This document shows, piece after piece, positions 1 through 64,000 of a stretch of 64,000 nt of DNA. Position numbers and translations under genes: made by a program. The DNA is from Muribaculaceae bacterium (GTDB lineage: Bacteria > Bacteroidota > Bacteroidia > Bacteroidales > Muribaculaceae), in NCBI GenBank assembly GCA_017462345.1, contig JAFTRI010000037.1, positions 62,001-126,000 on the forward strand, written 5' to 3'. How positions within the stretch are numbered: position 1 is the first letter of the stretch; every line of letters starts with the position of its first letter. Below the pieces are notes generated by a model, which saw only the letters and a list, made by a program, of their open reading frames with translations, was not told the DNA's origin and searched no databases.

Positions 1-37
1 TAAAGTTGCGCCCGACACGAATCACAGGGAACTTTCA

Positions 38-577
38 ATGAAAAAAACATTCATGTTGCTATGCCTCATTTTAGCGACAGCGGTGGTATGTCCCGCCCAA
101 AAAAGAGAAAAGAAATCCCAGAATCTCTTTGAAGAAGCGATGTCCCGCGACGAAGAACCGGCATTCCAGGTTTTTGTAATGCCGCAGATTGCCGATGTAA
201 AATACCTCAGTACCGAGCGTGAGACATTCGGTCCGTACCGTTTCCGCATAAAGAGCGCCAACGACCTAAGTGAAGCCGAATTTGCCGACTTCAAAGACCG
301 TGCGCAATATCTTGCTACATGCGAAGCAGATGCCGACATCATCATTGCTCGTCTCGTACACTCATACATATCAGAGAATGACGACAAATCACTCGTAATC
401 GAGATCACCGGCTATCCGGCAAAATATGTCAACTTCCGTCCTATCGGGAAAAACCCGCAAGATTTCGAGATGATCCGCACAGTCTATCCCGATGCATTCA
501 GCGTTTCTGAGACAAAAATAGTTGCTCCTACCCAGCAGACATCTAATTCAGGCTCAAATTCTAACAACACAAAATAA
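38..577 (+). CDS. secreted protein of unknown function
   Basis: I do not recognise this 179-aa protein. It starts with a clear Sec signal peptide (basic MKK, hydrophobic core to about residue 18, probable cleavage after Ala20), so the mature protein is periplasmic or cell-envelope. The mature part is charged and looks globular, with no membrane segment. It ends in a Ser/Asn-rich tail (about residues 164-179), probably disordered. It is followed after 31 nt by an outer-membrane barrel gene on the same strand, so the two may be co-transcribed. The start is taken at the ATG that begins the signal peptide. Confidence 0.75.
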   Translation: MKKTFMLLCLILATAVVCPAQKREKKSQNLFEEAMSRDEEPAFQVFVMPQIADVKYLSTERETFGPYRFRIKSANDLSEAEFADFKDRAQYLATCEADADIIIARLVHSYISENDDKSLVIEITGYPAKYVNFRPIGKNPQDFEMIRTVYPDAFSVSETKIVAPTQQTSNSGSNSNNTK

Positions 578-608
578 TCCAATTATTCACATTTAAAATT
601 TTATCACA

Positions 609-1292
609 ATGAAAAAATTTCTTTTAATTGCAGCTCTGGCAGTTTTCGGATTGTCAACATCGGCAGCTAACCTGCGTGTTAGCCGCACTTTTTCAGAAAA
701 GAAAAGCAACACAACATGGATTCTCCGCGCCGGTGCTAATTTTGCAGGCATCTCACAGAGTGCTTGTGATGACCATGATACCAATGACGACTATGGCAAG
801 AAAACCGGATATGATGTTGCAATCTCTTTCCAGAAGCCGCTTTCTGACTTCGGCATGTTCTGGGGAATGGAATTAGGTCTCGGCACTCGCGGTTACAGCT
901 ATGATGAAAGCAACGAATATGCATCTTACGAAGAAAGTATCTTAGCTCACAATGTGCGCTTCTCTCCCTTCACTTTCGGATACGCCTACTCAATCAATGA
1001 CAATATGAAAGTCGATGCACACCTCGGCGGTTGGGTAAGCTATGACTTCGCAGGTACATATAAATGGGAAAAATCCTATGGCAATAAGACAGAAGAAGAT
1101 GACTGTTCAATCGGTGACCTTGAAGACTATACTGAAATCGATGCAGGAGTAACTTTCGGTGTAGGGTTCTGGTACAACCGCTTTAACATCGACTTGTCAT
1201 GGCAGCGTGGTTTTGTCAGCATGTTCGATTACGAATGTGACTGCAAAATGTCTACCAACAACCTGATGCTCCGCGTTGGTGTTGCATTCTAA
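609..1292 (+). CDS. outer-membrane beta-barrel protein
   Basis: A 227-aa protein with an N-terminal signal peptide (cleavage near Ala19/20). The mature chain alternates polar and aromatic residues, is Gly/Tyr-rich, and ends in a strand closing on Phe (LMLRVGVAF), the usual signal for barrel insertion. This is the look of small PorT-like or OmpW-like 8-strand barrels of Bacteroidota; the exact family cannot be set. An acidic loop with DDHDTNDD near residues 54-61 and a Cys/Asp pair near the C-terminus could bind metal, but that is speculation. It lies 31 nt after the previous secreted protein and ahead of a hairpin terminator. Confidence 0.75.
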   Translation: MKKFLLIAALAVFGLSTSAANLRVSRTFSEKKSNTTWILRAGANFAGISQSACDDHDTNDDYGKKTGYDVAISFQKPLSDFGMFWGMELGLGTRGYSYDESNEYASYEESILAHNVRFSPFTFGYAYSINDNMKVDAHLGGWVSYDFAGTYKWEKSYGNKTEEDDCSIGDLEDYTEIDAGVTFGVGFWYNRFNIDLSWQRGFVSMFDYECDCKMSTNNLMLRVGVAF

Positions 1293-1309
1293 TCTGACTC
1301 CATAACATA

Positions 1310-1342
1310 ATGGCGCATCAGGTCCCAGGACAGGTGCGCCAT
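1310..1342 (+). terminator. hairpin terminator after the barrel gene
   Basis: An 8-bp perfect stem (ATGGCGCA with TGCGCCAT) and a 17-nt loop, followed by AATTTTATT. It sits 18 nt after the barrel stop codon and 14 nt before the next ATG, so it could also attenuate the next gene. Confidence 0.6.
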
Positions 1343-1355
1343 AATTTTATTAATT

Positions 1356-2132
1356 ATGAAACGACTATTAATTATTGCAATCGCCTCTTTGCTGTGCTCA
1401 TCCTCGTTGACAGCAAAAGACAACAAATCGACAGACGATCTCGGGCAATGGGCTGAAAGCGAACTTGCCAAATATCCCGAGACAGTCGATGGCGTAAAAG
1501 TCTATTACCCGGCACCCGATGAAGACGGCAAGCTGTCGGTATCGGATCTCATCGACATCGAGGGAAAAAGCAAGACCGCAATCTTCACCAATGCACTTGT
1601 GTACATCTACGACAACTTCGATAGCGAAAACGAGGTCATCGAATCAATCGACTATGAATCAAAAAGATTCATCATCGCCAGAAAGTTAAAACAGGGAAGC
1701 GGAAAAAATACCACCGCCTACGAATACATCTCGGCATTCCAGATTGCCGACGGCATCCTGTCGTTCGTTTCCTACAACATCCGCGCCGAATACCGCGAGA
1801 AAGGTATCCTGCCACGCAAACTCGACATCGAGAAGCTGAAACCGCAGGAAAACACGCGGCACAGGGAGCTTGTCGAGGAGTTTTCGTTCCTCAACTCTAA
1901 AATCCTCAAGGAGATGAGCGACTACATAAGTTCAACCACGCCTGAGTCCATAACCCACTGGGATGACATCAAAGAGGGCAATGCCGTGAAAGGGATGAAC
2001 AAGACCGAAGTAAAGCTGGCTCTCGGATGCCCTTACAGCGAACGCGTAAGCGGCAAACGCACCAAATGGATGTATGACAACAATTCAGTGGTCATCTTCA
2101 CCGATGGCATAGTCACTGCCGTCATGTATTAA
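1356..2132 (+). CDS. secreted protein with DUF4468-like and BamE-like parts
   Basis: A 258-aa protein with a signal peptide ending near Ala20. Residues about 85-165 resemble the DUF4468 (TBP-like fold) domain of Bacteroidota secreted proteins. Residues about 205-258, with the pattern G-M-(N/T)-K-x-E-V-x-x-A-L-G-x-P then a W-x-Y strand and a hydrophobic end, resemble the SmpA/OmlA (BamE-like) lipoprotein fold. No lipobox Cys is placed for acylation. Function is unknown; a periplasmic envelope role is the best inference. It follows a hairpin and converges on the Crp/Fnr gene across another hairpin. Confidence 0.7.
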   Translation: MKRLLIIAIASLLCSSSLTAKDNKSTDDLGQWAESELAKYPETVDGVKVYYPAPDEDGKLSVSDLIDIEGKSKTAIFTNALVYIYDNFDSENEVIESIDYESKRFIIARKLKQGSGKNTTAYEYISAFQIADGILSFVSYNIRAEYREKGILPRKLDIEKLKPQENTRHRELVEEFSFLNSKILKEMSDYISSTTPESITHWDDIKEGNAVKGMNKTEVKLALGCPYSERVSGKRTKWMYDNNSVVIFTDGIVTAVMY

Positions 2133-2136
2133 CAAT

Positions 2137-2171
2137 TTGAGAGTTGGGAACGAAACGTTTTCAACTCTCAA
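2137..2171. terminator. bidirectional terminator
   Basis: TTGAGAGTTG and CAACTCTCAA form a 10-bp stem between two convergent genes, with a 15-nt loop that itself holds AACG/CGTT. It probably ends both transcripts. Confidence 0.65.
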
Positions 2172-2189
2172 TTACCGGCAACGCACCCC

Positions 2190-2879
2190 CTACTCCTCTT
2201 GCGAAGTGCTGAGCAGGTCAAGCAGGTCACGACGGGAAACAATGCGTATCTCACTCTGGTCGTAGTCAATAATGCCACGCTCCCTCATCGACTCGAGTGT
2301 CGCGATGAATGAAGTGCGCTGTACCCCGAAAAGCGAATACAAGTCACGCTGGCGACATGACAGCACAATATCGGTACCGCCACGCTGCGTCAACGCTATG
2401 ATCCAGAATGCTATCCGCTCCTCAAGGCTTCCGGAAGTGAGTGACAGCACCCCGTCAACCGATTTCTGCGCATTCATCGACAGTATATTCAGGAAATTGA
2501 ACATGAAAATCTGGTCAAGATTCAATATGCGCATATAGTCACTCTTGGAGATCTGAAGGATACCGGTAGGAAGAACCGCCTCTACCGAACACGGATAACG
2601 GGTTGCCTTACCGAAAAGGAACTCCGGTGCAATCACATCGGGAGCATCCAGTGTCTGGGATACACGGAAGCGTCCGTCGCTGTTGGCGATATGGACACGA
2701 GCTTTACCTGATATGATAAATTTGATATGGGTGCAAGGGTCTCCTGCATTGACGATTGCCTCTCCGGGAAGATATTTGAGAAAATGGAATTTTGCCATCC
2801 CGACAATCTCGGATATACGCTCATGGCTGACCCCGTTAAAAAGAGGCAGCCCCATCAGAATTTCATACATGCTGTCCAT
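2190..2879 (-). CDS. Crp/Fnr-family transcriptional regulator
   Basis: A 229-aa cytoplasmic DNA-binding regulator. Residues about 10-125 form the cyclic-nucleotide-binding-like jelly roll (PGEAIVNAGDPCTHIKFIISGKARV is the typical strand-turn pattern). Residues about 150-225 are the Crp-type winged helix (CRQRDLYSLFGVQRTSF is the recognition region). No four-Cys iron-sulfur set is present, so it is not a classic Fnr. The effector is unknown. It lies 49 nt downstream of the BASS-type transporter gene on the same strand and may be transcribed with it. Met4 is an alternative start. Confidence 0.9.
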   Translation of the reverse strand: MDSMYEILMGLPLFNGVSHERISEIVGMAKFHFLKYLPGEAIVNAGDPCTHIKFIISGKARVHIANSDGRFRVSQTLDAPDVIAPEFLFGKATRYPCSVEAVLPTGILQISKSDYMRILNLDQIFMFNFLNILSMNAQKSVDGVLSLTSGSLEERIAFWIIALTQRGGTDIVLSCRQRDLYSLFGVQRTSFIATLESMRERGIIDYDQSEIRIVSRRDLLDLLSTSQEE

Positions 2880-2928
2880 ACCGTTATATCTGTTTATATG
2901 ATTATTAACGCACTATCGGTTCATTTGT

Positions 2929-3840
2929 TTATATCCTGCCATGCTTTGCCTTATAATACAGCTGCATGGAATTAATCGTATTCTGCCACGCGATATAGGC
3001 TGCCGGAGCGACCGATGACAGCGGTTCAAGATAGGTCAACGCCATCCATATCGCAAGGACAGTGTTTTTCTGTCCCAACCCCTGTGCGCCCGAGATCCTG
3101 TCACCGCAACTGTGGCCTATCTTCCTCCCTAAATAGAACTGCAGGCAACACACTGCCAACGAACATACTGCCAGGAGCAGCATTTCAGGTATCCTGTCGG
3201 ACGGCTCGTGCATGACAAAACTCACTGCCCTGCCCACAACAATGAACAGCGACACCGCCCAAATGTAAAATGACAAGGATTGGTGTGAGGCAATAGTCCT
3301 GTGCAATCGTGGCAATGACCTCCGCAACATGAAAGCGAGCAATAGCGGAGCGATTATCAGCGGAATCACCTTCAGGCATATCGTGAGGACCGACTCCACG
3401 AAACCGGGTCCGCAATCCGTTCCCATAATGGGGAACAGCAACGGGGCAAGCACCGCAACCGCGACATTGCTTATCAGCGAGAATGCAGCTATGCGCGGGA
3501 CACTGCCGCCAAGCATTCCCGTGATAACAGGCGCGGCAGTCGCAGTGGGGCAAAACACACATATAAACGTCCCTTGAGCCACCTCATCACCCAACGGCAA
3601 GAGCAGGAGATACACGCCTATCCCTCCTGCCATCTGAACCGCAAGCAACGACCATGACAGACGCGTAACCTTAAATTCCCGCGGCGATACCCGGCAATAG
3701 GTAATCAACAGCATCACGAAAATCAGATAAGGGGCAAGGAAAGCTATCAGGTCAATAAACTCATGGAACAACAAGCCGCCTATCATCGCAATAGGCAACA
3801 TCCACGGCTTCACCCGCTGTCTCGCTTTCACCAAATCCAT
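2929..3840 (-). CDS. bile acid:sodium symporter-type (BASS) transporter
   Basis: A 303-aa inner-membrane protein made almost entirely of hydrophobic helices, about nine or ten. It has the family's CPTATAAPVITGMLGG stretch (about residues 97-112) at the broken-helix site. The substrate of bacterial members is seldom known (organic anions, bile acids, pantoate and others), so none is assigned. A TAACTTTG -10-like box on the minus strand (3851-3844) lies so close to the start codon that the message may be leaderless, or translation may begin at Met14. The Crp/Fnr gene follows. Confidence 0.85.
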   Translation of the reverse strand: MDLVKARQRVKPWMLPIAMIGGLLFHEFIDLIAFLAPYLIFVMLLITYCRVSPREFKVTRLSWSLLAVQMAGGIGVYLLLLPLGDEVAQGTFICVFCPTATAAPVITGMLGGSVPRIAAFSLISNVAVAVLAPLLFPIMGTDCGPGFVESVLTICLKVIPLIIAPLLLAFMLRRSLPRLHRTIASHQSLSFYIWAVSLFIVVGRAVSFVMHEPSDRIPEMLLLAVCSLAVCCLQFYLGRKIGHSCGDRISGAQGLGQKNTVLAIWMALTYLEPLSSVAPAAYIAWQNTINSMQLYYKAKHGRI

Positions 3841-3880
3841 ACCACAAAGTTACGCAATTCCCCCGAAAATCAAGTTGAAG

Positions 3881-3911
3881 ATTGAGAGTTACGATTTTAT
3901 TTGTAACTTTG
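3881..3911 (+). promoter_or_regulatory. promoter of the B12 uptake operon
   Basis: ATTG, 19 bp, then TAACTTTG, a good match to the Bacteroidota promoter. Transcription would begin near 3917, just ahead of the cobalamin riboswitch. Confidence 0.6.
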
Positions 3912-4018
3912 CGTCATAGAAATTATGGTTAACGGGAAACGCGTGGAAATCGCGTACTGTCGCGCAACTGTGAACGTCACCCGATAAGGGGCAAAGTCAG
4001 GAACCGTGGCCGTTGAGA
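3912..4018 (+). ncRNA. cobalamin riboswitch
   Basis: The leader carries the conserved pieces of the adenosylcobalamin-type aptamer in order: GGGAAAC (3934-3940), the core region with GCGCAACTGTGAACG (3962-3976), CCGATAAGGGG, and the B12-box region AAGTCAGGAACCGTGGCC (3994-4011). It lies 24 nt before the btuB ATG, so ligand binding probably blocks translation initiation, the usual mode for btuB. This predicts repression of the whole btuB-lipoprotein-btuG operon when cellular B12 is high. Confidence 0.92.
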
Positions 4019-4041
4019 TACGGCCGATTAGTCACTTTCGC

Positions 4042-6066
4042 ATGAAAAGTAAGATTATACGCATATTATCCCTGTCCATTACCCTATCGGCCGCAGTTCC
4101 GGCTTACCCGTCAGGAACCGATGACGCATTCCTCGACTCCATATTCCAGGTCTCGGAAATCGTTGTGGTGGAAAACCGTAAAAAGGAGATTATACCTGCA
4201 CAGTCGATCAGCGGGGAAACGTTGCGGAGCCTCAACTCCCAGTCGGTCGCTGACGCCCTGCGTTATTTCTCCGGAGTACAGATTAAGGACTTCGGAGGCA
4301 TAGGAGGCATAAAGACCGTCAATATACGCTCAATGGGAACTCACCACGTGGGAGTATTCTACGACGGGATACAACTCGGCAATGCCCAGAACGGACAGAT
4401 AGACCTCGGGCGCTATTCACTCGACAACATTGAGGAGATCCAAGTGTATAACGGACAGAAAAGCAATATATTCCAAGGTGCAAAAGATTTCGGCTCGTCA
4501 GGGACAATCTATATCCGTACCCGCCGGCCAAGATGGGATGACGGCAAAAAAACACATCTTACCGCACAGTTCAAGACCGGAAGCTTCGGGCTTGTAAATC
4601 CCGAAATTGTCTGGGAACAACGGCTGAGCCACCGCGTGAGCCTGTCGGCAAGTGCCGGCTACACCCGTGCCAACGGACGGTACAAATTCCGGTACAAGCG
4701 GCTCAATCTCGACAACACGGTCGCATACGACACCACTGCGACACGCCACAACGGTGACATCGAAGCCTTGAGAGCCGAGACATCCCTGTTCGGATTCTCG
4801 TCAAGCGGACAATGGAGCGCGAAAGCCTATTTCTACGACTCAGAGCGTGGCATTCCCGGTGCAATAGTCAACAACGTCTTCCGCAACGGAGAACGGCAAT
4901 GGGACAGGAACACATTTGTCCAAGGTGCATGGGAAAATGTATTCTCCCACTCCTTCCAGATGAAAGTAAACGCAAAATACGCATACGACTACCTGCACTT
5001 CCTGCGCAATGATCCCAAGGAGTTGTACATCGACAACCGCTACCGCCAGCAGGAAGCCTACCTGTCAATCGCCAACCTGTACAGGATAGCCCCATGGTGG
5101 GATGTCTCGCTGTCAACCGACCTGCAATGGAACAAACTGAACTCCAACATGCCGAACTTCGTCTATCCGGTACGGTTCACCGAGATGATAGCCGTTGCGA
5201 CAGCAATGCAAGGGTACGGTGTGAGCGCACAGGCAAGCCTGCTCGCCACTCTCCTGCAAGACCGTTCAGGCAACGGACACACCCGCGGACGCACCACGGC
5301 ATCGCGCAACGAATGGAGTCCGGCACTGTTCTTTTCATGGCATCCTGTTGAATCAGAGGGCTGGAATATCAACGGGTTTATCAAGAAATCTTTCCGTATG
5401 CCCACATTCAACGACCTGTATTATACCGAAGTCGGGAACAAAAACCTGAAGCCCGAATACACCTACCAGTACAGTATCGGGTCAAATTACACCATCTCGC
5501 ACAATCACGGATTCCTACGCCGGCTGTCATTACATGCCGACGCATACTTCAATAAAGTGACCGACAAAATTGTGGCCTACCCGTCAGGACAGCAGTTCCG
5601 ATGGACCATGCTGAACCTCGGGGAGGTCGAGATACTCGGGACCGAGATTTCTGCCGAAGCAGCCGCACACGCAGGAAACATTGACATGAACCTGCGCCTC
5701 AACTATACCTATCAGAAAGCCCGCGATTTCACCGACCCCACCGACAACTATTACGGAGACCAGATACCTTACATTCCTCTGCATTCAGGCTCAGTCGCCG
5801 CACATGCAGGCTGTCATGGATGGGACCTGAACTACAGTTTCATCTACACAGGGCAACGTTACAACGCTCAGGAAAATATTCCTGCCAACAAAGAGCAGCC
5901 GTGGTACACCCACGATGCCTCCCTATACAAGAGCTTTGCCGTCAAAGGCTTGGACATCCGTGCAGGGATAGAAGTCAACAACATATTCGACCAGGACTAC
6001 GAGGTAATACTCAATTATCCCATGCCAGGCCGTAATTTCAAAGCAACAATCAAATTAACACTATAA
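4042..6066 (+). CDS. btuB: TonB-dependent cobalamin receptor
   Basis: A 674-aa outer-membrane receptor that imports vitamin B12 with energy from TonB/ExbBD. It has a signal peptide (about residues 1-24), a TonB-box-like segment (SEIVVVENR), a plug domain (about 50-165, ending in FGSSGTIYIRTRRP) and a 22-strand-type barrel that ends in FKATIKLTL. No carboxypeptidase-like N-terminal domain is present, unlike SusC proteins. The ATG at 4042 is chosen because it begins the signal peptide; an in-frame GTG at 4006 lies inside the riboswitch B12 box. The assignment to B12 rests on the riboswitch and the BtuG-like partner. Confidence 0.92.
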   Translation: MKSKIIRILSLSITLSAAVPAYPSGTDDAFLDSIFQVSEIVVVENRKKEIIPAQSISGETLRSLNSQSVADALRYFSGVQIKDFGGIGGIKTVNIRSMGTHHVGVFYDGIQLGNAQNGQIDLGRYSLDNIEEIQVYNGQKSNIFQGAKDFGSSGTIYIRTRRPRWDDGKKTHLTAQFKTGSFGLVNPEIVWEQRLSHRVSLSASAGYTRANGRYKFRYKRLNLDNTVAYDTTATRHNGDIEALRAETSLFGFSSSGQWSAKAYFYDSERGIPGAIVNNVFRNGERQWDRNTFVQGAWENVFSHSFQMKVNAKYAYDYLHFLRNDPKELYIDNRYRQQEAYLSIANLYRIAPWWDVSLSTDLQWNKLNSNMPNFVYPVRFTEMIAVATAMQGYGVSAQASLLATLLQDRSGNGHTRGRTTASRNEWSPALFFSWHPVESEGWNINGFIKKSFRMPTFNDLYYTEVGNKNLKPEYTYQYSIGSNYTISHNHGFLRRLSLHADAYFNKVTDKIVAYPSGQQFRWTMLNLGEVEILGTEISAEAAAHAGNIDMNLRLNYTYQKARDFTDPTDNYYGDQIPYIPLHSGSVAAHAGCHGWDLNYSFIYTGQRYNAQENIPANKEQPWYTHDASLYKSFAVKGLDIRAGIEVNNIFDQDYEVILNYPMPGRNFKATIKLTL

Positions 6067-6072
6067 CAAGAC

Positions 6073-7002
6073 ATGAAAAAAGGACTCATACTACCGGCAC
6101 TTATCATTGCCCTTGCGTCATGCAGCGACGACAACAATGAGCCTCTACAGGAAACATCAGGCTCCGGACAACCGTCCACGCCCGACACGGAACTCTCCAT
6201 TACCGTAGTCGACTATTCCCCTGCTCCAGGCCAGTTCATCAACGAAATCCCCGAATACTCCGAGGGTGACACCCGGGAGACAATCAATGCCAAAGCCACC
6301 GAGTCGCTTAACGCCGGTGACATGATAAGTCTCGGGGCATGGGGCGGAAGCGTGACACTCAAGCTAAGCAGTCCCATAGCCAATATCGCCGGCAAGGATG
6401 ATTTCCGCGTCAAGGGCAATGCAGTTTATGCCAACGCCTCAACCGAGTCCACACGTTACGGCAGTGCCGAACCGGGCATAATACTTGTCATGCAGGACAC
6501 CAACGGTAACGGCAAAGCAGATGACACATGGTATGAAATAAAGGGAGACCACACCGACGATGCCACCGCCAACTACACCGTCACTTACTTCCGTCCGGAT
6601 GCCGGGGCAACCGACAGCGAATACATCCGATGGGAAGCATCTGACGGTACTACCGGATACATCAACCGCAACAGCAGCTACCACACACAGGATTTTTTCC
6701 CGATGTGGCTTAATCATGGGGAAAGCATGTCATTTTCGGGCAAACGCCTTCCGGATAACGGGCATTTCAATACCGAGACCAACAAATTTGACCTCATGAG
6801 CTACAACGGATATGCCGACAGCCATCCCAACAACGTGGAAGCATCAGGAATCGACATCAGCGATGCCATCGACAGCAACGGCAACACCGTGACACTCAGC
6901 TCAATAGATTTCATAAAAGTCTATACCGGAGTATTGCAGGCCAACGGTCCTCTTGGCGAATGCTCGACCGAAGTTGCCGGGATAGAGGTACTGAACCAAT
7001 AA
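6073..7002 (+). CDS. surface lipoprotein of the B12 operon
   Basis: A 309-aa lipoprotein: signal peptide with lipobox ALAS-Cys17, then SDDNNE, an acidic stretch like the export signal that sends Bacteroidota lipoproteins to the cell surface. The body is beta-rich and ends with DFIKVYTGV and CSTEVAGIEVL, as in the cell-surface/PKD-like proteins found in Bacteroidales btuB-btuG operons. It starts 6 nt after btuB and ends 13 nt before btuG, so it is surely co-transcribed. A role in capturing or handing over corrinoid at the surface is inferred. I cannot tell whether it equals the named BtuH protein. Confidence 0.8.
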   Translation: MKKGLILPALIIALASCSDDNNEPLQETSGSGQPSTPDTELSITVVDYSPAPGQFINEIPEYSEGDTRETINAKATESLNAGDMISLGAWGGSVTLKLSSPIANIAGKDDFRVKGNAVYANASTESTRYGSAEPGIILVMQDTNGNGKADDTWYEIKGDHTDDATANYTVTYFRPDAGATDSEYIRWEASDGTTGYINRNSSYHTQDFFPMWLNHGESMSFSGKRLPDNGHFNTETNKFDLMSYNGYADSHPNNVEASGIDISDAIDSNGNTVTLSSIDFIKVYTGVLQANGPLGECSTEVAGIEVLNQ

Positions 7003-7015
7003 AAGCCGAATCATC

Positions 7016-8149
7016 ATGCGGTTTCGCCTCACTTTACTGTCCATCACATCATTACTTCTGTCGACAAGTTGCCGTGAAGATATATATGTACGGCAGTCAG
7101 AATCCACGTCTGTCGACAGTCCCCGCTCGACAGGGATTGACGGATTCTACCTCCTGAACGAGGGGAACATGGGTTCCAACAAGAGTTCCCTTGACTACTT
7201 TGACGAAACGACAGGCATTTATACCCGGAATATCTATGCCGAGCGTAACCCGTCGGCAGTAAAGGAACTGGGAGACGTGGGCAACGACCTCGAAATTTAC
7301 GGGAGTAAACTCTATGCAGTCATAAACTGCTCCCACAAGGTGGAAGTAATGAGAGAACGGGATGCAACCCGCATCACCAAGATTGACATACCCAACTGCC
7401 GCTATGCCATAGGTCACGGCGGTCACGTCTATGTAAGCAGCTATGTGTCACCTGTCCAGGACGATCCCACAGCCCCTCGCGGTGCAGTGTTCAAGATCGA
7501 CACCCTTTCACTGCAAGTCATGGACCGTGTCGACGTAGGCTATCAGCCGGAAGAGATGGCGATCAGCAACGGCAAGCTATACATCGCCAACTCAGGCGGT
7601 TACCGCGCCCCCAATTACGACCGCACCGTCTCGGTAATAGATCTCGGCACATTCAGTGTCATCAAGGATATAGATGTCGACATCAACCTGCACCGGGTGA
7701 AACGCGATTCACGCGGACTGATTTACGTCACCTCCCGCGGGGACAATGCCTATATCCCGTCCAGGCTATATGTCATCGACCCCGCCACCGACCAAGTGAC
7801 ACGTAAAATCGACACACCTGTCAGTGACCTGTGGATTCACGGTGATTCAGCCTATATATACAGCGCTGCAATAAACGATGTGACCGGGCAGACTACAATC
7901 TCCTACTCTATTCTCAATCTCAACACACACCTTATCGATGACAACCGCATAATAAAGGACGGCACCGATAGCGCGATCAAGATGCCCCACGGCATTGCGG
8001 TACACCCGGTAACCCGTGAAATATACATCACCGACGCCCGCAATTACGTATCATCAGGTCGCATCCACTGCTACAGCCCCGACGGCACACTGAAGTGGAG
8101 CCAGACCACCGGCGAGATCCCCGCCCACTTCGCCTTCCGCCGGCATTGA
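7016..8149 (+). CDS. btuG: BtuG-like surface cobalamin-binding beta-propeller
   Basis: A 377-aa lipoprotein (lipobox LSTS-Cys19, then acidic RED). The mature chain is a YncE/DUF5074-type propeller with repeated blade strands such as GKLYIANSG, VIDLGTFSVIKDI and RLYVIDPATDQVTRKID. In Bacteroides, BtuG proteins of this family cap BtuB at the outer membrane and bind B12 very tightly (established knowledge). Position in a riboswitch-controlled operon after btuB supports that identity. Seven blades would fit the length. The symbol is by family and context, not by direct similarity search. Confidence 0.85.
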   Translation: MRFRLTLLSITSLLLSTSCREDIYVRQSESTSVDSPRSTGIDGFYLLNEGNMGSNKSSLDYFDETTGIYTRNIYAERNPSAVKELGDVGNDLEIYGSKLYAVINCSHKVEVMRERDATRITKIDIPNCRYAIGHGGHVYVSSYVSPVQDDPTAPRGAVFKIDTLSLQVMDRVDVGYQPEEMAISNGKLYIANSGGYRAPNYDRTVSVIDLGTFSVIKDIDVDINLHRVKRDSRGLIYVTSRGDNAYIPSRLYVIDPATDQVTRKIDTPVSDLWIHGDSAYIYSAAINDVTGQTTISYSILNLNTHLIDDNRIIKDGTDSAIKMPHGIAVHPVTREIYITDARNYVSSGRIHCYSPDGTLKWSQTTGEIPAHFAFRRH

Positions 8150-8160
8150 GCACCATTCCT

Positions 8161-8192
8161 TTTGACTCATCTCATTATTTTTGCTAATTTTG
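8161..8192 (+). promoter_or_regulatory. promoter ahead of a long leader
   Basis: TTTG (8161-8164), 20 bp, TAATTTTG (8185-8192) is a full match to the Bacteroidota consensus. It begins 12 nt after btuG stops. Start of transcription near 8199 would give about 330 nt of untranslated leader before the ATG at 8531. Confidence 0.7.
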
Positions 8193-8198
8193 TGGCAA

Positions 8199-8530
8199 AT
8201 AAACTAAATTTATATGCCTATGAGATAATACAGAATAAGGCTACACAGACGATTTAAATGCAGAAACATTTGACCCAAGGATTAAGTAAATCAATTAAAT
8301 AACCCGAAAAACGTCATTATTCGTCAGCTAAAAACATTATCGAGTTTTTGCTCTTGTTATCTAAATCCCGAATACCGCCAATATTCAACTATCATGAACA
8401 AGCAGTCTGATTGTTCACACCCTTGAGATGTGGGCTATTTGTGCTTGTTTGGCAGCAAGATCACCTGCCGGCAACCTGAGATTTGAGATAAGAAAACGAA
8501 TAGTTTTACGACTTTCCTTCATTCCGAACC
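8199..8530 (+). other. long untranslated leader, function unknown
   Basis: No convincing open reading frame is found in these 330 nt. Local structure includes GAACAA/TTGTTC around 8393-8413 and AAAAC/GTTTT near 8492-8506. It could be a regulatory leader, a small RNA gene, or decayed intergenic DNA. I do not recognise a known riboswitch class here. Confidence 0.35.
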
Positions 8531-9013
8531 ATGACAATAAAAAAACAACTTTTAAGCATTCTCGCACTATTGTCGGTCTCATTTTCCGCAATAGCCGAAG
8601 AATATTGGTTTGTTGTGTGGACTAAATCGGGCGAGCAGATGAGTTTTCCTCTTTCAGAAAACCCTAAAGTGACTCACTCCGATGCAAATCTCATTGTCTC
8701 CACCACAACAACCACGATAGAATACGCCAAAACAGAGGTCAGCAAATTCACATTAAAAATCAATGAACAAGAAACCACAAGCATTAATAACATTAAGACC
8801 CCTGATTCCAGCATCAAACAAAACGGCAATCTCATATTCATGTCCGGTTTCAGTACAGGCTCTACCGTAAGAGTGTTTACCATTAACGGGCAAGCCGTTT
8901 TGACCGACCACATCTGCAACGACGGTACACTCACGCTAAACCTTTCTCCGTTTACTGGCGGAATCTACATCATATCAACCGAAAGTATCACTTACAAATT
9001 CATAAAACGATGA
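8531..9013 (+). CDS. small secreted protein with T9SS-type C-terminal sorting domain
   Basis: A 160-aa protein: signal peptide to about Ala22, a short polar middle that is Thr-rich, then residues about 95-160 with the layout of a type A T9SS/Por sorting domain (VRVFTINGQAV, then GGIYIIS and a C-terminal basic KFIKR). Such domains direct export through the type IX system where it exists; many gut Bacteroidales carry these tails without a proven T9SS. Its stop codon overlaps the start of the next gene (ATGA), so the two are translationally coupled. The region is AT-richer than its neighbours. Confidence 0.75.
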   Translation: MTIKKQLLSILALLSVSFSAIAEEYWFVVWTKSGEQMSFPLSENPKVTHSDANLIVSTTTTTIEYAKTEVSKFTLKINEQETTSINNIKTPDSSIKQNGNLIFMSGFSTGSTVRVFTINGQAVLTDHICNDGTLTLNLSPFTGGIYIISTESITYKFIKR

Positions 9014-9768
9014 GACAAAATAATTACACACCAATCATAGCATCCTTATTCCTTATCGCAACAAGTCTGTTTCTAAACGCACAAGGAATCATTGTCCACA
9101 AAACTGACGGCACAAAAATCGAAATTCCCTATAGCGAATTTGACAGCATCACCACTTTCTACACAATCATACCCGACACAATTGTATCCGACACCGTCAG
9201 TCCCGCCAATCCTGAAACCGGAGAAAATAACATCGCGATTTCCCAAGAAGTAGATCTCGGATTATCTGTTAACTGGGCAGGATGGAATCTTGAAGCATCC
9301 TCACCGGAGGAACGTGGCAATTTTTACGCTTGGGGAGAAATAACCACTAAATCGCAATTTGACACAAGCACCTACTTGTATTACAGTTCTTCGTCTCTAA
9401 ATATAGGAAGTAACATTAGTGCGACAAAATATGACGCCCCATACAACAATTGGGGCGGAGACTGGAGGATGCCTACATCAGATGAATTTAACGAATTGAT
9501 TAGCTGTACATGGGAAGAAATAACATTTAACGGGACAACAGGCTATAAAGTGACCGGGCCAAATGGCAATTCAATATTTTTGCCTAATACCGGACATAAA
9601 CAAGGCTCTCAAAACACTACTTCATCAAATGGATACTATTGGACTTCAAAAGGAATGACAACTATGTCATACGCCTATTGCTTATCCACCGCAAATGGTT
9701 TTGAAGGCATTGTTTTAAAGGAACGTTATTGGGGGTTAGCCATCAGACCAGTAAAAACCAAGTACTAA
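9010..9768 (+). CDS. secreted FISUMP-like protein
   Basis: A 252-aa protein with a signal peptide ending at LNA24. Residues about 78-250 match the layout of the Fibrobacter succinogenes major paralogous (FISUMP/DUF1566-like) domain: VDLGLSVNWAGWN, RGNFYAWGE, WGGDWRMPTSDEF, GYYWTS and a final GLAIRPV. These beta-rich, Trp/Gly-rich domains occur in surface proteins of gut bacteria; their ligand is not known. The short N-terminal part (HKTDGTKIEIPYSEFDSI) resembles the start of the mature part of the preceding protein. Start by ATGA overlap with that gene. Confidence 0.8.
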   Translation: MRQNNYTPIIASLFLIATSLFLNAQGIIVHKTDGTKIEIPYSEFDSITTFYTIIPDTIVSDTVSPANPETGENNIAISQEVDLGLSVNWAGWNLEASSPEERGNFYAWGEITTKSQFDTSTYLYYSSSSLNIGSNISATKYDAPYNNWGGDWRMPTSDEFNELISCTWEEITFNGTTGYKVTGPNGNSIFLPNTGHKQGSQNTTSSNGYYWTSKGMTTMSYAYCLSTANGFEGIVLKERYWGLAIRPVKTKY

Positions 9769-9828
9769 TCTTAACAACAAACATTCCCTTATTTTCCAAA
9801 AACACGCGGCAACGCGATTAAAAGTACA

Positions 9829-9867
9829 GTTACGGAGGAGCTTATTTCGCGAAAGCACCTCCGTAAC
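9829..9867. repeat. hairpin repeat 1 upstream of the ATPase gene
   Basis: GTTACGGAGG (9829-9838) is inverted exactly as CCTCCGTAAC (9858-9867). Past one A-A mismatch the stem continues with GCTT/AAGC, leaving a 9-nt loop that contains TCGCGA without one base. No T-run follows, so it is not a standard terminator. Confidence 0.85.
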
Positions 9868-9880
9868 ACATAAAAAATCA

Positions 9881-9923
9881 TAGTTACGGAGAAGTATTTT
9901 TCATTTTTATTCCTCCGTAACTA
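9881..9923. repeat. hairpin repeat 2 upstream of the ATPase gene
   Basis: TAGTTACGGAG (9881-9891) is inverted exactly as CTCCGTAACTA (9913-9923). The arm GTTACGGAG is shared with hairpin 1, so one motif occurs four times in alternating orientation within 95 bp. The last arm ends 10 bp before the -10-like box of the ATPase gene. Confidence 0.85.
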
Positions 9924-9932
9924 TATTTTATC

Positions 9933-9940
9933 TATATTTG
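9933..9940 (+). promoter_or_regulatory. -10-like box of the ATPase gene
   Basis: TATATTTG fits TAnnTTTG and lies 28 nt before the ATG. No clear TTTG is found 19-21 bp upstream; the hairpin repeat occupies that space, as an operator would. Confidence 0.5.
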
Positions 9941-9968
9941 TGGTGCTAATAAGTAAAATACACATTGC

Positions 9969-11393
9969 ATGGCAAAACACATTATAGGAAGAATACAGGA
10001 GCAATCAATCCTTAAAAACTGCTACGATTCAGAGAAAGCAGAACTCATTGCGGTCTATGGGCGGAGACGCATCGGAAAAACATTTCTCATTAAGAATTTT
10101 TTCAAAGACAAATTTGACTTCTACATAACCGGAATATACCAAGGCACAAAAAAAGAGCAATTGACGTTTTTCAATCGTCAGCTATGCGAATATTCCCAAA
10201 CGCCATATCCTCAAGTTGAAAATTGGTTTGATGCATTCGACCAACTGAAACATTACATATCATCAATAAAAAAAGAGCGTGTTGTAATTTTCATTGATGA
10301 ACTACCATGGCTCGACACTCCGCGTTCACGATTTACCAAAGCATTTGAACTGTTTTGGAACAGTTGGGCATCTGACCAGTCCAAATTAAAATTAATTGTA
10401 TGCGGTTCTGCCACCACATGGATGATGTCTCACCTCTTAGGCAATAAAGGCGGGCTTCACAACCGTGTCACACGACGCATCAAGCTGTCACCATTCACCC
10501 TTGCTGAAGTAGAAGAATTCTTAAAACATAACGGCATCGACTGGAACAGGCATCAGATTGCTGAAGCATATATGATTTTAGGCGGAACTCCCTATTATTT
10601 GCAAATGCTACAAAAAGGCTACAGCCTTTCACAGAACATTGATTACCTTTTCTTTTCCGAAAACGCTGAATTACGTGACGAATACAGCATCCTGTTCAAA
10701 TCACTTTTCAATGAATCATCCATTTACCGTTCGACAGTAGAACTACTAAGCCGCAAAGCCAAGGGGATGACTCGAGCTGAAATGATCAGCGCATTAAAGC
10801 TATCAGAAGGAGGAGCTTTTTCTGAAGTTCTTGAAAACCTCTCCAACTGCGATTTCATACGCAAATACACAGCATTCGGCAAAAAAGAGAGGGACGTACT
10901 CTACCAACTCACCGACCTCTTTACGTTGTTTTTCCTACGCTTTGTAAAAAACAATAACGGAGGAGACGAACACCTATGGACCAATATGCTTGATGCTCCA
11001 GAGCGCAGAACCTGGAGCGGGTATTCTTTTGAACAATTGTGTCTTCATCATATTCCACAAATAAGACAAGGTCTTGGAATAAGTGGCATACAGAGTGACG
11101 TGTGTTCATGGACAACACCAGCAACCGAAAACCATCGCGGAGTCCAAATAGACTTACTCATCAACCGCAAAGACCAGATTGTCAATCTTTGCGAAATGAA
11201 ATACTCCACAAATGAATATGAGATCACAAAGCGTTACAATGATGAACTACAAGAACGCAAAGAAACATTCCGCAAGGTTACAAAAACCAGAAAGGCTTTA
11301 CATCTTACTATGGTAACAACATACGGCATAAAAGATAATGCCTACTCCGGCATGATCCAGAGCCAAATAACATTGGATGATTTATTCAAGTAA
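9969..11393 (+). CDS. AAA ATPase with C-terminal PD-(D/E)XK (DUF234-like) domain
   Basis: A 474-aa cytoplasmic protein. Residues about 5-215 are an archaeal-type/STAND-like ATPase: Walker A GRRRIGKT (31-38), Walker B VVIFIDE (105-111), and KLIVCGSATTW (141-151) as sensor strand. A winged-helix-like segment follows (about 255-310). The C-terminal part has a nuclease-fold signature: E355, D395 in GVQIDLLI, then E409-M-K411. Related genes are common and multi-copy in Bacteroidota and archaea, with no settled function. Base composition is AT-richer than the flanking housekeeping genes, suggesting transfer. No partner gene is adjacent; paired hairpins lie upstream and a strong terminator downstream. 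Confidence 0.88.
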   Translation: MAKHIIGRIQEQSILKNCYDSEKAELIAVYGRRRIGKTFLIKNFFKDKFDFYITGIYQGTKKEQLTFFNRQLCEYSQTPYPQVENWFDAFDQLKHYISSIKKERVVIFIDELPWLDTPRSRFTKAFELFWNSWASDQSKLKLIVCGSATTWMMSHLLGNKGGLHNRVTRRIKLSPFTLAEVEEFLKHNGIDWNRHQIAEAYMILGGTPYYLQMLQKGYSLSQNIDYLFFSENAELRDEYSILFKSLFNESSIYRSTVELLSRKAKGMTRAEMISALKLSEGGAFSEVLENLSNCDFIRKYTAFGKKERDVLYQLTDLFTLFFLRFVKNNNGGDEHLWTNMLDAPERRTWSGYSFEQLCLHHIPQIRQGLGISGIQSDVCSWTTPATENHRGVQIDLLINRKDQIVNLCEMKYSTNEYEITKRYNDELQERKETFRKVTKTRKALHLTMVTTYGIKDNAYSGMIQSQITLDDLFK

Positions 11394-11411
11394 TATTTTA
11401 TAAACCTTCTG

Positions 11412-11458
11412 TAAACAACCGTGGCTATGCCTATTCTCGACATAGCCACGGTTGTTTA
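11412..11458. terminator. bidirectional terminator
   Basis: A perfect 18-bp stem (11412-11429 with 11441-11458) and an 11-nt loop between the convergent ATPase and CoA-transferase genes. The TAAACAAC/GTTGTTTA ends give U-rich tails on both strands. Confidence 0.9.
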
Positions 11459-11475
11459 TAACAGTTAATATCTTT

Positions 11476-12969
11476 TTATGCGAACTTGGACCAGTCGGTG
11501 TTACGCATGTCGCCTGATGCCGCAAACTCGTTGTGGAACGCGAGTGCCGCACTGAGGGTGTGGGGTGTCTGGCCTCCCTTGCCAAGCTTGAGATAATCCC
11601 ACAGCAACTGCTTGTAATCAGGATTAACACAGTTCTCGATAATGGTCTCGGCTCGCTGTACGGGGTCTTTGCCACGGAGGTCGGCAATGCCCTGATCGGT
11701 GATAAGGGCGTCAACCGAGTGCTCGCTGTGGTCGAGGTGTGACACCATAGGCACGATGTTACTGATAAGACCGCCTTTGGTCACTGACGGGCAACTGAAT
11801 ATAGACAGATAGCCGTTGCGGGTAAAGTCGCCAGAGCCTCCGATACCGTTCATCATCTTGGTTCCTACTACATGGGTAGAATTGATGTTGCCGAAGATGT
11901 CGGCTTCAAGGGCGGTATTCATAGTGATAAGGCCGAGGCGGCGCACGACTTCGGGATTGTTGGATATCTCTCCCGGACGGATTAGAATCCTGTCATGGAA
12001 GAAATCCATGTTGGCAAGCACTTCATCCATCATACCATCGGAGAATGTCATCGAACACGTACTTGCAAAGCGGCACTTACCTTTCTTCATTAGCTCGGCT
12101 ACAGAGTCCTGAATAACCTCGGTGTACATGTCAAACTGCGGTATCTCGTCAACCTCGCCAAGTCCATGAAGCACGGCATTGGCAACATTGCCCACTCCCG
12201 ACTGCATCGGAAGGAATGTTTTGGGCAAACGTCCGGCACGCAGTTCATTCAGCAGGAAGTTACATACATTCTGCCCTATGAGCATCGTGGTTTCATCAGG
12301 CTCGGTAAAACTCTTGACGCCGTCCTTGGCATTGGTTTTCACGATACCCACAATTTTGGACGGGTCTACTTTCAATACAGGAGAGCCGATGCGGTCACTC
12401 GCCTTGTAGATGGGTATTTCACGACGGTAAGGAGGATCGGCAGGGAGATACACGTCATGAAGACCGCGTATAGACTTGGGTAATGCCTCATTCAGCTCAA
12501 CAATCACCTTATCGGCAAGCATTGCGATTGTAGGAGCAATACCCATACCCGTACCGAGAATAATCTCACCGTTGTCGTCAATGTCGGCAGCCTCAATGAT
12601 CGCGACATTCAGTTTTCCGAACACACCGTAACGCAATTTCTGAGCGAGTTCAGAAAGATGCAGGTCAAAGTAGTGGGCATCATGAGCGTTGAGACGCTTG
12701 CGCAAATCGGCATTACTCTGATAAGGTGTACGCATGTTGATAGCATTGGCACGGGCAAGAGCGCCATCGACATGGTCATTGGTCGACGCACCTGTAAAGA
12801 TGTTGATCTTGAATGGATTTCCTGCTTCGTGTTCCTTAACAGCTTTTTCGGCAAGAGCTTCAGTCACAACCTTGGGAGTACCTGATGCGGTAAAGCCCGA
12901 AAAGCCCACGTTATCACCGTTCTTTATATGCTCGGCAGCTTCCTGAGCCGAAATAAAAGGGATAGCCAT
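11476..12969 (-). CDS. acetyl-CoA hydrolase/transferase family CoA-transferase
   Basis: A 497-aa cytoplasmic enzyme of the Cat1/ScpC/AarC family, which swaps CoA between acyl-CoA and a free acid such as succinate, acetate or propionate. It has the family's N-terminal start (FISAQEAAEHIKNGDNVGFSGFTASGTPK) and the C-terminal GIGGSGDFTRNGYLSIF and LITDQGIADLRGKDP blocks. In propionate-producing Bacteroidales a succinate:propionyl- or acetyl-CoA transferase role is likely, but the exact substrate pair cannot be read from sequence. It stands alone between two terminator/promoter regions. Length is usual for the family. Confidence 0.9.
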   Translation of the reverse strand: MAIPFISAQEAAEHIKNGDNVGFSGFTASGTPKVVTEALAEKAVKEHEAGNPFKINIFTGASTNDHVDGALARANAINMRTPYQSNADLRKRLNAHDAHYFDLHLSELAQKLRYGVFGKLNVAIIEAADIDDNGEIILGTGMGIAPTIAMLADKVIVELNEALPKSIRGLHDVYLPADPPYRREIPIYKASDRIGSPVLKVDPSKIVGIVKTNAKDGVKSFTEPDETTMLIGQNVCNFLLNELRAGRLPKTFLPMQSGVGNVANAVLHGLGEVDEIPQFDMYTEVIQDSVAELMKKGKCRFASTCSMTFSDGMMDEVLANMDFFHDRILIRPGEISNNPEVVRRLGLITMNTALEADIFGNINSTHVVGTKMMNGIGGSGDFTRNGYLSIFSCPSVTKGGLISNIVPMVSHLDHSEHSVDALITDQGIADLRGKDPVQRAETIIENCVNPDYKQLLWDYLKLGKGGQTPHTLSAALAFHNEFAASGDMRNTDWSKFA

Positions 12970-13020
12970 TGTCAGTAAAATGTTTAGATGGTTTATTATA
13001 TTTTAGTTTCAAAAATTAGC

Positions 13021-13051
13021 TTGACTATATTCCTGTCTTTTCGTAATTTTG
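13021..13051 (+). promoter_or_regulatory. promoter of miaB
   Basis: TTG (13021-13023), 20 bp, TAATTTTG (13044-13051). The predicted start of transcription near 13058 leaves an 88-nt leader before miaB. Confidence 0.65.
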
Positions 13052-13145
13052 CACAAAATTAGATAATTCTGATTTTACAGACAAAGTTTTTAACGTCTTA
13101 TCGACTAAGCGATACAGGAATTTTCCATATTTACAACGAATCAGT

Positions 13146-14513
13146 ATGTCCCCTCAAATAACAGCAGACGAGAATCCGATTCTCGACAAGAACCTGTACA
13201 TCGAGACCTACGGCTGCCAGATGAGCGTGGCAGACAGCGAGGTAGTCGCATCAGTAATGGGAATGGCCGGTTACACGGTTACCGAAGATATAGAGAATGC
13301 CGATGCCATACTGCTCAACACCTGCTCTATACGCGACAATGCCGAGCAGAAAATCGTATCTCGCCTCAATTATCTGGCATCATTGCGGAGGAAACGCCGC
13401 GGGCAGCGTCTCATTGTCGGTGTCATAGGCTGCATGGCCGAACGCGTCAAGGACACGCTTATCAACGACTATGAGGTAGACCTTGTTGCCGGTCCGGATT
13501 CATACCTCGACCTGCCCAACCTGTTTGCGGCAGTAGAGGCAGGGGAAAAGGCTATCAACGTGAACCTGAGCACCACCGAGACCTACCGTGAGGTTATCCC
13601 GTCGCGCATCACCGGCAACCGGATCTCGGGCTACATAAGCATCATGCGCGGGTGCAACAACTTCTGTTCCTACTGCATAGTACCCTACACCCGCGGGCGT
13701 GAACGCAGCCGCGAGGCATCAAGCATCCTCAACGAGCTTGCCGACCTGCGCGCCAAGGGATTCAAAGAGGCCACATTATTGGGGCAGAACGTAAACAGTT
13801 ACCGCTACACCGGCACTGACGGAAACGAAATAGGCTTTGCCACCCTGTTGTCAATGGTTGCCGAGGCCGCACCGGACATGCGGATAAGATTCACCACATC
13901 ACACCCCAAGGACATGAGCGATGAAATTATCGCAGTCATCGCCCGCTATCCCAATATCTGCAACCATATACATCTGCCGGTACAGTCGGGCAGCAATTCC
14001 GTGTTAAAAGCGATGAACCGCAAGTATACCCGCGAATGGTATCTCGACCGTATCGCAGCCATACGCCGCGCAATCCCCGACTGCGGTATCTCGACCGACA
14101 TGTTCACCGGATTCCACAATGAGAGTGAAGCGGATTTCCAACAGACACTCGAACTGATGCGGGAGGTCGGGTTTGACTCCTCTTTCATGTTCAAATACTC
14201 GGAACGTCCCGGCACACTTGCTTCACGCCAGATGCCCGATAATGTCCCGGAGGAAGTGAAGATAGAACGGCTTAACCGCATGATCGCCCTGCAAAACGAG
14301 CTGTCGTTAGAATCCAACCGAAAGGATATAGGCAAGACATTTGACGTACTTGTCGAGGGCGTTTCCAAACGCAGCAAGGAGCAGATGGTAGGACGCAACC
14401 AACAGAACAAGACCCTTGTGTTCCCGCGAGGCAATTACCGGACAGGCGACACGGTAAAGGTCAAGGTACTGGAGGTATCATCGGCGACACTCATAGGGGA
14501 ACTCGTACAATAA
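13146..14513 (+). CDS. miaB: tRNA-2-methylthio-N6-dimethylallyladenosine synthase
   Basis: A 455-aa radical-SAM methylthiotransferase that adds the methylthio group to i6A37 in tRNAs reading UNN codons. The N-terminal UPF0004 domain has its three cluster cysteines (ETYGCQMS, LLNTCSIRDNA, GVIGCMAER). The radical-SAM motif is CNNFCSYC (about residues 172-179), followed by VPYTRGRERSR. A C-terminal TRAM domain starts near residue 385 (DVLVEGVSKRS). The pattern TCSIRDNAEQK separates MiaB from MtaB and RimO. An MFS transporter gene starts 15 nt downstream. Confidence 0.96.
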   Translation: MSPQITADENPILDKNLYIETYGCQMSVADSEVVASVMGMAGYTVTEDIENADAILLNTCSIRDNAEQKIVSRLNYLASLRRKRRGQRLIVGVIGCMAERVKDTLINDYEVDLVAGPDSYLDLPNLFAAVEAGEKAINVNLSTTETYREVIPSRITGNRISGYISIMRGCNNFCSYCIVPYTRGRERSREASSILNELADLRAKGFKEATLLGQNVNSYRYTGTDGNEIGFATLLSMVAEAAPDMRIRFTTSHPKDMSDEIIAVIARYPNICNHIHLPVQSGSNSVLKAMNRKYTREWYLDRIAAIRRAIPDCGISTDMFTGFHNESEADFQQTLELMREVGFDSSFMFKYSERPGTLASRQMPDNVPEEVKIERLNRMIALQNELSLESNRKDIGKTFDVLVEGVSKRSKEQMVGRNQQNKTLVFPRGNYRTGDTVKVKVLEVSSATLIGELVQ

Positions 14514-14528
14514 CCAACCCAACCCAAA

Positions 14529-15725
14529 ATGCAGCAAGAGATTTCTCAGCCCAAAGAGGTGCTGTGGAACAGAAATTATATAGCCGTATGCTCGGCCAAC
14601 TTTCTGCTCTTCTTTTCGTTCTACCTGCTATTGCCGATGCTGCCGTTCTATCTGCGCGACACTTTTGCCACCGACAAGCAGATGATAGGCATAATCCTGT
14701 CGGGATATACGATAACCGCACTGATGATACGCCCGTTCGGTGGTTTCATTGTCGACAGTTTTCCACGTAAGCAGGTACTGCTGATATGCTATTTTTCCTT
14801 CTTCATATTCTTTGCCGGGTATCTTGCAGCCGGGACACTGCTACTTTTCGCCATAGTGCGAGCCTTACACGGATTCACTTTCGGGGCTGTAACCGTTGCA
14901 AACAGTACAATGGCTATAGATGTACTCGCCCCGTCACGACGTGCCGAGGGAATAGGATATTACGGTGTGAGCAACAACCTTGCGATGGCTATAGGCCCGT
15001 CACTGTCGATGTACATGTACGACCACGGCATTTCACCATCATACATATTCCTCACATCACTCATGGCAGCAGGTATCGGACTATGCCTCAACGCCTCGCT
15101 CAAGACCCGTCCACGGGAACTTGTCAGGGACAAACAGCCAATATCGCTCGACCGCTTCTTCCTGACCAATGCCGTCCCCGAGAGCCTGATGGTGATGTAT
15201 TTCTCATTTGCCTACGGTATCCTGTCGACCTATGTAGCAATCTACGGACGCGATGAAGTGGGCATAGAAGGTGGCAGCGGGCTATTCTTTCTCCTACTGG
15301 CAATAGGGCTTATCGGTGCTCGACTGTTATCGGCACGATGGGTAAAACGCGGGCTTCTGACCCGTAACATCGGTGCAGGAATGGTGATAACCATCATCGG
15401 TTTCACCAGTTTCGTACTATGGCGCACACCCGAGGGCTACTACACATCGGCACTGATACTCGGTTGCGGATATGGAGCAATGTGCCCTTCATTCCAGACC
15501 GTATTCATTGACCTCGCCCCCAACAGCCGACGCGGCACTGCCAATTCCACCTACCTTACTTCATGGGATTTAGGGCTGGGAGTAGGAGTCCTGCTCGGCG
15601 GTGCGATTGCCGAACATCTCTCCTACCACACCGCTTACGGAGTGGCTACCGCAGTGTGCATCATAGGGCTTGCGGCATTCCTGTGGCATACAGCCCAGCA
15701 CTTCAACAGCCACAAACTCCGCTAA
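14529..15725 (+). CDS. MFS transporter
   Basis: A 398-aa inner-membrane protein with 12 predicted helices and typical MFS features: GGFIVDSFPRKQVLL is the loop 2-3 signature region, and two six-helix halves are separated near residue 200. Long hydrophobic stretches and few periplasmic residues suggest a drug- or metabolite-efflux type permease, substrate unknown. It starts 15 nt after miaB and is probably in the same transcript. It ends at a GC-rich terminator shared with the convergent TonB receptor gene. Confidence 0.9.
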   Translation: MQQEISQPKEVLWNRNYIAVCSANFLLFFSFYLLLPMLPFYLRDTFATDKQMIGIILSGYTITALMIRPFGGFIVDSFPRKQVLLICYFSFFIFFAGYLAAGTLLLFAIVRALHGFTFGAVTVANSTMAIDVLAPSRRAEGIGYYGVSNNLAMAIGPSLSMYMYDHGISPSYIFLTSLMAAGIGLCLNASLKTRPRELVRDKQPISLDRFFLTNAVPESLMVMYFSFAYGILSTYVAIYGRDEVGIEGGSGLFFLLLAIGLIGARLLSARWVKRGLLTRNIGAGMVITIIGFTSFVLWRTPEGYYTSALILGCGYGAMCPSFQTVFIDLAPNSRRGTANSTYLTSWDLGLGVGVLLGGAIAEHLSYHTAYGVATAVCIIGLAAFLWHTAQHFNSHKLR

Positions 15726-15735
15726 CAAAAGGGGG

Positions 15736-15780
15736 GGGACGGGGATAGCAAACGTCACGCAGCGTTGCCATCCCCGTCCC
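15736..15780. terminator. bidirectional terminator
   Basis: GGGACGGGGAT (15736-15746) pairs with ATCCCCGTCCC (15770-15780); inside, GCAA and GTTGC can extend the stem. GATTTATAAG follows on the plus strand. The left arm begins within a run of eight G. Confidence 0.8.
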
Positions 15781-15798
15781 GATTTATAAGTACGGCTA

Positions 15799-18192
15799 TC
15801 AGTTGAAGAGCTTGATCCCGACGAAGAATGTACGGGGAGAAGTAGGTCCATAAAAATACCCCGAATCACGATAAGCACCCCTGTCAAGGTCTTTCTGGAA
15901 CTCGTTAAAGATATTCTGCACACCGGCATTCAACTGCACCCTGAGACGCTCCTTCAACGGTATTGTATAGTTGACCTTGGCATTAAAGTCGAAAAACGCA
16001 GGCGTACGCTCCATTACATCCCGGGCTATATAGCCGTAAGGATAATCAGACGGGATTTCAGAGAAATCAGGAGCATAATGCGGAACATACATCCTACCGG
16101 TATATATTCCCGACAACGACCATTCGAAATTCTTGAACGGAGAGCCAGTCAAAGTAAAATAGCCGTAGTAATCAGGAGTACGCCACATGTTCTTGGTGGG
16201 AGCAACCCCCTCGGCCTCACTCCAATATTCATACTGCTTGTAACGGCTACGCTGACCGGTGAATCCAAGCTGGACAGAGAAGTCCTTGCCATGAGCCATC
16301 TTGAAATCGAAATTAGCGCCATAAACACGCGCTCCACTTCCGTTACGGCGCACCTGGATGGAGTTACCCTGGTCATCATTGCCCACCATGTCAAGCACAA
16401 ACACATCGCGGAGGTCAGTATAGAATCCTTCGAGCAATAAATTTGCCTGCCAGTGCCCGAGATTGAACACCCAGTCGACAGAGCCGCTGAAGCTGTTGGA
16501 TTTTTCGGGCTTTAACCCGTCGGCAAGCCTGATAAGGACACCTTCACCTCCGACCGCCGTAATGTGCAGATCCTCATCATAGGCTTGTGGAGCCCGGAAG
16601 CCGGTCGACCATGTGGCACGTGCCTGGAACTTGTCGGTGGGCTTGTACATGAGATTGACACGCGGGCTGAAAATAGGGTCCTCAATGAGATTGTGGTTAT
16701 CCATGCGGACGCCGGCAAGCAACGTGAACAGACGCATACGCCACTCATTCTGCAGGAATGTCCCGAAAATACGGACATTCTGCCTCATGTCACGTCTATA
16801 CCCAATCATCACATCATGCATGGAATTGTCCTGATACTCAACTCCCGCCGTAAAAGTCGCGGGAGAAACCAGCATTCTATCGAAATTACCCACATACATG
16901 CCACCCGCAACCCAAGTGAGGTCATCGGTCTTGCCATAAGCATCGGGATTCTGCTGTGCACCATAATAACTGTTGCGATCTATGTGCTGCAAGGAGGTAT
17001 ACACCGACACTTTGTGCTTATAGCCGTCAAGGAACTGGTCATAACTCAGTCCTCCACTGTTGATAATATGCTTGGTCTGCTCGGTAATGTCACTTTGGAA
17101 GGGCTCCATGTCAAACTTGTTTCCACCACGTCGAAACTCGTTGGTGGTGTGATACTCAATATTCAGTTTGCCATAATGGGACGGTTTATAAAACGCATTG
17201 ATACCAAATGTATTGGCATTCAGTTCACCAACTTCCGAGAACCCATCGCCATCACGGTCGTAATGGTTGCGATTACGGTAACTTTCATAGAATGCAATCC
17301 CATAGGCATTATTGTCGGAAACAAGAGAGGCGTTCCCGTTGAACACCTGTTCCCATGCATCACCATCCATGCACGACATAGTTGTCCCGGCACTGAATGT
17401 ATTCTGAACCGGTTCCTTGGTGATGATGTTGATAGTTCCACCGACGGCATTGGCACCAAACAGAGCCGACCCGCCGCCACGGACAACCTCAATGCGGTCA
17501 ATCATGTTTACGGGAATCTGCTCCAGCCCATATACTCCGGCCAAAGAGCTGACAACAGGGCGGCTGTTAATCAATATCTGGGAATATGGACCTTCAAGCC
17601 CATTGATGCGTACCTGCGGGAATGCACAATTCTGGCAGTTGTTCTCGACACGCAATCCCGACTGGTAATTGAGCGACTTTGCAAGGTCGGTGGAATTGGT
17701 CTGTTCAAACAGCTTGGTATTCAACACATTCACCACAACCGGAGCTTCACAACGCCGTACAGCATTACGGCTTGCCGAGACAACCACTTCATCCACCATA
17801 AGTCCCTGTACCCTCAATTCCATATCAGCTTCCACCGACTTACGGTGCACTACAGTCACTTTCTGTTCCTTGGTTTCATACCCTATCAGTTGCACACGCA
17901 ACGTATAATCCCCTGCCGGGATACCGGACAGCACAAAATAGCCGTTATCATCGGATGCCGTTCCCTGTCCGGTCTCTACAACAAGTACCGAGGCATACGG
18001 CACAGCCTCCTTATTGTCACCGGAAGTAATGCGGCCATATATGGAAGCTGACCGCTTATTCACATCGGTGCCGGCATGAGGGTGCGAACCGGCATGACCA
18101 TGATTATGATGAGGGTCACTACACTCATCGGCAATTACCGCTACCGGTGCACTCATAACCATGAATGCAAGCAGCATAAAAATTCTGTTCAT
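15799..18192 (-). CDS. TonB-dependent receptor, probable metal uptake
   Basis: A 797-aa outer-membrane receptor. After the signal peptide comes a His-rich stretch (CSDPHHNHGHAGSHPHAG, just after cleavage), then a carboxypeptidase-D-like regulatory domain (ASIYGRITSGDNKEAVPYASV), the plug (VNVLNTKLFEQTNSTDLAKSL to GGTINIITKEP) and a barrel. The His cluster suggests capture of zinc or another transition metal, as does the His-rich small protein encoded just upstream. I start at 18192 (MNRIFMLLAFMVMS), which gives a normal signal peptide; a 54-residue N-terminal extension to 18354 would run back toward the upstream gene and carry no sensible signal. The substrate is inferred, not proven. Confidence 0.85.
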   Translation of the reverse strand: MNRIFMLLAFMVMSAPVAVIADECSDPHHNHGHAGSHPHAGTDVNKRSASIYGRITSGDNKEAVPYASVLVVETGQGTASDDNGYFVLSGIPAGDYTLRVQLIGYETKEQKVTVVHRKSVEADMELRVQGLMVDEVVVSASRNAVRRCEAPVVVNVLNTKLFEQTNSTDLAKSLNYQSGLRVENNCQNCAFPQVRINGLEGPYSQILINSRPVVSSLAGVYGLEQIPVNMIDRIEVVRGGGSALFGANAVGGTINIITKEPVQNTFSAGTTMSCMDGDAWEQVFNGNASLVSDNNAYGIAFYESYRNRNHYDRDGDGFSEVGELNANTFGINAFYKPSHYGKLNIEYHTTNEFRRGGNKFDMEPFQSDITEQTKHIINSGGLSYDQFLDGYKHKVSVYTSLQHIDRNSYYGAQQNPDAYGKTDDLTWVAGGMYVGNFDRMLVSPATFTAGVEYQDNSMHDVMIGYRRDMRQNVRIFGTFLQNEWRMRLFTLLAGVRMDNHNLIEDPIFSPRVNLMYKPTDKFQARATWSTGFRAPQAYDEDLHITAVGGEGVLIRLADGLKPEKSNSFSGSVDWVFNLGHWQANLLLEGFYTDLRDVFVLDMVGNDDQGNSIQVRRNGSGARVYGANFDFKMAHGKDFSVQLGFTGQRSRYKQYEYWSEAEGVAPTKNMWRTPDYYGYFTLTGSPFKNFEWSLSGIYTGRMYVPHYAPDFSEIPSDYPYGYIARDVMERTPAFFDFNAKVNYTIPLKERLRVQLNAGVQNIFNEFQKDLDRGAYRDSGYFYGPTSPRTFFVGIKLFN

Positions 18193-18278
18193 ATACTTTT
18201 TAAAGTTGATTGAAAAATAAATACGCACAAAGACTACATGCCTCACAAGCAGGCATATAATCAAAAAAAACAATTCAA

Positions 18279-18617
18279 TCAACAACAAGGCGGAGCACGG
18301 AGATTTATTCCGGTGACGCACGCCAATACACGATGATAGGTGTCTCTTGAGCACCGCAGTTCCAACAATTCATGCCATTCGACAACGACAGGTGTCGACA
18401 AGTCGGCCTCCATGCCCTGAAAATTAGCGGCATGATTAAATGCGACTACCTGAGAATCACTATGATTGTGGGTGTTTTTCGCAAATGGATGAGAATGCAC
18501 AATCAATGCCCCGTTTACGACATGGGTGTGCGCGAACAACGATATCCCGGCATGGTAAGACAGGAACATTACCAAGAGGACAACAGGCAGATATATGCGT
18601 CGTTCTAATCTTCTCAT
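18279..18617 (-). CDS. small His-rich membrane-anchored or secreted protein
   Basis: A 112-aa protein with one N-terminal hydrophobic segment (about residues 8-28) after a strongly basic start, so it is exported or anchored. The next part carries repeated His pairs: HTH (30-32), HSH (41-43), HNH (50-52) and His62, and the chain ends in CC. This spacing resembles metal-binding or metal-handing proteins. It lies 86 nt upstream of the His-rich TonB receptor on the same strand, so a joint role in metal uptake is inferred. The family is not known to me by name. Confidence 0.7.
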   Translation of the reverse strand: MRRLERRIYLPVVLLVMFLSYHAGISLFAHTHVVNGALIVHSHPFAKNTHNHSDSQVVAFNHAANFQGMEADLSTPVVVEWHELLELRCSRDTYHRVLACVTGINLRAPPCC

Positions 18618-18644
18618 TTATAGCATTTCGAGCCAATAAGGACG

Positions 18645-18652
18645 CAAAGATA
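18645..18652 (-). promoter_or_regulatory. -10-like box of the His-rich protein gene
   Basis: CAAAGATA on the plus strand reads TATCTTTG on the minus strand, 28 nt before the start codon at 18617. No good -33 element or Fur/Zur-type palindrome is visible. Confidence 0.45.
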
Positions 18653-18684
18653 ACATTTTTTCGGCAGATTTTAGACTTTTACTC

Positions 18685-18715
18685 TTGACAACGGCTTCGT
18701 TATGTATTAATTTTG
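18685..18715 (+). promoter_or_regulatory. promoter of the ftsX operon
   Basis: TTG (18685-18687), 20 bp, TAATTTTG (18708-18715), 54 nt before the ftsX ATG. It probably drives ftsX, DUF3098, uppP, truB, queA and the DUF2148 gene, which follow without a terminator. Confidence 0.65.
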
Positions 18716-18769
18716 CAATTAATTAGGGTGATAACGGGCTAACCGGAATCCATCATCCATACAGAATAC

Positions 18770-19642
18770 ATGAAAAAAAGACAACGCTCCGGCATACCGG
18801 CATTCAATGCCCAGATAACCTCAACCATAAGCGTATCGCTTGTATTGCTGCTACTCGGGATAGTGGCATTTCTCGGTATCGCCACCCGCTCAGTAACCGA
18901 AAGCATCAAAGAGAACATGGGATTTGACGTCATACTGAAAGAGGGGACATCGGAACGTAACATCAACAAGCTGAAACAACGATGGACCAACGCCCATTAC
19001 ATTTCCAGCGTCAAATACCGCTCGGCAGATGACGCCCTGCGTGAATGGCAGGATGAGACCGGGGAAGATCTCATGGAACTGTTAGGGGTGAACCCGTTCA
19101 GTCCGGAATTTGACATACGCGTAAAGCCGGAATATGCCAATGTCGACAGCATCAATAAGCTGACAGCCCCATTAAAACGCCTGCAATCAGTGGCGGAAAT
19201 CACCGTACATGCCGATATGATAGAATCGATCAACGGGAATATCCGCAGTATTTCACTGATACTTATAATCGTAGCCGCAGCACTCATGCTCATCTCATTC
19301 GTGCTTATAAACAACACCATCAGGCTAACCGTATATTCCCGCCGATTCATAATCCACACGATGAAACTTGTAGGAGCCAAAGCCGGATTCATACGCAAGC
19401 CTTTTATTATCAGCAATATGTTCAACGGGATAATCGCATCGCTGATAGCAATGGCTCTTCTCTCCGGCATATTATACTATACCGGCACCATCGACCGGAT
19501 GATTGTATCGGCTATAAGCTACGAAATGATATTCTACGTATTTGCCGGAATACTTGCCACCGGCATCATGCTATGCTCGCTGGCAGCATTATTCGCCACC
19601 AACAAGTATCTACGCATCAGCTACGACGACATGTTCAAATAA
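18770..19642 (+). CDS. ftsX: cell-division permease-like protein FtsX
   Basis: A 290-aa inner-membrane protein. FtsX pairs with the ATPase FtsE and controls peptidoglycan hydrolases during division. One helix lies near residues 22-45. A periplasmic domain (about 46-165) follows, with the typical NINKLKQRW start and LGVNPFSPEFDIRVKPEY. Three C-terminal helices include the region RLTVYSRRFIIHTMKLVGAKAGFIRKPF between the first two. ftsE is not adjacent, which is usual for Bacteroidota. It begins a run of six same-strand genes. Confidence 0.93.
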   Translation: MKKRQRSGIPAFNAQITSTISVSLVLLLLGIVAFLGIATRSVTESIKENMGFDVILKEGTSERNINKLKQRWTNAHYISSVKYRSADDALREWQDETGEDLMELLGVNPFSPEFDIRVKPEYANVDSINKLTAPLKRLQSVAEITVHADMIESINGNIRSISLILIIVAAALMLISFVLINNTIRLTVYSRRFIIHTMKLVGAKAGFIRKPFIISNMFNGIIASLIAMALLSGILYYTGTIDRMIVSAISYEMIFYVFAGILATGIMLCSLAALFATNKYLRISYDDMFK

Positions 19643-19680
19643 CAACCAGACTAAACAAGATAAGACAACAAGCGCGACAA

Positions 19681-19962
19681 ATGGAACAGAAAAACTCCAC
19701 AACACAATTATCCAACCAGTCCGAAAATACAGAGTCATACGTGAGGCTGCCATTGGTAAAAACCAATTTTATCCTCATGTCAATAGCGGGAGCAATGATA
19801 ATAGCCGGCTTCCTGCTGATGTTAGGAGGCAGCTCCACTGCCGAAGAGTTCAACCCTGACATATTCAGTACCCGACGTATTGTAGTCGGGCCAACAATCG
19901 CTTTTTTAGGATTCCTGTTCATGGGATTCGGAATCATCTACCGTCCACGCAGAAAGGAATAG
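19681..19962 (+). CDS. DUF3098 family small membrane protein
   Basis: A 93-aa protein with two hydrophobic helices (about residues 28-49 and 66-86) joined by a loop with [11 protein letters not shown], the mark of the Bacteroidota DUF3098 family. Function is unknown; its fixed place between ftsX and uppP in this phylum suggests a role in the envelope or division (inference). The start at 19681 is preferred over an upstream in-frame ATG at 19573, which lies inside ftsX and would add a residue stretch without hydrophobic character. Confidence 0.85.
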
Positions 19963-19966
19963 CACA

Positions 19967-20809
19967 ATGGATATTTTTCAATCTATAATCATCGCAATCG
20001 TGGAAGGGCTGACCGAATTCCTTCCTGTATCATCAACCGGACACATGATAATCGCCGAGAAACTACTCGGAGTCACTTCAGACGAGTTCACCAAGGCCTT
20101 TACTGTAATAATCCAGTTCGGGGCAATACTATCGGTAATCTGGCTCTACTGGAAACGCTTTTTCAGGCTCAAAAGCGTTCCGGAAGGAGTTACCGGCATC
20201 AAGGCGTTCCTCACACGGTATGACTTCTACCTGAAGCTGTTCATCGCTTTCATTCCGGCAGCCATATTCGGGTTTCTGTTCAGCGACCTTATCGACAGCA
20301 TGTTAGAAAGCGTGACAGTTGTTGCCGTGATGTTGGTTATCGGAGGGATTCTGATGCTTTACGTAGACAAATGGTTCAACAAGACCGACGGAGAGACAGT
20401 AATGAGCGAAAAGAGCGCCTTCAAGATAGGATTATACCAATGTATCGCAATGATTCCCGGGGTGTCACGCTCAATGGCGACAATTGTGGGAGGGATGCAG
20501 CAAGGCTTCTCCCGTAAACAGGCAGCAGAATTCTCATTTTTCCTCGCAGTGCCGACCATGTTTGCCGCAACAGCCTATAAGCTGCTTAAACTCATAATCG
20601 AGCCGGAGACCCGCACATTGCTGCTCGACAACCTTACAGTCCTCATCATAGGCAATGCCGTGGCATTTTTCGTTGCCATCCTTGCTATCAAGTTTTTTAT
20701 AGACTTTCTCACCAAACACGGGTTCAAAGCATTCGGCTATTACCGCATAATAGTGGGAGCGGCAATCATCATCATGACACTGTGTGGCGTAGAGCTTCAA
20801 ATCTCATAG
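19967..20809 (+). CDS. uppP: undecaprenyl-diphosphatase
   Basis: A 280-aa integral membrane phosphatase (BacA family) that turns undecaprenyl diphosphate into the monophosphate lipid carrier used for cell wall and surface polysaccharides; it also lowers bacitracin sensitivity. Both conserved active-site regions are visible: [17 protein letters not shown] (residues about 13-29) and [14 protein letters not shown] (about 163-176). It starts 4 nt after the DUF3098 gene and is followed 13 nt later by truB. Confidence 0.96.
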
Positions 20810-20822
20810 ACACGACAAGCCA

Positions 20823-21548
20823 ATGTTCAACCCGATAGAAGGAGAGATACTATATATCGACAAACCGCTGCACTGGACATCATTCGATGCCGTGAAACGT
20901 GTACGAGGCACTTTACTGAGACGAACCGGACGCAGGAAGCTTAAAGTGGGACATGCCGGCACACTTGATCCTCTTGCAACCGGCGTGATGATCGTGTGCA
21001 CCGGACGAGCCACAAAGCGTATCGACGAGTTACAGGCTCATGTCAAGGAATATGTGGCGACAATCGCCCTCGGTGCAACCACCCCATCATACGACCTTGA
21101 AACCGAAATCGACTCCACTTACCCGACCGCCCACATCACACGCAGTGCGGTAGAAACGGCACTCAAGAGATTCACAGGGGTAATAGAACAGATTCCGCCG
21201 GCATTCTCAGCGTGCAAAATAGACGGCAAACGTGCCTATAAAATGGCGCGTAAAGGACATGAAGTAGAACTCAAGCCCAAAGTACTTGTAATAGATGAAA
21301 TCGAGCTGCTCGAATATGCCCAGGAAAGCATAACTATAAGAGTCGTATGCAGCAAAGGGACTTATATCAGAGCATTAGCCCGCGACATAGGCCATGCGCT
21401 CGATTCAGGAGGGCATCTGACTGCCCTTAGGCGAACCCGTGTAGGGGAGGTGGACGTGAGCCAGTGCATGACAATAGAGCAGGCCGTACACATGCTTGAA
21501 AACGCCGAAATCACAATGCCCGATGAGGGAACAACCGAACAACAATAA
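20823..21548 (+). CDS. truB: tRNA pseudouridine-55 synthase
   Basis: A 241-aa enzyme that makes pseudouridine 55 in the T-loop of tRNAs. The catalytic aspartate lies in GHAGTLDPLATGVMIV (about residues 47-62), and the family's SKGTYIRALARDIG block is near residues 178-191. The N-terminal domain is complete; the C-terminal part is short, as usual in Bacteroidota. It sits 13 nt after uppP and 21 nt before queA, both in the same direction. Confidence 0.96.
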   Translation: MFNPIEGEILYIDKPLHWTSFDAVKRVRGTLLRRTGRRKLKVGHAGTLDPLATGVMIVCTGRATKRIDELQAHVKEYVATIALGATTPSYDLETEIDSTYPTAHITRSAVETALKRFTGVIEQIPPAFSACKIDGKRAYKMARKGHEVELKPKVLVIDEIELLEYAQESITIRVVCSKGTYIRALARDIGHALDSGGHLTALRRTRVGEVDVSQCMTIEQAVHMLENAEITMPDEGTTEQQ

Positions 21549-21569
21549 ATATACAAACGATATAGAATC

Positions 21570-22619
21570 ATGAAGCTATCTCAATTCAAATTCAAGCTCC
21601 CCGAAGAACTTATAGCCCAGGAGCCGGCAGCGCAACGTGACGAGTCGCGCCTGATGGTTGTAAACCGTCAAACAGGGGAAATCGAGCACCGAATCTTCAA
21701 GGATGTCATCGGTTACTTTGATGAAGGCGACATCTTCCTGTTCAATGACACGCTGGTATTTCCCGCCCGTCTATACGGCAACAAGGAGAAAACCGGAGCC
21801 CGTATCGAGGTATTCCTGTTGCGAGAGCTCAACTATGAGCACAAGCTGTGGGATGTCCTGGTAGAACCCGCCAGAAAGATACGTATCGGCAACAAGCTAT
21901 ACTTCGGCGATGATGAATCAATGGTTGCTGAAGTCATAGACAACACCACATCACGCGGACGCACACTACGGTTCCTGTACGACGGCAGCCATGAGGAGTT
22001 CAAAGCGGCACTGTTCCGTTTAGGACAGACACCGCTTCCCGACTATATCAAGCGTGAACCGGTAGAGGAAGATGCCGACCGTTACCAATGCATATTCGCC
22101 CGCAACGAGGGTGCGGTTGTCGCTCCTGCCGCCGGTCTCCACTTCAGCCGTGAGCTACTCAAGCGCATGGAAATAAAGGGTATTGAACAAGGTTTCATAA
22201 CCGTACACAGCGGTCTCGGGAATTTCCGTGAGATAGATGTAGAGGATCTCACCAAGCACCGCATGGATTCAGAGCAGATGGAGGTAACACAGGCACTCGT
22301 CGACCGGGTAAACGCAGTCAAGGACGCTGAAAAACGCGTATGCGCAGTAGGCACATCGGTATTGCGCGGCATCGCAAGTGCGGTAAGTATGGGCGGACAC
22401 ATGAAAACATATTCAGGCTGGACCAACAAGTTCATATTCCCGCCATACGATTTCACTGTAACCAATGCTCTTGTCAGCAATTTCCATACGCCCTATTCCA
22501 CCATGCTGATGATGGTTGCAGCATTCGGCGGATATGACCTGATAATGGATGCCTACCAGCAGGCTATCAAGGAGAAATACCGTTTCGGCGCATACGGAGA
22601 TGCAATGCTCGTAATTTAA
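21570..22619 (+). CDS. queA: S-adenosylmethionine:tRNA ribosyltransferase-isomerase
   Basis: A 349-aa enzyme of queuosine synthesis that moves the ribosyl part of SAM onto 7-aminomethyl-7-deazaguanine at tRNA position 34 to form epoxyqueuosine. Recognised by [16 protein letters not shown], the [10 protein letters not shown] block, [12 protein letters not shown] and the final [10 protein letters not shown]. Full family length. It follows truB by 21 nt and precedes the DUF2148 gene by 18 nt in one operon. Confidence 0.96.
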
Positions 22620-22637
22620 CACAGTACAGACAAGAAC

Positions 22638-23186
22638 ATGATACAAAATGAACGCGACAGCCGTCATGAGCATATCCTCATGGCGGCTCGTCAGATAATG
22701 ACAGCAGCCCGCACCGCCCCCAAAGGGAAAGGTATCGACATCATAGAAATTGCCCTGATTGAAGGCGACGAACTCAAAGTATTGTCATCCAAGATGATCG
22801 CAATGGTCGAGGAACACGGCATGAAATTCTTTCTGCGTGACGCCGACAATATATCCCACGCCGAATGCGTGATAATAATCGGTACACGCTGTCAGGTACA
22901 AGGTCTGAATTGCGGTCACTGTGGCTACAAGACGTGTTCAGCCAAGCCTGCCAATGTCCCTTGTGCCATAAACAGCGTAGATGTAGGCATCGCTATCGGC
23001 TCGGCATGTTCAATGGCAGCAGACCTGCGTCTCGACAGCAGGGTGATGTTCTCTGCCGGTCTTGCCGCCCAACGCCTCAACTGGCTTCCCGGTTGCCAAC
23101 AGGTTTTTGCCATCCCCTTATCGGCATCGTCAAAAAATCCGTTTTTCGACCGCAAGCCCAAAACGCAGGAAAACACGCCACAATAA
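22638..23186 (+). CDS. DUF2148 (ferredoxin-like) protein
   Basis: A 182-aa cytoplasmic protein of the DUF2148 family, probably an iron-sulfur protein of unknown function. Clustered cysteines occur in CQVQGLNCGHCGYKTC (residues about 83-98), then further single cysteines (VPCAINS, SACSMAADL). The hydrophobic glycine-rich DVGIAIGSACSMAADL segment is the family's hallmark. Last gene of the ftsX-queA run; a terminator lies about 85 nt downstream. Confidence 0.85.
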   Translation: MIQNERDSRHEHILMAARQIMTAARTAPKGKGIDIIEIALIEGDELKVLSSKMIAMVEEHGMKFFLRDADNISHAECVIIIGTRCQVQGLNCGHCGYKTCSAKPANVPCAINSVDVGIAIGSACSMAADLRLDSRVMFSAGLAAQRLNWLPGCQQVFAIPLSASSKNPFFDRKPKTQENTPQ

Positions 23187-23270
23187 CATAGTAACCGAGC
23201 AAGGTGAGCGAAGCATAAGGTAGCCAATACCACCCCGCAGTACATTCGTAAGATACTATTTTAGATGCAG

Positions 23271-23302
23271 AAGAGCCTGTCCCGAAAGCGGAACAGGCTC
23301 TT
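23271..23302. terminator. bidirectional terminator
   Basis: AAGAGCCTGT pairs with ACAGGCTCTT, extended inward by CCG/CGG past one mismatch, with an AAAG loop. TTCTTTATG follows. It separates the convergent DUF2148 and OmpA-like genes. Confidence 0.88.
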
Positions 23303-23327
23303 CTTTATGATTTCAACCGAACAGGGA

Positions 23328-24566
23328 TTATTCAGCCTCTTCAATTGTAACCGCACGACCGAGAGCCTGGTATTTTTCACCAAGGTCAACAAGGTTGTTG
23401 TGGTTAATGGTGGTCTCAAGCTGAGAAGCGGGAACACCACACTTGATGAGCTGCTTTTCAACACCTGCCGCACGGTTCTTACGGAGACGAGTGTTGATCT
23501 GATCGTTACCGGTGTAGTTATCAGCCCAACCGGTAAGGACGTACTTCTGATCGGGGTTATCTTTCATTACCTCAGCAACAGCAGTCAGCACGTTGATGTC
23601 CTTGCGAGTGAGCTTAGACACATTGATGGGATAGTATATTGTTGCAAGAGGAGCTTTTTCCTCGATGATTTCTTTTTCGACAGGGCGTTCAAGACAAGCC
23701 TTGAGTTGCTGTTCAAGTTCGGCAATCTTAGCGTCAGCAGCCTGAAGACGGGCGAGGATAGCATCACAATTTTCGGGCTCAGGACAAACCGGAACAATCG
23801 GAGCATTCCATTCACGCTTCTTGAACAGGTATGTTACACCAAGATAAGCCTGAAGGTCATAAGAAGTCTTGTTCCAACGGAGACCGTCTTCATCAACGTG
23901 GTTATCAATACCGCTGAAACGGAGATCCAATGAAAGCTGAACCTGCTTGCTGACATTGAAAGAGTTGATAAGACCGGCACGGAATGTCAACACGCGGTCA
24001 TTGATTTCTTCCCAGCCATCCTTGTCAAAAACATTGGCAGACACCTGCTCATATTTCTTGGCGAATGTCCAATAGTCACCGGCACCGGCGTAGAATATAC
24101 AGTTGTAAATGCGACCGGGCTTGTAGCCACACCACCAGTTAGTGAGGTTCAACATCACGTCGAACACAGGGCCAACATGGTTGAATTTCTGCTTATATTC
24201 ACCATCGATGGTATTCTCATCCCACTCGATACCGGGAGCACCGGTCGGATCAGAAACATTGGCAAGACCCTTAGTCTGAAGCCAGTTCACACCAAGACGG
24301 AGACCGATAATGGGAGAGAACCACTTTCCGACATATACCGATGCAGCGGGAGACCAACGGTCAAGGAAATCACGACCGCTATCGTTAGGCGACAAATAAA
24401 CACCGGCACCACCTTCAGCAGTTACAAACCAGTTGTCACTGAATTTATTAAACAGATAACCCTGGCTGGGATCCTCTACATACGTAATCTCCTTAGCGTC
24501 CTGAGCCATTACGCTCTGACCGATAAAAAGAGCACATACGAGAGCTAAGAATGTACTTTTTTTCAT
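23328..24566 (-). CDS. OmpA-family outer-membrane protein
   Basis: A 412-aa protein: signal peptide to Ala21, an N-terminal barrel (about residues 30-255), a hinge with Pro/Cys/Glu (VCPEPENCDAILARL), a short coiled coil (AADAKIAELEQQLKAC) and a C-terminal OmpA peptidoglycan-binding domain (about 305-405; YVLTGWADNYTGNDQINTRLRKNRAAGV). The Asp and Arg that hold diaminopimelate in the family are present (D of WADNYTG, R of LRKNRA). The strong start and abundance-type codon look suggest a major envelope protein (inference). Monocistronic between terminators. Confidence 0.92.
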   Translation of the reverse strand: MKKSTFLALVCALFIGQSVMAQDAKEITYVEDPSQGYLFNKFSDNWFVTAEGGAGVYLSPNDSGRDFLDRWSPAASVYVGKWFSPIIGLRLGVNWLQTKGLANVSDPTGAPGIEWDENTIDGEYKQKFNHVGPVFDVMLNLTNWWCGYKPGRIYNCIFYAGAGDYWTFAKKYEQVSANVFDKDGWEEINDRVLTFRAGLINSFNVSKQVQLSLDLRFSGIDNHVDEDGLRWNKTSYDLQAYLGVTYLFKKREWNAPIVPVCPEPENCDAILARLQAADAKIAELEQQLKACLERPVEKEIIEEKAPLATIYYPINVSKLTRKDINVLTAVAEVMKDNPDQKYVLTGWADNYTGNDQINTRLRKNRAAGVEKQLIKCGVPASQLETTINHNNLVDLGEKYQALGRAVTIEEAE

Positions 24567-24567
24567 A

Positions 24568-24592
24568 GATTTTATTGATTTTATTGATTTTA
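24568..24592 (-). repeat. 9-bp tandem repeat in the OmpA-like leader
   Basis: GATTTTATT occurs twice in a row and a third time in part (GATTTTA) just upstream of the start codon. It occupies the ribosome-binding region of the minus-strand gene, reading AATAAAATC in the message. Confidence 0.7.
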
Positions 24593-24721
24593 GTTAAATA
24601 ATTAATTATTTACAATTGCTATTCAGGGTACTAAGGTACAGTTTTTTTTTCTAATTGCATTAAATTTTGCAAATTTTCTTCATCAATGTACCAATATTTT
24701 AACAAGTTATCATATCCCGAC

Positions 24722-26755
24722 TTAGCCCAAAAACGATTTCACCTGAGCCAATATATTGGCAGCAGTAAAGCCGAATTTTTCATCAAGCACCTTATACGGT
24801 GCAGATGCGCCGAAATGGTCAAGCCCGTATACCGAGCCACGGCATCCGACAACACTGCTTAGCGTGGAAGGCAATCCGGCCGTAAGCCCGAACACCGGCA
24901 GACCGGCAGGTATCACGCTCTCACGATAAGCCGCATCCTGCATATTGAACAGACCGATTGACGGCACAGAAACCACTCTTGACGAAATGCCTTCAGAACC
25001 AAGCATCGATGACACCTCACACAACAATGACACTTCCGAGCCATTACCGACAAGGACAATTGCAGGATTGGGAGAGTCCGCTACAATATATCCGCCCTTG
25101 CGCACCCCTTCGACATCGGCATACCTGTTGCCGCTTACCGAAGCAAGATCACACACATCCTGACGGCTGAAAATCAATGCCGTGGGAGAGGATTGGTTTT
25201 CCATCGCCATCTGCCATGCGATGGTAGTCTCGGCACTGTCGGCAGGACGGAGTACAAGCACACTCGGTCTACCGTCCTTATTCTTGAGTTCCTCCAATAA
25301 ACGTATCTGAGCCTCCTGTTCTACAGGTTCATGGGTGGGACCGTCCTCGCCTACACGGAAAGCATCATGAGACCACACATATTTTACCGGCAACTGCATC
25401 AGCGCAGCCATACGTACTGCCGGTTTCATATAGTCGGAGAACACAAAGAATGTACCACATGCAGCTATCATGCCACCATGCAGCACAATCCCGTTCATTA
25501 TCGCTGCCATTGTCAACTCAGCGACTCCGGCATGGAGGAATGCACCCGAGAAGTCCCCGGGAGACAAAGCCCCGGTCTTTTTCAGGAATGCCTCAGTCTT
25601 ATCGGAGTTGGCAAGGTCAGCACTTGACACAATCATATTCTTCACCTTTTCGCCGAGAACCGAAAGCACATCGGCCGATGCCGTACGTGTTGCGACATCA
25701 GGCTTGTGACAGATAGCCGAGTAGTCGATTTCAGGCAGCTTTCCGGCAAGGAAATCCGCAAGCTGACGGGCAAGTCCGGGGTTAGCCTGTTCCCAAGCCT
25801 CCTGTTCGGCTCGCTTCCGCTTCACGACTTCACGCAATTCGCTGTTACGGGCTTCATACAAAGCCTTGACGTCATCCCATATCACCCAAGGGTTATCAGC
25901 ATTCCCGCCAAGATTCTCGACAGTCTTGCCATAATCGGCACCGGACTTGCTCAACGGCTGCCCGTGAGTGCTGCACTTTCCCTCAAAATTCTCACCGGAA
26001 GCCGTTACACAGCCACGCCCCATAACGGTATTACCGATAATGAGCGTGGGACGTTCCCTCTCGGCGACAGCCTTGTCGAGAGCCCCGGCAATGGCGGCAG
26101 GGTCAGTCCCGTCAATCTCTATCACGTTCCAATGCCATGCGCGGTACTTTGCCGCATAGTCTTCGGTTGTCACAGCGTCAACATCGGTCGACAACTGGAC
26201 TTTATTGCTATCGAAGAACATAATGAGATTGCTCAGTCCCAAATACCCGGCAATGCGTCCAGCACCTTGTGCGATCTCCTCCTGAATGCCACCGTCGGAG
26301 ATGAAAGTATAGGTCTTATGTTCTATCCATTTGCCGAAACGGGCTGCAAAAAATCTCTCGGCAATAGCCGCTCCAACCGCCATCGTGTGTCCTTGCCCCA
26401 ACGGGCCGGAGGTATTCTCGATCCCCCTCATCGGGTCCAGTTCAGGATGTCCGGGGGTAACACTTCCCCACTGCCGGAACTGCTGCAGCTCCTCTATTGT
26501 ATATTTTCCCGTCAACGCAAGGACGCTGTAAAGCATCGGCGACATGTGCCCGGGGTCAAGGAAGAAACGGTCGCGTGCAATCCATGTGGGATCGTCGGGG
26601 TCGGTTATGAGATACCTGGAATAAAGCACATTGACAAAGTCGGCACCGCCCATCGAGCCTCCCGGGTGTCCGGACTTGGCTTTTTCAACCATGGAAGCGG
26701 CAAGTATGCGAATATTATCAGCCGCCTTGTCCAATATCTTAGTGTCGATTTCCAT
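24722..26755 (-). CDS. tkt: transketolase
   Basis: A 677-aa thiamine-diphosphate enzyme of the non-oxidative pentose phosphate pathway, moving two-carbon ketol units between sugar phosphates. Three domains are visible: the TPP-binding N-terminal part (AKSGHPGGSMGGAD, GPLGQGHTMAVGAAIAER and the ISDGGIQEEIAQGAG cofactor region with FFDSNKVQLS), the pyrimidine domain (about 350-520, with SHDAFRVGEDGPTHEPVEQ) and the C-terminal domain. Full length. It lies 224 nt after the sugar transporter gene on the same strand, likely with its own promoter. Confidence 0.96.
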   Translation of the reverse strand: MEIDTKILDKAADNIRILAASMVEKAKSGHPGGSMGGADFVNVLYSRYLITDPDDPTWIARDRFFLDPGHMSPMLYSVLALTGKYTIEELQQFRQWGSVTPGHPELDPMRGIENTSGPLGQGHTMAVGAAIAERFFAARFGKWIEHKTYTFISDGGIQEEIAQGAGRIAGYLGLSNLIMFFDSNKVQLSTDVDAVTTEDYAAKYRAWHWNVIEIDGTDPAAIAGALDKAVAERERPTLIIGNTVMGRGCVTASGENFEGKCSTHGQPLSKSGADYGKTVENLGGNADNPWVIWDDVKALYEARNSELREVVKRKRAEQEAWEQANPGLARQLADFLAGKLPEIDYSAICHKPDVATRTASADVLSVLGEKVKNMIVSSADLANSDKTEAFLKKTGALSPGDFSGAFLHAGVAELTMAAIMNGIVLHGGMIAACGTFFVFSDYMKPAVRMAALMQLPVKYVWSHDAFRVGEDGPTHEPVEQEAQIRLLEELKNKDGRPSVLVLRPADSAETTIAWQMAMENQSSPTALIFSRQDVCDLASVSGNRYADVEGVRKGGYIVADSPNPAIVLVGNGSEVSLLCEVSSMLGSEGISSRVVSVPSIGLFNMQDAAYRESVIPAGLPVFGLTAGLPSTLSSVVGCRGSVYGLDHFGASAPYKVLDEKFGFTAANILAQVKSFLG

Positions 26756-26917
26756 AAATTTAATATAGAGATTTTATGAAGTGTTAATATATTATTCTAC
26801 GAAAGTACAATAAAACTTCCATTCCGACAAATTCCGCAAAGCAATTTTATAAACATTCATTACAGATTCAAATATGCACAAAACAGCCGGAAAGAAGCAT
26901 GCCGGAAGCATAACAGC

Positions 26918-26953
26918 GACGGGTTGCCCTGCCATTATGCAAGACAACCCGTC
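26918..26953. terminator. hairpin after the FucP-type gene
   Basis: GACGGGTTG (26918-26926) pairs with CAACCCGTC (26945-26953), 18-nt loop. No strong T-run follows on the minus strand, so ending of transcription may be partial. The rest of 26756-26979 shows no gene. Confidence 0.55.
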
Positions 26954-26979
26954 CGTCATTTATCAAGACCATTACAGTA

Positions 26980-28266
26980 TCAATCCCTTACACCGGAAAA
27001 CCTTGAGCCTGCAACGGCATAGAACAACAGATAGGCTATCAGGCCGAACACGAGCCAGAAACTTGTCAGGACACTGCTCATATCGGCAATCCACCCCTGT
27101 ATGGCAGGGAGAATACCACCGCCACACACCAGACACATGAACACGCCTGATGCGACAGCCGTAAACTTGCCCAACCCGTTAACCGACAGGTTATATATCG
27201 CGCCCCACATGACTGATGTACACAGGCCGCATAGCACGAAGAACAGGACATTCACCGGCAGGTTCACTATCGAGAACGAGAAACCGCCATCTTTCTCAAT
27301 TCCAAGAAGCGGCACGATGTTATTTTCGGGCAAACAGATTCCAAGGGCGACAAAGACAAGGCCCACCGACGCGACAAACGCCAGCATACTGCGGCTTGAA
27401 ACCTTGTTCCCGACAATGCCTCCGACCAGACGGCCGACAAGCATCAGCAACCAGTACATTCCTACCACCGCCCCTGCAATCACTTCCGGGTCTCCTGCAT
27501 TATTTTCCTTGACGACAGCATTTTCGGATATATACTGCAATGAAATGTTGGCAATCCCCACCTCGATTCCCACATAAAAGAATATGGCGATAACTCCGAG
27601 GGTAAAATTGCGATAACGGAATGCTCCGGAAACCTTAACCGATTCCTTCACCTTCCCCAACTCGGGAGATTCAGGCAACTTGGAGAAGAACAGCACGATA
27701 AAGGCTATGGCAAAAATCCCCATCGACAGATAAAAGACAGGGTTTACCGATGCGATATCGGTAGCCGCACCGCCGAGTATATAGCCAACGACAACCGGAG
27801 CGAGTGTCGCACCGAGCGAATTGCATGCCCCGCCAAACTGGATGAGCTGGTTACTTTTATTGGGATTAGAGCCGAGGCTGTTGAGCATAGGGTTGACAAC
27901 CGTATTGAGCATACACATCGAGAAACCCGCCACAAACGCACCGACAAGATATATGACCACATTGTTGCCAAAACCTGACAGATAAGTTATCAGCACACCA
28001 AGAAAGCCCACCGACACGGCAGTCAGGGCCGTCACCCTGTATCCGTACTTCTCGAGCAATTTCCCGGCGGGAATCCCCATAACGGCATACGCAATAAAGT
28101 TGGCGAGGTTACCAAGCTGGGACATGAGCTTGCTGCCTCCGGTCAGTTCCTTGATCACGTTACCCAACGGATTCTGGTATCCGGTAACAAATGCGATCAT
28201 GAAAAACAACGCAAACATAATGATAATAGGCAGCGTGTAATTTTTCTTTGTGGTTTTAGTGTCCAT
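26980..28266 (-). CDS. sugar MFS transporter, FucP-like
   Basis: A 428-aa inner-membrane permease of the FHS family (L-fucose/glucose-galactose:H+ symporters), with 12 helices. Marks include the N-terminal FMIAFVTGYQNPLG, the QFGGACNSLGATLAPVV segment and MGIPAGKLLEKYGYR. The real sugar is not readable; fucose, glucose or galactose are usual. The start at 28266 (MDTKTTKKNYTLPIIIMF) is chosen because the longer form to 28353 would overlap yggS. YggS and DUF4494 genes lie upstream on the same strand. Confidence 0.88.
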   Translation of the reverse strand: MDTKTTKKNYTLPIIIMFALFFMIAFVTGYQNPLGNVIKELTGGSKLMSQLGNLANFIAYAVMGIPAGKLLEKYGYRVTALTAVSVGFLGVLITYLSGFGNNVVIYLVGAFVAGFSMCMLNTVVNPMLNSLGSNPNKSNQLIQFGGACNSLGATLAPVVVGYILGGAATDIASVNPVFYLSMGIFAIAFIVLFFSKLPESPELGKVKESVKVSGAFRYRNFTLGVIAIFFYVGIEVGIANISLQYISENAVVKENNAGDPEVIAGAVVGMYWLLMLVGRLVGGIVGNKVSSRSMLAFVASVGLVFVALGICLPENNIVPLLGIEKDGGFSFSIVNLPVNVLFFVLCGLCTSVMWGAIYNLSVNGLGKFTAVASGVFMCLVCGGGILPAIQGWIADMSSVLTSFWLVFGLIAYLLFYAVAGSRFSGVRD

Positions 28267-28295
28267 AATTGTGGTATTATTTTTATGTTTTACAA

Positions 28296-28976
28296 TTAAT
28301 ACTCGCGGTTTCCGAATATGCCCGAACCGATTCTCACCATATTGCTTCCGCACTTGATTGCCAACGGATAATCCTCGCTCATTCCCATGCTTATCACGTC
28401 AAAAGCGTCCTTATCCTTTACCGGTAACGCTTTTATCCGGTCAAATGTTTCCTTTATTGTCCGGAAATCAGTCTCTATGCGCGCTGTATCGTCGGTATTG
28501 GACGCCATTCCCATAACGCCGCGCACCCTCACGTTGTGCAGCCTGTCAATGATTCCCGACGAGACAAGCCCGACAAGTTCCTGCGGGGAAAAGCCATATT
28601 TTGTGTCCTCCTGCGCCACATGGAGCTGCAACAGGATGTCGACACACCGGCCGGCACGTCCGGCCTCGGAATCGACCGCCAGCAGCAGGCGCTCGGAATC
28701 GATGCTGTGCACCAATGACACATGCGGTACAACGGCACGCACCTTGTTGGTCTGAAGATGCCCTATAAAATGCCACTGTATATCATCGGGCAGCTCCTTG
28801 ACCTTTGCAACCAGCTCAGCCGCACGGCTCTCGCCGAATATACGCTGACCCTCATCGTAGGCCGCGCGTATCGCTTCAACGGGATGGAATTTGGACACCG
28901 CGACAAGCTTAATGCTGTCGGGCAACGAAGCGAGAATACCGCGAAGATTACGGCGTAACGTTTCCATGACCGGCAA
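28296..28976 (-). CDS. YggS-family PLP-binding protein
   Basis: A 226-aa cytoplasmic protein of the PLPBP family, which keeps pyridoxal phosphate levels in balance and has no known catalytic activity. The PLP lysine is in LVAVSKFHP (Lys29); FGESRAAEL, WHFIGHLQTNKV and the final MGMSEDYPLAIKCGSNMVRIGSGIFG blocks are all family marks. Met4 is a possible shorter start. It begins 7 nt after the DUF4494 gene and ends 29 nt before the sugar transporter gene. Confidence 0.94.
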   Translation of the reverse strand: MPVMETLRRNLRGILASLPDSIKLVAVSKFHPVEAIRAAYDEGQRIFGESRAAELVAKVKELPDDIQWHFIGHLQTNKVRAVVPHVSLVHSIDSERLLLAVDSEAGRAGRCVDILLQLHVAQEDTKYGFSPQELVGLVSSGIIDRLHNVRVRGVMGMASNTDDTARIETDFRTIKETFDRIKALPVKDKDAFDVISMGMSEDYPLAIKCGSNMVRIGSGIFGNREY

Positions 28977-28983
28977 CTGTTTA

Positions 28984-29442
28984 TCACGCGTTCTCGTCGG
29001 CGGGCTTGGTGGAGGCGAGCTTCACCTTGTAGACGTCCATAATGGGGGTTTCGGCAATCGAGACAACCTCGAAATCGGCCATCGTCCCTTTCATCCCCTC
29101 CATAAAGTTGTCATACGCACCCTTAAAATCGCAGGCGGCGACAAGGATAAGCGATGTGCTTTTCTTTTCCACTGCGGTCTTTTCATCGATGGTGATAAAC
29201 GCCACCTTCACGAGATACCACTTATCGGCGGCATCGTCATAGAATATTTCAGTGATCTTGGTACGCTTCACGGCCGATACCGAGAAGTCGCCCGAGATAA
29301 ACGGAGTGAGTTCCTCAATGATGCGGGCTTCAGCCTCGGTAAACGAAAGGGCATCAACCATATACGGCTCATTCACCTTTTTCTGGAGGCCGTTTTCCAT
29401 CATCTTATCGTAGCGCACTTTGCATTCAAACCAATTTGCCAT
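28984..29442 (-). CDS. DUF4494 family protein
   Basis: A 152-aa cytoplasmic protein recognised as the Bacteroidales DUF4494 family (MANWFECKVRYDK, FTEAEARIIEELTPFISGDF, IYYD-type strand EIFYDDAADKWYLVKV). No function is known. It is commonly found next to yggS in this order, as here, which suggests co-expression. A TAccTTTG box (29478-29471, minus strand) lies 29 nt upstream of its start. Confidence 0.9.
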   Translation of the reverse strand: MANWFECKVRYDKMMENGLQKKVNEPYMVDALSFTEAEARIIEELTPFISGDFSVSAVKRTKITEIFYDDAADKWYLVKVAFITIDEKTAVEKKSTSLILVAACDFKGAYDNFMEGMKGTMADFEVVSIAETPIMDVYKVKLASTKPADENA

Positions 29443-29537
29443 AGTCTAATTCAATTTTTAATTATTCCCACAAAGGTACAATTAATTTGCCAACGTCGCG
29501 AACATCGTGAGGCAAGTTCTTTCCCAAAAATCACCGA

Positions 29538-30866
29538 CTACCCTTGCCCCTGCGATGCGGGAGCGACAGGAGCGTCACCGTTGCGATGTGCCGTGGCGTT
29601 GACCTTGCGGCAATACAGCCGGCCTCCGCAGACCACATACAGGGTGTCACCGGCAAACGAGAACGCATCGGCACACGCTGCCTCGGGATAGGGCAATATC
29701 GCCCTCACCCGTCCGTTCTGGTCACAGACCTGTATCCCTATCTCCGTAGCGACATACAGGTTACCGCCGGTGTCATACACCATGCCGGAAATCCTCTGGT
29801 TGCGGTGCAACGGATTGTGTATCCAATAGAACTGCTGCCCGTGCACACGGTTGCCGTCACGGTCCATGACATGGTTTACAAGCCAGTCAGACCCCGGTTC
29901 GGTCTCAGTCACGTGCTTGCCGTCGGGATAAACGGCGACATTTGACGCCGGTTCAGGCATTACGCCGTCACACTCGCGCCACTGCTCGCCGGGAATCAGC
30001 AATCCGGTGAGCATATTGTTCTGCGAAGTTCCGGCATCAACTCGCTCGGGATAACCTTTCCACAGGTAACGCATCGCCTCCGGGAACAACCGGCTTCCGT
30101 TCCTGATACTGTGGTTGCCGTCGTCCCACTTTGCATGATGTTCATATCCGGCAAACTCCAGCGCCGAAGCCATCAGCCGGTTGTATTCGTACCAATGCCC
30201 GAACAGAGGATTCCAAGCATCGTTGCTGCCGTCATGGATGTAGACCCTTATGGGTTTGGGTTCGCTCTTGCGCACCAGTGCAGGCAATTCGTTACCTCCG
30301 CGCATAGCCACGAACGTACCGCAAGTGGTGTACACCCGGCTGAACAGGTCGGGACGTTGCCATGCCACGTTAAACGATGCTATCCCGCTGCTGCTCGCCC
30401 CTGATATGGCACGGTCATTGGCATCATGCGAGATCAGTACCTGCCGGCCGTCGGAAGTCTTGAGGCTCTCTACCATCGGCAGTATCTCGGTTTCGATGAA
30501 TGAGGCAAACCGGCCGTCGGTACGGTCAAATTCATTACTGCGGTTATATCTGATGACATTACCGTCAGAGTCCTTTATCACTCCCGGCTGTATGAACACC
30601 CCTATCGTTACGGGCATATCACCTGTCGCCATAAGGCTGTCCATCACCTCCACGGCATTGTACAGTATGCCGTCAAGCCCGAAATAGAGGCAAGCGGGAG
30701 TCTTACCGTCATACTGTGCGGGGACATACACTTTATAGTCCCGTTCCGTGCCGGGATAAATCACCGAGCGGTCAAACACACCCTCAATCAACTCACCGTC
30801 AGCAGCCATGGCACTTCCCATGCCTGCCAACACCAATCCTGTCACAATAGCCAATAACTTTTTCAT
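29538..30866 (-). CDS. secreted Fes-type esterase with partial beta-propeller
   Basis: A 442-aa protein: signal peptide to Ala21/22, an alpha/beta-hydrolase esterase domain (about residues 25-275), then strands like an SMP-30/gluconolactonase propeller (about 305-425; GMVYDTGGNLYVATEIGIQV, DTLYVVCGGRLY). The nucleophile is probably Ser158 in ISGASSSG; the second Gly of the usual GxSxG motif is Ser here. The likely catalytic His is in DDGNHS. Related Bacteroidota esterases act on acylated sugars or feruloyl esters outside the cell. The propeller part is too short for a full six blades. Its -10-like box lies 6 nt from the start codon. Confidence 0.82.
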   Translation of the reverse strand: MKKLLAIVTGLVLAGMGSAMAADGELIEGVFDRSVIYPGTERDYKVYVPAQYDGKTPACLYFGLDGILYNAVEVMDSLMATGDMPVTIGVFIQPGVIKDSDGNVIRYNRSNEFDRTDGRFASFIETEILPMVESLKTSDGRQVLISHDANDRAISGASSSGIASFNVAWQRPDLFSRVYTTCGTFVAMRGGNELPALVRKSEPKPIRVYIHDGSNDAWNPLFGHWYEYNRLMASALEFAGYEHHAKWDDGNHSIRNGSRLFPEAMRYLWKGYPERVDAGTSQNNMLTGLLIPGEQWRECDGVMPEPASNVAVYPDGKHVTETEPGSDWLVNHVMDRDGNRVHGQQFYWIHNPLHRNQRISGMVYDTGGNLYVATEIGIQVCDQNGRVRAILPYPEAACADAFSFAGDTLYVVCGGRLYCRKVNATAHRNGDAPVAPASQGQG

Positions 30867-30871
30867 ATCGT

Positions 30872-30900
30872 CAAAGATAGCAATTTATTTGCTAACTTTG
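30872..30900. promoter_or_regulatory. divergent -10-like boxes
   Basis: TATCTTTG on the minus strand (30879-30872) and TAACTTTG on the plus strand (30893-30900) face apart within the 41-nt gap between two start codons. Each box ends only 5-7 nt from its ATG, so both messages may be leaderless. Clear -33 elements are not seen. Confidence 0.5.
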
Positions 30901-30907
30901 CATCGAT

Positions 30908-31504
30908 ATGGGTGATACATTCTATACGATAGAAGCAGCGGCTGAAGGGATTTACAAGGAGAAGATGAGTAAGTTCCTTGCGTTTGCCGTGCCCGTCACA
31001 TCGGCAGCCGAGGCCAGGGAGGTTATCGCCCGTTACCAGAAAGAGTACTACGACGCGCGCCACGTGTGCTGGGCCTACATGATAGGGGCGGCACGCACCG
31101 AGTTCCAAAGCAACGACAACGGAGAGCCTTCGGGTACTGCCGGCAAACCGATTCTCGGGCAAATCAATTCATTCAACCTCACTAACATCGTCATCATCGT
31201 CGTGCGCTACTTCGGGGGAATCAAGCTGGGGACTTCGGGGCTTATCGTCGCCTACCGGGAGGCTGCCCGCGAGTCCATCACCGCCGGAAACATCATCGAG
31301 TGCCACGAGATGGCGGCAATATCCATCCGCTTCCCCTATCTGGCGATGAACGACGTGATGCGTGTCATAAAGGATACTGGTGTAAAAATCATCGAGCAGG
31401 AATTTGACAATTCCTGCTCGATAACCGTGACCGTCCGTGCCGACCACCACGCCTCCCTCTCGACGCGCCTGTGCGACATCGACGGAGTCACCCTTGCCGA
31501 GTGA
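30908..31504 (+). CDS. YigZ/IMPACT family protein
   Basis: A 198-aa cytoplasmic protein of the YigZ/UPF0029 family, related to the eukaryotic translation regulator IMPACT; its bacterial role is unclear. Family marks: KEKMSKFLAFAVPV (about residues 18-31), HVCWAYMIG, FQSNDNGEPSGTAGKPIL (about 64-81) and the RYFGGIKLGTSGLI block (about 101-114). The C-terminal part has the shorter ferredoxin-like domain. The ATG start is fixed by the family's N-terminus and lies 7 nt after a -10-like box. Confidence 0.93.
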   Translation: MGDTFYTIEAAAEGIYKEKMSKFLAFAVPVTSAAEAREVIARYQKEYYDARHVCWAYMIGAARTEFQSNDNGEPSGTAGKPILGQINSFNLTNIVIIVVRYFGGIKLGTSGLIVAYREAARESITAGNIIECHEMAAISIRFPYLAMNDVMRVIKDTGVKIIEQEFDNSCSITVTVRADHHASLSTRLCDIDGVTLAE

Positions 31505-31511
31505 CACACTG

Positions 31512-31841
31512 TCACAACACGGCTGCTGCCTGACGCAAACGTTTAATCCGTTCCATTATCGTCACATTTTTACGGGCAACCGTCATGTTATAATCAGTCT
31601 GCATTCTCACAAGCACATCGGCATTTATGCCCAACACGGCCTCCAACATCAGTGCCAATTCAGAAGACATCGGACGTCTGGCATTAAGCACCTCATTAAA
31701 AGCGGTGTATGACAATCCCAATTTCCGTGCAAAGCTCTTTTGGCTTATATGCCTATACTCCAGTTCCTCCTTTACCAATTCTCCGGGATGGTAGGCGCGG
31801 AACGACTGTAAATCATTGGCTAACGCTCCCATATACTTCAT
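31512..31841 (-). CDS. HigA-type HTH regulator without a toxin partner
   Basis: A 109-aa XRE-family protein of the addiction-module antidote (HigA) type: YHPGELVKEELEYRHISQKSFARKLG, then SYTAFNEVLNARRPMSSELALMLE as the helix-turn-helix. HigA normally follows a higB toxin gene; here only 143 nt separate it from the next gene upstream, with no reading frame of toxin size. It may be an orphan that regulates its own or other genes. Met4 is an alternative start. It converges on yigZ with a 7-nt gap. Confidence 0.85.
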   Translation of the reverse strand: MKYMGALANDLQSFRAYHPGELVKEELEYRHISQKSFARKLGLSYTAFNEVLNARRPMSSELALMLEAVLGINADVLVRMQTDYNMTVARKNVTIMERIKRLRQAAAVL

Positions 31842-31851
31842 TTATAATGGT

Positions 31852-31863
31852 TAGATATATCTA
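31852..31863. promoter_or_regulatory. candidate operator of the HigA-type gene
   Basis: TAGATATATCTA is a perfect 12-bp palindrome centred about 17 bp upstream of the HigA-type start codon, with partly matching ATAAT/ATTAT flanks. HigA proteins bind such palindromes to repress themselves. Confidence 0.5.
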
Positions 31864-31922
31864 TTATCGAACAAAGTTCTACTGTCATCTGATTGGACGG
31901 ACTGACAATTTCTCCGGAAGTG

Positions 31923-31955
31923 ACAGCGGCTGCACCGGATTGGCGCAGCCGCTGT
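31923..31955. terminator. terminator of the susC1 operon
   Basis: ACAGCGGCTGC (31923-31933) pairs exactly with GCAGCCGCTGT (31945-31955), 11-nt loop. It lies 30 nt after the stop of the last minus-strand gene of the operon. Confidence 0.8.
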
Positions 31956-31984
31956 GCTTGTATGTGTCAGCTCGGGTTAACGGC

Positions 31985-33775
31985 TTACTTTACAACCTTA
32001 ACGTTGCTGATCGAGCCGTCGGCCTTGATATTCTTCTGGATGAAGATACCGTTTTCAGGAGCGGCATTGAGCTTCTGACCCTGGATATTGTAATATTCCA
32101 CAGCCACAACCTCAACATTATCCTTAGCGATGCTTTCAACACCGGCAGCAGCATGAGTAATGTGGAAAGTCTGCTTGCTACCCTTGTAGTCAAGAACGAT
32201 GTCGCATGATTCGCCTACGTTTGTGGCATTATCGGCAACAGCAAATCCCACTTCAACATATTCACCGGTAAGACCGTCTACATCCTGAGTCTTGTCGGAA
32301 ATCTCAACCTGCAGCCATTCGGGATAATCAGAGATCACGATGTTATCAGCGGCACCTGAGCAGTACAGTCCATAGAATATATATCCACCTGCTTCAAGAT
32401 TTATGCTATACTCGCTCTTGGCTTCTACCGCTTTGTTCGATACGAGGTCATAGAATGTCTGGAGATAAGGATACTCCATATCAAGAGAGATCAATGCGGA
32501 TGAAGGGTATACATATTCACCAGGGGCATTGTTAAAAGCAAGATAATACGGGAACGTCTTCAGTCCTGCAACCTGACTTCCATCTTGTGTATAACTACAC
32601 AATCCATAAAGTCCTAACGGTTCAATCACCTCTGCACCTGTTCCCATTATTGCCCATGCAGCAGGGATATCAAAGTCGGTAAATCCACCGTTATCATATC
32701 CTGAAACGACCATCAGAATCTCATGATCGATCAGTTGATAATCAATTTCAAACCCATATTCATCTTCTGTTGTGAATTTAACAGGTATTTCAGCATAAGC
32801 ACCTGCAGTTGCCGAGCTGAAAGCCTCAGCAAACTTATGGGTTGCCTCCTTTATCACTGTCAGGCTTCCGTCTTCACCAACCTTGTAGAATGTCAAACTC
32901 AACTCTGCTCCAGCAGTACAATCAACATAAGCATAAACAGTTACACTTGAAAGGGCATACGGAACAACCGGCTTAGCAATCACCTGTGCGATTCCGAGTA
33001 CACTGAAATCGGTATAGCCTGCTTCGGTATAGCCTTGTTTCCAGAATCCGTCTGCATCATTTGAAGCCAAACCGAACAGTCCGGCAGAAGTCACGCGAGA
33101 ATAATCATCGCTGTATATATTAAATGGATATACCCCCATGTTCTCAACATCAGTCAATCCATTCATTGTCGAGAACCATTCAGGCAGACCACCCTTGCCA
33201 CCATACACAGTGGCACCAGTGTACATATAAACGCTATCAGTACCGACTGTCAATGCCGGAGCATCGCTCATCCAACCCTTGAGGCAATAGAAATAAGGGT
33301 CAGAAGGCTGGTTCATCACCGAAAGGACAGAGCCGGTAGCTGTCGCATCCTCATAATTGAAATTCTGGTAATTCCAAGCATAGGAGAATTCATTTACTGC
33401 CGATTGGTAACCAGCATCAGTAGCGTAGAACGAACAATTCTCCCACTCGTTTTCAGCATACGCCGGAAGCAGCATAATAGGATAGGCATACCCTGACTGC
33501 CCATTCATAGTGAAAGAGTTATTGGAAAAGAACGATCCATAAGGGAAAGCCGCATAATGGGTAACGGTAGCACCTTCAGGAATAGCTTTCACTGTAAGGC
33601 CATCAGTTTTTGCATTTTTAAGGATAGTTCCTGTAACATCGTTTCGGGTGAGTTTTCCGAAAACGCTTGCCTTGGGGCTTGCTTTTTCAACTGAAGCGAG
33701 CGAAGACAATTGCGGAGCAGCACATACTGATACAGCAGCTGCAACAGCAAATGAAAGAGTAAAAAATTTCTTCAT
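31985..33775 (-). CDS. secreted protein with C-terminal sorting-like domain
   Basis: A 596-aa protein: signal peptide to about Ala19/20, a long beta-rich body, and at about residues 545-596 a tail like type A sorting domains (VEYYNIQGQKLNAAPENGIFI then a short basic VKVVK end). I do not recognise the middle part; it has many Tyr/Phe/Gly and looks extracellular. It is the last gene after susC1, susD1, the metallohydrolase and the DUF4302 lipoprotein, 106 nt from the latter with a hairpin between, so it may be an extracellular partner of that uptake system. AT-richer than the preceding genes. Confidence 0.7.
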   Translation of the reverse strand: MKKFFTLSFAVAAAVSVCAAPQLSSLASVEKASPKASVFGKLTRNDVTGTILKNAKTDGLTVKAIPEGATVTHYAAFPYGSFFSNNSFTMNGQSGYAYPIMLLPAYAENEWENCSFYATDAGYQSAVNEFSYAWNYQNFNYEDATATGSVLSVMNQPSDPYFYCLKGWMSDAPALTVGTDSVYMYTGATVYGGKGGLPEWFSTMNGLTDVENMGVYPFNIYSDDYSRVTSAGLFGLASNDADGFWKQGYTEAGYTDFSVLGIAQVIAKPVVPYALSSVTVYAYVDCTAGAELSLTFYKVGEDGSLTVIKEATHKFAEAFSSATAGAYAEIPVKFTTEDEYGFEIDYQLIDHEILMVVSGYDNGGFTDFDIPAAWAIMGTGAEVIEPLGLYGLCSYTQDGSQVAGLKTFPYYLAFNNAPGEYVYPSSALISLDMEYPYLQTFYDLVSNKAVEAKSEYSINLEAGGYIFYGLYCSGAADNIVISDYPEWLQVEISDKTQDVDGLTGEYVEVGFAVADNATNVGESCDIVLDYKGSKQTFHITHAAAGVESIAKDNVEVVAVEYYNIQGQKLNAAPENGIFIQKNIKADGSISNVKVVK

Positions 33776-33831
33776 AAATACACGTTTCTAATTGTTAGAA
33801 ATATAGTTATTTAATAATATTCTTTTCTCTC

Positions 33832-33866
33832 ACTTCCTCTCATTCCAAAAGGGACTGAGAGGAAGT
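33832..33866. other. intergenic hairpin inside the susC1 operon
   Basis: ACTTCCTCTCA (33832-33842) pairs perfectly with TGAGAGGAAGT (33856-33866), 13-nt loop. On the minus strand it follows the DUF4302 stop by 15 nt without a T-run, so it may protect or cut the message, or give partial termination before the last gene. Confidence 0.6.
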
Positions 33867-33881
33867 AAAGTTGTAGTATTT

Positions 33882-35231
33882 TTATTTCAGCTTCACGGTA
33901 AAGAAACCGGCAGCACCAGCCGTGCTTACCAACTGTGCCACAGACGGGTTCAACACCGATTCGGGAGAAACCTTATAGTCCGATGCGTTCAGCATGTCGA
34001 GTGCAGTCTTGAATGACGGGATGCGGCTGAAGAACTTAACAGCATTGGAATTTCCCTTTACAGTCCCATCCTCTGAGGGGAATACGAAACGCACCGTGTC
34101 GTCACCTACAGTCACGACTTCTCCATAGAAGTTGTAAGTTCCGCGGTTAGTTTCTACCGACAGGGCATAAGTCTCATTCTGCGCATCATAATACAGCGAC
34201 ATGCTGCGGAATGTCTGGTTTACCTCTCTTTTAAGATCAGACTTGAGCGAAGCGATCAACGCTGTCATACTTTCACCGCAATCCGCCTCATCGGTCGATA
34301 CTGCCCACTTGTAGGATTTTCTCACATACAGTTCAGAAAGCGACCCGGCATTGATTTCGGCTCTGCTTGAGGCATCGGTGCTTACAAGCTGCTGCTTGTC
34401 ATCGAGTTTGAAAGTCTGCACGGTAAACACACCGTCATTGGCACGTGGAATTTCTATCGTATTCATGAAGCGTATGCCGTCAGGACTTATCAAGGCATTA
34501 TATGATACCGTCTGAGTGACAGGGTCACCGGCTTCGGGATAAAAAGTGAAGATACCGTCAGACTGTGTCACGACGAAACGCTCACCAGTCTCGTCCGTCA
34601 TATAAAGCGGAAAAATCTTCTCATGGAACATCTTGGTCGGAGCGGCCGCATATCCGGCAAGCAACGCTTCATCGTCGGTATCGGCTGCCAGGCGGTGCAT
34701 CAGTATGGTATAACCGCGTTTCTTGCCTTTCAGACGCACGGTGTTGCCCGATTCATCGGTAGCACCCATCATCATGAACTCATAGTCACCGGCATGTCCT
34801 GTCCCGGTCTCATCGATATCCGAGCCATCAATGTCGCTTGTAGGCCCGCCGACAATATTTTCAGGGGTAGAGAAGGTATGGAACACGGTGTTGTAGGAAT
34901 TGAACGTGAGCACCGGACCGTTATCGGAAATCATCTCCCACAGCGACACTTCACTCTTGTATCCGCCTATCCACTTGTTGTTGCCGGCAATCCTTACGCT
35001 TCCGTCGGCATTGAATGTCATTACAAAAGCATAACCCTGCTCACCGGTATTGGCAAAATACTCCATAAGCCACTTGCCGCCATTGGAAGTCAGTATATCG
35101 GAATACTGGACCTTGTACTGTTCGAGACGTTCGGCCGCCGAAGCGTCAAAAATGTCGTCCTCCTCGTTGTCGCACGAAGAAAATGCAACCGACGTCAACA
35201 GCATAACCGATAAATATATAAACTTTTTCAT
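33882..35231 (-). CDS. DUF4302 lipoprotein
   Basis: A 449-aa lipoprotein (lipobox AFSS-Cys20, then DNEEDD, an acidic surface-export type signal). It belongs to the DUF4302 family, seen from AERLEQYKVQYSDILTSNGGKWLMEY (start of the domain) and its many beta strands. The family is found with SusC/SusD pairs and the metallohydrolase lipoprotein of the next gene upstream, as here. Its role is unknown; substrate binding at the cell surface is the likely guess. It is 42 nt from the metallohydrolase gene in one operon. Confidence 0.85.
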   Translation of the reverse strand: MKKFIYLSVMLLTSVAFSSCDNEEDDIFDASAAERLEQYKVQYSDILTSNGGKWLMEYFANTGEQGYAFVMTFNADGSVRIAGNNKWIGGYKSEVSLWEMISDNGPVLTFNSYNTVFHTFSTPENIVGGPTSDIDGSDIDETGTGHAGDYEFMMMGATDESGNTVRLKGKKRGYTILMHRLAADTDDEALLAGYAAAPTKMFHEKIFPLYMTDETGERFVVTQSDGIFTFYPEAGDPVTQTVSYNALISPDGIRFMNTIEIPRANDGVFTVQTFKLDDKQQLVSTDASSRAEINAGSLSELYVRKSYKWAVSTDEADCGESMTALIASLKSDLKREVNQTFRSMSLYYDAQNETYALSVETNRGTYNFYGEVVTVGDDTVRFVFPSEDGTVKGNSNAVKFFSRIPSFKTALDMLNASDYKVSPESVLNPSVAQLVSTAGAAGFFTVKLK

Positions 35232-35273
35232 ATCTGCGAATTGTAAAGTTGTTTTACTGGTTTAAATCATCCG

Positions 35274-36464
35274 TTACTGGATATTCTCGATCTCCTGACG
35301 GAGTTCATCCATATTGAAGTCATACTGGCGGCGCTGCACGATCTCACGCAGCTTGTCAAAGTCAAGTCCCCACTCATCCTTGAGCCAGTTGCGGGCAATG
35401 TTAACCTTCTGGTTGATGATGGCACGCCCGTCGACACCGTCGGATATCTCATACGGGTACATCGTGTACTTCTCTCCCATCCTGGCAAGATAAGCCTCGA
35501 CCTGCTCCACTGTCGAATAGACATTACCGCTGCTGTCGACAAGTGTCATGAGGTTACGCGACTTGTCATCGACAAACTGCAGGGTGTAGGTACGCACGTT
35601 AGCCTCACGGTCCTCATCGTTGGCATAATAGTAATAGCACTGCGCCTTAGACTGGTCAGTGGCATCTTCACCCGAATACCAGTTCTGGTCGGCACACCAC
35701 AACAACAGGTTATACTGGTCGTCGGTGCGGGTAATGAAGTTGGCGATAGTCTCGGCAAAATCCTCACGGGTCTGCGAACTTGCGTATGAGGTGATGAATC
35801 CGAGCGAATTTACAATACCGTTGTTACGGTCCTGCCAGTTGTTATCGTCATACCGCCCGTTGCTCAGTGTGTTGAACTCGGCGGGATAGCTCTTGGTCTG
35901 GTGCATGATGTGGGCAAACTCATGGTGCATCGTGCGGAAATAATACTCATTGAGCTGGTTGAAATCAGTAACATTAAGCTCATTCACCTTGAAAAGCGAC
36001 ACCTTGATACCCCCCTCGGCAAGACCGAGAATCTCGGTACCGGTCGACGGGTTATAGGCGGGAGAGCCTATAAGGTGGATGATACGGGGACCATACTGTT
36101 TCAGGAACTCCTTGCCGCTATCCTCGTCACCCTCCTTGTAGCACAACTCCTCGTAGGCGTCAAACCACAGATACTTGGTGAGCAGTGCAAGATCCTGCGC
36201 ATTCTGCAGCGTTGCGGGGACAAGGTTGTAGTTCATGTCGGTCTCCACATCCTCCATCTTGTAGCAGAACTCCAGATTGTAAACATCACGGAAATTCCGG
36301 ATCAGCCATGTATCGAACTTGTAGGTCGCCGACGACGGGTCAACCGTATCGGGAACATCGGGGAAAATAGTATCGGTAAAATCATCGTCGTCACCACATG
36401 ACACAAACCCCGGAGCAAGTGCCAGTGCCGTAAACGATGCAATAATATATCTGTTGAATTTCAT
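35274..36464 (-). CDS. SusCD-associated zinc metallohydrolase lipoprotein
   Basis: A 396-aa lipoprotein (lipobox GFVS-Cys23, then GDDDDF, a strong surface-export type signal). The zinc motif HEFAH (residues 181-185) with Glu182 as catalytic base marks it as a gluzincin-like peptidase of the substrate import-associated zinc metallohydrolase family (HExxH lipoproteins encoded beside SusC/SusD). The third zinc ligand is probably a Glu or Asp after residue 210 (SQTREDFAETIANF). It suggests that the system imports peptides or a protein-derived compound rather than plain glycans. It is 15 nt from susD1. Confidence 0.88.
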   Translation of the reverse strand: MKFNRYIIASFTALALAPGFVSCGDDDDFTDTIFPDVPDTVDPSSATYKFDTWLIRNFRDVYNLEFCYKMEDVETDMNYNLVPATLQNAQDLALLTKYLWFDAYEELCYKEGDEDSGKEFLKQYGPRIIHLIGSPAYNPSTGTEILGLAEGGIKVSLFKVNELNVTDFNQLNEYYFRTMHHEFAHIMHQTKSYPAEFNTLSNGRYDDNNWQDRNNGIVNSLGFITSYASSQTREDFAETIANFITRTDDQYNLLLWCADQNWYSGEDATDQSKAQCYYYYANDEDREANVRTYTLQFVDDKSRNLMTLVDSSGNVYSTVEQVEAYLARMGEKYTMYPYEISDGVDGRAIINQKVNIARNWLKDEWGLDFDKLREIVQRRQYDFNMDELRQEIENIQ

Positions 36465-36479
36465 AATCTTTATAGAGTA

Positions 36480-38231
36480 TTATTTATTAGCAATTTCATA
36501 CACTTCAATAGCGGTATCGGCATCACCCGGTGCGGGACGCGGGTTAGCTACAAGACCTGCCGACATAACCTCGGTGGGAATCTGTATCGCCTTGCGGGCA
36601 TCCATCATGGTCAGAGTCTCCGTACGCCCCATACCGATCTTACGGGTAAACTCGATTCCGAAACGCTTGATGTCGAAGAAACGCATACCGGTGTGTATCG
36701 TCTCGATGCGGCGGCAGTGCTGGATGCACTGGAGAATCGGCTCGATGTCATCGGTAACGGTATATCTTTCACTGGGACACACCTCGTCAAGATGTATCTC
36801 CTTGGCAATGCCATAACCATCGGTACCTTCATCGGCATCGCTATCGTAGGTTTTCATCCTGTTATAGAAATCGCGTATCAACGGCTCGGAAAGGTCGACA
36901 TAACGGTCAACCGGGCCACCGTTCTCGACATTACGGCGAGCCTTTTCCCACACATCCAGGTCGGCTATCGCACCGGCCTTGTCACCGAGGAAGAGTTTTG
37001 CCTCGGCACGGACAAGCAGTGTCTCCTCACCGTTGAACTCCGAACGTGTCATGTGGGTGTAACCGATACCGGCTACCTTGTCGGTGTACTCGAACTGCTC
37101 ACAGCATGTTCCGGCAAAATATGTACCGTACTCAGCCTTACCGCTTGATCCGCAAGCACCGTTAAAGCTCGGATTCATTGAAAATACCTCCCCGGTACCG
37201 TTGCTTGCACGCCACTCGTACCCTTCCCATGAAGGAGCAGGGCCCTGAATCGTGGCACGCTTGGCATCACGCGTAACAGAATACCGGTTGCCGAGATGAC
37301 GGCGCCACCATGTCGAATAAGTGGGAATCAGCAGGAAATTACGAGCCTTGTCTATACCGTTATAGTACAGTCCGAAGTCACTGATATAATAGAAATTACC
37401 GAGATTCTGCCATATATCGCTCATATACTGCGACACGTCAGCACCCTCGCCACCGAAAGCCGCATTGGCATGTTTTAGAGCCTTTTCATAATCACGTTTG
37501 AACAGATAGAAACGTGCAGCAAACGCATTGGCTGCCGCCGTGTTGAAATGATACTTTGGCACTTCATAGAGACCGTTGTTAATCAACGGCAGACCGGCAG
37601 TGAGATCCGCCTCGATCCTGTCATACACCTCAGCGAGCGTCCCGCGGTCATAGTGGGGTTTCACGGTAGTCTCGGGAACAGTGATATAGGGAATACCCTG
37701 AATAGACTTGCTCAATTCCGGGCCGCGATAGGCATCGCAGAAAATATTGGCAAGGATAAAATGGCAATAGGCACGGATGAGCAGAGCCTCGCCCTTGATT
37801 GCAGGAAGTTTCTCATACCCGTCAAGAGCCGTGCCCTGAGCCTCAAACTCCGGAATCTTCTCCAGAACGGCATTGGCCCCTGCAATGGCATTATAGTATG
37901 CTTCCCACACATGGGACGGGGAATCCTGATCCGTAGCCGACTTCACATCCTCAAAGGCAAACAATTCGTCATCGCCCTTGTTGTAGGCGGTAAGATTGTA
38001 ACGGTTACCATCCTTATCGGGAGAGTTATTATCTTCATAGTTATCACTCGATAACCCGCACACCAACGCATAGTTTGCGCTCGGATAAGAAGTTACCAAC
38101 AACATGCTTAACTGCGACGGGGACTCGAGGTTGACACGTGTGTCGGGTATCTTGTCAAGGAAATCATCACATGACGACAACGACACGAGCGCAACCGCCG
38201 ACAACCCATATAATATATTCTTAAGTTTCAT
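36480..38231 (-). CDS. SusD/RagB family outer-membrane lipoprotein (SusD1)
   Basis: A 583-aa surface lipoprotein (lipobox LSS-Cys21, then DDFLDK). It forms the lid over its SusC barrel and binds the substrate. The SusD fold is seen in the N-terminal LDKIPDTRVNLESPSQL, the TPR-like helices (ALLIRAYCHFILANIFC) and the C-terminal IQIPTEVMSAG. A tract near residues 515-545 (RRIETIHTGMRFFDIKRFGIEF) matches the end of the family. The gene follows susC1 by 28 nt. The ligand cannot be read from sequence. Confidence 0.95.
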   Translation of the reverse strand: MKLKNILYGLSAVALVSLSSCDDFLDKIPDTRVNLESPSQLSMLLVTSYPSANYALVCGLSSDNYEDNNSPDKDGNRYNLTAYNKGDDELFAFEDVKSATDQDSPSHVWEAYYNAIAGANAVLEKIPEFEAQGTALDGYEKLPAIKGEALLIRAYCHFILANIFCDAYRGPELSKSIQGIPYITVPETTVKPHYDRGTLAEVYDRIEADLTAGLPLINNGLYEVPKYHFNTAAANAFAARFYLFKRDYEKALKHANAAFGGEGADVSQYMSDIWQNLGNFYYISDFGLYYNGIDKARNFLLIPTYSTWWRRHLGNRYSVTRDAKRATIQGPAPSWEGYEWRASNGTGEVFSMNPSFNGACGSSGKAEYGTYFAGTCCEQFEYTDKVAGIGYTHMTRSEFNGEETLLVRAEAKLFLGDKAGAIADLDVWEKARRNVENGGPVDRYVDLSEPLIRDFYNRMKTYDSDADEGTDGYGIAKEIHLDEVCPSERYTVTDDIEPILQCIQHCRRIETIHTGMRFFDIKRFGIEFTRKIGMGRTETLTMMDARKAIQIPTEVMSAGLVANPRPAPGDADTAIEVYEIANK

Positions 38232-38259
38232 ATATTCGTGATGTTACAGATTACATTAA

Positions 38260-41200
38260 TTAGATTCCAAAACGCAAAGTGAATGTGAACTGCTTGGGTA
38301 TAGGCGAAGCCACACCACCCGAGTTGAAGAATTCCGGATCCTGACCGTTCAGCTTATCATCGCTATAGATAAGGAACAGGTTGGTTGCCTGGAACTTTAC
38401 CGATGCCGATGACAGTCTCAACGCATCAAGTACCTTGCGGGGAATGTCGTAGGTCAACGAAATTTCCTTCATGCGGATAAACCCACCGTCGGCAATACGC
38501 GCAGTCGAGTAGTTATAGGCATTGTAGGCGTATGACAGATACGGGTCGTTGTAATACTGGCGGCGTGAGGCAATCGCCGGAATATTGGTGCGTGCCTCGT
38601 CACCGGGTACAACCCAACGGTTCTTGAACTCCTTGGGCATAGCCGAAAGGTCGCTGTAAGAAGCCGAGAATACCGGGTCAAGACGTATCTTGTTACCGAA
38701 CGCATAGGTCATAAACAGGTTCAGGTGGAAACCTTTCCAATGGAACTGGTTACCGAAACCGCCGGTCACTGTCGGGTCGGCAGGACCTTCATACTTCAAG
38801 AATTCGAGGTTTTCAAAATCCTGGAAGTTGATGTCGGATGTCGTAACCTCACCCTTTTCGTTTACGATCATGGGGATACCCTCCTCATTAAGCCCTACGA
38901 AGGGGATAGAGAAGATGGCACGCACAGGATAGCCCTGGATTGCGTAACCCGAACCCTGCACGAGGTCAATCACACGCGAGCGCGACTTGAGGTCGGTAAT
39001 CTCGTTCTTGGCGTAGGCAAATGTAAAGTCGGTGGTCCAGGAGAAATCCTTGGTCTGTATATTCTTGGTAGAGAGAGTGAACTCGACACCGTGTGACGCC
39101 ATCTCGGCAGCATTCGCCCACTTGCGGATAGTACCGCCGACACCCTCGGTGAACACATAACCGATAAGGTCATAGTTGTTACGCACATACCAGTCGAACA
39201 CAAGGTTGATGCGGTTATTGAGGAAACCGAGGTCGACACCGAGGTCAAACTCATGTTTTTTCTCGTAGGTCAACTCGGAGTTACCGAGCTCGGTCAGCAT
39301 GAGAGCCTCCTCGTAGGCATCGGTATCCTGACGCCACGGGCGTGAGGGGTTGTAGATGGCCATAGCATTTGACACGCTTGACGGTCCGCTTTCACCTGTC
39401 AGTGAATATGACGCACGCAGCTTGGCAGTTGCCAGCACCGGATTCTGGAACCACGGTTCCTGATCGGCGTTCCATGCACCGGACACGTTCCAAGTGGGCA
39501 ACCAGCGTGACTGGCTCGACTTTCCGAGCTTGTTGGAGCCTTCGTAGCGCATTGTACCTGTCAAGGTGTAACGGTATTTCCATGAATAGGACGCAGTACC
39601 AAAGAATGCAGCCGAACGGCGATAGGATGTCTGGTCGCTGAAATAGTTGGCAATCTCCTCATTCATCTGCTTGAAAAGTTTCCAGTCGGTAAACGGCAGG
39701 TTACCGTTCTCATAGCATATACCCCAACCCTGATAGTATTCCTGACGGCGTTCGATAGAACTTGCCTCGGCGCCCACGTAGACGTTGGTAATATGGTCAT
39801 CGTTGAAAATCTTGTCATATTTTCCCGACACGCGCACGTCATACTGTGACAGTGTGTACAGGTTGTGGTAGATGATACCACCCTTAGGCAACACGGTCTC
39901 GGGGAGCGAGTTCGGCTCATCGGGGTCAGTGTACAAATAGGGGTTCGACGAACGTATAGTCGCGTTTTCAGGGATAACACCCGCACGGTAGGCGTTGGCC
40001 TGATTGGAGTTATCCTTCACGTAATGATCCTGCTTGGATGTCTGGTGACGGAATGCACCGAGAGCATTGAACTCAAGACCCGGCAGAGGCTTGTAGGTGA
40101 GTTCGCCCTGGAACTTGAGGTCGGTCACATTAATATCCATGTAGTTATTGTCGAGTTCATCAAAGATGTTGAAATCGGCATAGTTACGGGTCAATGTAGC
40201 ATTGGGGTCGGTGGTACGCGAAGTGTTCAGCGCGTAGGAATAGGGGTTGATGTCAAAGCTGCGTGACACGGCGCCCGACACCACATCCACGTCCTGGCTC
40301 AAAGTTCCCGGAGCTTTCTGCTTGCGGAACGAGTCACTTGTGAGCAACTTGATTTTCAACTGCTTTGACAGGTTGTAGGTAGCATTGGCGTTGAAAGTGT
40401 AACGCTGCACCTCACTCGACTTATACCAGCCCTGATCGTCCATGAACGAGAATGAGGTATAGAACGAGCCTTTATCAGTACCGCCGGAGATGCTCACGGC
40501 ATGGTTCTGCATTATATTGTCGTTGAACAGCAGGTCAAACCAGTCGGTGTTGCGGAACTCGGCCTGACGCAGGTAGGCGTTCCTTGCAGCAGCGGTATTG
40601 GGCAATCCGTATCCCGTAGCGGGATCGTATGAGTTGATCATCTTGTACATAGTACCGTAGATACCCGACGAGGACGAGTTGGCAAGCGATGCGAACGACA
40701 GCCATCCCTTAGCTTCCATCTCCTTATATATACCCATCTGTTCCTGTGAGTTACAGATATTGAAGTCGTCATAGCTCGGCTTGAGACGATAGGTGAACTC
40801 ACCGGTGTAGTTGATGCTCGTCTTGCCGGCGCGTCCCTGCTTGGTGGTAACGACAATCACACCCGCCATCGCGCGCGCACCATATATTGATGTGGCCGAA
40901 CCGTCTTTCAGGATCTGGAACGACTCGATGTCATCGGCATTAAGGCCGGCTATAGAAGAAGCGATAAGCGTCTCGGCGTCTCCCGAAGAAAGAGCGTCGG
41001 CAGAGATTTCCACCGCATCCTCAAGAATCACACCGTCGACAACCCACAGCGGCTTTGACGTACCGTAGATTGATGTAGCACCACGCACACGGATCTTAGG
41101 CGCAGTACCGAACGTACCCGAGACGTTCTGCACCGACACACCTGCGGCACGTCCCTCAAGGGAGCGTGAGATGTCGGCAACACCGCTGATGCGCGCATTG

Positions 41201-41583
41201 TCGGCATCGATCTTGGAAGAAGCACCGGTAAAGAGTCGCTTGTCGACATTGGCCATACCGGTCACAACAACCTCACCGAGCTGCTGGGTATTGGATTTCA
41301 GATAAATTTTCTTGGGAAGTTCACTTGCTTTCACCTCTTCAGTATTCATACCGATATACTTGATTTCAAGTACCGACTTGGCCGACGGCACACTAAGCAC
41401 GAAGTTACCGTCAATATCAGTGGAAGTGGCTATCGACGCCTTCCCTTTCACCGAGACGGTCGCGCCGATCAGAGGCTCTCCATCTTCTTCAGCAATAACC
41501 GTACCGCTCACCTGGTGCTGTGACCACGCATTAAGCGACACTGACATTATTGCCCAAAACAATAGTAAAAGTTTTTTCATCAT
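38260..41583 (-). CDS. SusC/RagA family TonB-linked outer-membrane protein (SusC1)
   Basis: A 1107-aa outer-membrane transporter. Signal peptide to about residue 21, then a carboxypeptidase-D-like domain (VSGTVIAEEDGEPLIGATVSVKGK), a TonB-box-type segment (LGEVVVTGMANVDKR), the plug (YGARAMAGVIVVTTKQG) and a 22-strand barrel ending FTFTLRFGI. No STN signalling domain is present, so no direct link to an anti-sigma factor is indicated. It begins a five-gene operon on the minus strand. Its fixed promoter is at 41681-41715, and a second, possibly switchable one lies farther upstream. Confidence 0.96.
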   Translation of the reverse strand: MMKKLLLLFWAIMSVSLNAWSQHQVSGTVIAEEDGEPLIGATVSVKGKASIATSTDIDGNFVLSVPSAKSVLEIKYIGMNTEEVKASELPKKIYLKSNTQQLGEVVVTGMANVDKRLFTGASSKIDADNARISGVADISRSLEGRAAGVSVQNVSGTFGTAPKIRVRGATSIYGTSKPLWVVDGVILEDAVEISADALSSGDAETLIASSIAGLNADDIESFQILKDGSATSIYGARAMAGVIVVTTKQGRAGKTSINYTGEFTYRLKPSYDDFNICNSQEQMGIYKEMEAKGWLSFASLANSSSSGIYGTMYKMINSYDPATGYGLPNTAAARNAYLRQAEFRNTDWFDLLFNDNIMQNHAVSISGGTDKGSFYTSFSFMDDQGWYKSSEVQRYTFNANATYNLSKQLKIKLLTSDSFRKQKAPGTLSQDVDVVSGAVSRSFDINPYSYALNTSRTTDPNATLTRNYADFNIFDELDNNYMDINVTDLKFQGELTYKPLPGLEFNALGAFRHQTSKQDHYVKDNSNQANAYRAGVIPENATIRSSNPYLYTDPDEPNSLPETVLPKGGIIYHNLYTLSQYDVRVSGKYDKIFNDDHITNVYVGAEASSIERRQEYYQGWGICYENGNLPFTDWKLFKQMNEEIANYFSDQTSYRRSAAFFGTASYSWKYRYTLTGTMRYEGSNKLGKSSQSRWLPTWNVSGAWNADQEPWFQNPVLATAKLRASYSLTGESGPSSVSNAMAIYNPSRPWRQDTDAYEEALMLTELGNSELTYEKKHEFDLGVDLGFLNNRINLVFDWYVRNNYDLIGYVFTEGVGGTIRKWANAAEMASHGVEFTLSTKNIQTKDFSWTTDFTFAYAKNEITDLKSRSRVIDLVQGSGYAIQGYPVRAIFSIPFVGLNEEGIPMIVNEKGEVTTSDINFQDFENLEFLKYEGPADPTVTGGFGNQFHWKGFHLNLFMTYAFGNKIRLDPVFSASYSDLSAMPKEFKNRWVVPGDEARTNIPAIASRRQYYNDPYLSYAYNAYNYSTARIADGGFIRMKEISLTYDIPRKVLDALRLSSASVKFQATNLFLIYSDDKLNGQDPEFFNSGGVASPIPKQFTFTLRFGI

Positions 41584-41666
41584 TAAAAATTAATACAAAA
41601 ACAGAGTTATTATTAATCGTTTTTATCAAAAATTCCGGCTCTATAGCACGACTGCCATTGCACAAT

Positions 41667-41680
41667 CGCCCATTAGGGCG
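41667..41680. promoter_or_regulatory. dyad at the susC1 transcription start
   Basis: CGCCC-atta-GGGCG directly follows the susC1 -10 box on the minus strand, so it falls at the predicted start of the message. It could be a 5' end hairpin or an operator. Confidence 0.4.
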
Positions 41681-41715
41681 CAAAGATACTACAAAATATC
41701 AAAAAACTAAACAAA
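41681..41715 (-). promoter_or_regulatory. fixed promoter of susC1
   Basis: On the minus strand: TTTG (41715-41712), 23 bp, TATCTTTG (41688-41681). The spacer is a little long against the usual 19-21. It would give a leader of about 90 nt to the susC1 ATG at 41583. This segment is closely similar to the promoter inside the invertible segment. Confidence 0.6.
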
Positions 41716-41821
41716 TGGCAATAGTTTTTCTCCCTATTTAACATTTTGACAACCAAACACGCCATAAGTCATCACAAATGGACATATCCGGGAATTAACT
41801 TAAACGCTTCCGGTTTTCCTC

Positions 41822-41838
41822 TGCCAATCTCTTACTAA
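41822..41838 (+). repeat. left inverted repeat of the inverton
   Basis: TGCCAATCTCTTACTAA, perfect partner of 42009-42025. Confidence 0.9.
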
Positions 41839-41857
41839 TAGATAGGCTTATGAAACG

Positions 41858-41891
41858 CAAAGATAAGATAAAATATTAAAAGATAAACAAA
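41858..41891 (-). promoter_or_regulatory. switchable promoter inside the inverton
   Basis: On the minus strand: TTTG (41891-41888), 22 bp, TATCTTTG (41865-41858). In the given orientation it fires toward susC1. On inversion about the repeats it would map to 41956-41989 on the plus strand and start transcription near 41996, about 100 nt before the susC2 ATG. Together with 41681-41715 it is one of only two TAnnTTTG boxes in the whole susC1-susC2 gap, both on the minus strand. Confidence 0.65.
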
Positions 41892-42008
41892 TGACAATAT
41901 TTTTCTTCGCTTTTTAACACTCCGGTTGTTTAGCAAGTTTAGCGAATGTTGGGCAAAAGGGAAAAAATGGCAGTTGTTCTATAGGGATTTAGCCATCGGT
42001 ATGCTCTC

Positions 42009-42025
42009 TTAGTAAGAGATTGGCA
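42009..42025 (-). repeat. right inverted repeat of the inverton
   Basis: Exact inverted copy of 41822-41838. It lies 71 nt before the susC2 start codon. Confidence 0.9.
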
Positions 42026-42095
42026 CATTTTGCTTGCAATTTATAGTGATTACACATCTGTTTTTTTAATAATTCTATGTCTAATTATTTTTAGT

Positions 42096-45000
42096 ATGAA
42101 AAAGCTGTTTCTATTATTTTTGACAATCGCTACTTTCGCACTTTGTGCGTCAGCGCAGACGCGGACGGTGCAGGGTACGGTTGTGTATGCCGGAGACAAC
42201 GAGCCTCTTGCAGGGGCAACGATTCTCCCGGTAGGAGGAGGCAACGGTGTTTCCACCGACCTTGACGGCAAATTCGCATTGAAAGTGCCCGCCTCATGTA
42301 AACAACTCACGGTGTCATACGTAGGTATGATAACCCAGCAGGTAGATGTCGCCGCCGGTGACATGCTCATCAAGCTGACCAACTCGGAGAACAATCTTGA
42401 CGAGGTGATGGTCGTGGCCTACGGTACAGCCAAGAAATCGGCATATACCGGTTCGGCATCGGTCGTGAAAGCCGACGCGCTTGAGGACCGCCTCGTATCC
42501 AACGTAACAAACGCACTTGCCGGTGCAGTTGCCGGCGTGCAGACCCAAAGCTCTAACGGGCAGCCCGGCACATCATCTACAGTGCGCATCCGCGGTATCG
42601 GCTCACTCTATGCAAGCAACACGCCACTCTACGTACTTGACGGCATGCCATACGACGGAGACATCGCATCAATCAACCCTGCCGACATCGAGTCGATGAC
42701 AGTACTGAAAGACGCAGCGGCAGCAGCACTCTACGGTGCACGCGGTGCAAACGGTGTCATCCTCATCACCACCAAACGCGGCAAGCAGGGTGACGCCAAA
42801 GTCACTTTCGACGCCCGCTGGGGTGTCAACTCCCGTCAGGTGACCAACTATGACGTAATCGAAAGCCCCGAGCAATACATGGAACTCATGTACCAGGCCC
42901 ATTATAACGATGCAGTGTACAATCAGGGCATGTCGGCAGCAAACGCCCACGTCTATGCCAACAACCAGCTCGTGCCGTCGCTCGGCTACCAGGTGTTCAG
43001 CGTGCCTGAAGGGCAGTTCCTCATCGGGACCAACGGACGTTTCAACCCCAACTGCTCCCGCGGCTACAGCGACGGGGAATATTTCTATACTCCCGACGAC
43101 TGGTCCGACGGAACATTCCGTGACGGTTTCCGTCAGGAATACAACCTCAGCGTATCGGGCGGGACTGACCGTCTCAACTATTTCGTCTCAGCAGCCTACC
43201 TTGAAGATGAAGGTATCATAGACAACTCGGCCTACGAGCGTCTATCGACCCGTGCAAGCATCGACTACCAGGCCAAGAAATGGTTGAAGATAGGCACCAA
43301 CCTCTCCTACACCTACTCCAATTCAAAATACCCGGACGAACAGACCGCAAGCGCGTCATCAGGCAACGCTTTCGGTATCGCCAACAAAATCGCGCCGATC
43401 TATCCGATGTATGTGCGCAATGCCGACGGCTCAATCAAGATGGATGACCGTTTCAACCGTCCGGTATATGACTACGGTGACGGCAGCAGCACCAACAACA
43501 CACGTTCATTCATGTCGATGTCCAATCCTGCCAGTGACCTCATCTACAGCACCGAGGAATATCTCACCGACCTGTTCAACGGGAAATGGTATGTCCAAGT
43601 CACCCCGATAGAAGGGCTTACCGTGACCGGAAACGTGGGTCTCACCATCGACAATACCCGCACCCACTCGGCAAGCAGCAGCTACTACGGACAGAGCGCG
43701 GCCTACGGCGGCTCGGCATATCAGGTTGCACAACGCAACAAAGGCATTAACCTCCAGGCTCTTGCCAACTACAAGAAGACATTTGCCAACGTACACAACA
43801 CCGACTTCCTCGCGGGCTACGAAAGCTACGAATGGAATGAGGAATGGGTACAGGGCTACGGCACAGGTATCTACCAGGAAAACAACTGGGCGGTTAACAA
43901 TACCCTGCTGTCGGAACGCAAGGGTTACGGTGCATACGGCGAATATGCCACACGCGGCATCATCGCCCGTGCCAACTATGACTACGACACCAAGTACTAC
44001 GGAAGCGTATCCTACCGCCGCGACGCATCTTCCCGTTTCCATCCCGACCATCGCTGGGGCGACTTCTTCTCGGTCAGCGCAGCTTGGGACATCGCCAAAG
44101 AATCATTCCTCGACGGAGCATCATGGGTAGACATGCTGAAGGTAAAGGCCTCATTCGGGCAACAGGGTAACGACAACCTCGGCAACAACTACACCTACGT
44201 CGACCAGTGGACCATCACCGGTACCGACAGCTGGAGTGACGGCACGCTCTACTACAAGGGCAATCCAGAACTGACATGGGAAAAGTCCAATGCATTCAAC
44301 GTGGGTGTCGACTTCAGCCTGTGGCAGGGCAAACTGTCAGGTACAGTGGAATACTTCAACCGCGAGACATCGGACATGCTCTACAACAAGCCCACTCCGG
44401 CATCAATCGGCTACACATCAGTCCCGGTAAACGTGGGCTCGATGCGTAACAGCGGATTCGAGATCGAACTCCTGTACCGCCCCATCGCGACACGCAATTT
44501 CACATGGGAAATCAACGCCAATGCTACATTTGTCAAGAACAAGATACTTGAACTCGCTCCGGAACTCAACGGCGAGCTCATCTCAGGGTCACGCATCCTG
44601 CGCGAAGGCGAATCGATGTACCAGTACTACCTCGTGAAATATGCGGGTGTAAATCCCGAGAACGGAAAGGCCATGTACTGGGCCAAGGATGACGCAGGCA
44701 ACGAATACCAGACCGATGACTGGGCCGTCGCCAACGCCACCAACAAGCAGGGGACAGGTGACATACTGCCCGTGGTCTACGGAGGTATAGGGACGACACT
44801 GAAAGCCTACGGATTTGACTTCTCGCTCCAATGCTCCTACCAGCTCGGCGGCGAAATATGGGATTACGGTTACCAGGATTTCATGCACAGCGGGACATCA
44901 GACTCCTACGGACTCAACTGGCACAAGGATATACTTAATGCCTGGACTCCGACCAACACCAATACCGATGTACCCCGTCTCGACGCATCCGACCCCTATT

Positions 45001-45263
45001 CATTCTATATGTATTCAAGCGACCGTGCCCTGGAATCATCGGACTACTTTGCCATCAACAACATCACCCTCGGCTACACCCTCCCGGCTTCATTCACCAA
45101 GAAGTTCGGCATAGAGACACTACGCGTCTACGGTGCAGCCGACAATGTCGCACTGTTCAGCGCACGCAAGGGCCTTGACCCGCGTCAGGGCTATCTGAAC
45201 GCATCGACCTCGACCTACACCGCAATGCGCTGTATCTCAGGCGGTATCAAGCTCGTATTCTAA
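42096..45263 (+). CDS. SusC/RagA family TonB-linked outer-membrane protein (SusC2)
   Basis: A 1055-aa outer-membrane transporter. Signal peptide to about Ala20 (MKKLFLLFLTIATFALCASA), then the carboxypeptidase-D-like domain (VQGTVVYAGDNEPLAGATI), a TonB-box-type DEVMVVAYGTAKKSAYTGSA, the plug (LYGARGANGVILITTKRGKQG) and a barrel ending GGIKLVF. The ATG at 42096 is chosen; 22 upstream in-frame residues to 42030 would spoil the signal peptide. No plus-strand promoter is visible upstream in the present orientation of the inverton. SusD2 follows after 25 nt. No glycan-degrading enzyme is encoded nearby. Confidence 0.95.
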   Translation: MKKLFLLFLTIATFALCASAQTRTVQGTVVYAGDNEPLAGATILPVGGGNGVSTDLDGKFALKVPASCKQLTVSYVGMITQQVDVAAGDMLIKLTNSENNLDEVMVVAYGTAKKSAYTGSASVVKADALEDRLVSNVTNALAGAVAGVQTQSSNGQPGTSSTVRIRGIGSLYASNTPLYVLDGMPYDGDIASINPADIESMTVLKDAAAAALYGARGANGVILITTKRGKQGDAKVTFDARWGVNSRQVTNYDVIESPEQYMELMYQAHYNDAVYNQGMSAANAHVYANNQLVPSLGYQVFSVPEGQFLIGTNGRFNPNCSRGYSDGEYFYTPDDWSDGTFRDGFRQEYNLSVSGGTDRLNYFVSAAYLEDEGIIDNSAYERLSTRASIDYQAKKWLKIGTNLSYTYSNSKYPDEQTASASSGNAFGIANKIAPIYPMYVRNADGSIKMDDRFNRPVYDYGDGSSTNNTRSFMSMSNPASDLIYSTEEYLTDLFNGKWYVQVTPIEGLTVTGNVGLTIDNTRTHSASSSYYGQSAAYGGSAYQVAQRNKGINLQALANYKKTFANVHNTDFLAGYESYEWNEEWVQGYGTGIYQENNWAVNNTLLSERKGYGAYGEYATRGIIARANYDYDTKYYGSVSYRRDASSRFHPDHRWGDFFSVSAAWDIAKESFLDGASWVDMLKVKASFGQQGNDNLGNNYTYVDQWTITGTDSWSDGTLYYKGNPELTWEKSNAFNVGVDFSLWQGKLSGTVEYFNRETSDMLYNKPTPASIGYTSVPVNVGSMRNSGFEIELLYRPIATRNFTWEINANATFVKNKILELAPELNGELISGSRILREGESMYQYYLVKYAGVNPENGKAMYWAKDDAGNEYQTDDWAVANATNKQGTGDILPVVYGGIGTTLKAYGFDFSLQCSYQLGGEIWDYGYQDFMHSGTSDSYGLNWHKDILNAWTPTNTNTDVPRLDASDPYSFYMYSSDRALESSDYFAINNITLGYTLPASFTKKFGIETLRVYGAADNVALFSARKGLDPRQGYLNASTSTYTAMRCISGGIKLVF

Positions 45264-45288
45264 TCAACTAAACTGAAAGGAAATAATA

Positions 45289-46887
45289 ATGAAAGCATTA
45301 AATAAAATACTTGCCGTTGCAACTGCCGGGCTTCTGCTCACAGGCTGTAACGACCTCGACACCGCCCCGATGGGATCGACCATCACCAATGACCAGAAGA
45401 ACGCGGTGTACACCGAAGATCCGTCGATGCTTGAGGCCGGAGTGAACAGTATCGCCACAATGTTCACCACATTCGCCAACACTCTCGGCGACGGCTATCA
45501 TAACGATTTCGGCTATCCGTCGGTAATGCTGTGCCTCGATTCACGAGGCTACGACTTCGTTAGTGAAGCCATAGGCTACAACTGGTACTCCAGCAGCCTG
45601 AAATATTCCGACAACACCAAGAACGGGTCTATCACCTACATGATATGGCGCACGATGTACAATCAGGTCTACACCGCCAACACGGTGCTCAAATCAATTT
45701 CCGCCGACACGCAGGACCCGACCGAACAGTACTACCGTGCCCAGGCTCTCGCAGTGCGTGCATTCGACTACTTCGTACTCGCACAGCTCTACCAGCACAA
45801 CTATGTGGGACACGAAAACTCACTCTGCGTACCGCTGGTACTCGACACCAACATGGACAAGATCGAGGCCGACGGAGGTTCTCCGCGCAAGACCGTGGAG
45901 GAGGTATATACCCAAATACTCAGCGACATAAACAATGCCGTCAGCCTGCTTGAGAACTCCTCGATAAAGCCATCGGCAGGACGTGCGGGCAAGAAATTCG
46001 TGTCGCTCGCGACAGCCTACGGGTTGCGTGCACGCATCAACCTGACAATGCAGAAATGGGCTGAAGCCGCCGCTGATGCCCAGGCAGCACTCAACAACAC
46101 GACGGCAGTCCCATACAGTGCCGAGGAGGTCAGCAAGCCCACATTTGCATCGGCCGACGACAATGCCTGGATGTGGGGCGTAATCATCGAGGAGGGCGAC
46201 GACGTAGTGACATCAGGCATTATCAACTGGCCATCACACATGGGCTCGCTTAACTACGGCTATGCTTCAGTGGGGGCATGGCGCATGGCAAGCAAGGCTC
46301 TGTACAACTCAATCCCCGAGACCGACCCGCGCAAAGGATGGTTCCTCAACGAGGAGTTCAAGTCAGCCAACCTAACCGAAGCGCAGCAGGCCTATATCGG
46401 AGCTAAGGAAAAGGCATACATACAGGTTAAATTCGCACCCTACAAGGACGAAATATACACCTCGACCAATGCCAACGACGTTCCGCTGATGCGTGTCGAG
46501 GAGATGTACCTCATCCTTGCCGAGGCTCAGGCAATGGCAGGGAATCCGGGACTTGGAGCACAGACTCTCCAGACATTTGTACAGACCTACCGCGACAAGA
46601 CCTACACCTGCACGGCATCGTCACCTACCGACGTGCAGATGGCAGTCTACGACCAGCGACGCCTTGAATTCTGGGGCGAGGGTCTCGCCTACTTCGACAT
46701 AATGCGACTCGGCATAGGCGTCGACCGCCGCGGAGCAGGTTTCGCAAGCAACCTTGTATTTGACATCGAAGGCAACGACCCGATACTCATCTACCCGATA
46801 CCTCAATCGGAAGAGGAAGCCAACTCCCTGCTTGGCGAGAACAACCCCGTAACCTCGGTTCCGTCACCGGTTGCCGATGTAGAATAA
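45289..46887 (+). CDS. SusD/RagB family outer-membrane lipoprotein (SusD2)
   Basis: A 532-aa surface lipoprotein (lipobox LLTG-Cys19, then NDLDTAPMG). Partner lid of SusC2. SusD marks include YYRAQALAVRAFDYFVLAQLYQ (TPR-like helices), VPLVLDTN, VEEVYTQILSDINNAVSLL and, at the end, RRLEFWGEGLAYFDIMRLG with NDPILIYPIPQSE. The fold is complete and of normal length. It starts 25 nt after susC2 and ends 32 nt before the third gene of the operon. Confidence 0.95.
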   Translation: MKALNKILAVATAGLLLTGCNDLDTAPMGSTITNDQKNAVYTEDPSMLEAGVNSIATMFTTFANTLGDGYHNDFGYPSVMLCLDSRGYDFVSEAIGYNWYSSSLKYSDNTKNGSITYMIWRTMYNQVYTANTVLKSISADTQDPTEQYYRAQALAVRAFDYFVLAQLYQHNYVGHENSLCVPLVLDTNMDKIEADGGSPRKTVEEVYTQILSDINNAVSLLENSSIKPSAGRAGKKFVSLATAYGLRARINLTMQKWAEAAADAQAALNNTTAVPYSAEEVSKPTFASADDNAWMWGVIIEEGDDVVTSGIINWPSHMGSLNYGYASVGAWRMASKALYNSIPETDPRKGWFLNEEFKSANLTEAQQAYIGAKEKAYIQVKFAPYKDEIYTSTNANDVPLMRVEEMYLILAEAQAMAGNPGLGAQTLQTFVQTYRDKTYTCTASSPTDVQMAVYDQRRLEFWGEGLAYFDIMRLGIGVDRRGAGFASNLVFDIEGNDPILIYPIPQSEEEANSLLGENNPVTSVPSPVADVE

Positions 46888-46919
46888 TGTGAACCACAAC
46901 CATTAACATTGAATAATAT

Positions 46920-48761
46920 ATGAAAAAGTTAAATTATATGCTGCTGACATTGCTGAGCGTGTTCGCATTCACGTGGACCGCCTGTGATGACTCGGCAGAG
47001 TGGACGACACCCGAACTTTCACCGGAAGGGCGCGGGGTATATTTCAACAAATCACTGCCTTCTAAGATAGAATTGTCAAAAGAGTCCACCACATTTGACG
47101 TTCAGGTGATGCGCAGCTACTCGGATATAGCCGAGACAATCGCCCTTAATGTAGAGGAGGCGTCAGGCAAATTCACCATCCCCGCAAACGTTGCGTTCAA
47201 AGAGGGTGAGACAACCTCAACCCTTACCATCGGCTATAATCCCGATGAGATGGAATATGACGAGTTCTTTGACATCAAGCTGACCATTGCCGATGCATCA
47301 AAGCACTTCACTTACGGCTATCCGACCTATTCATTCTCGGCCGGAGTCCCCGCACCGTGGGTTTCCCTCGGCTTGGGTACATACACCGATGACCTGCTCC
47401 TCAGCCTGTTTGGCGAGAATCCGGTTACATACCAAGTTGAAGTAGAGCAAAACATGCTGAACGAGAATCTGCTACGCATTGTCAACCCCTACGGCGCAAA
47501 CTTCGCTGAAGCAAGCCCGTATCCCGGCTCAGAGACAACCCACTACATTGAGCTCAACGTAACCGACCCCGAAGGCGTATATTTCACTTACTGCGATACA
47601 GGTGTAGACTGGGGCTACGGGTCAATGGGCGTATGGTCGATGGCCGACTACTACATGACCGAAGGCGGCTACACACTTGACGTGGTAAAAGCCAACGGAA
47701 TGTGCGGTACATTCAAGGACGGCATCATCACCTTCCCGGTGCAGCAGCTTATTGTCACCGACAATGACGGCATGTACTACGGAAACCAGAACGGGAAATT
47801 CCTCCTTGCACTACCGGGAGTGGAGATCGGAGACTACAGCGTCACCGTTACCTACAAGGGACGATTCACCGATGCTTCCGACATCAACTCGGCTGTAGCC
47901 GACATCACTTTAGGCGAAGATGTCGAGACAGCCAAGGTGGCAATGATAAACGGAGATGACATCAACGCTGCATTCAACGGAATCGTTGACGGTACAATCC
48001 CGTCGATCGAGATTGAAAAATCGCAGGAGGTGTCATTTGAACTGCCCGGTAGCGGAGCCTACACAATCGTTGCCGTAAGCTACGCCGGAGGCGAAGCACG
48101 CGAGACAGGCTACGCATCACTCGAATTCGTGGCAGGAGGCAGCAAGTGGAAATCACTCGGTAAAGGTATCATCTATGACGGCATAATCTCCCCGTTCCTC
48201 ACTCAAGACCCGGTATCCTGGGAAGTGGAAATCGAGGAAAGCAACCTGACACCGGGTCTTTACCGCCTCGTGAATCCATTCGGGGATGGTTACCCACTAA
48301 ACAGCGCGGGGACATACGACACAAGCGAAGATCACTATATAGAGATAAACGCAAGTGACCCGACAGGAGTATATCTGCCGTTGACCAATTCCGGTTTCGA
48401 CATCGGTACAACCGAGTATGGCAGCGGGAACATCTACATTTACAGCTATGCCGCCTATTACCTTGACAACAACAATTCGCTTGAAGCCATAAAAGAAGCC
48501 GGCTATTGTGGCACATTGATCGACGGAGTCATCAGTTTCCCGAGCGGCTCCATCATGATAGGCTGGCTTGAAGCCAACAATGACATATATGGCGGATGTG
48601 ACCTTCAAGTAGCGCTTCCCGGAGCGGCAGCAGCAAACTATGTCTCAGCCAAAGCAGCAAACGGCTCTCACCGTGCCGCCAAACCGGCAAACCTCAAAAA
48701 GTTCACTCCGGACAAAGAAATGTACTACAAGATGTACACCAGCAAAAACCGCATAAGATAA
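46920..48761 (+). CDS. surface lipoprotein with duplicated domain (SusE-position)
   Basis: A 613-aa lipoprotein (lipobox TWTA-Cys22, then DDSAEW). The N-terminal part (about residues 35-140) looks like a Calx-beta-type sandwich (STTFDVQVMRSYSDIAETIALNVE, FKEGETTSTLTIGY). Then two related units of about 180 residues start near 144 (PWVSLGLGTYTDDLL) and near 406 (KWKSLGKGIIYDGII), each with an (L/S)-(L/Y)-R-(I/L)-V-N-P-(Y/F)-G strand. A bridging segment lies between them. By position it replaces SusE/SusF and probably binds the ligand at the cell surface. The domain family is not one I can name. Confidence 0.8.
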   Translation: MKKLNYMLLTLLSVFAFTWTACDDSAEWTTPELSPEGRGVYFNKSLPSKIELSKESTTFDVQVMRSYSDIAETIALNVEEASGKFTIPANVAFKEGETTSTLTIGYNPDEMEYDEFFDIKLTIADASKHFTYGYPTYSFSAGVPAPWVSLGLGTYTDDLLLSLFGENPVTYQVEVEQNMLNENLLRIVNPYGANFAEASPYPGSETTHYIELNVTDPEGVYFTYCDTGVDWGYGSMGVWSMADYYMTEGGYTLDVVKANGMCGTFKDGIITFPVQQLIVTDNDGMYYGNQNGKFLLALPGVEIGDYSVTVTYKGRFTDASDINSAVADITLGEDVETAKVAMINGDDINAAFNGIVDGTIPSIEIEKSQEVSFELPGSGAYTIVAVSYAGGEARETGYASLEFVAGGSKWKSLGKGIIYDGIISPFLTQDPVSWEVEIEESNLTPGLYRLVNPFGDGYPLNSAGTYDTSEDHYIEINASDPTGVYLPLTNSGFDIGTTEYGSGNIYIYSYAAYYLDNNNSLEAIKEAGYCGTLIDGVISFPSGSIMIGWLEANNDIYGGCDLQVALPGAAAANYVSAKAANGSHRAAKPANLKKFTPDKEMYYKMYTSKNRIR

Positions 48762-48788
48762 CCCTTAACGGGATATATACACTATTCC

Positions 48789-48820
48789 AAGCCGGCCTGA
48801 CATCACCGTCAAGCCGGCTT
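48789..48820 (+). terminator. terminator of the susC2 operon
   Basis: AAGCCGGC (48789-48796) pairs with GCCGGCTT (48813-48820), then CTCTTTT. It lies 27 nt after the last gene of the operon. Confidence 0.8.
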
Positions 48821-48944
48821 CTCTTTTCCGGGAACGTGTATTCATGGCTTTCGATTGTTCGATTTTCGAGGGATGATAGTCAGTTTGTGTGAATTTTTCA
48901 ATAACTTTGCGAACAATTCGATAATTATCAATCATTATATCCAG

Positions 48945-49727
48945 ATGAACAGAATAGTAGCAAAGGAGTATTTTTCGGAAAAAGTTGTAAAACTTGTTGT
49001 CGAAGCTCCAATGATTGCGCGTTCACGCCGCCCGGGACACTTTGTTATCGTGCGCACAGGGGAACATGGCGAACGCATCCCGTTGACAATTGCCGATGCC
49101 GACATAGAGAAAGGGACAATAACGCTTGTGGTGCAGGCCGTGGGTGAATCATCATCCAAGATATGCTCACTCAAAGCCGGCGACTACCTGACCGATGTCG
49201 TTGGTCCGCTTGGTCAAGCCACCCACGTGGAGAAAGTGGGTACGGTAGTATGCTGTGGAGGAGGTGTCGGTGTAGCCCCGCTGCTCCCCATCATCAAAGC
49301 GATGAAAGAAGCCGGCAACCGGGTTGTTACCGTACTTGCCGCCCGCACCAAGGATCTCATCATCCTTGAAGACCAGGTGCGCCCCTATTCCGATGAAGTA
49401 ATCATCATGACCGACGATGGCTCCTACGGACGACAGGGGCTTGTAACCAACGGAGTAGAAGAGGTGATACAGCGTGAAAAGGTCGATCTTGTCGTGACGA
49501 TAGGGCCGGCAATCATGATGAAGTTCGTGTCACTGCTCACCAAGAAATACGAAGTCCCCACGATGTGCTCACTTAACACTATCATGGTAGACGGCACCGG
49601 AATGTGCGGAGCATGCCGCATAACAGTGGATGGCAAGACGCGTTTCGTGTGCATCGACGGGCCTGAATTCGATGCCCATAAAGTAGACTTCGACGAGATG
49701 CTTATGCGCCTCCGTTCTTACAACTAA
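48945..49727 (+). CDS. NfnA-like FAD/NAD-binding iron-sulfur subunit
   Basis: A 260-aa cytoplasmic flavoprotein of the dihydroorotate dehydrogenase electron-transfer (PyrK) / sulfide dehydrogenase beta type. It has a FAD-binding barrel (SRRPGHFVIVR), an NAD site (VVCCGGGVGVAPLLPIIKAM) and, at the C-terminus, the [2Fe-2S] cysteines (SLNTIMVDGTGMCGACRITV and FVCIDG). With the next gene it forms NfnAB, an NADH-dependent ferredoxin:NADP oxidoreductase, which couples NADPH, NAD and ferredoxin by electron bifurcation in anaerobes (established for the family). The start at 48945 fits the family; the longer form to 48855 adds no domain. Confidence 0.88.
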   Translation: MNRIVAKEYFSEKVVKLVVEAPMIARSRRPGHFVIVRTGEHGERIPLTIADADIEKGTITLVVQAVGESSSKICSLKAGDYLTDVVGPLGQATHVEKVGTVVCCGGGVGVAPLLPIIKAMKEAGNRVVTVLAARTKDLIILEDQVRPYSDEVIIMTDDGSYGRQGLVTNGVEEVIQREKVDLVVTIGPAIMMKFVSLLTKKYEVPTMCSLNTIMVDGTGMCGACRITVDGKTRFVCIDGPEFDAHKVDFDEMLMRLRSYN

Positions 49728-49759
49728 CCGAAAACCTAATCATTAACATTCTCACCATC

Positions 49760-51232
49760 ATGAGTGACAACAATAAGACATCATCGCCCCGCGATGCACA
49801 ATGGCGAGAGGAGCTTCGCCAAAAACACAGTGCCAAGGAACGCACTGCAATACCTCGTGTAAAGATGCCCGAGCTTGACCCAGAATACCGTGTAACGACT
49901 TGCAACGAGGAGGTCAACCAAGGGTTGGACAAGGAACAGGCCGTACTGGAAGCGACCCGCTGCATGGACTGTCCCGACCCGCAATGTGTAACTGGCTGTC
50001 CCGTCAACATCAACATTACCGGATTCATCAAGAATATCGAACGCGGAGATTTTCATGCGGCAGCCGTGGTACTGAAAGAAACAAGCGCATTGCCGGCTGT
50101 GTGCGGACGCGTATGCCCGCAGGAAAAGCAGTGCGAATCACGCTGTATCTACCACAAGATGAAGAAAGAGCCTGTAGCTATAGGCTATCTTGAACGCTTT
50201 GCAGCCGACACCGAGCGTCTCAGCGGCAACACGTCACTGCCACCGATGGATGCCCCAAACGGCATAAAAATAGCGGTAGTGGGTTCAGGTCCTGCCGGAC
50301 TGTCATTTGCCGGGGACATGGTCAAACGCGGATTTGATGTAACCGTATTTGAAGCCCTGCATGAAATAGGCGGGGTGCTGAAATACGGCATACCCGAATT
50401 CCGTCTGCCAAACGCCGTGGTAGATGTCGAGATCGACGGATTGCGCAGCATGGGCGTGAAGTTCGAGAAAGACTGTATCGTCGGCAAGACGCTGTCATAC
50501 GACAACCTGCATGAAATGGGATTCAAAGGCATATTCGTGGCATCGGGAGCCGGTCTTCCACGTTTCATGAATATTCCGGGAGAAAATCTCATCGGTGTAA
50601 TGTCAAGCAACGAATACCTCACCCGTGTCAATCTCATGGGTGCCGGACGCCCCGACTGGGACACTCCGGTATTGAGAGGAAAACGCGTAGCGGTAATAGG
50701 AGGCGGAAACACAGCCATGGATTCCGTGCGCACAGCCCGGCGAATGGGTGCTGAGGTCGCAATGGTGGTATACCGCCGCAGCGAAGCCGAAATGCCCGCC
50801 CGCCTGGAAGAGGTGAAACATGCCAAGGAGGAGGGCGTGCAATTCATGACACTACACAATCCCGTAGAATACCGTGGAGATGAAAAAGGACGTGTTAACA
50901 TGATGCTGCTACAGCGCATGGAGCTCGGTGAACCCGATGCCTCCGGCCGCCGTTCACCCGTGCCGGTCGAAGGGGCAATCGAGGAAATTCCGGTCGACTT
51001 GGTTATTGTAAGTGTCGGAGTATCCCCCAACCCACTGATTCCCAACTCAATTCCACAGCTTGAAGTGTCACGGCGCGGGACAATAGTTGTAGATGAAACG
51101 TCAATGCAGTCATCGCTCAATGACCTGTATGCCGGTGGAGACATCGTGCGCGGAGGTGCAACAGTAATCCTCGCCATGGGAGACGGACGGCGTGCCGCAG
51201 CATCTATGGCCGACGCCCTCAAAGACGCCTGA
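49760..51232 (+). CDS. NfnB-like / NADPH-dependent glutamate synthase small-subunit-type flavoprotein
   Basis: A 490-aa cytoplasmic enzyme often named homotetrameric glutamate synthase subunit GltA. The N-terminal domain has two [4Fe-4S] sets (CMDCPDPQCVTGCPV near residues 73-87 and CGRVCPQEKQCESRC near 115-129). FAD site: IAVVGSGPAGLSFAGDM (about 172-188). NAD(P) site: VAVIGGGNTAMDSVRTARRMG. C-terminal AGGDIVRGGATVILAMGDGR. Next to the preceding gene (32-nt gap) the pair reads as NfnAB rather than a true glutamate synthase. Confidence 0.9.
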   Translation: MSDNNKTSSPRDAQWREELRQKHSAKERTAIPRVKMPELDPEYRVTTCNEEVNQGLDKEQAVLEATRCMDCPDPQCVTGCPVNINITGFIKNIERGDFHAAAVVLKETSALPAVCGRVCPQEKQCESRCIYHKMKKEPVAIGYLERFAADTERLSGNTSLPPMDAPNGIKIAVVGSGPAGLSFAGDMVKRGFDVTVFEALHEIGGVLKYGIPEFRLPNAVVDVEIDGLRSMGVKFEKDCIVGKTLSYDNLHEMGFKGIFVASGAGLPRFMNIPGENLIGVMSSNEYLTRVNLMGAGRPDWDTPVLRGKRVAVIGGGNTAMDSVRTARRMGAEVAMVVYRRSEAEMPARLEEVKHAKEEGVQFMTLHNPVEYRGDEKGRVNMMLLQRMELGEPDASGRRSPVPVEGAIEEIPVDLVIVSVGVSPNPLIPNSIPQLEVSRRGTIVVDETSMQSSLNDLYAGGDIVRGGATVILAMGDGRRAAASMADALKDA

Positions 51233-51256
51233 TAAAGACTTTAAAACAATACAAAG

Positions 51257-51291
51257 AAGGCTGTGTGTCTTGAGAACGAGCACACAGCCTT
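51257..51291. terminator. bidirectional terminator
   Basis: AAGGCTGTGTG (51257-51267) pairs exactly with CACACAGCCTT (51281-51291), then TTCT. It separates the convergent NfnB-like and malic enzyme genes. Confidence 0.9.
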
Positions 51292-51322
51292 TTCTATGTC
51301 CTTATTACAACGGGGACGTATT

Positions 51323-53617
51323 TTACTTGTCGAGGATGCAGTCCCCGGCTTTTTCGAGGACAGCGGCATCAAGGACCGCAATTGTGGTAAGGTTCACGAT
51401 GTCACGTACCGAGGAGTCCACACCAATAAAGTGGATGGGCTTGTTCAAGCCTATCTGAATCGGGCCTATGGCTTCGCCAAGCCCCATTTCAAGCATCATG
51501 CGATAAGCTGTATTGGCAGCACTGAGGTTCGGGAAAATGAGAGTATTGACCTCCTTGCCGTTAAGACGCGAGAACGGGAAACTGTCATCACGCAACTTGC
51601 GGTTGAGAGCATAGTGTACCTGCATTTCCCCGTCGATGGGCAGATCGGGATACAGTTCCTGCATACGGGCCACGACATTGTGAACGGTACGGCACTCGCA
51701 CTCACAGTTTGACCCGAAGTTACTATAAGAAACCATGGCCATAACCGGGTCATGGGCAAAATATTCCACCGAATAGCGGGCGAGGCGTGCAATGTCGAGC
51801 AAAGTATCCTCATCATTATCCTGATTTACCATTGTATCGGCAAGGAAGTATGTTCCCCGTTTTGTCGTCATGATGTGCATAGTGGCAAAGTGCTTGTAGC
51901 TCGGACGGATGCCAACCACTTCCTTGGCAATCTCTCCGGTAGAGTGGTTGCCTGAGTAAGTTCCTGCGATGAAGGCATCGGCTTCTCCCATCTCAACCAT
52001 CATCATGCCGAAATAGTTGCGGTCAAACATCTTTTCGAGAGCCTCGGGATAGGTAATACCCGCACGCTGGCGTTTCTCGGCAAGTTTCATCGCATAACGG
52101 TTACGGCGGTCACTTTCACGGTCATGACGCAGATTAACGATTTCAATTTCGGAAATTTTCAACCCAAGGCGTGCGGCACGCTTGGTTATCATCTCCTCGT
52201 TACCGAGCAGTATGGGCGTACAGATTCCCTGATTATAAGCCATGACGGCAGCCTGAAGCATATTGTCGGTATTGGCCTCGGCAAACACCACCCGCTTCGG
52301 ATTGCGCTTGGCTTCTTCAGTGAAACGGCGCATGAGTTTATTGTCATATCCCATCAACCGGCGCAATTTCTCATTATAAGCCTCCCAGTCGGTAATGGGA
52401 CGGAGAGCCACTCCCGACTCCATCGCTCCGCGGGCAACTGCCGGAGCGACAGTCGTGATGAGACGCGGATCAAGCGGTTTCGGCAGGATATAGTCACGTC
52501 CGAACCTGAGGTCGGTAATACTATAGGCAGCATTCACGACCGACGGAACAGGCTGCTTTGCAAGGTCAGCGATAGCCCTGACTGCCGACAGTTTCATTGT
52601 CTCGTTAATTGTAGTAGCACCGGAATCGAGAGCCCCACGGAAGATATAAGGGAATCCGAGCACGTTGTTTATCTGGTTGGGGTAGTCGGAACGTCCTGTT
52701 GCAAAGATAAGGTCGGGTCGCGACGCAACAGCTTTATCGTACGCGATTTCAGGGTCGGGGTTGGCAAGAGCGAACACAATAGGATTCTCAGCCATCGACT
52801 GCAGCATCTCGGGAGTAACCACATCCTTTACCGACAATCCGAGGAACACGTCAGCCCCCACCATCGCCTCGGCAAGAGTCGTAATGTCACGATCAGTCGC
52901 AAATTCCTGTTTCTGCCGGTTCAAATCGGTACGCTTCTTACTTATCACCCCCTTACTGTCACACATCACCACGTTCTCAGGCCTGATACCGAGAGCGATG
53001 TACAATCTGGTACAAGACACCGCAGCTGCACCTGCCCCGTTCACGACCAACCTTGCATCCTCTATCCTCTTACCTTGGATTTCAAGGGCATTAAGCAGTC
53101 CGGCAGCCGAAATGATTGCCGTCCCGTGCTGGTCGTCATGCATGACCGGAATATCACATTCGGCTTTCAGCCTATTCTCTATCTCGAAGCATTCGGGAGC
53201 CTTTATATCCTCAAGGTTTATGCCACCGAATGTAGGGGCAATGGCCTTTACTATCTCTATAAACTTTTCGGGATCTTTCTCCTTGACCTCAATATCAAAA
53301 CAATCTATTCCGGCAAATATCTTGAAAAGCAACGCTTTTCCCTCCATAACCGGTTTCCCTGCCATTGCACCTATATCCCCGAGTCCGAGAACAGCCGTAC
53401 CGTTGGATATAACAGCGACGAGATTCCCTTTATTGGTGTACTCGTAAGCATCCTGCGGATTCTGCTCTATTTCAAGGCAAGGATATGCTACCCCGGGTGA
53501 ATATGCAAGAGCAAGATCATTCTGGGATGAATATGGCTTGGTGGGAACTACCTCGGTTTTCCCCGGTTTACCTTCACGATGGTAATCCAATGCCATCTCT
53601 TTTGTAACTTTTGACAT
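51323..53617 (-). CDS. maeB: NADP-dependent malic enzyme with phosphotransacetylase-like domain
   Basis: A 764-aa cytoplasmic enzyme that turns malate into pyruvate and CO2 with NADP reduction. The malic enzyme part covers about residues 1-430 (AYSPGVAYPCLEI, GNLVAVISNGTAVLGLGDIG, FGGINLEDIKAPECFEIE, MHDDQHGTAIISAAG). The rest (about 430-760) is a phosphate acetyl/butyryltransferase-like domain (RVVFAEANTDNMLQAAVM) that acts as an allosteric module, as in MaeB. Normal two-domain length. Monocistronic, with a clear promoter at 53694-53726. Confidence 0.95.
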   Translation of the reverse strand: MSKVTKEMALDYHREGKPGKTEVVPTKPYSSQNDLALAYSPGVAYPCLEIEQNPQDAYEYTNKGNLVAVISNGTAVLGLGDIGAMAGKPVMEGKALLFKIFAGIDCFDIEVKEKDPEKFIEIVKAIAPTFGGINLEDIKAPECFEIENRLKAECDIPVMHDDQHGTAIISAAGLLNALEIQGKRIEDARLVVNGAGAAAVSCTRLYIALGIRPENVVMCDSKGVISKKRTDLNRQKQEFATDRDITTLAEAMVGADVFLGLSVKDVVTPEMLQSMAENPIVFALANPDPEIAYDKAVASRPDLIFATGRSDYPNQINNVLGFPYIFRGALDSGATTINETMKLSAVRAIADLAKQPVPSVVNAAYSITDLRFGRDYILPKPLDPRLITTVAPAVARGAMESGVALRPITDWEAYNEKLRRLMGYDNKLMRRFTEEAKRNPKRVVFAEANTDNMLQAAVMAYNQGICTPILLGNEEMITKRAARLGLKISEIEIVNLRHDRESDRRNRYAMKLAEKRQRAGITYPEALEKMFDRNYFGMMMVEMGEADAFIAGTYSGNHSTGEIAKEVVGIRPSYKHFATMHIMTTKRGTYFLADTMVNQDNDEDTLLDIARLARYSVEYFAHDPVMAMVSYSNFGSNCECECRTVHNVVARMQELYPDLPIDGEMQVHYALNRKLRDDSFPFSRLNGKEVNTLIFPNLSAANTAYRMMLEMGLGEAIGPIQIGLNKPIHFIGVDSSVRDIVNLTTIAVLDAAVLEKAGDCILDK

Positions 53618-53693
53618 AATCTTTTTTTCTTAGAACTTATACTATAATAACAACAAACAAGCGTTTTTTCTACTTATAAATTGTAAACCGGCA

Positions 53694-53726
53694 CAAAATT
53701 ACAAAATAATTGTCTCGCTATTCAAA
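53694..53726 (-). promoter_or_regulatory. promoter of maeB
   Basis: On the minus strand: TTTG (53726-53723), 21 bp, TAATTTTG (53701-53694). The start of transcription near 53688 gives a leader of about 70 nt. Confidence 0.7.
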
Positions 53727-53881
53727 TCCTGTTCCATTTTTCACAAATTTATTCAATTTTATTACAAAACGCCACCAAGCACACCGTCATGCCCTATAAT
53801 AGATTCCGTTATTTTTCGACGGCAACACGCATTTTATTTCGGGTAATGAGTAATTTTGCAACGATAAAACCATAATAAGCC

Positions 53882-55081
53882 ATGCTCGAACTAAGTGAGA
53901 TATACCGTGCCGCACAAGTGCTGAAAAATGTAGCCAGGCACACAGAGCTCATTGCAGCCCCGAAGATCAACCCGTCATCACATATCTACCTGAAACCTGA
54001 GAATCTGCAATACACAGGTTCATTCAAACTCAGAGGTGCATACTACAAAATATCCCAGCTTTCAGACTCCGAAAAAGCCAAAGGCGTTATCGCCTGCTCG
54101 GCAGGCAACCACGCCCAAGGGGTAGCCCTTGGAGCTACCCACAATGGAATAAAGTCGCTCATCTGCCTACCGTCAGGCGCACCCATCTCCAAGGTTGAGG
54201 CAACCAAGGGCTATGGAGCAGAGGTGTGTCTCGTTCCCGGAGTCTATGATGACGCCTACCAGAAAGCCCTGCAACTTCAAGCCGAGCACGGCTACACGCT
54301 TATCCACCCGTTCGACGACCCGAAAGTAATTGCCGGACAGGGAACAATAGGACTTGAAATAATCGATGAGATGCCCGATGTAGAGGCGGTTATAGTCCCG
54401 ATAGGCGGAGGAGGGCTGATTTCAGGTGTCGCGTTTGCCATCAAGTCAATCAAGCCGGAGGTGAAAATATACGGTGTACAAGCCGAAGGTGCCGCAAGCA
54501 TGGCAACCTCCATCCATGACGGCAGGATCAAGCATCTGCCCAATGTATCGACCATCGCCGACGGTATTGCCGTAAAAGAGCCGGGAGTGAACACATTTGA
54601 CCTTTGCAGCCGTTATGTGGATGACATCGTAACAGTAAGCGACGACGAGATAGCCGCAGCGATACTCACCCTTATCGAGCAGCAGAAACTGGTTGCCGAA
54701 GGAGCAGGAGCCGTATCGGTCGCAGCAGCAATGTTTGACAAACTGCCCATTGAGGGGAAGAAAACCGTGTGTCTCGTTTCCGGCGGGAATATCGACGTGA
54801 GCATTCTCAGCCGCGTGATAACCCGCGGGCTGACAAAGAGCGGACGCAACTGCTCGTTCACAATCGACCTGTATGACAAGCCGGGACAACTTTCGGCCGT
54901 ATGCAACATAATAGCGCAACTTGGCGGGAACATCATCTCGGTCACACATGAACGCACCAATGCCGGGACACAGATAAACGGTTGTACACTGCGCATCGTC
55001 ATGGAGACACGCAACGCCGAACACATAGAGGAAATCAAGAACGGGCTGGCTAATGCAGGTTACAAGATGTTAATTTATTAA
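53882..55081 (+). CDS. ilvA: threonine ammonia-lyase
   Basis: A 399-aa PLP enzyme that turns threonine into 2-oxobutanoate (isoleucine synthesis or threonine breakdown). PLP lysine in YTGSFKLRGAYYK; SAGNHAQGVA and the phosphate loop IPIGGGGLISGV (IVPIGGGGLISG) follow. A C-terminal single ACT-like domain (about residues 325-399; FTIDLYDKPGQLSAVCNII) is present, as in the shorter TdcB/IlvA forms of this phylum. A -10-like TAATTTTG (53851-53858) precedes it by 23 nt. Biosynthetic or catabolic use cannot be told; no ilv genes are near. Confidence 0.93.
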   Translation: MLELSEIYRAAQVLKNVARHTELIAAPKINPSSHIYLKPENLQYTGSFKLRGAYYKISQLSDSEKAKGVIACSAGNHAQGVALGATHNGIKSLICLPSGAPISKVEATKGYGAEVCLVPGVYDDAYQKALQLQAEHGYTLIHPFDDPKVIAGQGTIGLEIIDEMPDVEAVIVPIGGGGLISGVAFAIKSIKPEVKIYGVQAEGAASMATSIHDGRIKHLPNVSTIADGIAVKEPGVNTFDLCSRYVDDIVTVSDDEIAAAILTLIEQQKLVAEGAGAVSVAAAMFDKLPIEGKKTVCLVSGGNIDVSILSRVITRGLTKSGRNCSFTIDLYDKPGQLSAVCNIIAQLGGNIISVTHERTNAGTQINGCTLRIVMETRNAEHIEEIKNGLANAGYKMLIY

Positions 55082-55161
55082 CCGTATATTCATCCATTTG
55101 TCGAAAAATCAGTCCCAAAAGGATTATATACTTTTCTTTTTCACTTTTTTATAAGTGTATT

Positions 55162-55194
55162 TTTGGAGCAATCGGAGGATTTGTTATAAGTTTG
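55162..55194 (+). promoter_or_regulatory. promoter of the efflux operon
   Basis: TTTG (55162-55165), 21 bp, TAAGTTTG (55187-55194), 35 nt before the TolC-type ATG. A second -10-like box, TATTTTTG (55158-55165), overlaps the upstream element. Confidence 0.6.
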
Positions 55195-55229
55195 TAACAA
55201 AATAACCTTTACGATTCATTTCAACATTT

Positions 55230-56702
55230 ATGAGATTCAACCATTTAGGGGCGGTTATCGTTTCTTTGGCTGTACTTACTCCATCTATCACGACAGCTCA
55301 GGAAACGGCAACAACCGACACGCTCACGTTATCGCTCGACCGGTGCATTGCCATCGCCCTCAGTGATAACCCGACAATCAAAGTTGCCGACATGGAGATA
55401 GAACGCGTCGACTACTCCAAGAAAGAGGTAATAGGACAATTGCTTCCGTCAATCAGTTTCGGAGCGACATATAACCGTACACTGGCAAAGCAAGTCACCT
55501 ATATGAACATGGATGCATTCAAGGGTATGGGCAGTTCCTCAAGCAACAACGAAAGTTCAGAGGGAGAAAATGCAGAAAGCCAGGAAAGCGGCCAGTCAAA
55601 CGCGTCATCGGCAACCGGCTCAAGCGGTAACTCCGGCATAAAAATGGGGCTTGACAACTCCTATTCTGTAGGGTTCTCCGCATCGCTCCCCCTCATCGCT
55701 CCCCAGCTATGGAAATCGCTCAAGCTCAGCGACAGCCAGATATTGCAGAACGTGGAAGCGGCACGCCAGTCCCGTCTCTCACTGATAAATTCGGTAAAAA
55801 CAGCCTATTACACCTTGCTGCTTGCCGAGGACTCCTACAATGTGATACTGGAAAGCTATGAAAATGCCAAGTTCAACCACGATGTCTATAAAAAGAAATT
55901 CCAAGTAGGTTCGGCATCGGAATACGACGTACTGCGTTCTTCCGTAGCCCTAAAAAATGTGGAACCGGAACTGATGCAAGCCGAAATATCGATCAAACAG
56001 GCACGTCTGCAACTGCAGATACTCATGGGAATGAGCTGTACAATCCCCATCAAGGCAACAACCACGCTCGCCGACTATGAAAAAGACATGTATGCGCAGA
56101 CACTGTCAATAGACCGGTCAATCGAAGGCAATACCGACCTGCGTATGCTCGACATACAGACCCGTTCACTGCGGGATGCACTGTCGATACAGAAGATGTC
56201 GTTGCTGCCAACACTTGCCCTCACGGCCAACTATAACTGGACATCCATGTCAAACGGGACTCCGTTCAAAGACCTGAGATGGAATCCCTATTCCATGGTG
56301 GGTCTCACTCTCTCGATACCGCTCTTTGAAGGAGGACAACGATACTCACGCATAAAACAGGCACAGATTCAGGTCGACGAGATGAAATGGCAGCGTGAGA
56401 ACCTTGAGCGCTCAGTGAACATGCAGGTAGATCTTGCCATAGACAACATACACATGAATGTCAAGCAGATAGCCTCAACATCCGAGAGCGTGAAAGAAGC
56501 CGATAAAGCCCATGACATAATGGAAAAGAGTTTCGAGATAGGTGCAGCGTCATATCTCGATCTAAGGGACTCGGAACTTGCGCTTACACGCGCACGCCTC
56601 GCCTACTACCAGTCAATATTCAACTACTTAGTTGCACATAGTGAGCTTGAACTGCTCCTTGGCAACGCCGATGTCGAAAAATATACAACCGAAACAGAAT
56701 AA
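55230..56702 (+). CDS. TolC-family outer-membrane efflux channel
   Basis: A 490-aa outer-membrane channel of the RND pump. Signal peptide to about Ala23; two OEP repeats with the usual amphipathic long helices (residues about 35-270 and 290-480), for example LSLDRCIAIALSDNPTI and LPTLALTANYNW. An unusual low-complexity stretch rich in Ser, Asn, Glu and Gly (about residues 103-140; SSSSNNESSEGENAES) lies where the family has its first extracellular loop. First gene of a tolC-MFP-RND operon. Confidence 0.93.
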   Translation: MRFNHLGAVIVSLAVLTPSITTAQETATTDTLTLSLDRCIAIALSDNPTIKVADMEIERVDYSKKEVIGQLLPSISFGATYNRTLAKQVTYMNMDAFKGMGSSSSNNESSEGENAESQESGQSNASSATGSSGNSGIKMGLDNSYSVGFSASLPLIAPQLWKSLKLSDSQILQNVEAARQSRLSLINSVKTAYYTLLLAEDSYNVILESYENAKFNHDVYKKKFQVGSASEYDVLRSSVALKNVEPELMQAEISIKQARLQLQILMGMSCTIPIKATTTLADYEKDMYAQTLSIDRSIEGNTDLRMLDIQTRSLRDALSIQKMSLLPTLALTANYNWTSMSNGTPFKDLRWNPYSMVGLTLSIPLFEGGQRYSRIKQAQIQVDEMKWQRENLERSVNMQVDLAIDNIHMNVKQIASTSESVKEADKAHDIMEKSFEIGAASYLDLRDSELALTRARLAYYQSIFNYLVAHSELELLLGNADVEKYTTETE

Positions 56703-56717
56703 AATCACCAACCAACT

Positions 56718-57749
56718 ATGCACTCAATAAAATTCTATTTTCAAGCAGCAACAATCGCCTTCTGCGCAACAGCCATAATATCATGCGGCAGCGGCGAGAA
56801 AGAAACGCGAGCCTCCAATACCACAGAAGAACTGCCAAAGGTCGAAATCAAGCAGGTACACCTGCAGGATGTGGCTCAAATCGCGGAATACACCGCGACA
56901 GTAGAGGCCTATAAAACCAACAATATAACCACATCGACAGCCAACCGTATCAAGGAGATACTTGTTGATGTAGGTTCGCAGGTCACTAAGGGACAACGCC
57001 TTGTCATCCTTGACAATGTCAACATCGAACAGATGAAAGTACGCCTTGACAATACCGAACGGGAATACAACCGTGCGGTAGAACTGCTCAGGATAGGAGG
57101 CGGTACACAACAGGCCGTCGACCAGCTCAAGACCGAACTCGATGCAAGCCGTCGCCAGTACACCAACATGGTTGAGAATACCGAACTCGTCTCACCAATC
57201 ACAGGTGTTGTCACTGCCCGTAACTATGATCCGGGAGACATGACAAGTGCGCAGCCAATACTCACCATCGAACAGGTGCGCCCAGTAAAAGTAATGGTCA
57301 ATGTTTCGGAAGTGGATTACACCAAAGTCAAGAAAGGGATGAAAGTCAGCGTGAAGCTGGATGTCTACGGAGAAGAGACATTCTCCGGAACAGTCGAGCG
57401 CATCTACCCGACAATCGATCCCACTACCCGCACATTCACCGTGGAAATCAATATTCCAAACAACGATGAGCGCATACGCCCCGGAATGTTCGCCCGCGTG
57501 GAAATGAACTTCGGTTCAGCCAACCGCGTTGTCGTGCCCGACCGTGCAATCGTCAAACAATCAGGCTCGGGCAACAAATATGTCTACGTCTACAAGGATG
57601 GAAAAGTATCATTCAACAAGGTCGAACTCGGACAACGCCTTGACGATGCCTACGAACTCTTATCAGGCATAGAAAACGGGGCAGACGTGGTAATCACCGG
57701 ACAGTCACGTCTGGCCGACGGTGCAGCAGTAGAAGTAATCAACAAGTAA
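56718..57749 (+). CDS. RND efflux periplasmic adaptor lipoprotein
   Basis: A 343-aa membrane-fusion protein (HlyD/AcrA type), joining the RND pump to TolC. Lipobox IIS-Cys23 anchors it. Domain order: lipoyl half (TSTANRIKEILVDVGSQVTKGQRLVIL), a short alpha-hairpin (about residues 105-150), second lipoyl half (ELVSPITGVVTARNYDPGDM), beta-barrel (VKVMVNVSEVDYTKVKKGMKV) and membrane-proximal part. It starts 15 nt after tolC and ends 34 nt before the pump gene. Confidence 0.94.
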   Translation: MHSIKFYFQAATIAFCATAIISCGSGEKETRASNTTEELPKVEIKQVHLQDVAQIAEYTATVEAYKTNNITTSTANRIKEILVDVGSQVTKGQRLVILDNVNIEQMKVRLDNTEREYNRAVELLRIGGGTQQAVDQLKTELDASRRQYTNMVENTELVSPITGVVTARNYDPGDMTSAQPILTIEQVRPVKVMVNVSEVDYTKVKKGMKVSVKLDVYGEETFSGTVERIYPTIDPTTRTFTVEINIPNNDERIRPGMFARVEMNFGSANRVVVPDRAIVKQSGSGNKYVYVYKDGKVSFNKVELGQRLDDAYELLSGIENGADVVITGQSRLADGAAVEVINK

Positions 57750-57783
57750 TCATAATTCATCCCATCAGGCAAACGATAACAAT

Positions 57784-60700
57784 ATGAGTTTATATGCAAG
57801 CGCGGTGAAACGTCCCATCATGACCACATTGTGTTTTGTGGCCGTTGCAATCATGGGACTTTTTTCCTTATCGACACTCCCCATAGACCTTTACCCTGAC
57901 ATCGATACCAATACCATCATGGTAATGACCACTTACCAGGGCGCAAGTGCACAGGACATCGAGCAGAACGTTACCCGTCCGCTCGAAAACACCCTCAACT
58001 CAGTTGAGCACCTGAAGCACATTTCCTCAAAATCACGTGAGAACATCTCGGTTATCACACTTGAGTTTGAATACGGATACGACATCGACGTGTTGACCAA
58101 CGACGTGCGAGACAAGCTCGACATGGTGGAAAGCTCGCTTCCCGATGATGCAGAAAATCCCATCATCTTCAAGTTCAGCACCGACATGATTCCCATCATC
58201 CTGCTCTCGGTACAGGCCGATGAGAGTATGCCGGGACTCTACAAGATCCTTGACGATGCCGTAGCCAATCCTCTCGCCAGGGTCAACGGAGTGGGCTCGG
58301 TGTCAATCTCCGGCGCACCCAAACGCGAAATCCATGTCTATGTCGACCCTGTGAGATTAGAGGCCTACAACCTCTCCATAGAAACGATCTCGGCACTGAT
58401 AGCAGCAGAAAACCGCAACATCCCCGGAGGCTCATTCGACATAGGCTCTGACACCTACTCCCTACGCGTACAAGGAGAGTTCACCTCATCGGACCAGATG
58501 AAAAACATCGTAGTGGGTTCAGTAGGAGGCAAGAACATTTATCTGCATGACGTGGCACGCATAGACGACTCCCTTGAGGAACGCGCCCAACAGACATACA
58601 CCGACGGGAATAAAGGCGCAATGATTATCGTCCAGAAGCAATCGGGAGCCAACTCGGTAGAAATCTCCAACAAAGTGCTCAAGATGCTTCCCGACCTACA
58701 AAAACGTCTACCAAGCGACGTGAAACTCGGAATCATCGTCGACACATCCGACAATATACGCAACACCATCGCCTCACTTGTCGAGACAGTCCTCTACGCA
58801 TTGCTGTTTGTCGTAATCGTCGTGTTCTGCTTCCTCGGACGTTGGCGTGCGACAATGATTATATGTATCACAATTCCCATTTCATTGATCGCCTCATTCA
58901 TATACCTTGCGATAACAGGGACGAGCCTCAACATCGTGTCGCTGTCGTCACTGTCGATCTCCATAGGTATGGTCGTGGATGACGCCATTGTGGTACTTGA
59001 AAACGTAACCACCCACATCGAGCGTGGCAGTGACCCGAAACAGGCAGCGGTACACGGCACCAATGAGGTGGCAATATCAGTTATCGCATCCACGCTCACC
59101 CTCATCGCCGTATTCTTCCCGCTGACACTTGTGACCGGCATGACCGGAGTGTTGTTCCAGCAATTGGGATGGATGGTCACAATAATGATGATAATATCCA
59201 CCGTATGCGCATTGACGCTTACCCCCATGCTCTGCTCACAGATGCTCCGCAAGGATGTAAAGCATGGAAAAATGTACACCCTGCTTTTCACCCCGATAAA
59301 CAATGCCCTCGATGCTCTTGACCGTGCATACGGCCGGTCACTAAACTTTGTGGTGACACATAAAGTCTCATCAATAATCGTCTGTACGGCAATCTTTCTC
59401 GCGTCAATATTCCTTCTGCGCTTTGTTGGAACGGAGTTCTTCCCTACTGCCGACGACGGACGTCTCGGAGTCAGCCTTGAGCTACCCATCGGTACCCGCG
59501 TGGAAATTGCCGCCGAGGTAACAGAACGCTTAGCCCGGGAATGGAGGGAAAAATATCCCGAGATCAAATCACTCAACTACACCACAGGACAGGCATCGAG
59601 CGACAACACCTACGCATCACTGCAGGACAACGGCACCCACATCGTGTCAATGAACATCAAGTTGCTTGACCCGGGAGAGCGTGAACGAGGAATCATCGAA
59701 ATAGCCGAGCTCATGCGCCAGGATCTCAAGAATTATCCCGAGTTCAAGAAACAGCAGGTCAACGTGGGCGGTAGCCGTGGTTCAGGCATGAGCGGACAGT
59801 CAACTATCGACTACGAGATATACGGATATAACTTCGAAGAGACCGACTCTGTGGCACAAAGGCTGAAACGTGTGCTCGAAGGGATCAAAGGGACTGCCGA
59901 CATTATCATATCCCGTTCGGACTACCAACCTGAATACCAGGTGGACTTTGACCGGGAAAAACTTGCCATATACGGCCTGAATCTACAGACGGCCGCCAAC
60001 TATCTCCGCAACCGCATCAACGGCAGTCTTGCATCACAATATCGCGAGGACGGTGAAGAATATGACATCAAGGTGATGTATGCCCCCGAGCACCGTACAT
60101 CCATTGCCGACATCGAGAATATACTCATATACAATGCGGCAGGACAAGGCATACGCATAAAGGATGTGGGCAAAGTCGTCGAACGTTTCACACCTCCCAC
60201 TATCGAGCGTAAGGACCGTGAACGCATCATTACAGTCTCCACCGTCGTTTCAGGCGTTCCGATGAGCGAGGTCGTCACTGCATCACAAGCCGAGATAGAC
60301 CGGATGGATCTGCCTCAGGGAGTGAACATCTCCATCGCCGGAAGCTACGAGGACCAACAGGATTCATTCTCTGACCTTCTCATGCTCGGTGTCCTGATTA
60401 TCATACTCGTCTATATCGTGATGGCGGCACAGTTTGAGTCATACGTCTACCCCGGCATCATCATGACCTCGCTTCCGTTTGCATTCACCGGGGTATTCCT
60501 GTTACTGTTCCTCACCGGACATAACCTCAACGTCATGTCGATGATCGGTGCAATCATGCTCATCGGTATCGTAGTGAAGAACGGTATCGTGCTGATCGAC
60601 TATATAACACTTAACCGTGAACGCGGCATGTCGATACGCTCAGCTGTGGTAAACGGCGGAGAATCACGTCTGCGTCCCATCATCATGACTGCGTTGACGA

Positions 60701-60915
60701 CAATCCTCGGCATGGTACCGATGGCCGTAAGTTCCGGTCAAGGTGCCGAAATGTGGCAGCCGATGGGTGTCGCCGTTATCGGCGGTCTTACATTCTCGAC
60801 ACTGCTGACCCTGTTCTACGTGCCGGCAATGTACTGCATGTTCGCAGCCGTCGGTGTCAAACGCAACCGCAAAGCAATACGCAAGTCTCTCATCAAGTCT
60901 CAAAACCAAGAATAA
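57784..60915 (+). CDS. RND efflux pump, HAE1 type (AcrB-like)
   Basis: A 1043-aa inner-membrane proton-driven drug exporter with 12 helices and two large periplasmic loops. Family marks: N-terminal RPIMTTLCFVAVAIMGLFSLSTLPIDLYPDI, the GxxxDDAIVVLEN block of helix 4 (IGMVVDDAIVVLENV, with the two proton-relay aspartates), and GIVVKNGIVLIDYI in the second half (residues about 920-933). The C-terminus is short and basic. Substrates may be bile salts, dyes or drugs (inference). The last gene of the operon begins 1 nt after its stop codon. Confidence 0.96.
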   Translation: MSLYASAVKRPIMTTLCFVAVAIMGLFSLSTLPIDLYPDIDTNTIMVMTTYQGASAQDIEQNVTRPLENTLNSVEHLKHISSKSRENISVITLEFEYGYDIDVLTNDVRDKLDMVESSLPDDAENPIIFKFSTDMIPIILLSVQADESMPGLYKILDDAVANPLARVNGVGSVSISGAPKREIHVYVDPVRLEAYNLSIETISALIAAENRNIPGGSFDIGSDTYSLRVQGEFTSSDQMKNIVVGSVGGKNIYLHDVARIDDSLEERAQQTYTDGNKGAMIIVQKQSGANSVEISNKVLKMLPDLQKRLPSDVKLGIIVDTSDNIRNTIASLVETVLYALLFVVIVVFCFLGRWRATMIICITIPISLIASFIYLAITGTSLNIVSLSSLSISIGMVVDDAIVVLENVTTHIERGSDPKQAAVHGTNEVAISVIASTLTLIAVFFPLTLVTGMTGVLFQQLGWMVTIMMIISTVCALTLTPMLCSQMLRKDVKHGKMYTLLFTPINNALDALDRAYGRSLNFVVTHKVSSIIVCTAIFLASIFLLRFVGTEFFPTADDGRLGVSLELPIGTRVEIAAEVTERLAREWREKYPEIKSLNYTTGQASSDNTYASLQDNGTHIVSMNIKLLDPGERERGIIEIAELMRQDLKNYPEFKKQQVNVGGSRGSGMSGQSTIDYEIYGYNFEETDSVAQRLKRVLEGIKGTADIIISRSDYQPEYQVDFDREKLAIYGLNLQTAANYLRNRINGSLASQYREDGEEYDIKVMYAPEHRTSIADIENILIYNAAGQGIRIKDVGKVVERFTPPTIERKDRERIITVSTVVSGVPMSEVVTASQAEIDRMDLPQGVNISIAGSYEDQQDSFSDLLMLGVLIIILVYIVMAAQFESYVYPGIIMTSLPFAFTGVFLLLFLTGHNLNVMSMIGAIMLIGIVVKNGIVLIDYITLNRERGMSIRSAVVNGGESRLRPIIMTALTTILGMVPMAVSSGQGAEMWQPMGVAVIGGLTFSTLLTLFYVPAMYCMFAAVGVKRNRKAIRKSLIKSQNQE

Positions 60916-60916
60916 C

Positions 60917-61210
60917 ATGAAATCAATATTCATAGCCTTTGACCAAGCATACTATGACCGCATAGTCGACATGCTCGAAAGGAACAATTGTCGCGGTTTC
61001 ACGGCATGGCAGGAAGTACAGGGCCGCGGAAGCGACAAGGGAGAGCCCCACTATGGCTCACACGCGTGGCCGTCACTTGCCTCGGCAATAATCACCATCG
61101 TAGAGGACTCCAGAGTTGACAGCATTCTGGAAAAGCTTCATCAGATGGACGCAGCCACGCCAAAACTCGGTCTCAGGGCATTTGTCTGGAATATCGAGCA
61201 ATCGATTTAA
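60917..61210 (+). CDS. small PII-like protein of the efflux operon
   Basis: A 97-aa cytoplasmic protein with the beta-alpha-beta layout of PII/NIL-like small proteins (MKSIFIAFDQAYYDRIVDMLERN, then a loop GRGSDKGEPHYG, then SAIITIVEDSRVDSILEKL). It has no T-loop tyrosine of classical GlnB. Genes of this kind follow RND pumps in Bacteroidota, which suggests control of the pump or metal/ligand sensing (inference). The start at 60917 is used, one base after the RND stop codon; upstream ATG 60854 lies inside the pump gene. Ends the operon. Confidence 0.78.
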   Translation: MKSIFIAFDQAYYDRIVDMLERNNCRGFTAWQEVQGRGSDKGEPHYGSHAWPSLASAIITIVEDSRVDSILEKLHQMDAATPKLGLRAFVWNIEQSI

Positions 61211-61279
61211 CCGCGATCGATTTTACGAAATAAATTTGCACAGTTCGGTGCAAAGCATTACCTTTGCACCGTTTCTTTT

Positions 61280-61364
61280 GCGCACGTGGCGTAATTGGTA
61301 GCCGCGCTAGACTTAGGATCTAGTGTCGTGAGACGTGGGGGTTCGAGTCCCTTCGTGCGCACCA
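61280..61364 (+). tRNA. tRNA-Leu (anticodon TAG)
   Basis: An 85-nt cloverleaf: acceptor GCGCACG (61280-61286) pairs with CGTGCGC (61354-61360), the discriminator base is A and CCA is encoded (61362-61364). The anticodon loop cttagga sits in a CTAGA/TCTAG stem, anticodon TAG, which reads the leucine codon CUA. The long variable arm (GTGTCGTGAGACGT) is as expected for a class II tRNA. T arm GGGGGTTCGAGTCCCTT. The promoter is probably within 61210-61279. Confidence 0.96.
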
Positions 61365-61373
61365 ACAATGAGA

Positions 61374-61400
61374 GGGGGTGTCTCAAAACGAGACACCCCC
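61374..61400. terminator. bidirectional terminator
   Basis: GGGGGTGTCTC (61374-61384) pairs exactly with GAGACACCCCC (61390-61400), loop AAAAC, then TTGTTG. It separates the tRNA gene from the convergent secreted-protein gene. Confidence 0.9.
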
Positions 61401-61427
61401 TTGTTGTATCTGTATCGCGATAAGGGA

Positions 61428-62327
61428 TCAGTTGCCGTAGGTGAGGGTCGTGTAGTAACGCAGGTGTCCCCCGGGGGAATATTGCGGGCCGAACTCAAGC
61501 GATATATATCCGTTGTCATATCCGAACCACGTTGCAAGACGACTGCCGTTGGCAGCACTATAGCTGACAGGATTACCGTATTGCGAGACCAGTGTCCGGT
61601 ACAACCTGTTGTAACGCATCTCGTCACGATAGCTTGTCGAATAGCTGAATTGAGAACCGACAAGACCGCCGGAGCTGTAATACAGCGTGGCATCAGGCCA
61701 CACGAGCGACATTGCCGACACATTGCGCAGATACACAACATCTTCCCCATAGCCGTCGACCGTATATCCGCTGTTGCACAGATAATCTACCGAAATGCCT
61801 ATTGCAGTACCGAATGTAAGACCCAATATCCCATGCACTACCGGACATCCGTGATAAGGGCGGAAAGACGGCGGGGGCAACGGGCGGGAATAGCGTCTTA
61901 CCGGTGGACGGTGAGGACGTGCCGGAGGAGCCATGCGTGCCGGACGCGGATTGCGATGAGGGGCATAACCGTGCCTACGGTCACGATGTGCTCCCGAAGC
62001 CGTACCATGCGACGGTGCAGAAGGACGATTACCGTGCCCTTGCCGTGGAGCGTCATTACGGGACGGAGCGGCTGCAGGAACACCATCTGACGGACGACGT
62101 GAACCGGATACACGACCCTGTTCCCGACCGGGTTGTGAGCCTCCTGACCTGCCACTGTTACGCACCGGAGCTACACGTGCGGCAGATGATGATGACTGCC
62201 GGTGTGAGCCGGAAGTGGTTGACGGACGTGAGCCGTTGGTTCTCCGGTTGCGCTGTGCATCCACCGGAGGCACAACCAATATTCCGCATATAAATGCAAT
62301 GGATATGGCTTTAAGGAATCGTCTCAT
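61428..62327 (-). CDS. secreted basic Arg/Pro/Ser-rich protein
   Basis: A 299-aa protein: signal peptide to about Ala24, then a long disordered stretch (about residues 25-160) of Arg, Ser, Pro, Gly and His with no hydrophobic core, and a folded C-terminal domain (about 160-299) with VHGILGLTFGTAIGISVDYL and Tyr-rich strands ending LRYYTTLTYGN. The C-terminal half looks like the DUF6515-type or SH3-like outer-envelope domains; I am not certain of the family. The basic tail may bind nucleic acid, peptidoglycan or LPS. Minus-strand -10-like box TATATTTG at 62444-62437. Confidence 0.7.
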   Translation of the reverse strand: MRRFLKAISIAFICGILVVPPVDAQRNRRTNGSRPSTTSGSHRQSSSSAARVAPVRNSGRSGGSQPGREQGRVSGSRRPSDGVPAAAPSRNDAPRQGHGNRPSAPSHGTASGAHRDRRHGYAPHRNPRPARMAPPARPHRPPVRRYSRPLPPPSFRPYHGCPVVHGILGLTFGTAIGISVDYLCNSGYTVDGYGEDVVYLRNVSAMSLVWPDATLYYSSGGLVGSQFSYSTSYRDEMRYNRLYRTLVSQYGNPVSYSAANGSRLATWFGYDNGYISLEFGPQYSPGGHLRYYTTLTYGN

Positions 62328-62521
62328 AACTGATAATTTTATAGGTTATTTTTCTCATTAGAGCCTAAATTTACCGATTAGCTTAATCCCGATGGTCAAA
62401 TACGCCGAATTTTCGACTTTTGTACCAGTATTAATGCAAATATAACAAAAAATGCCGGCATTCCATAGCCTGTGAGGCACAGCGGATTCCAGTATTTTTA
62501 CGCAATAAAAATGTTGTATAA

Positions 62522-62553
62522 TTTGCATTTGCTCCCACCGTGCATTAATTTTG
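62522..62553 (+). promoter_or_regulatory. promoter of pyrE
   Basis: TTTG (62522-62525), 20 bp, TAATTTTG (62546-62553), a full consensus match. The leader to the pyrE ATG is about 28 nt. The rest of 62328-62521 shows no gene. Confidence 0.75.
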
Positions 62554-62587
62554 TAACTAATTTAGAACATCATAATCCAAGACTATC

Positions 62588-63226
62588 ATGAAACAGCTAA
62601 ACCGTATTCTGGCCGAGAAGCTTCTACGCATCAGTGCAATAAAACTTCAACCCGAGAACCCGTTCGTATGGGCATCGGGCTGGAATTCACCGATATACAC
62701 CGACAACCGCAAGACACTGTCATATCCCGACATACGCAGTTTCATCAAAGTCGAGCTATGCCGCCTCATCATGGAAAACTTCAAGGAGGTAGACGCAATA
62801 GCCGGAGTCGCCACCGGAGCAATCGCACAAGGCGCATTGGTAGCTGACACATTAGGGCTTCCATACGTGTACGTGCGTTCAACCCCTAAAGACCACGGGC
62901 TCGAAAACCTCATCGAGGGCAACCTGCAACCGGGACAGAAAGTAGTTGTCATCGAAGACCTCATCTCAACCGGAGGAAGCAGTCTGAAAGCCGTACAGGC
63001 TATACGTGCGGCAGGATGCGAGGTAGCAGGAATGGCTGCAATATTCACCTACGGATTCCCTGTGGCAGAAAAGAGTTTCCGCGATGCCGGCGTTAAGCTT
63101 TATACCCTCAGCAACTACAATGCGATGCTTGAGGCCGCACTCGAAACCAACTATATCAAGCCCGAAGACATAGAAACCCTGAAAGAATGGCGCAAGGATC
63201 CGTCAATATGGGTCCCAAACAAATAA
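62588..63226 (+). CDS. pyrE: orotate phosphoribosyltransferase
   Basis: A 212-aa cytoplasmic enzyme of pyrimidine synthesis that joins orotate to PRPP, giving orotidine monophosphate. The PRPP motif is VVVIEDLISTGGSSLKA (about residues 118-134), and WASGWNSPIYTDNRKTLSYP marks the N-terminus of the family. Full length. First of a run of pyrE, SRPBCC protein and argH with small gaps, likely one transcript from the promoter at 62522. Confidence 0.95.
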   Translation: MKQLNRILAEKLLRISAIKLQPENPFVWASGWNSPIYTDNRKTLSYPDIRSFIKVELCRLIMENFKEVDAIAGVATGAIAQGALVADTLGLPYVYVRSTPKDHGLENLIEGNLQPGQKVVVIEDLISTGGSSLKAVQAIRAAGCEVAGMAAIFTYGFPVAEKSFRDAGVKLYTLSNYNAMLEAALETNYIKPEDIETLKEWRKDPSIWVPNK

Positions 63227-63238
63227 AAAATATCACCG

Positions 63239-63661
63239 ATGGCAAAATATTCCAGCAAACCGGTCACCCTACATCTACCCATTGCAGCCGCATTTGACCG
63301 TATCAGCAATGTATCGGCCTTTCAGGAACGCATCGATTCGATTCCCGCCGACCAGCGTGCAAAAATGGGGGATGTCAAGTTCTCAGAAAACTCGATAACG
63401 CTCAACTCACCCCAGATAGGCGAGATACGGTTTGATGTGACCGAGCGCACTGCACCTAACCGCATCGTTTTCGCATCGGCCAACTCGCCCGTCCCCCTGA
63501 GCATGTCGATCAACCTCACTGAAAGATCAGAGGATGAAACCGAGATCGTCAGTGCAATAGAGATTGAGATTCCGGCAATGCTACGCCCGCTCATAGGCGG
63601 GAAGATGCAGGAAGCAGCCGATAAGTTCACCGAACTGATCTCATCGTTAAACCAGCAATAA
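63239..63661 (+). CDS. SRPBCC family protein
   Basis: A 140-aa cytoplasmic protein with the helix-grip (START/polyketide cyclase-like) pattern: PVTLHLPIAAAFDRISNVSAF at the N-terminus, central strands, and a long C-terminal helix (AMLRPLIGGKMQEAADKFTELISSL). Such proteins bind small hydrophobic ligands; this one has no known role. It is 12 nt after pyrE and 18 nt before argH. Confidence 0.82.
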   Translation: MAKYSSKPVTLHLPIAAAFDRISNVSAFQERIDSIPADQRAKMGDVKFSENSITLNSPQIGEIRFDVTERTAPNRIVFASANSPVPLSMSINLTERSEDETEIVSAIEIEIPAMLRPLIGGKMQEAADKFTELISSLNQQ

Positions 63662-63679
63662 TTCTCACCCGTTACAGGA

Positions 63680-64000
63680 ATGGCATCAAAACTCTGGGAA
63701 AAAAACGTTACAGTCGACCACGATGTGGAAACCTATACCGTGGGACGCGACCGCGAGATGGACATGTATCTCGCCCCGTATGATATTCTCGGCTCGATAG
63801 CCCACATCACGATGCTTGAATCGATAGGGCTTCTCTCCAAGGACGAGCTGTCGGCTCTTACCGCAGAACTCCGCGAGATATACCGGCTCACCGAGACCGG
63901 CGATTTCACCATCGAGGAGGGTATAGAGGATGTACATTCCCAAGTTGAACTGATGCTTACACGCCGCCTGGGCGACATGGGCAAGAAGATACATTCGGGC
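63680..64000 (+). CDS. argH: argininosuccinate lyase (partial, runs off the window)
   Basis: The first 107 codons of argininosuccinate lyase, which splits argininosuccinate into arginine and fumarate. The ATG at 63680 gives MASKLWEK, followed by the typical DREMDMYLAPYDILGSIAHITML and EEGIEDVHSQVELMLTRRLGDMGKKIHSG, which match the N-terminal lyase domain. The rest lies beyond 64000. It is 18 nt after the SRPBCC gene. Confidence 0.93.
   Translation, partial: MASKLWEKNVTVDHDVETYTVGRDREMDMYLAPYDILGSIAHITMLESIGLLSKDELSALTAELREIYRLTETGDFTIEEGIEDVHSQVELMLTRRLGDMGKKIHSG

What the first reader, a model, noticed from the sequence alone, without database searches (positions are those of the whole stretch)
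41822..42025. Invertible promoter that may toggle transcription between two divergent SusC/SusD operons
Seen: a perfect 17-bp inverted repeat (TGCCAATCTCTTACTAA at 41822-41838 and its inverse at 42009-42025) encloses 170 bp in the gap between susC1 (minus) and susC2 (plus). Inside is one Bacteroidota-type promoter (TTTG 41891-41888, TATCTTTG 41865-41858, minus strand), near the left end and pointing outward toward susC1. No TAnnTTTG box on the plus strand serves susC2. Known: Bacteroidales flip such promoters upstream of SusC and capsule genes. Inferred: susC2 is OFF here. Flipping would put the promoter at about 41956-41989, some 100 nt from susC2, and remove it from susC1, so one inversion would move expression from one uptake system to the other.
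Basis: partly seen in the sequence, partly recalled or inferred. Interest (0 to 1): 0.93.

Follow-up and report, generated by a model that had tools for sequence, protein, structure and literature searches.

The report
Flippable promoter between two SusCD operons
Between two back-to-back nutrient-uptake operons of a gut bacterium lies a 190-base promoter segment framed by mirrored recombination sites; its relatives occur in both orientations in other species, and here it likely works as an on/off switch for one operon rather than a clean swap between the two.

Summary
In detail: a perfect 17-bp inverted repeat encloses one TAnnTTTG promoter that faces susC1, and susC2 has none of its own. So one inversion would switch susC2 on or off, but would only add or remove an extra promoter for susC1.

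The element belongs to a Bacteroidales-wide family of promoter invertons with the site CTCTT-RNT-AAGAG; I collected 138 distinct candidates. A Tsr-type tyrosine recombinase gene lies within 6 kb of 32 of 123 promoter-bearing ones. The class inverts in nature: Bacteroides nordii and a MAG share 96-98% identical flanks around an oppositely oriented, 95% identical element.

Family rules hint at an ordered synapse: lengths in ~11-bp steps, the central site triplet identical in both arms (85 of 85 non-redundant elements), the -7 box mostly 27-29 bp from one arm, and an internal TTGCTAAAC-like motif ~73 bp from the other arm in a quarter or so.

Caveats: nothing shows this copy flipped, no recombinase of that clade was found in the 84%-complete genome, and one base of one site is off-consensus.

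The parts
41822..41842 (+). left inverted-repeat arm with recombination site CTCTTACTAATAG (41829-41841; the T of TAATAG is off the family consensus TAAGAG)
42005..42025 (-). right inverted-repeat arm with recombination site CTCTTACTAAGAG (read on the minus strand); same central triplet ACT as the left arm
41829..42018 (.). invertible segment, core to core, 190 bp
41858..41891 (-). internal promoter, -33 TTTG (41891-41888) and -7 TATCTTTG (41865-41858), now facing susC1; predicted to lie at 41956-41989 on the plus strand after inversion
   Evidence: position after inversion is arithmetic
41928..41945 (-). two adjoining copies of the internal family motif (TCGCTAAAC 41945-41937, TTGCTAAAC 41936-41928), 74 and 83 bp from the promoter-distal arm; predicted accessory-factor site
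   Evidence: function inferred
41681..41715 (-). fixed promoter of susC1, -33 TTTG (41715-41712) and -7 TATCTTTG (41688-41681), outside the element
38260..41583 (-). susC1 (TonB-dependent receptor, SusC type)
33882..38231 (-). rest of the susC1 operon: SusD (36480-38231), Peptidase_Mx1 protein (35274-36464), DUF4302 protein (33882-35231)
   Evidence: operon inferred from spacing
42096..45263 (+). susC2 (TonB-dependent receptor, SusC type), no promoter box of its own in this orientation
45289..46887 (+). susD2

Best explanation
The 190-bp segment between the divergent susC1 and susC2 operons carries one promoter and is framed by a matched pair of inverted recombination sites, and it likely acts as a reversible on/off switch for susC2, now in the predicted OFF position, that would be flipped by a Tsr-type tyrosine recombinase. 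Shown: the site pair, the promoter and its direction, the separate fixed promoter before susC1, and membership of a widespread family of elements, some of which are found in both orientations in nature. Inferred: that this copy still flips; that flipping would put the -7 box at 41982-41989 with a leader of about 100 nt to susC2; that susC1 would lose only an extra upstream promoter. Also inferred: strand exchange happens within the central triplet, which therefore has to match between the arms, and a protein bound at the internal TTGCTAAAC motif helps to bring the two sites together in helical phase.
For: Repeat and promoters. Site matches only at the two arms in the window. Same site pair a second time in this genome and twice in G009. 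Paired pattern in 40 of 397 genomes of the family, control pattern in 5 of 397. 124 of 138 collected elements have a TAnnTTTG 22-34 bp from an arm, 110 of the 123 one-sided ones at 27-29 bp. Central triplet equal in both arms in 85 of 85 non-redundant elements, 12 expected. Opposite orientation inside collinear flanks: L148/L242, L125/L218. Tsr-clade gene within 6 kb of 32 of 123 elements, 25 of them within 100 bp. Inverted window resembles relatives' susC upstream regions better in 12 of 14, 2 ties. The susC2 relative in G007 (79% over 511 residues) has a fixed promoter about 92 nt before its start.
Against: No read or second strain shows this copy inverted. No Tsr-clade gene at E <= 1e-20 in the own genome, 84% complete. 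The left site has T where 84 of 85 elements have G. 46 of 49 pairs of elements with homologous flanks have the same orientation. 14 of the 138 elements have no TAnnTTTG in the expected place. Three of the 14 in-silico flipped alignments do not exceed shuffles.
Confidence: 0.72

Rival explanations
1. Strict toggle: one inversion moves expression from susC1 to susC2 and back.
For: The element does lie between two divergent SusC genes. The layout is real in G009, where neither gene has another TAnnTTTG box. In an Alistipes-labelled MAG a SusC 54.5% identical to SusC1 sits directly behind an element of the family, so SusC1-type operons can be under such control.
Against: susC1 here has a complete fixed promoter outside the segment, and its orthologs in G001 and G004 use a fixed promoter.
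Confidence: 0.1
2. Locked relic: a former switch that no longer flips in this lineage and leaves susC2 off.
For: No Tsr-clade gene found in the own genome; one off-consensus base in the left site; both elements of this genome have the promoter pointing away from the start-proximal gene on the right.
Against: The genome is 84% complete, so the gene may be missing from the assembly; the outer 17 bp of both arms are still identical. In Phocaeicola vulgatus a promoter was seen to flip although its neighbouring recombinase is defective (PMC13114119, passages).
Confidence: 0.25
3. The inversion is carried out by the Mpi-like serine recombinase of this genome, not by a Tsr.
For: The genome has one serine recombinase matching the Mpi family model over its length, 238.7 bits, below the curated cut-off of 272.
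Against: G009, 99% complete, has two elements of the family and no resolvase-family gene; only 3 of 12 genomes of the genus have one. Elements of the family adjoin Tsr genes.
Confidence: 0.08
4. No inversion at all: the repeats are only a hairpin or binding site, and their pairing is accidental.
For: The site is itself a near-palindrome and could form a small hairpin in RNA (sequence).
Against: Natural inversion of the class, matched triplets, adjoining recombinases; no terminator-like site in the region.
Confidence: 0.03

Closest known systems
Bacteroidota promoter invertons catalogued with PhaseFinder / PhaseFinderDC (PMC11892184: abstract, sections 6-8 and passages read)
   Same: Inverted repeats around a TAnnTTTG promoter; SusC/SusD (TonB receptor, RagB/SusD) genes among the targets; tyrosine recombinases beside them, not under their control.
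   Different: Whether the CTCTT-RNT-AAGAG site is one of their published motif groups could not be checked (motif tables are in supplements that I could not open). The matched triplet, helical spacing and internal site are not mentioned in the parts I read.
Tsr0667-controlled SusC/SusD inversions of Bacteroides fragilis (named in PMC4747536, passages; the 2009 paper itself is recalled, not read)
   Same: One tyrosine recombinase acts on many promoter segments before SusC/SusD genes.
   Different: The site consensus that I recall, AGTYYYN4GDACT, does not occur in this element; some of those loci are shufflons.
[quoted passage not shown] fragilis (PMC4747536, abstract and passages)
   Same: A tyrosine recombinase flips a local and a distant TAnnTTTG promoter that drive extracellular polysaccharide and outer-membrane protein genes.
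   Different: Site sequence not compared; no such recombinase adjoins the window's element.
Mpi-controlled capsule promoters of B. fragilis (named in PMC4747536, passages)
   Same: Many promoters flipped by one invertase.
   Different: Serine recombinase and capsule genes; G009 has elements of the present family but no resolvase-family gene.

Membership tests
Bacteroidota promoter inverton | Inverted repeats around a promoter in an intergenic region | tested here: met
Bacteroidota promoter inverton | Both orientations observed at this locus | not testable with these tools
   No reads and no second genome of the species; met for other members of the class
Bacteroidota promoter inverton | Promoter would reach a start-proximal gene in the other orientation | tested here: met
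   susC2 ATG at 42096, predicted -7 at 41982-41989; relatives' layout
Tsr (tyrosine recombinase)-controlled inverton | Recombinase of the clade next to the element or in the genome | tested here: not met
   None at E <= 1e-20 in the 84%-complete own genome; met for 32 of 123 relatives of the element within 6 kb
Tsr0667 regulon of B. fragilis | Site AGTYYYN4GDACT in the arms (consensus recalled) | tested here: not met
   Two matches in the window, at 50460 and 63378, none in the element
Mpi-controlled inverton | Mpi-type serine recombinase in genomes that carry the element | tested here: not met
   Absent from G009, which has two elements; an Mpi-like gene below the model cut-off is in the own genome
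Two-operon promoter toggle | No other promoter for either operon | tested here: not met
   susC1 has a fixed promoter at 41681-41715; the feature is met in G009

The most novel reading that the evidence does not exclude
The element belongs to an order-wide class of tyrosine-recombinase invertons built as a rigid, helically phased machine: site spacing is set in whole helical turns (about 177, 188, 200, 210, 220, 232 bp), each element's two sites share one central triplet, and an internal site at a fixed distance from the promoter-distal arm binds an unknown accessory factor, a recombinational enhancer of a kind not yet described in Bacteroidales, through which cells could control many surface-receptor switches together.
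Probability: 0.4. Interest if true: 0.75.

Novelty: new member of a known kind. Interest (0 to 1): 0.55.

Why it matters
Gut Bacteroidales vary their outer-membrane nutrient receptors by flipping promoters. The comparison of the family gives testable rules (matched triplet, helical spacing, internal site) that could tell which recombinase flips which promoter and how flipping is controlled.

Tried and rejected
Strict toggle between susC1 and susC2: rejected as the main reading once the fixed susC1 promoter was found and seen in orthologs.

G009:C2 as the ortholog of the window's locus seen flipped: rejected. Its two SusC proteins are only 33% and 31% identical to SusC2, so it is a parallel case.

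Mpi-like serine invertase as the agent: unlikely. Co-occurrence of Tsr-clade genes with elements across genomes carries little weight, because 287 of 397 genomes have a match at E <= 1e-20; adjacency is the argument. NCBIfam gave the Tsr proteins no specific name: only Xer and integron models far below their cut-offs.

Exact site words in the literature: no paper (six words). Phage collection: no match. A seeming helical quantisation of the internal motif's position mostly dissolved: it sits 71-74 bp from the distal arm in 21 of 27 exact core matches. That core word list was chosen after seeing the first matches, so its statistics are post hoc. My second notebook entry miscounted two tallies (30 of 31 elements with a promoter, control hits in 6 genomes); recounts give 29 of 31 and 5 of 397. 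My third entry gives the G009 spacer as 58 nt; one search measures 62.

Full report
WHAT IS THERE. The perfect 17-bp inverted repeat at 41822-41838/42009-42025 is real. It is the longest in the window at spacings of 60-400 bp; 40 first-order Markov versions of the window gave at most 15 bp and 2000 of the intergenic region at most 16 bp. The promoter inside is on the minus strand (TTTG 41891-41888, 22 nt, TATCTTTG 41865-41858). The only plus-strand TAnnTTTG in 41584-42130 is at 42115, inside susC2, whose ATG is at 42096. The left operon encodes SusC, SusD, a Peptidase_Mx1 protein, a DUF4302 protein and a protein without a Pfam match; the right one SusC, SusD and a protein without a Pfam match.

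WHAT WAS MISSED. A second promoter (TTTG 41715-41712, 23 nt, TATCTTTG 41688-41681, minus strand) lies outside the repeat, about 90 nt before susC1, in an 81-85% direct repeat of the internal promoter region. Besides the own genome, 2 of the other 11 genomes of the genus have a susC1 ortholog (G001, G004; 85% identity). Both have a fixed TAnnTTTG promoter at a similar distance and no element. So flipping would not silence susC1. No terminator-like site was found in the region, so in the present orientation the internal promoter may add to susC1; that is inferred.

THE FAMILY. In the 12 genomes of the genus, perfect matches to the site AATCTCTTRSTAAKAGA occur only in the window's genome and in G009, at two site pairs each (one arm of the G009:C11 pair has a mismatch). 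With two mismatches, 10 of 12 genomes have matches, no more than the reversed control gives in most. The second pair of the own genome, on contig C39, lies between a sigma-54 gene and a gene for a WD40-repeat protein. A paired pattern finds the element in 40 of 397 genomes of the family, in 14 of 30 genera; the reversed control hits 5 of 397. Three of the 40 (G226, G303, G383) lack the full palindrome and look like chance. I collected 138 distinct candidates. 124 have a TAnnTTTG within 22-34 bp of an arm; of the 123 with it near one arm only, 110 have it at 27-29 bp; 14 have none in that range.

EVIDENCE THAT THE CLASS INVERTS. L148 (a MAG) and L242 (B. nordii) have collinear 1-kb flanks (97.7% and 96.0%; alignment scores 954 and 920 of 1000), but the 188-bp element matches only when reversed (95% reversed, 35% direct). 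L125 (G122) and L218 (a Muribaculum MAG) show the same at lower identity, as do L242 and L247. The other 46 of 49 pairs with homologous flanks on both sides have the same orientation; many of these are paralogs within Phocaeicola. None of this concerns the window's own copy.

RECOMBINASE. Among the 30 loci first fetched for the family, four carry a tyrosine recombinase of one clade beside the element, and so does G001. In the larger set, 32 of 123 elements have one within 6 kb; 25 of the 32 lie within 100 bp, all 25 with the gene's 3' end towards the element (two of the 32 rows are alternative site pairings at one place, L194). The loci differ in length, so this is a lower bound, and no background rate was computed. 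Seven proteins of the clade, two of them not beside a paired element, all keep R150, K176, R249, H272 and Y281; that these are catalytic residues is recalled knowledge. The window's genome shows no member of the clade at E <= 1e-20. Its PF00589 matches are two ~300-aa proteins that I read as XerC/XerD, two tandem integrases on a 4-kb contig, and a short remnant. It also has an Mpi-like serine invertase, below the model's cut-off.

WHICH ORIENTATION IS ON. I aligned the stretch before susC (up to 300 bp) in 14 of the 19 relatives' loci L002-L020. The window with the segment inverted scores higher than the native one in 12 and ties in 2. The inverted version exceeds the best of 100 shuffles in 11 of 14, the native one in 2 of 14. 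G007, whose SusC is 79% identical to SusC2 over 511 residues, has a fixed promoter about 92 nt before the gene and no repeat of 11 bp or more. Hence OFF is the present predicted state. In crude gene calls on 85 non-redundant elements, 32 point away from a lone start-proximal gene, 12 towards it, 19 lie between two divergent genes, and 22 could not be placed so. Of the 19 divergent cases, 7 have no other TAnnTTTG box on either side. A toggle is therefore a real layout in the family, G009 being the clearest SusC example, but not at this window.

RULES OF THE FAMILY. (a) The central triplet RNT takes all eight forms, yet both arms agree in 85 of 85 non-redundant elements; random pairing gave 12 on average and 21 at most. 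Matching overlap sequences are what strand exchange by tyrosine recombinases needs (recalled). (b) In 59 genome handles, at least three of them the same genome twice, I scanned spacings that give lengths of 132-302 bp. Elements came at 176-178, 185-190, 194-203, 205-212, 219-220 and 232 bp, plus two at 273 and 283. The scans demand one A/T at a fixed place near their limits and meet at 192 bp, so sensitivity dips slightly there; the scans without that demand show the same trough (5 of 85 clusters at 191-196 bp, against 44 at 185-190 and 25 at 197-203). On 87 lengths (one per genome and length, under 240 bp) the best period is 11.1 bp, and a smoothed null reached the observed strength in 0 of 5000 draws. 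Without the main peak the signal is weaker (resultant 0.49 at 11 bp, n = 47), and shared descent among elements weakens it further. (c) A motif around TTGCTAAAC lies on the promoter strand 71-74 bp from the promoter-distal arm in 21 of 27 exact matches among 85 elements; 2 matches lie on the opposite strand. So most elements lack an exact copy, although columns 79-82 stand above the shuffled threshold. The window has two adjoining copies, at 74 and 83 bp. Because its distance is constant from the distal arm and not from the promoter, I infer a role in recombination rather than in transcription.

LITERATURE. Promoter inversion before SusC/SusD genes is established. Seen: PMC11892184 (abstract, sections 6-8, passages), PMC4747536 (abstract and passages), PMC12632263, PMC8748976 and PMC13114119 (passages; the last shows by PCR a P. 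vulgatus capsule promoter that flips although its neighbouring recombinase is defective). Of the eight paper searches, (inversion with Muribaculaceae, six exact site words, inverton with helical) returned no paper. In one search none of the 10 listed papers holds 'helical phasing', and neither of the 2 listed holds 'recombinational enhancer'. Searches gave the papers above. The papers of Jiang 2019 and Nakayama-Imaohji 2009 and all supplements were not read, so I cannot say that the site itself is unpublished.

VERDICT. A new member of a known kind, correctly spotted, with the toggle reading weakened to a one-sided switch. The family rules are the most interesting part and remain inferred from sequence.

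Noticed in passing
L056:9485-9672 (G000:C39:43484-43671): A second element of the family in the same genome, between a sigma-54 gene and a gene for a WD40-repeat protein; promoter pointing to the sigma-54 gene.
   Followed up: partly
L058:9376-9564 (G009:C2:21875-22063): An element of the family between two divergent susC genes with no other TAnnTTTG box: the clearest true toggle layout seen.
   Followed up: partly
L197:2423-6959: In a MAG labelled Alistipes, a SusC 54.5% identical to SusC1 lies directly behind an element of the family, with a Tsr-clade recombinase 30 nt from the other arm.
   Followed up: partly
L094:13252-13487 (G000:C4): A different 18-bp inverted repeat around 200 bp with one TAnnTTTG, about 5.3 kb from the Mpi-like serine recombinase: possibly another inverton of this genome.
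   Followed up: no
L133 and other Phocaeicola massiliensis loci (G421): Nine elements in this genome; several share a near-identical promoter half and differ in the other half.
   Followed up: no
L254:838-2455 (G190:C103): An element whose promoter points at the start of the adjoining recombinase gene itself, 219 nt away, a possible self-controlling switch.
   Followed up: no
L267 (G435:C4:58996-59268): Three sites in a row (pairs of 200 and 273 bp share the left site), so more than two arrangements may be possible.
   Followed up: no
L057:9713-9923 (G009:C11): At this element about 20 bp outside the left site are repeated directly just inside the right site, so inversion would create a long perfect palindrome at the left site (read by eye).
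   Followed up: no
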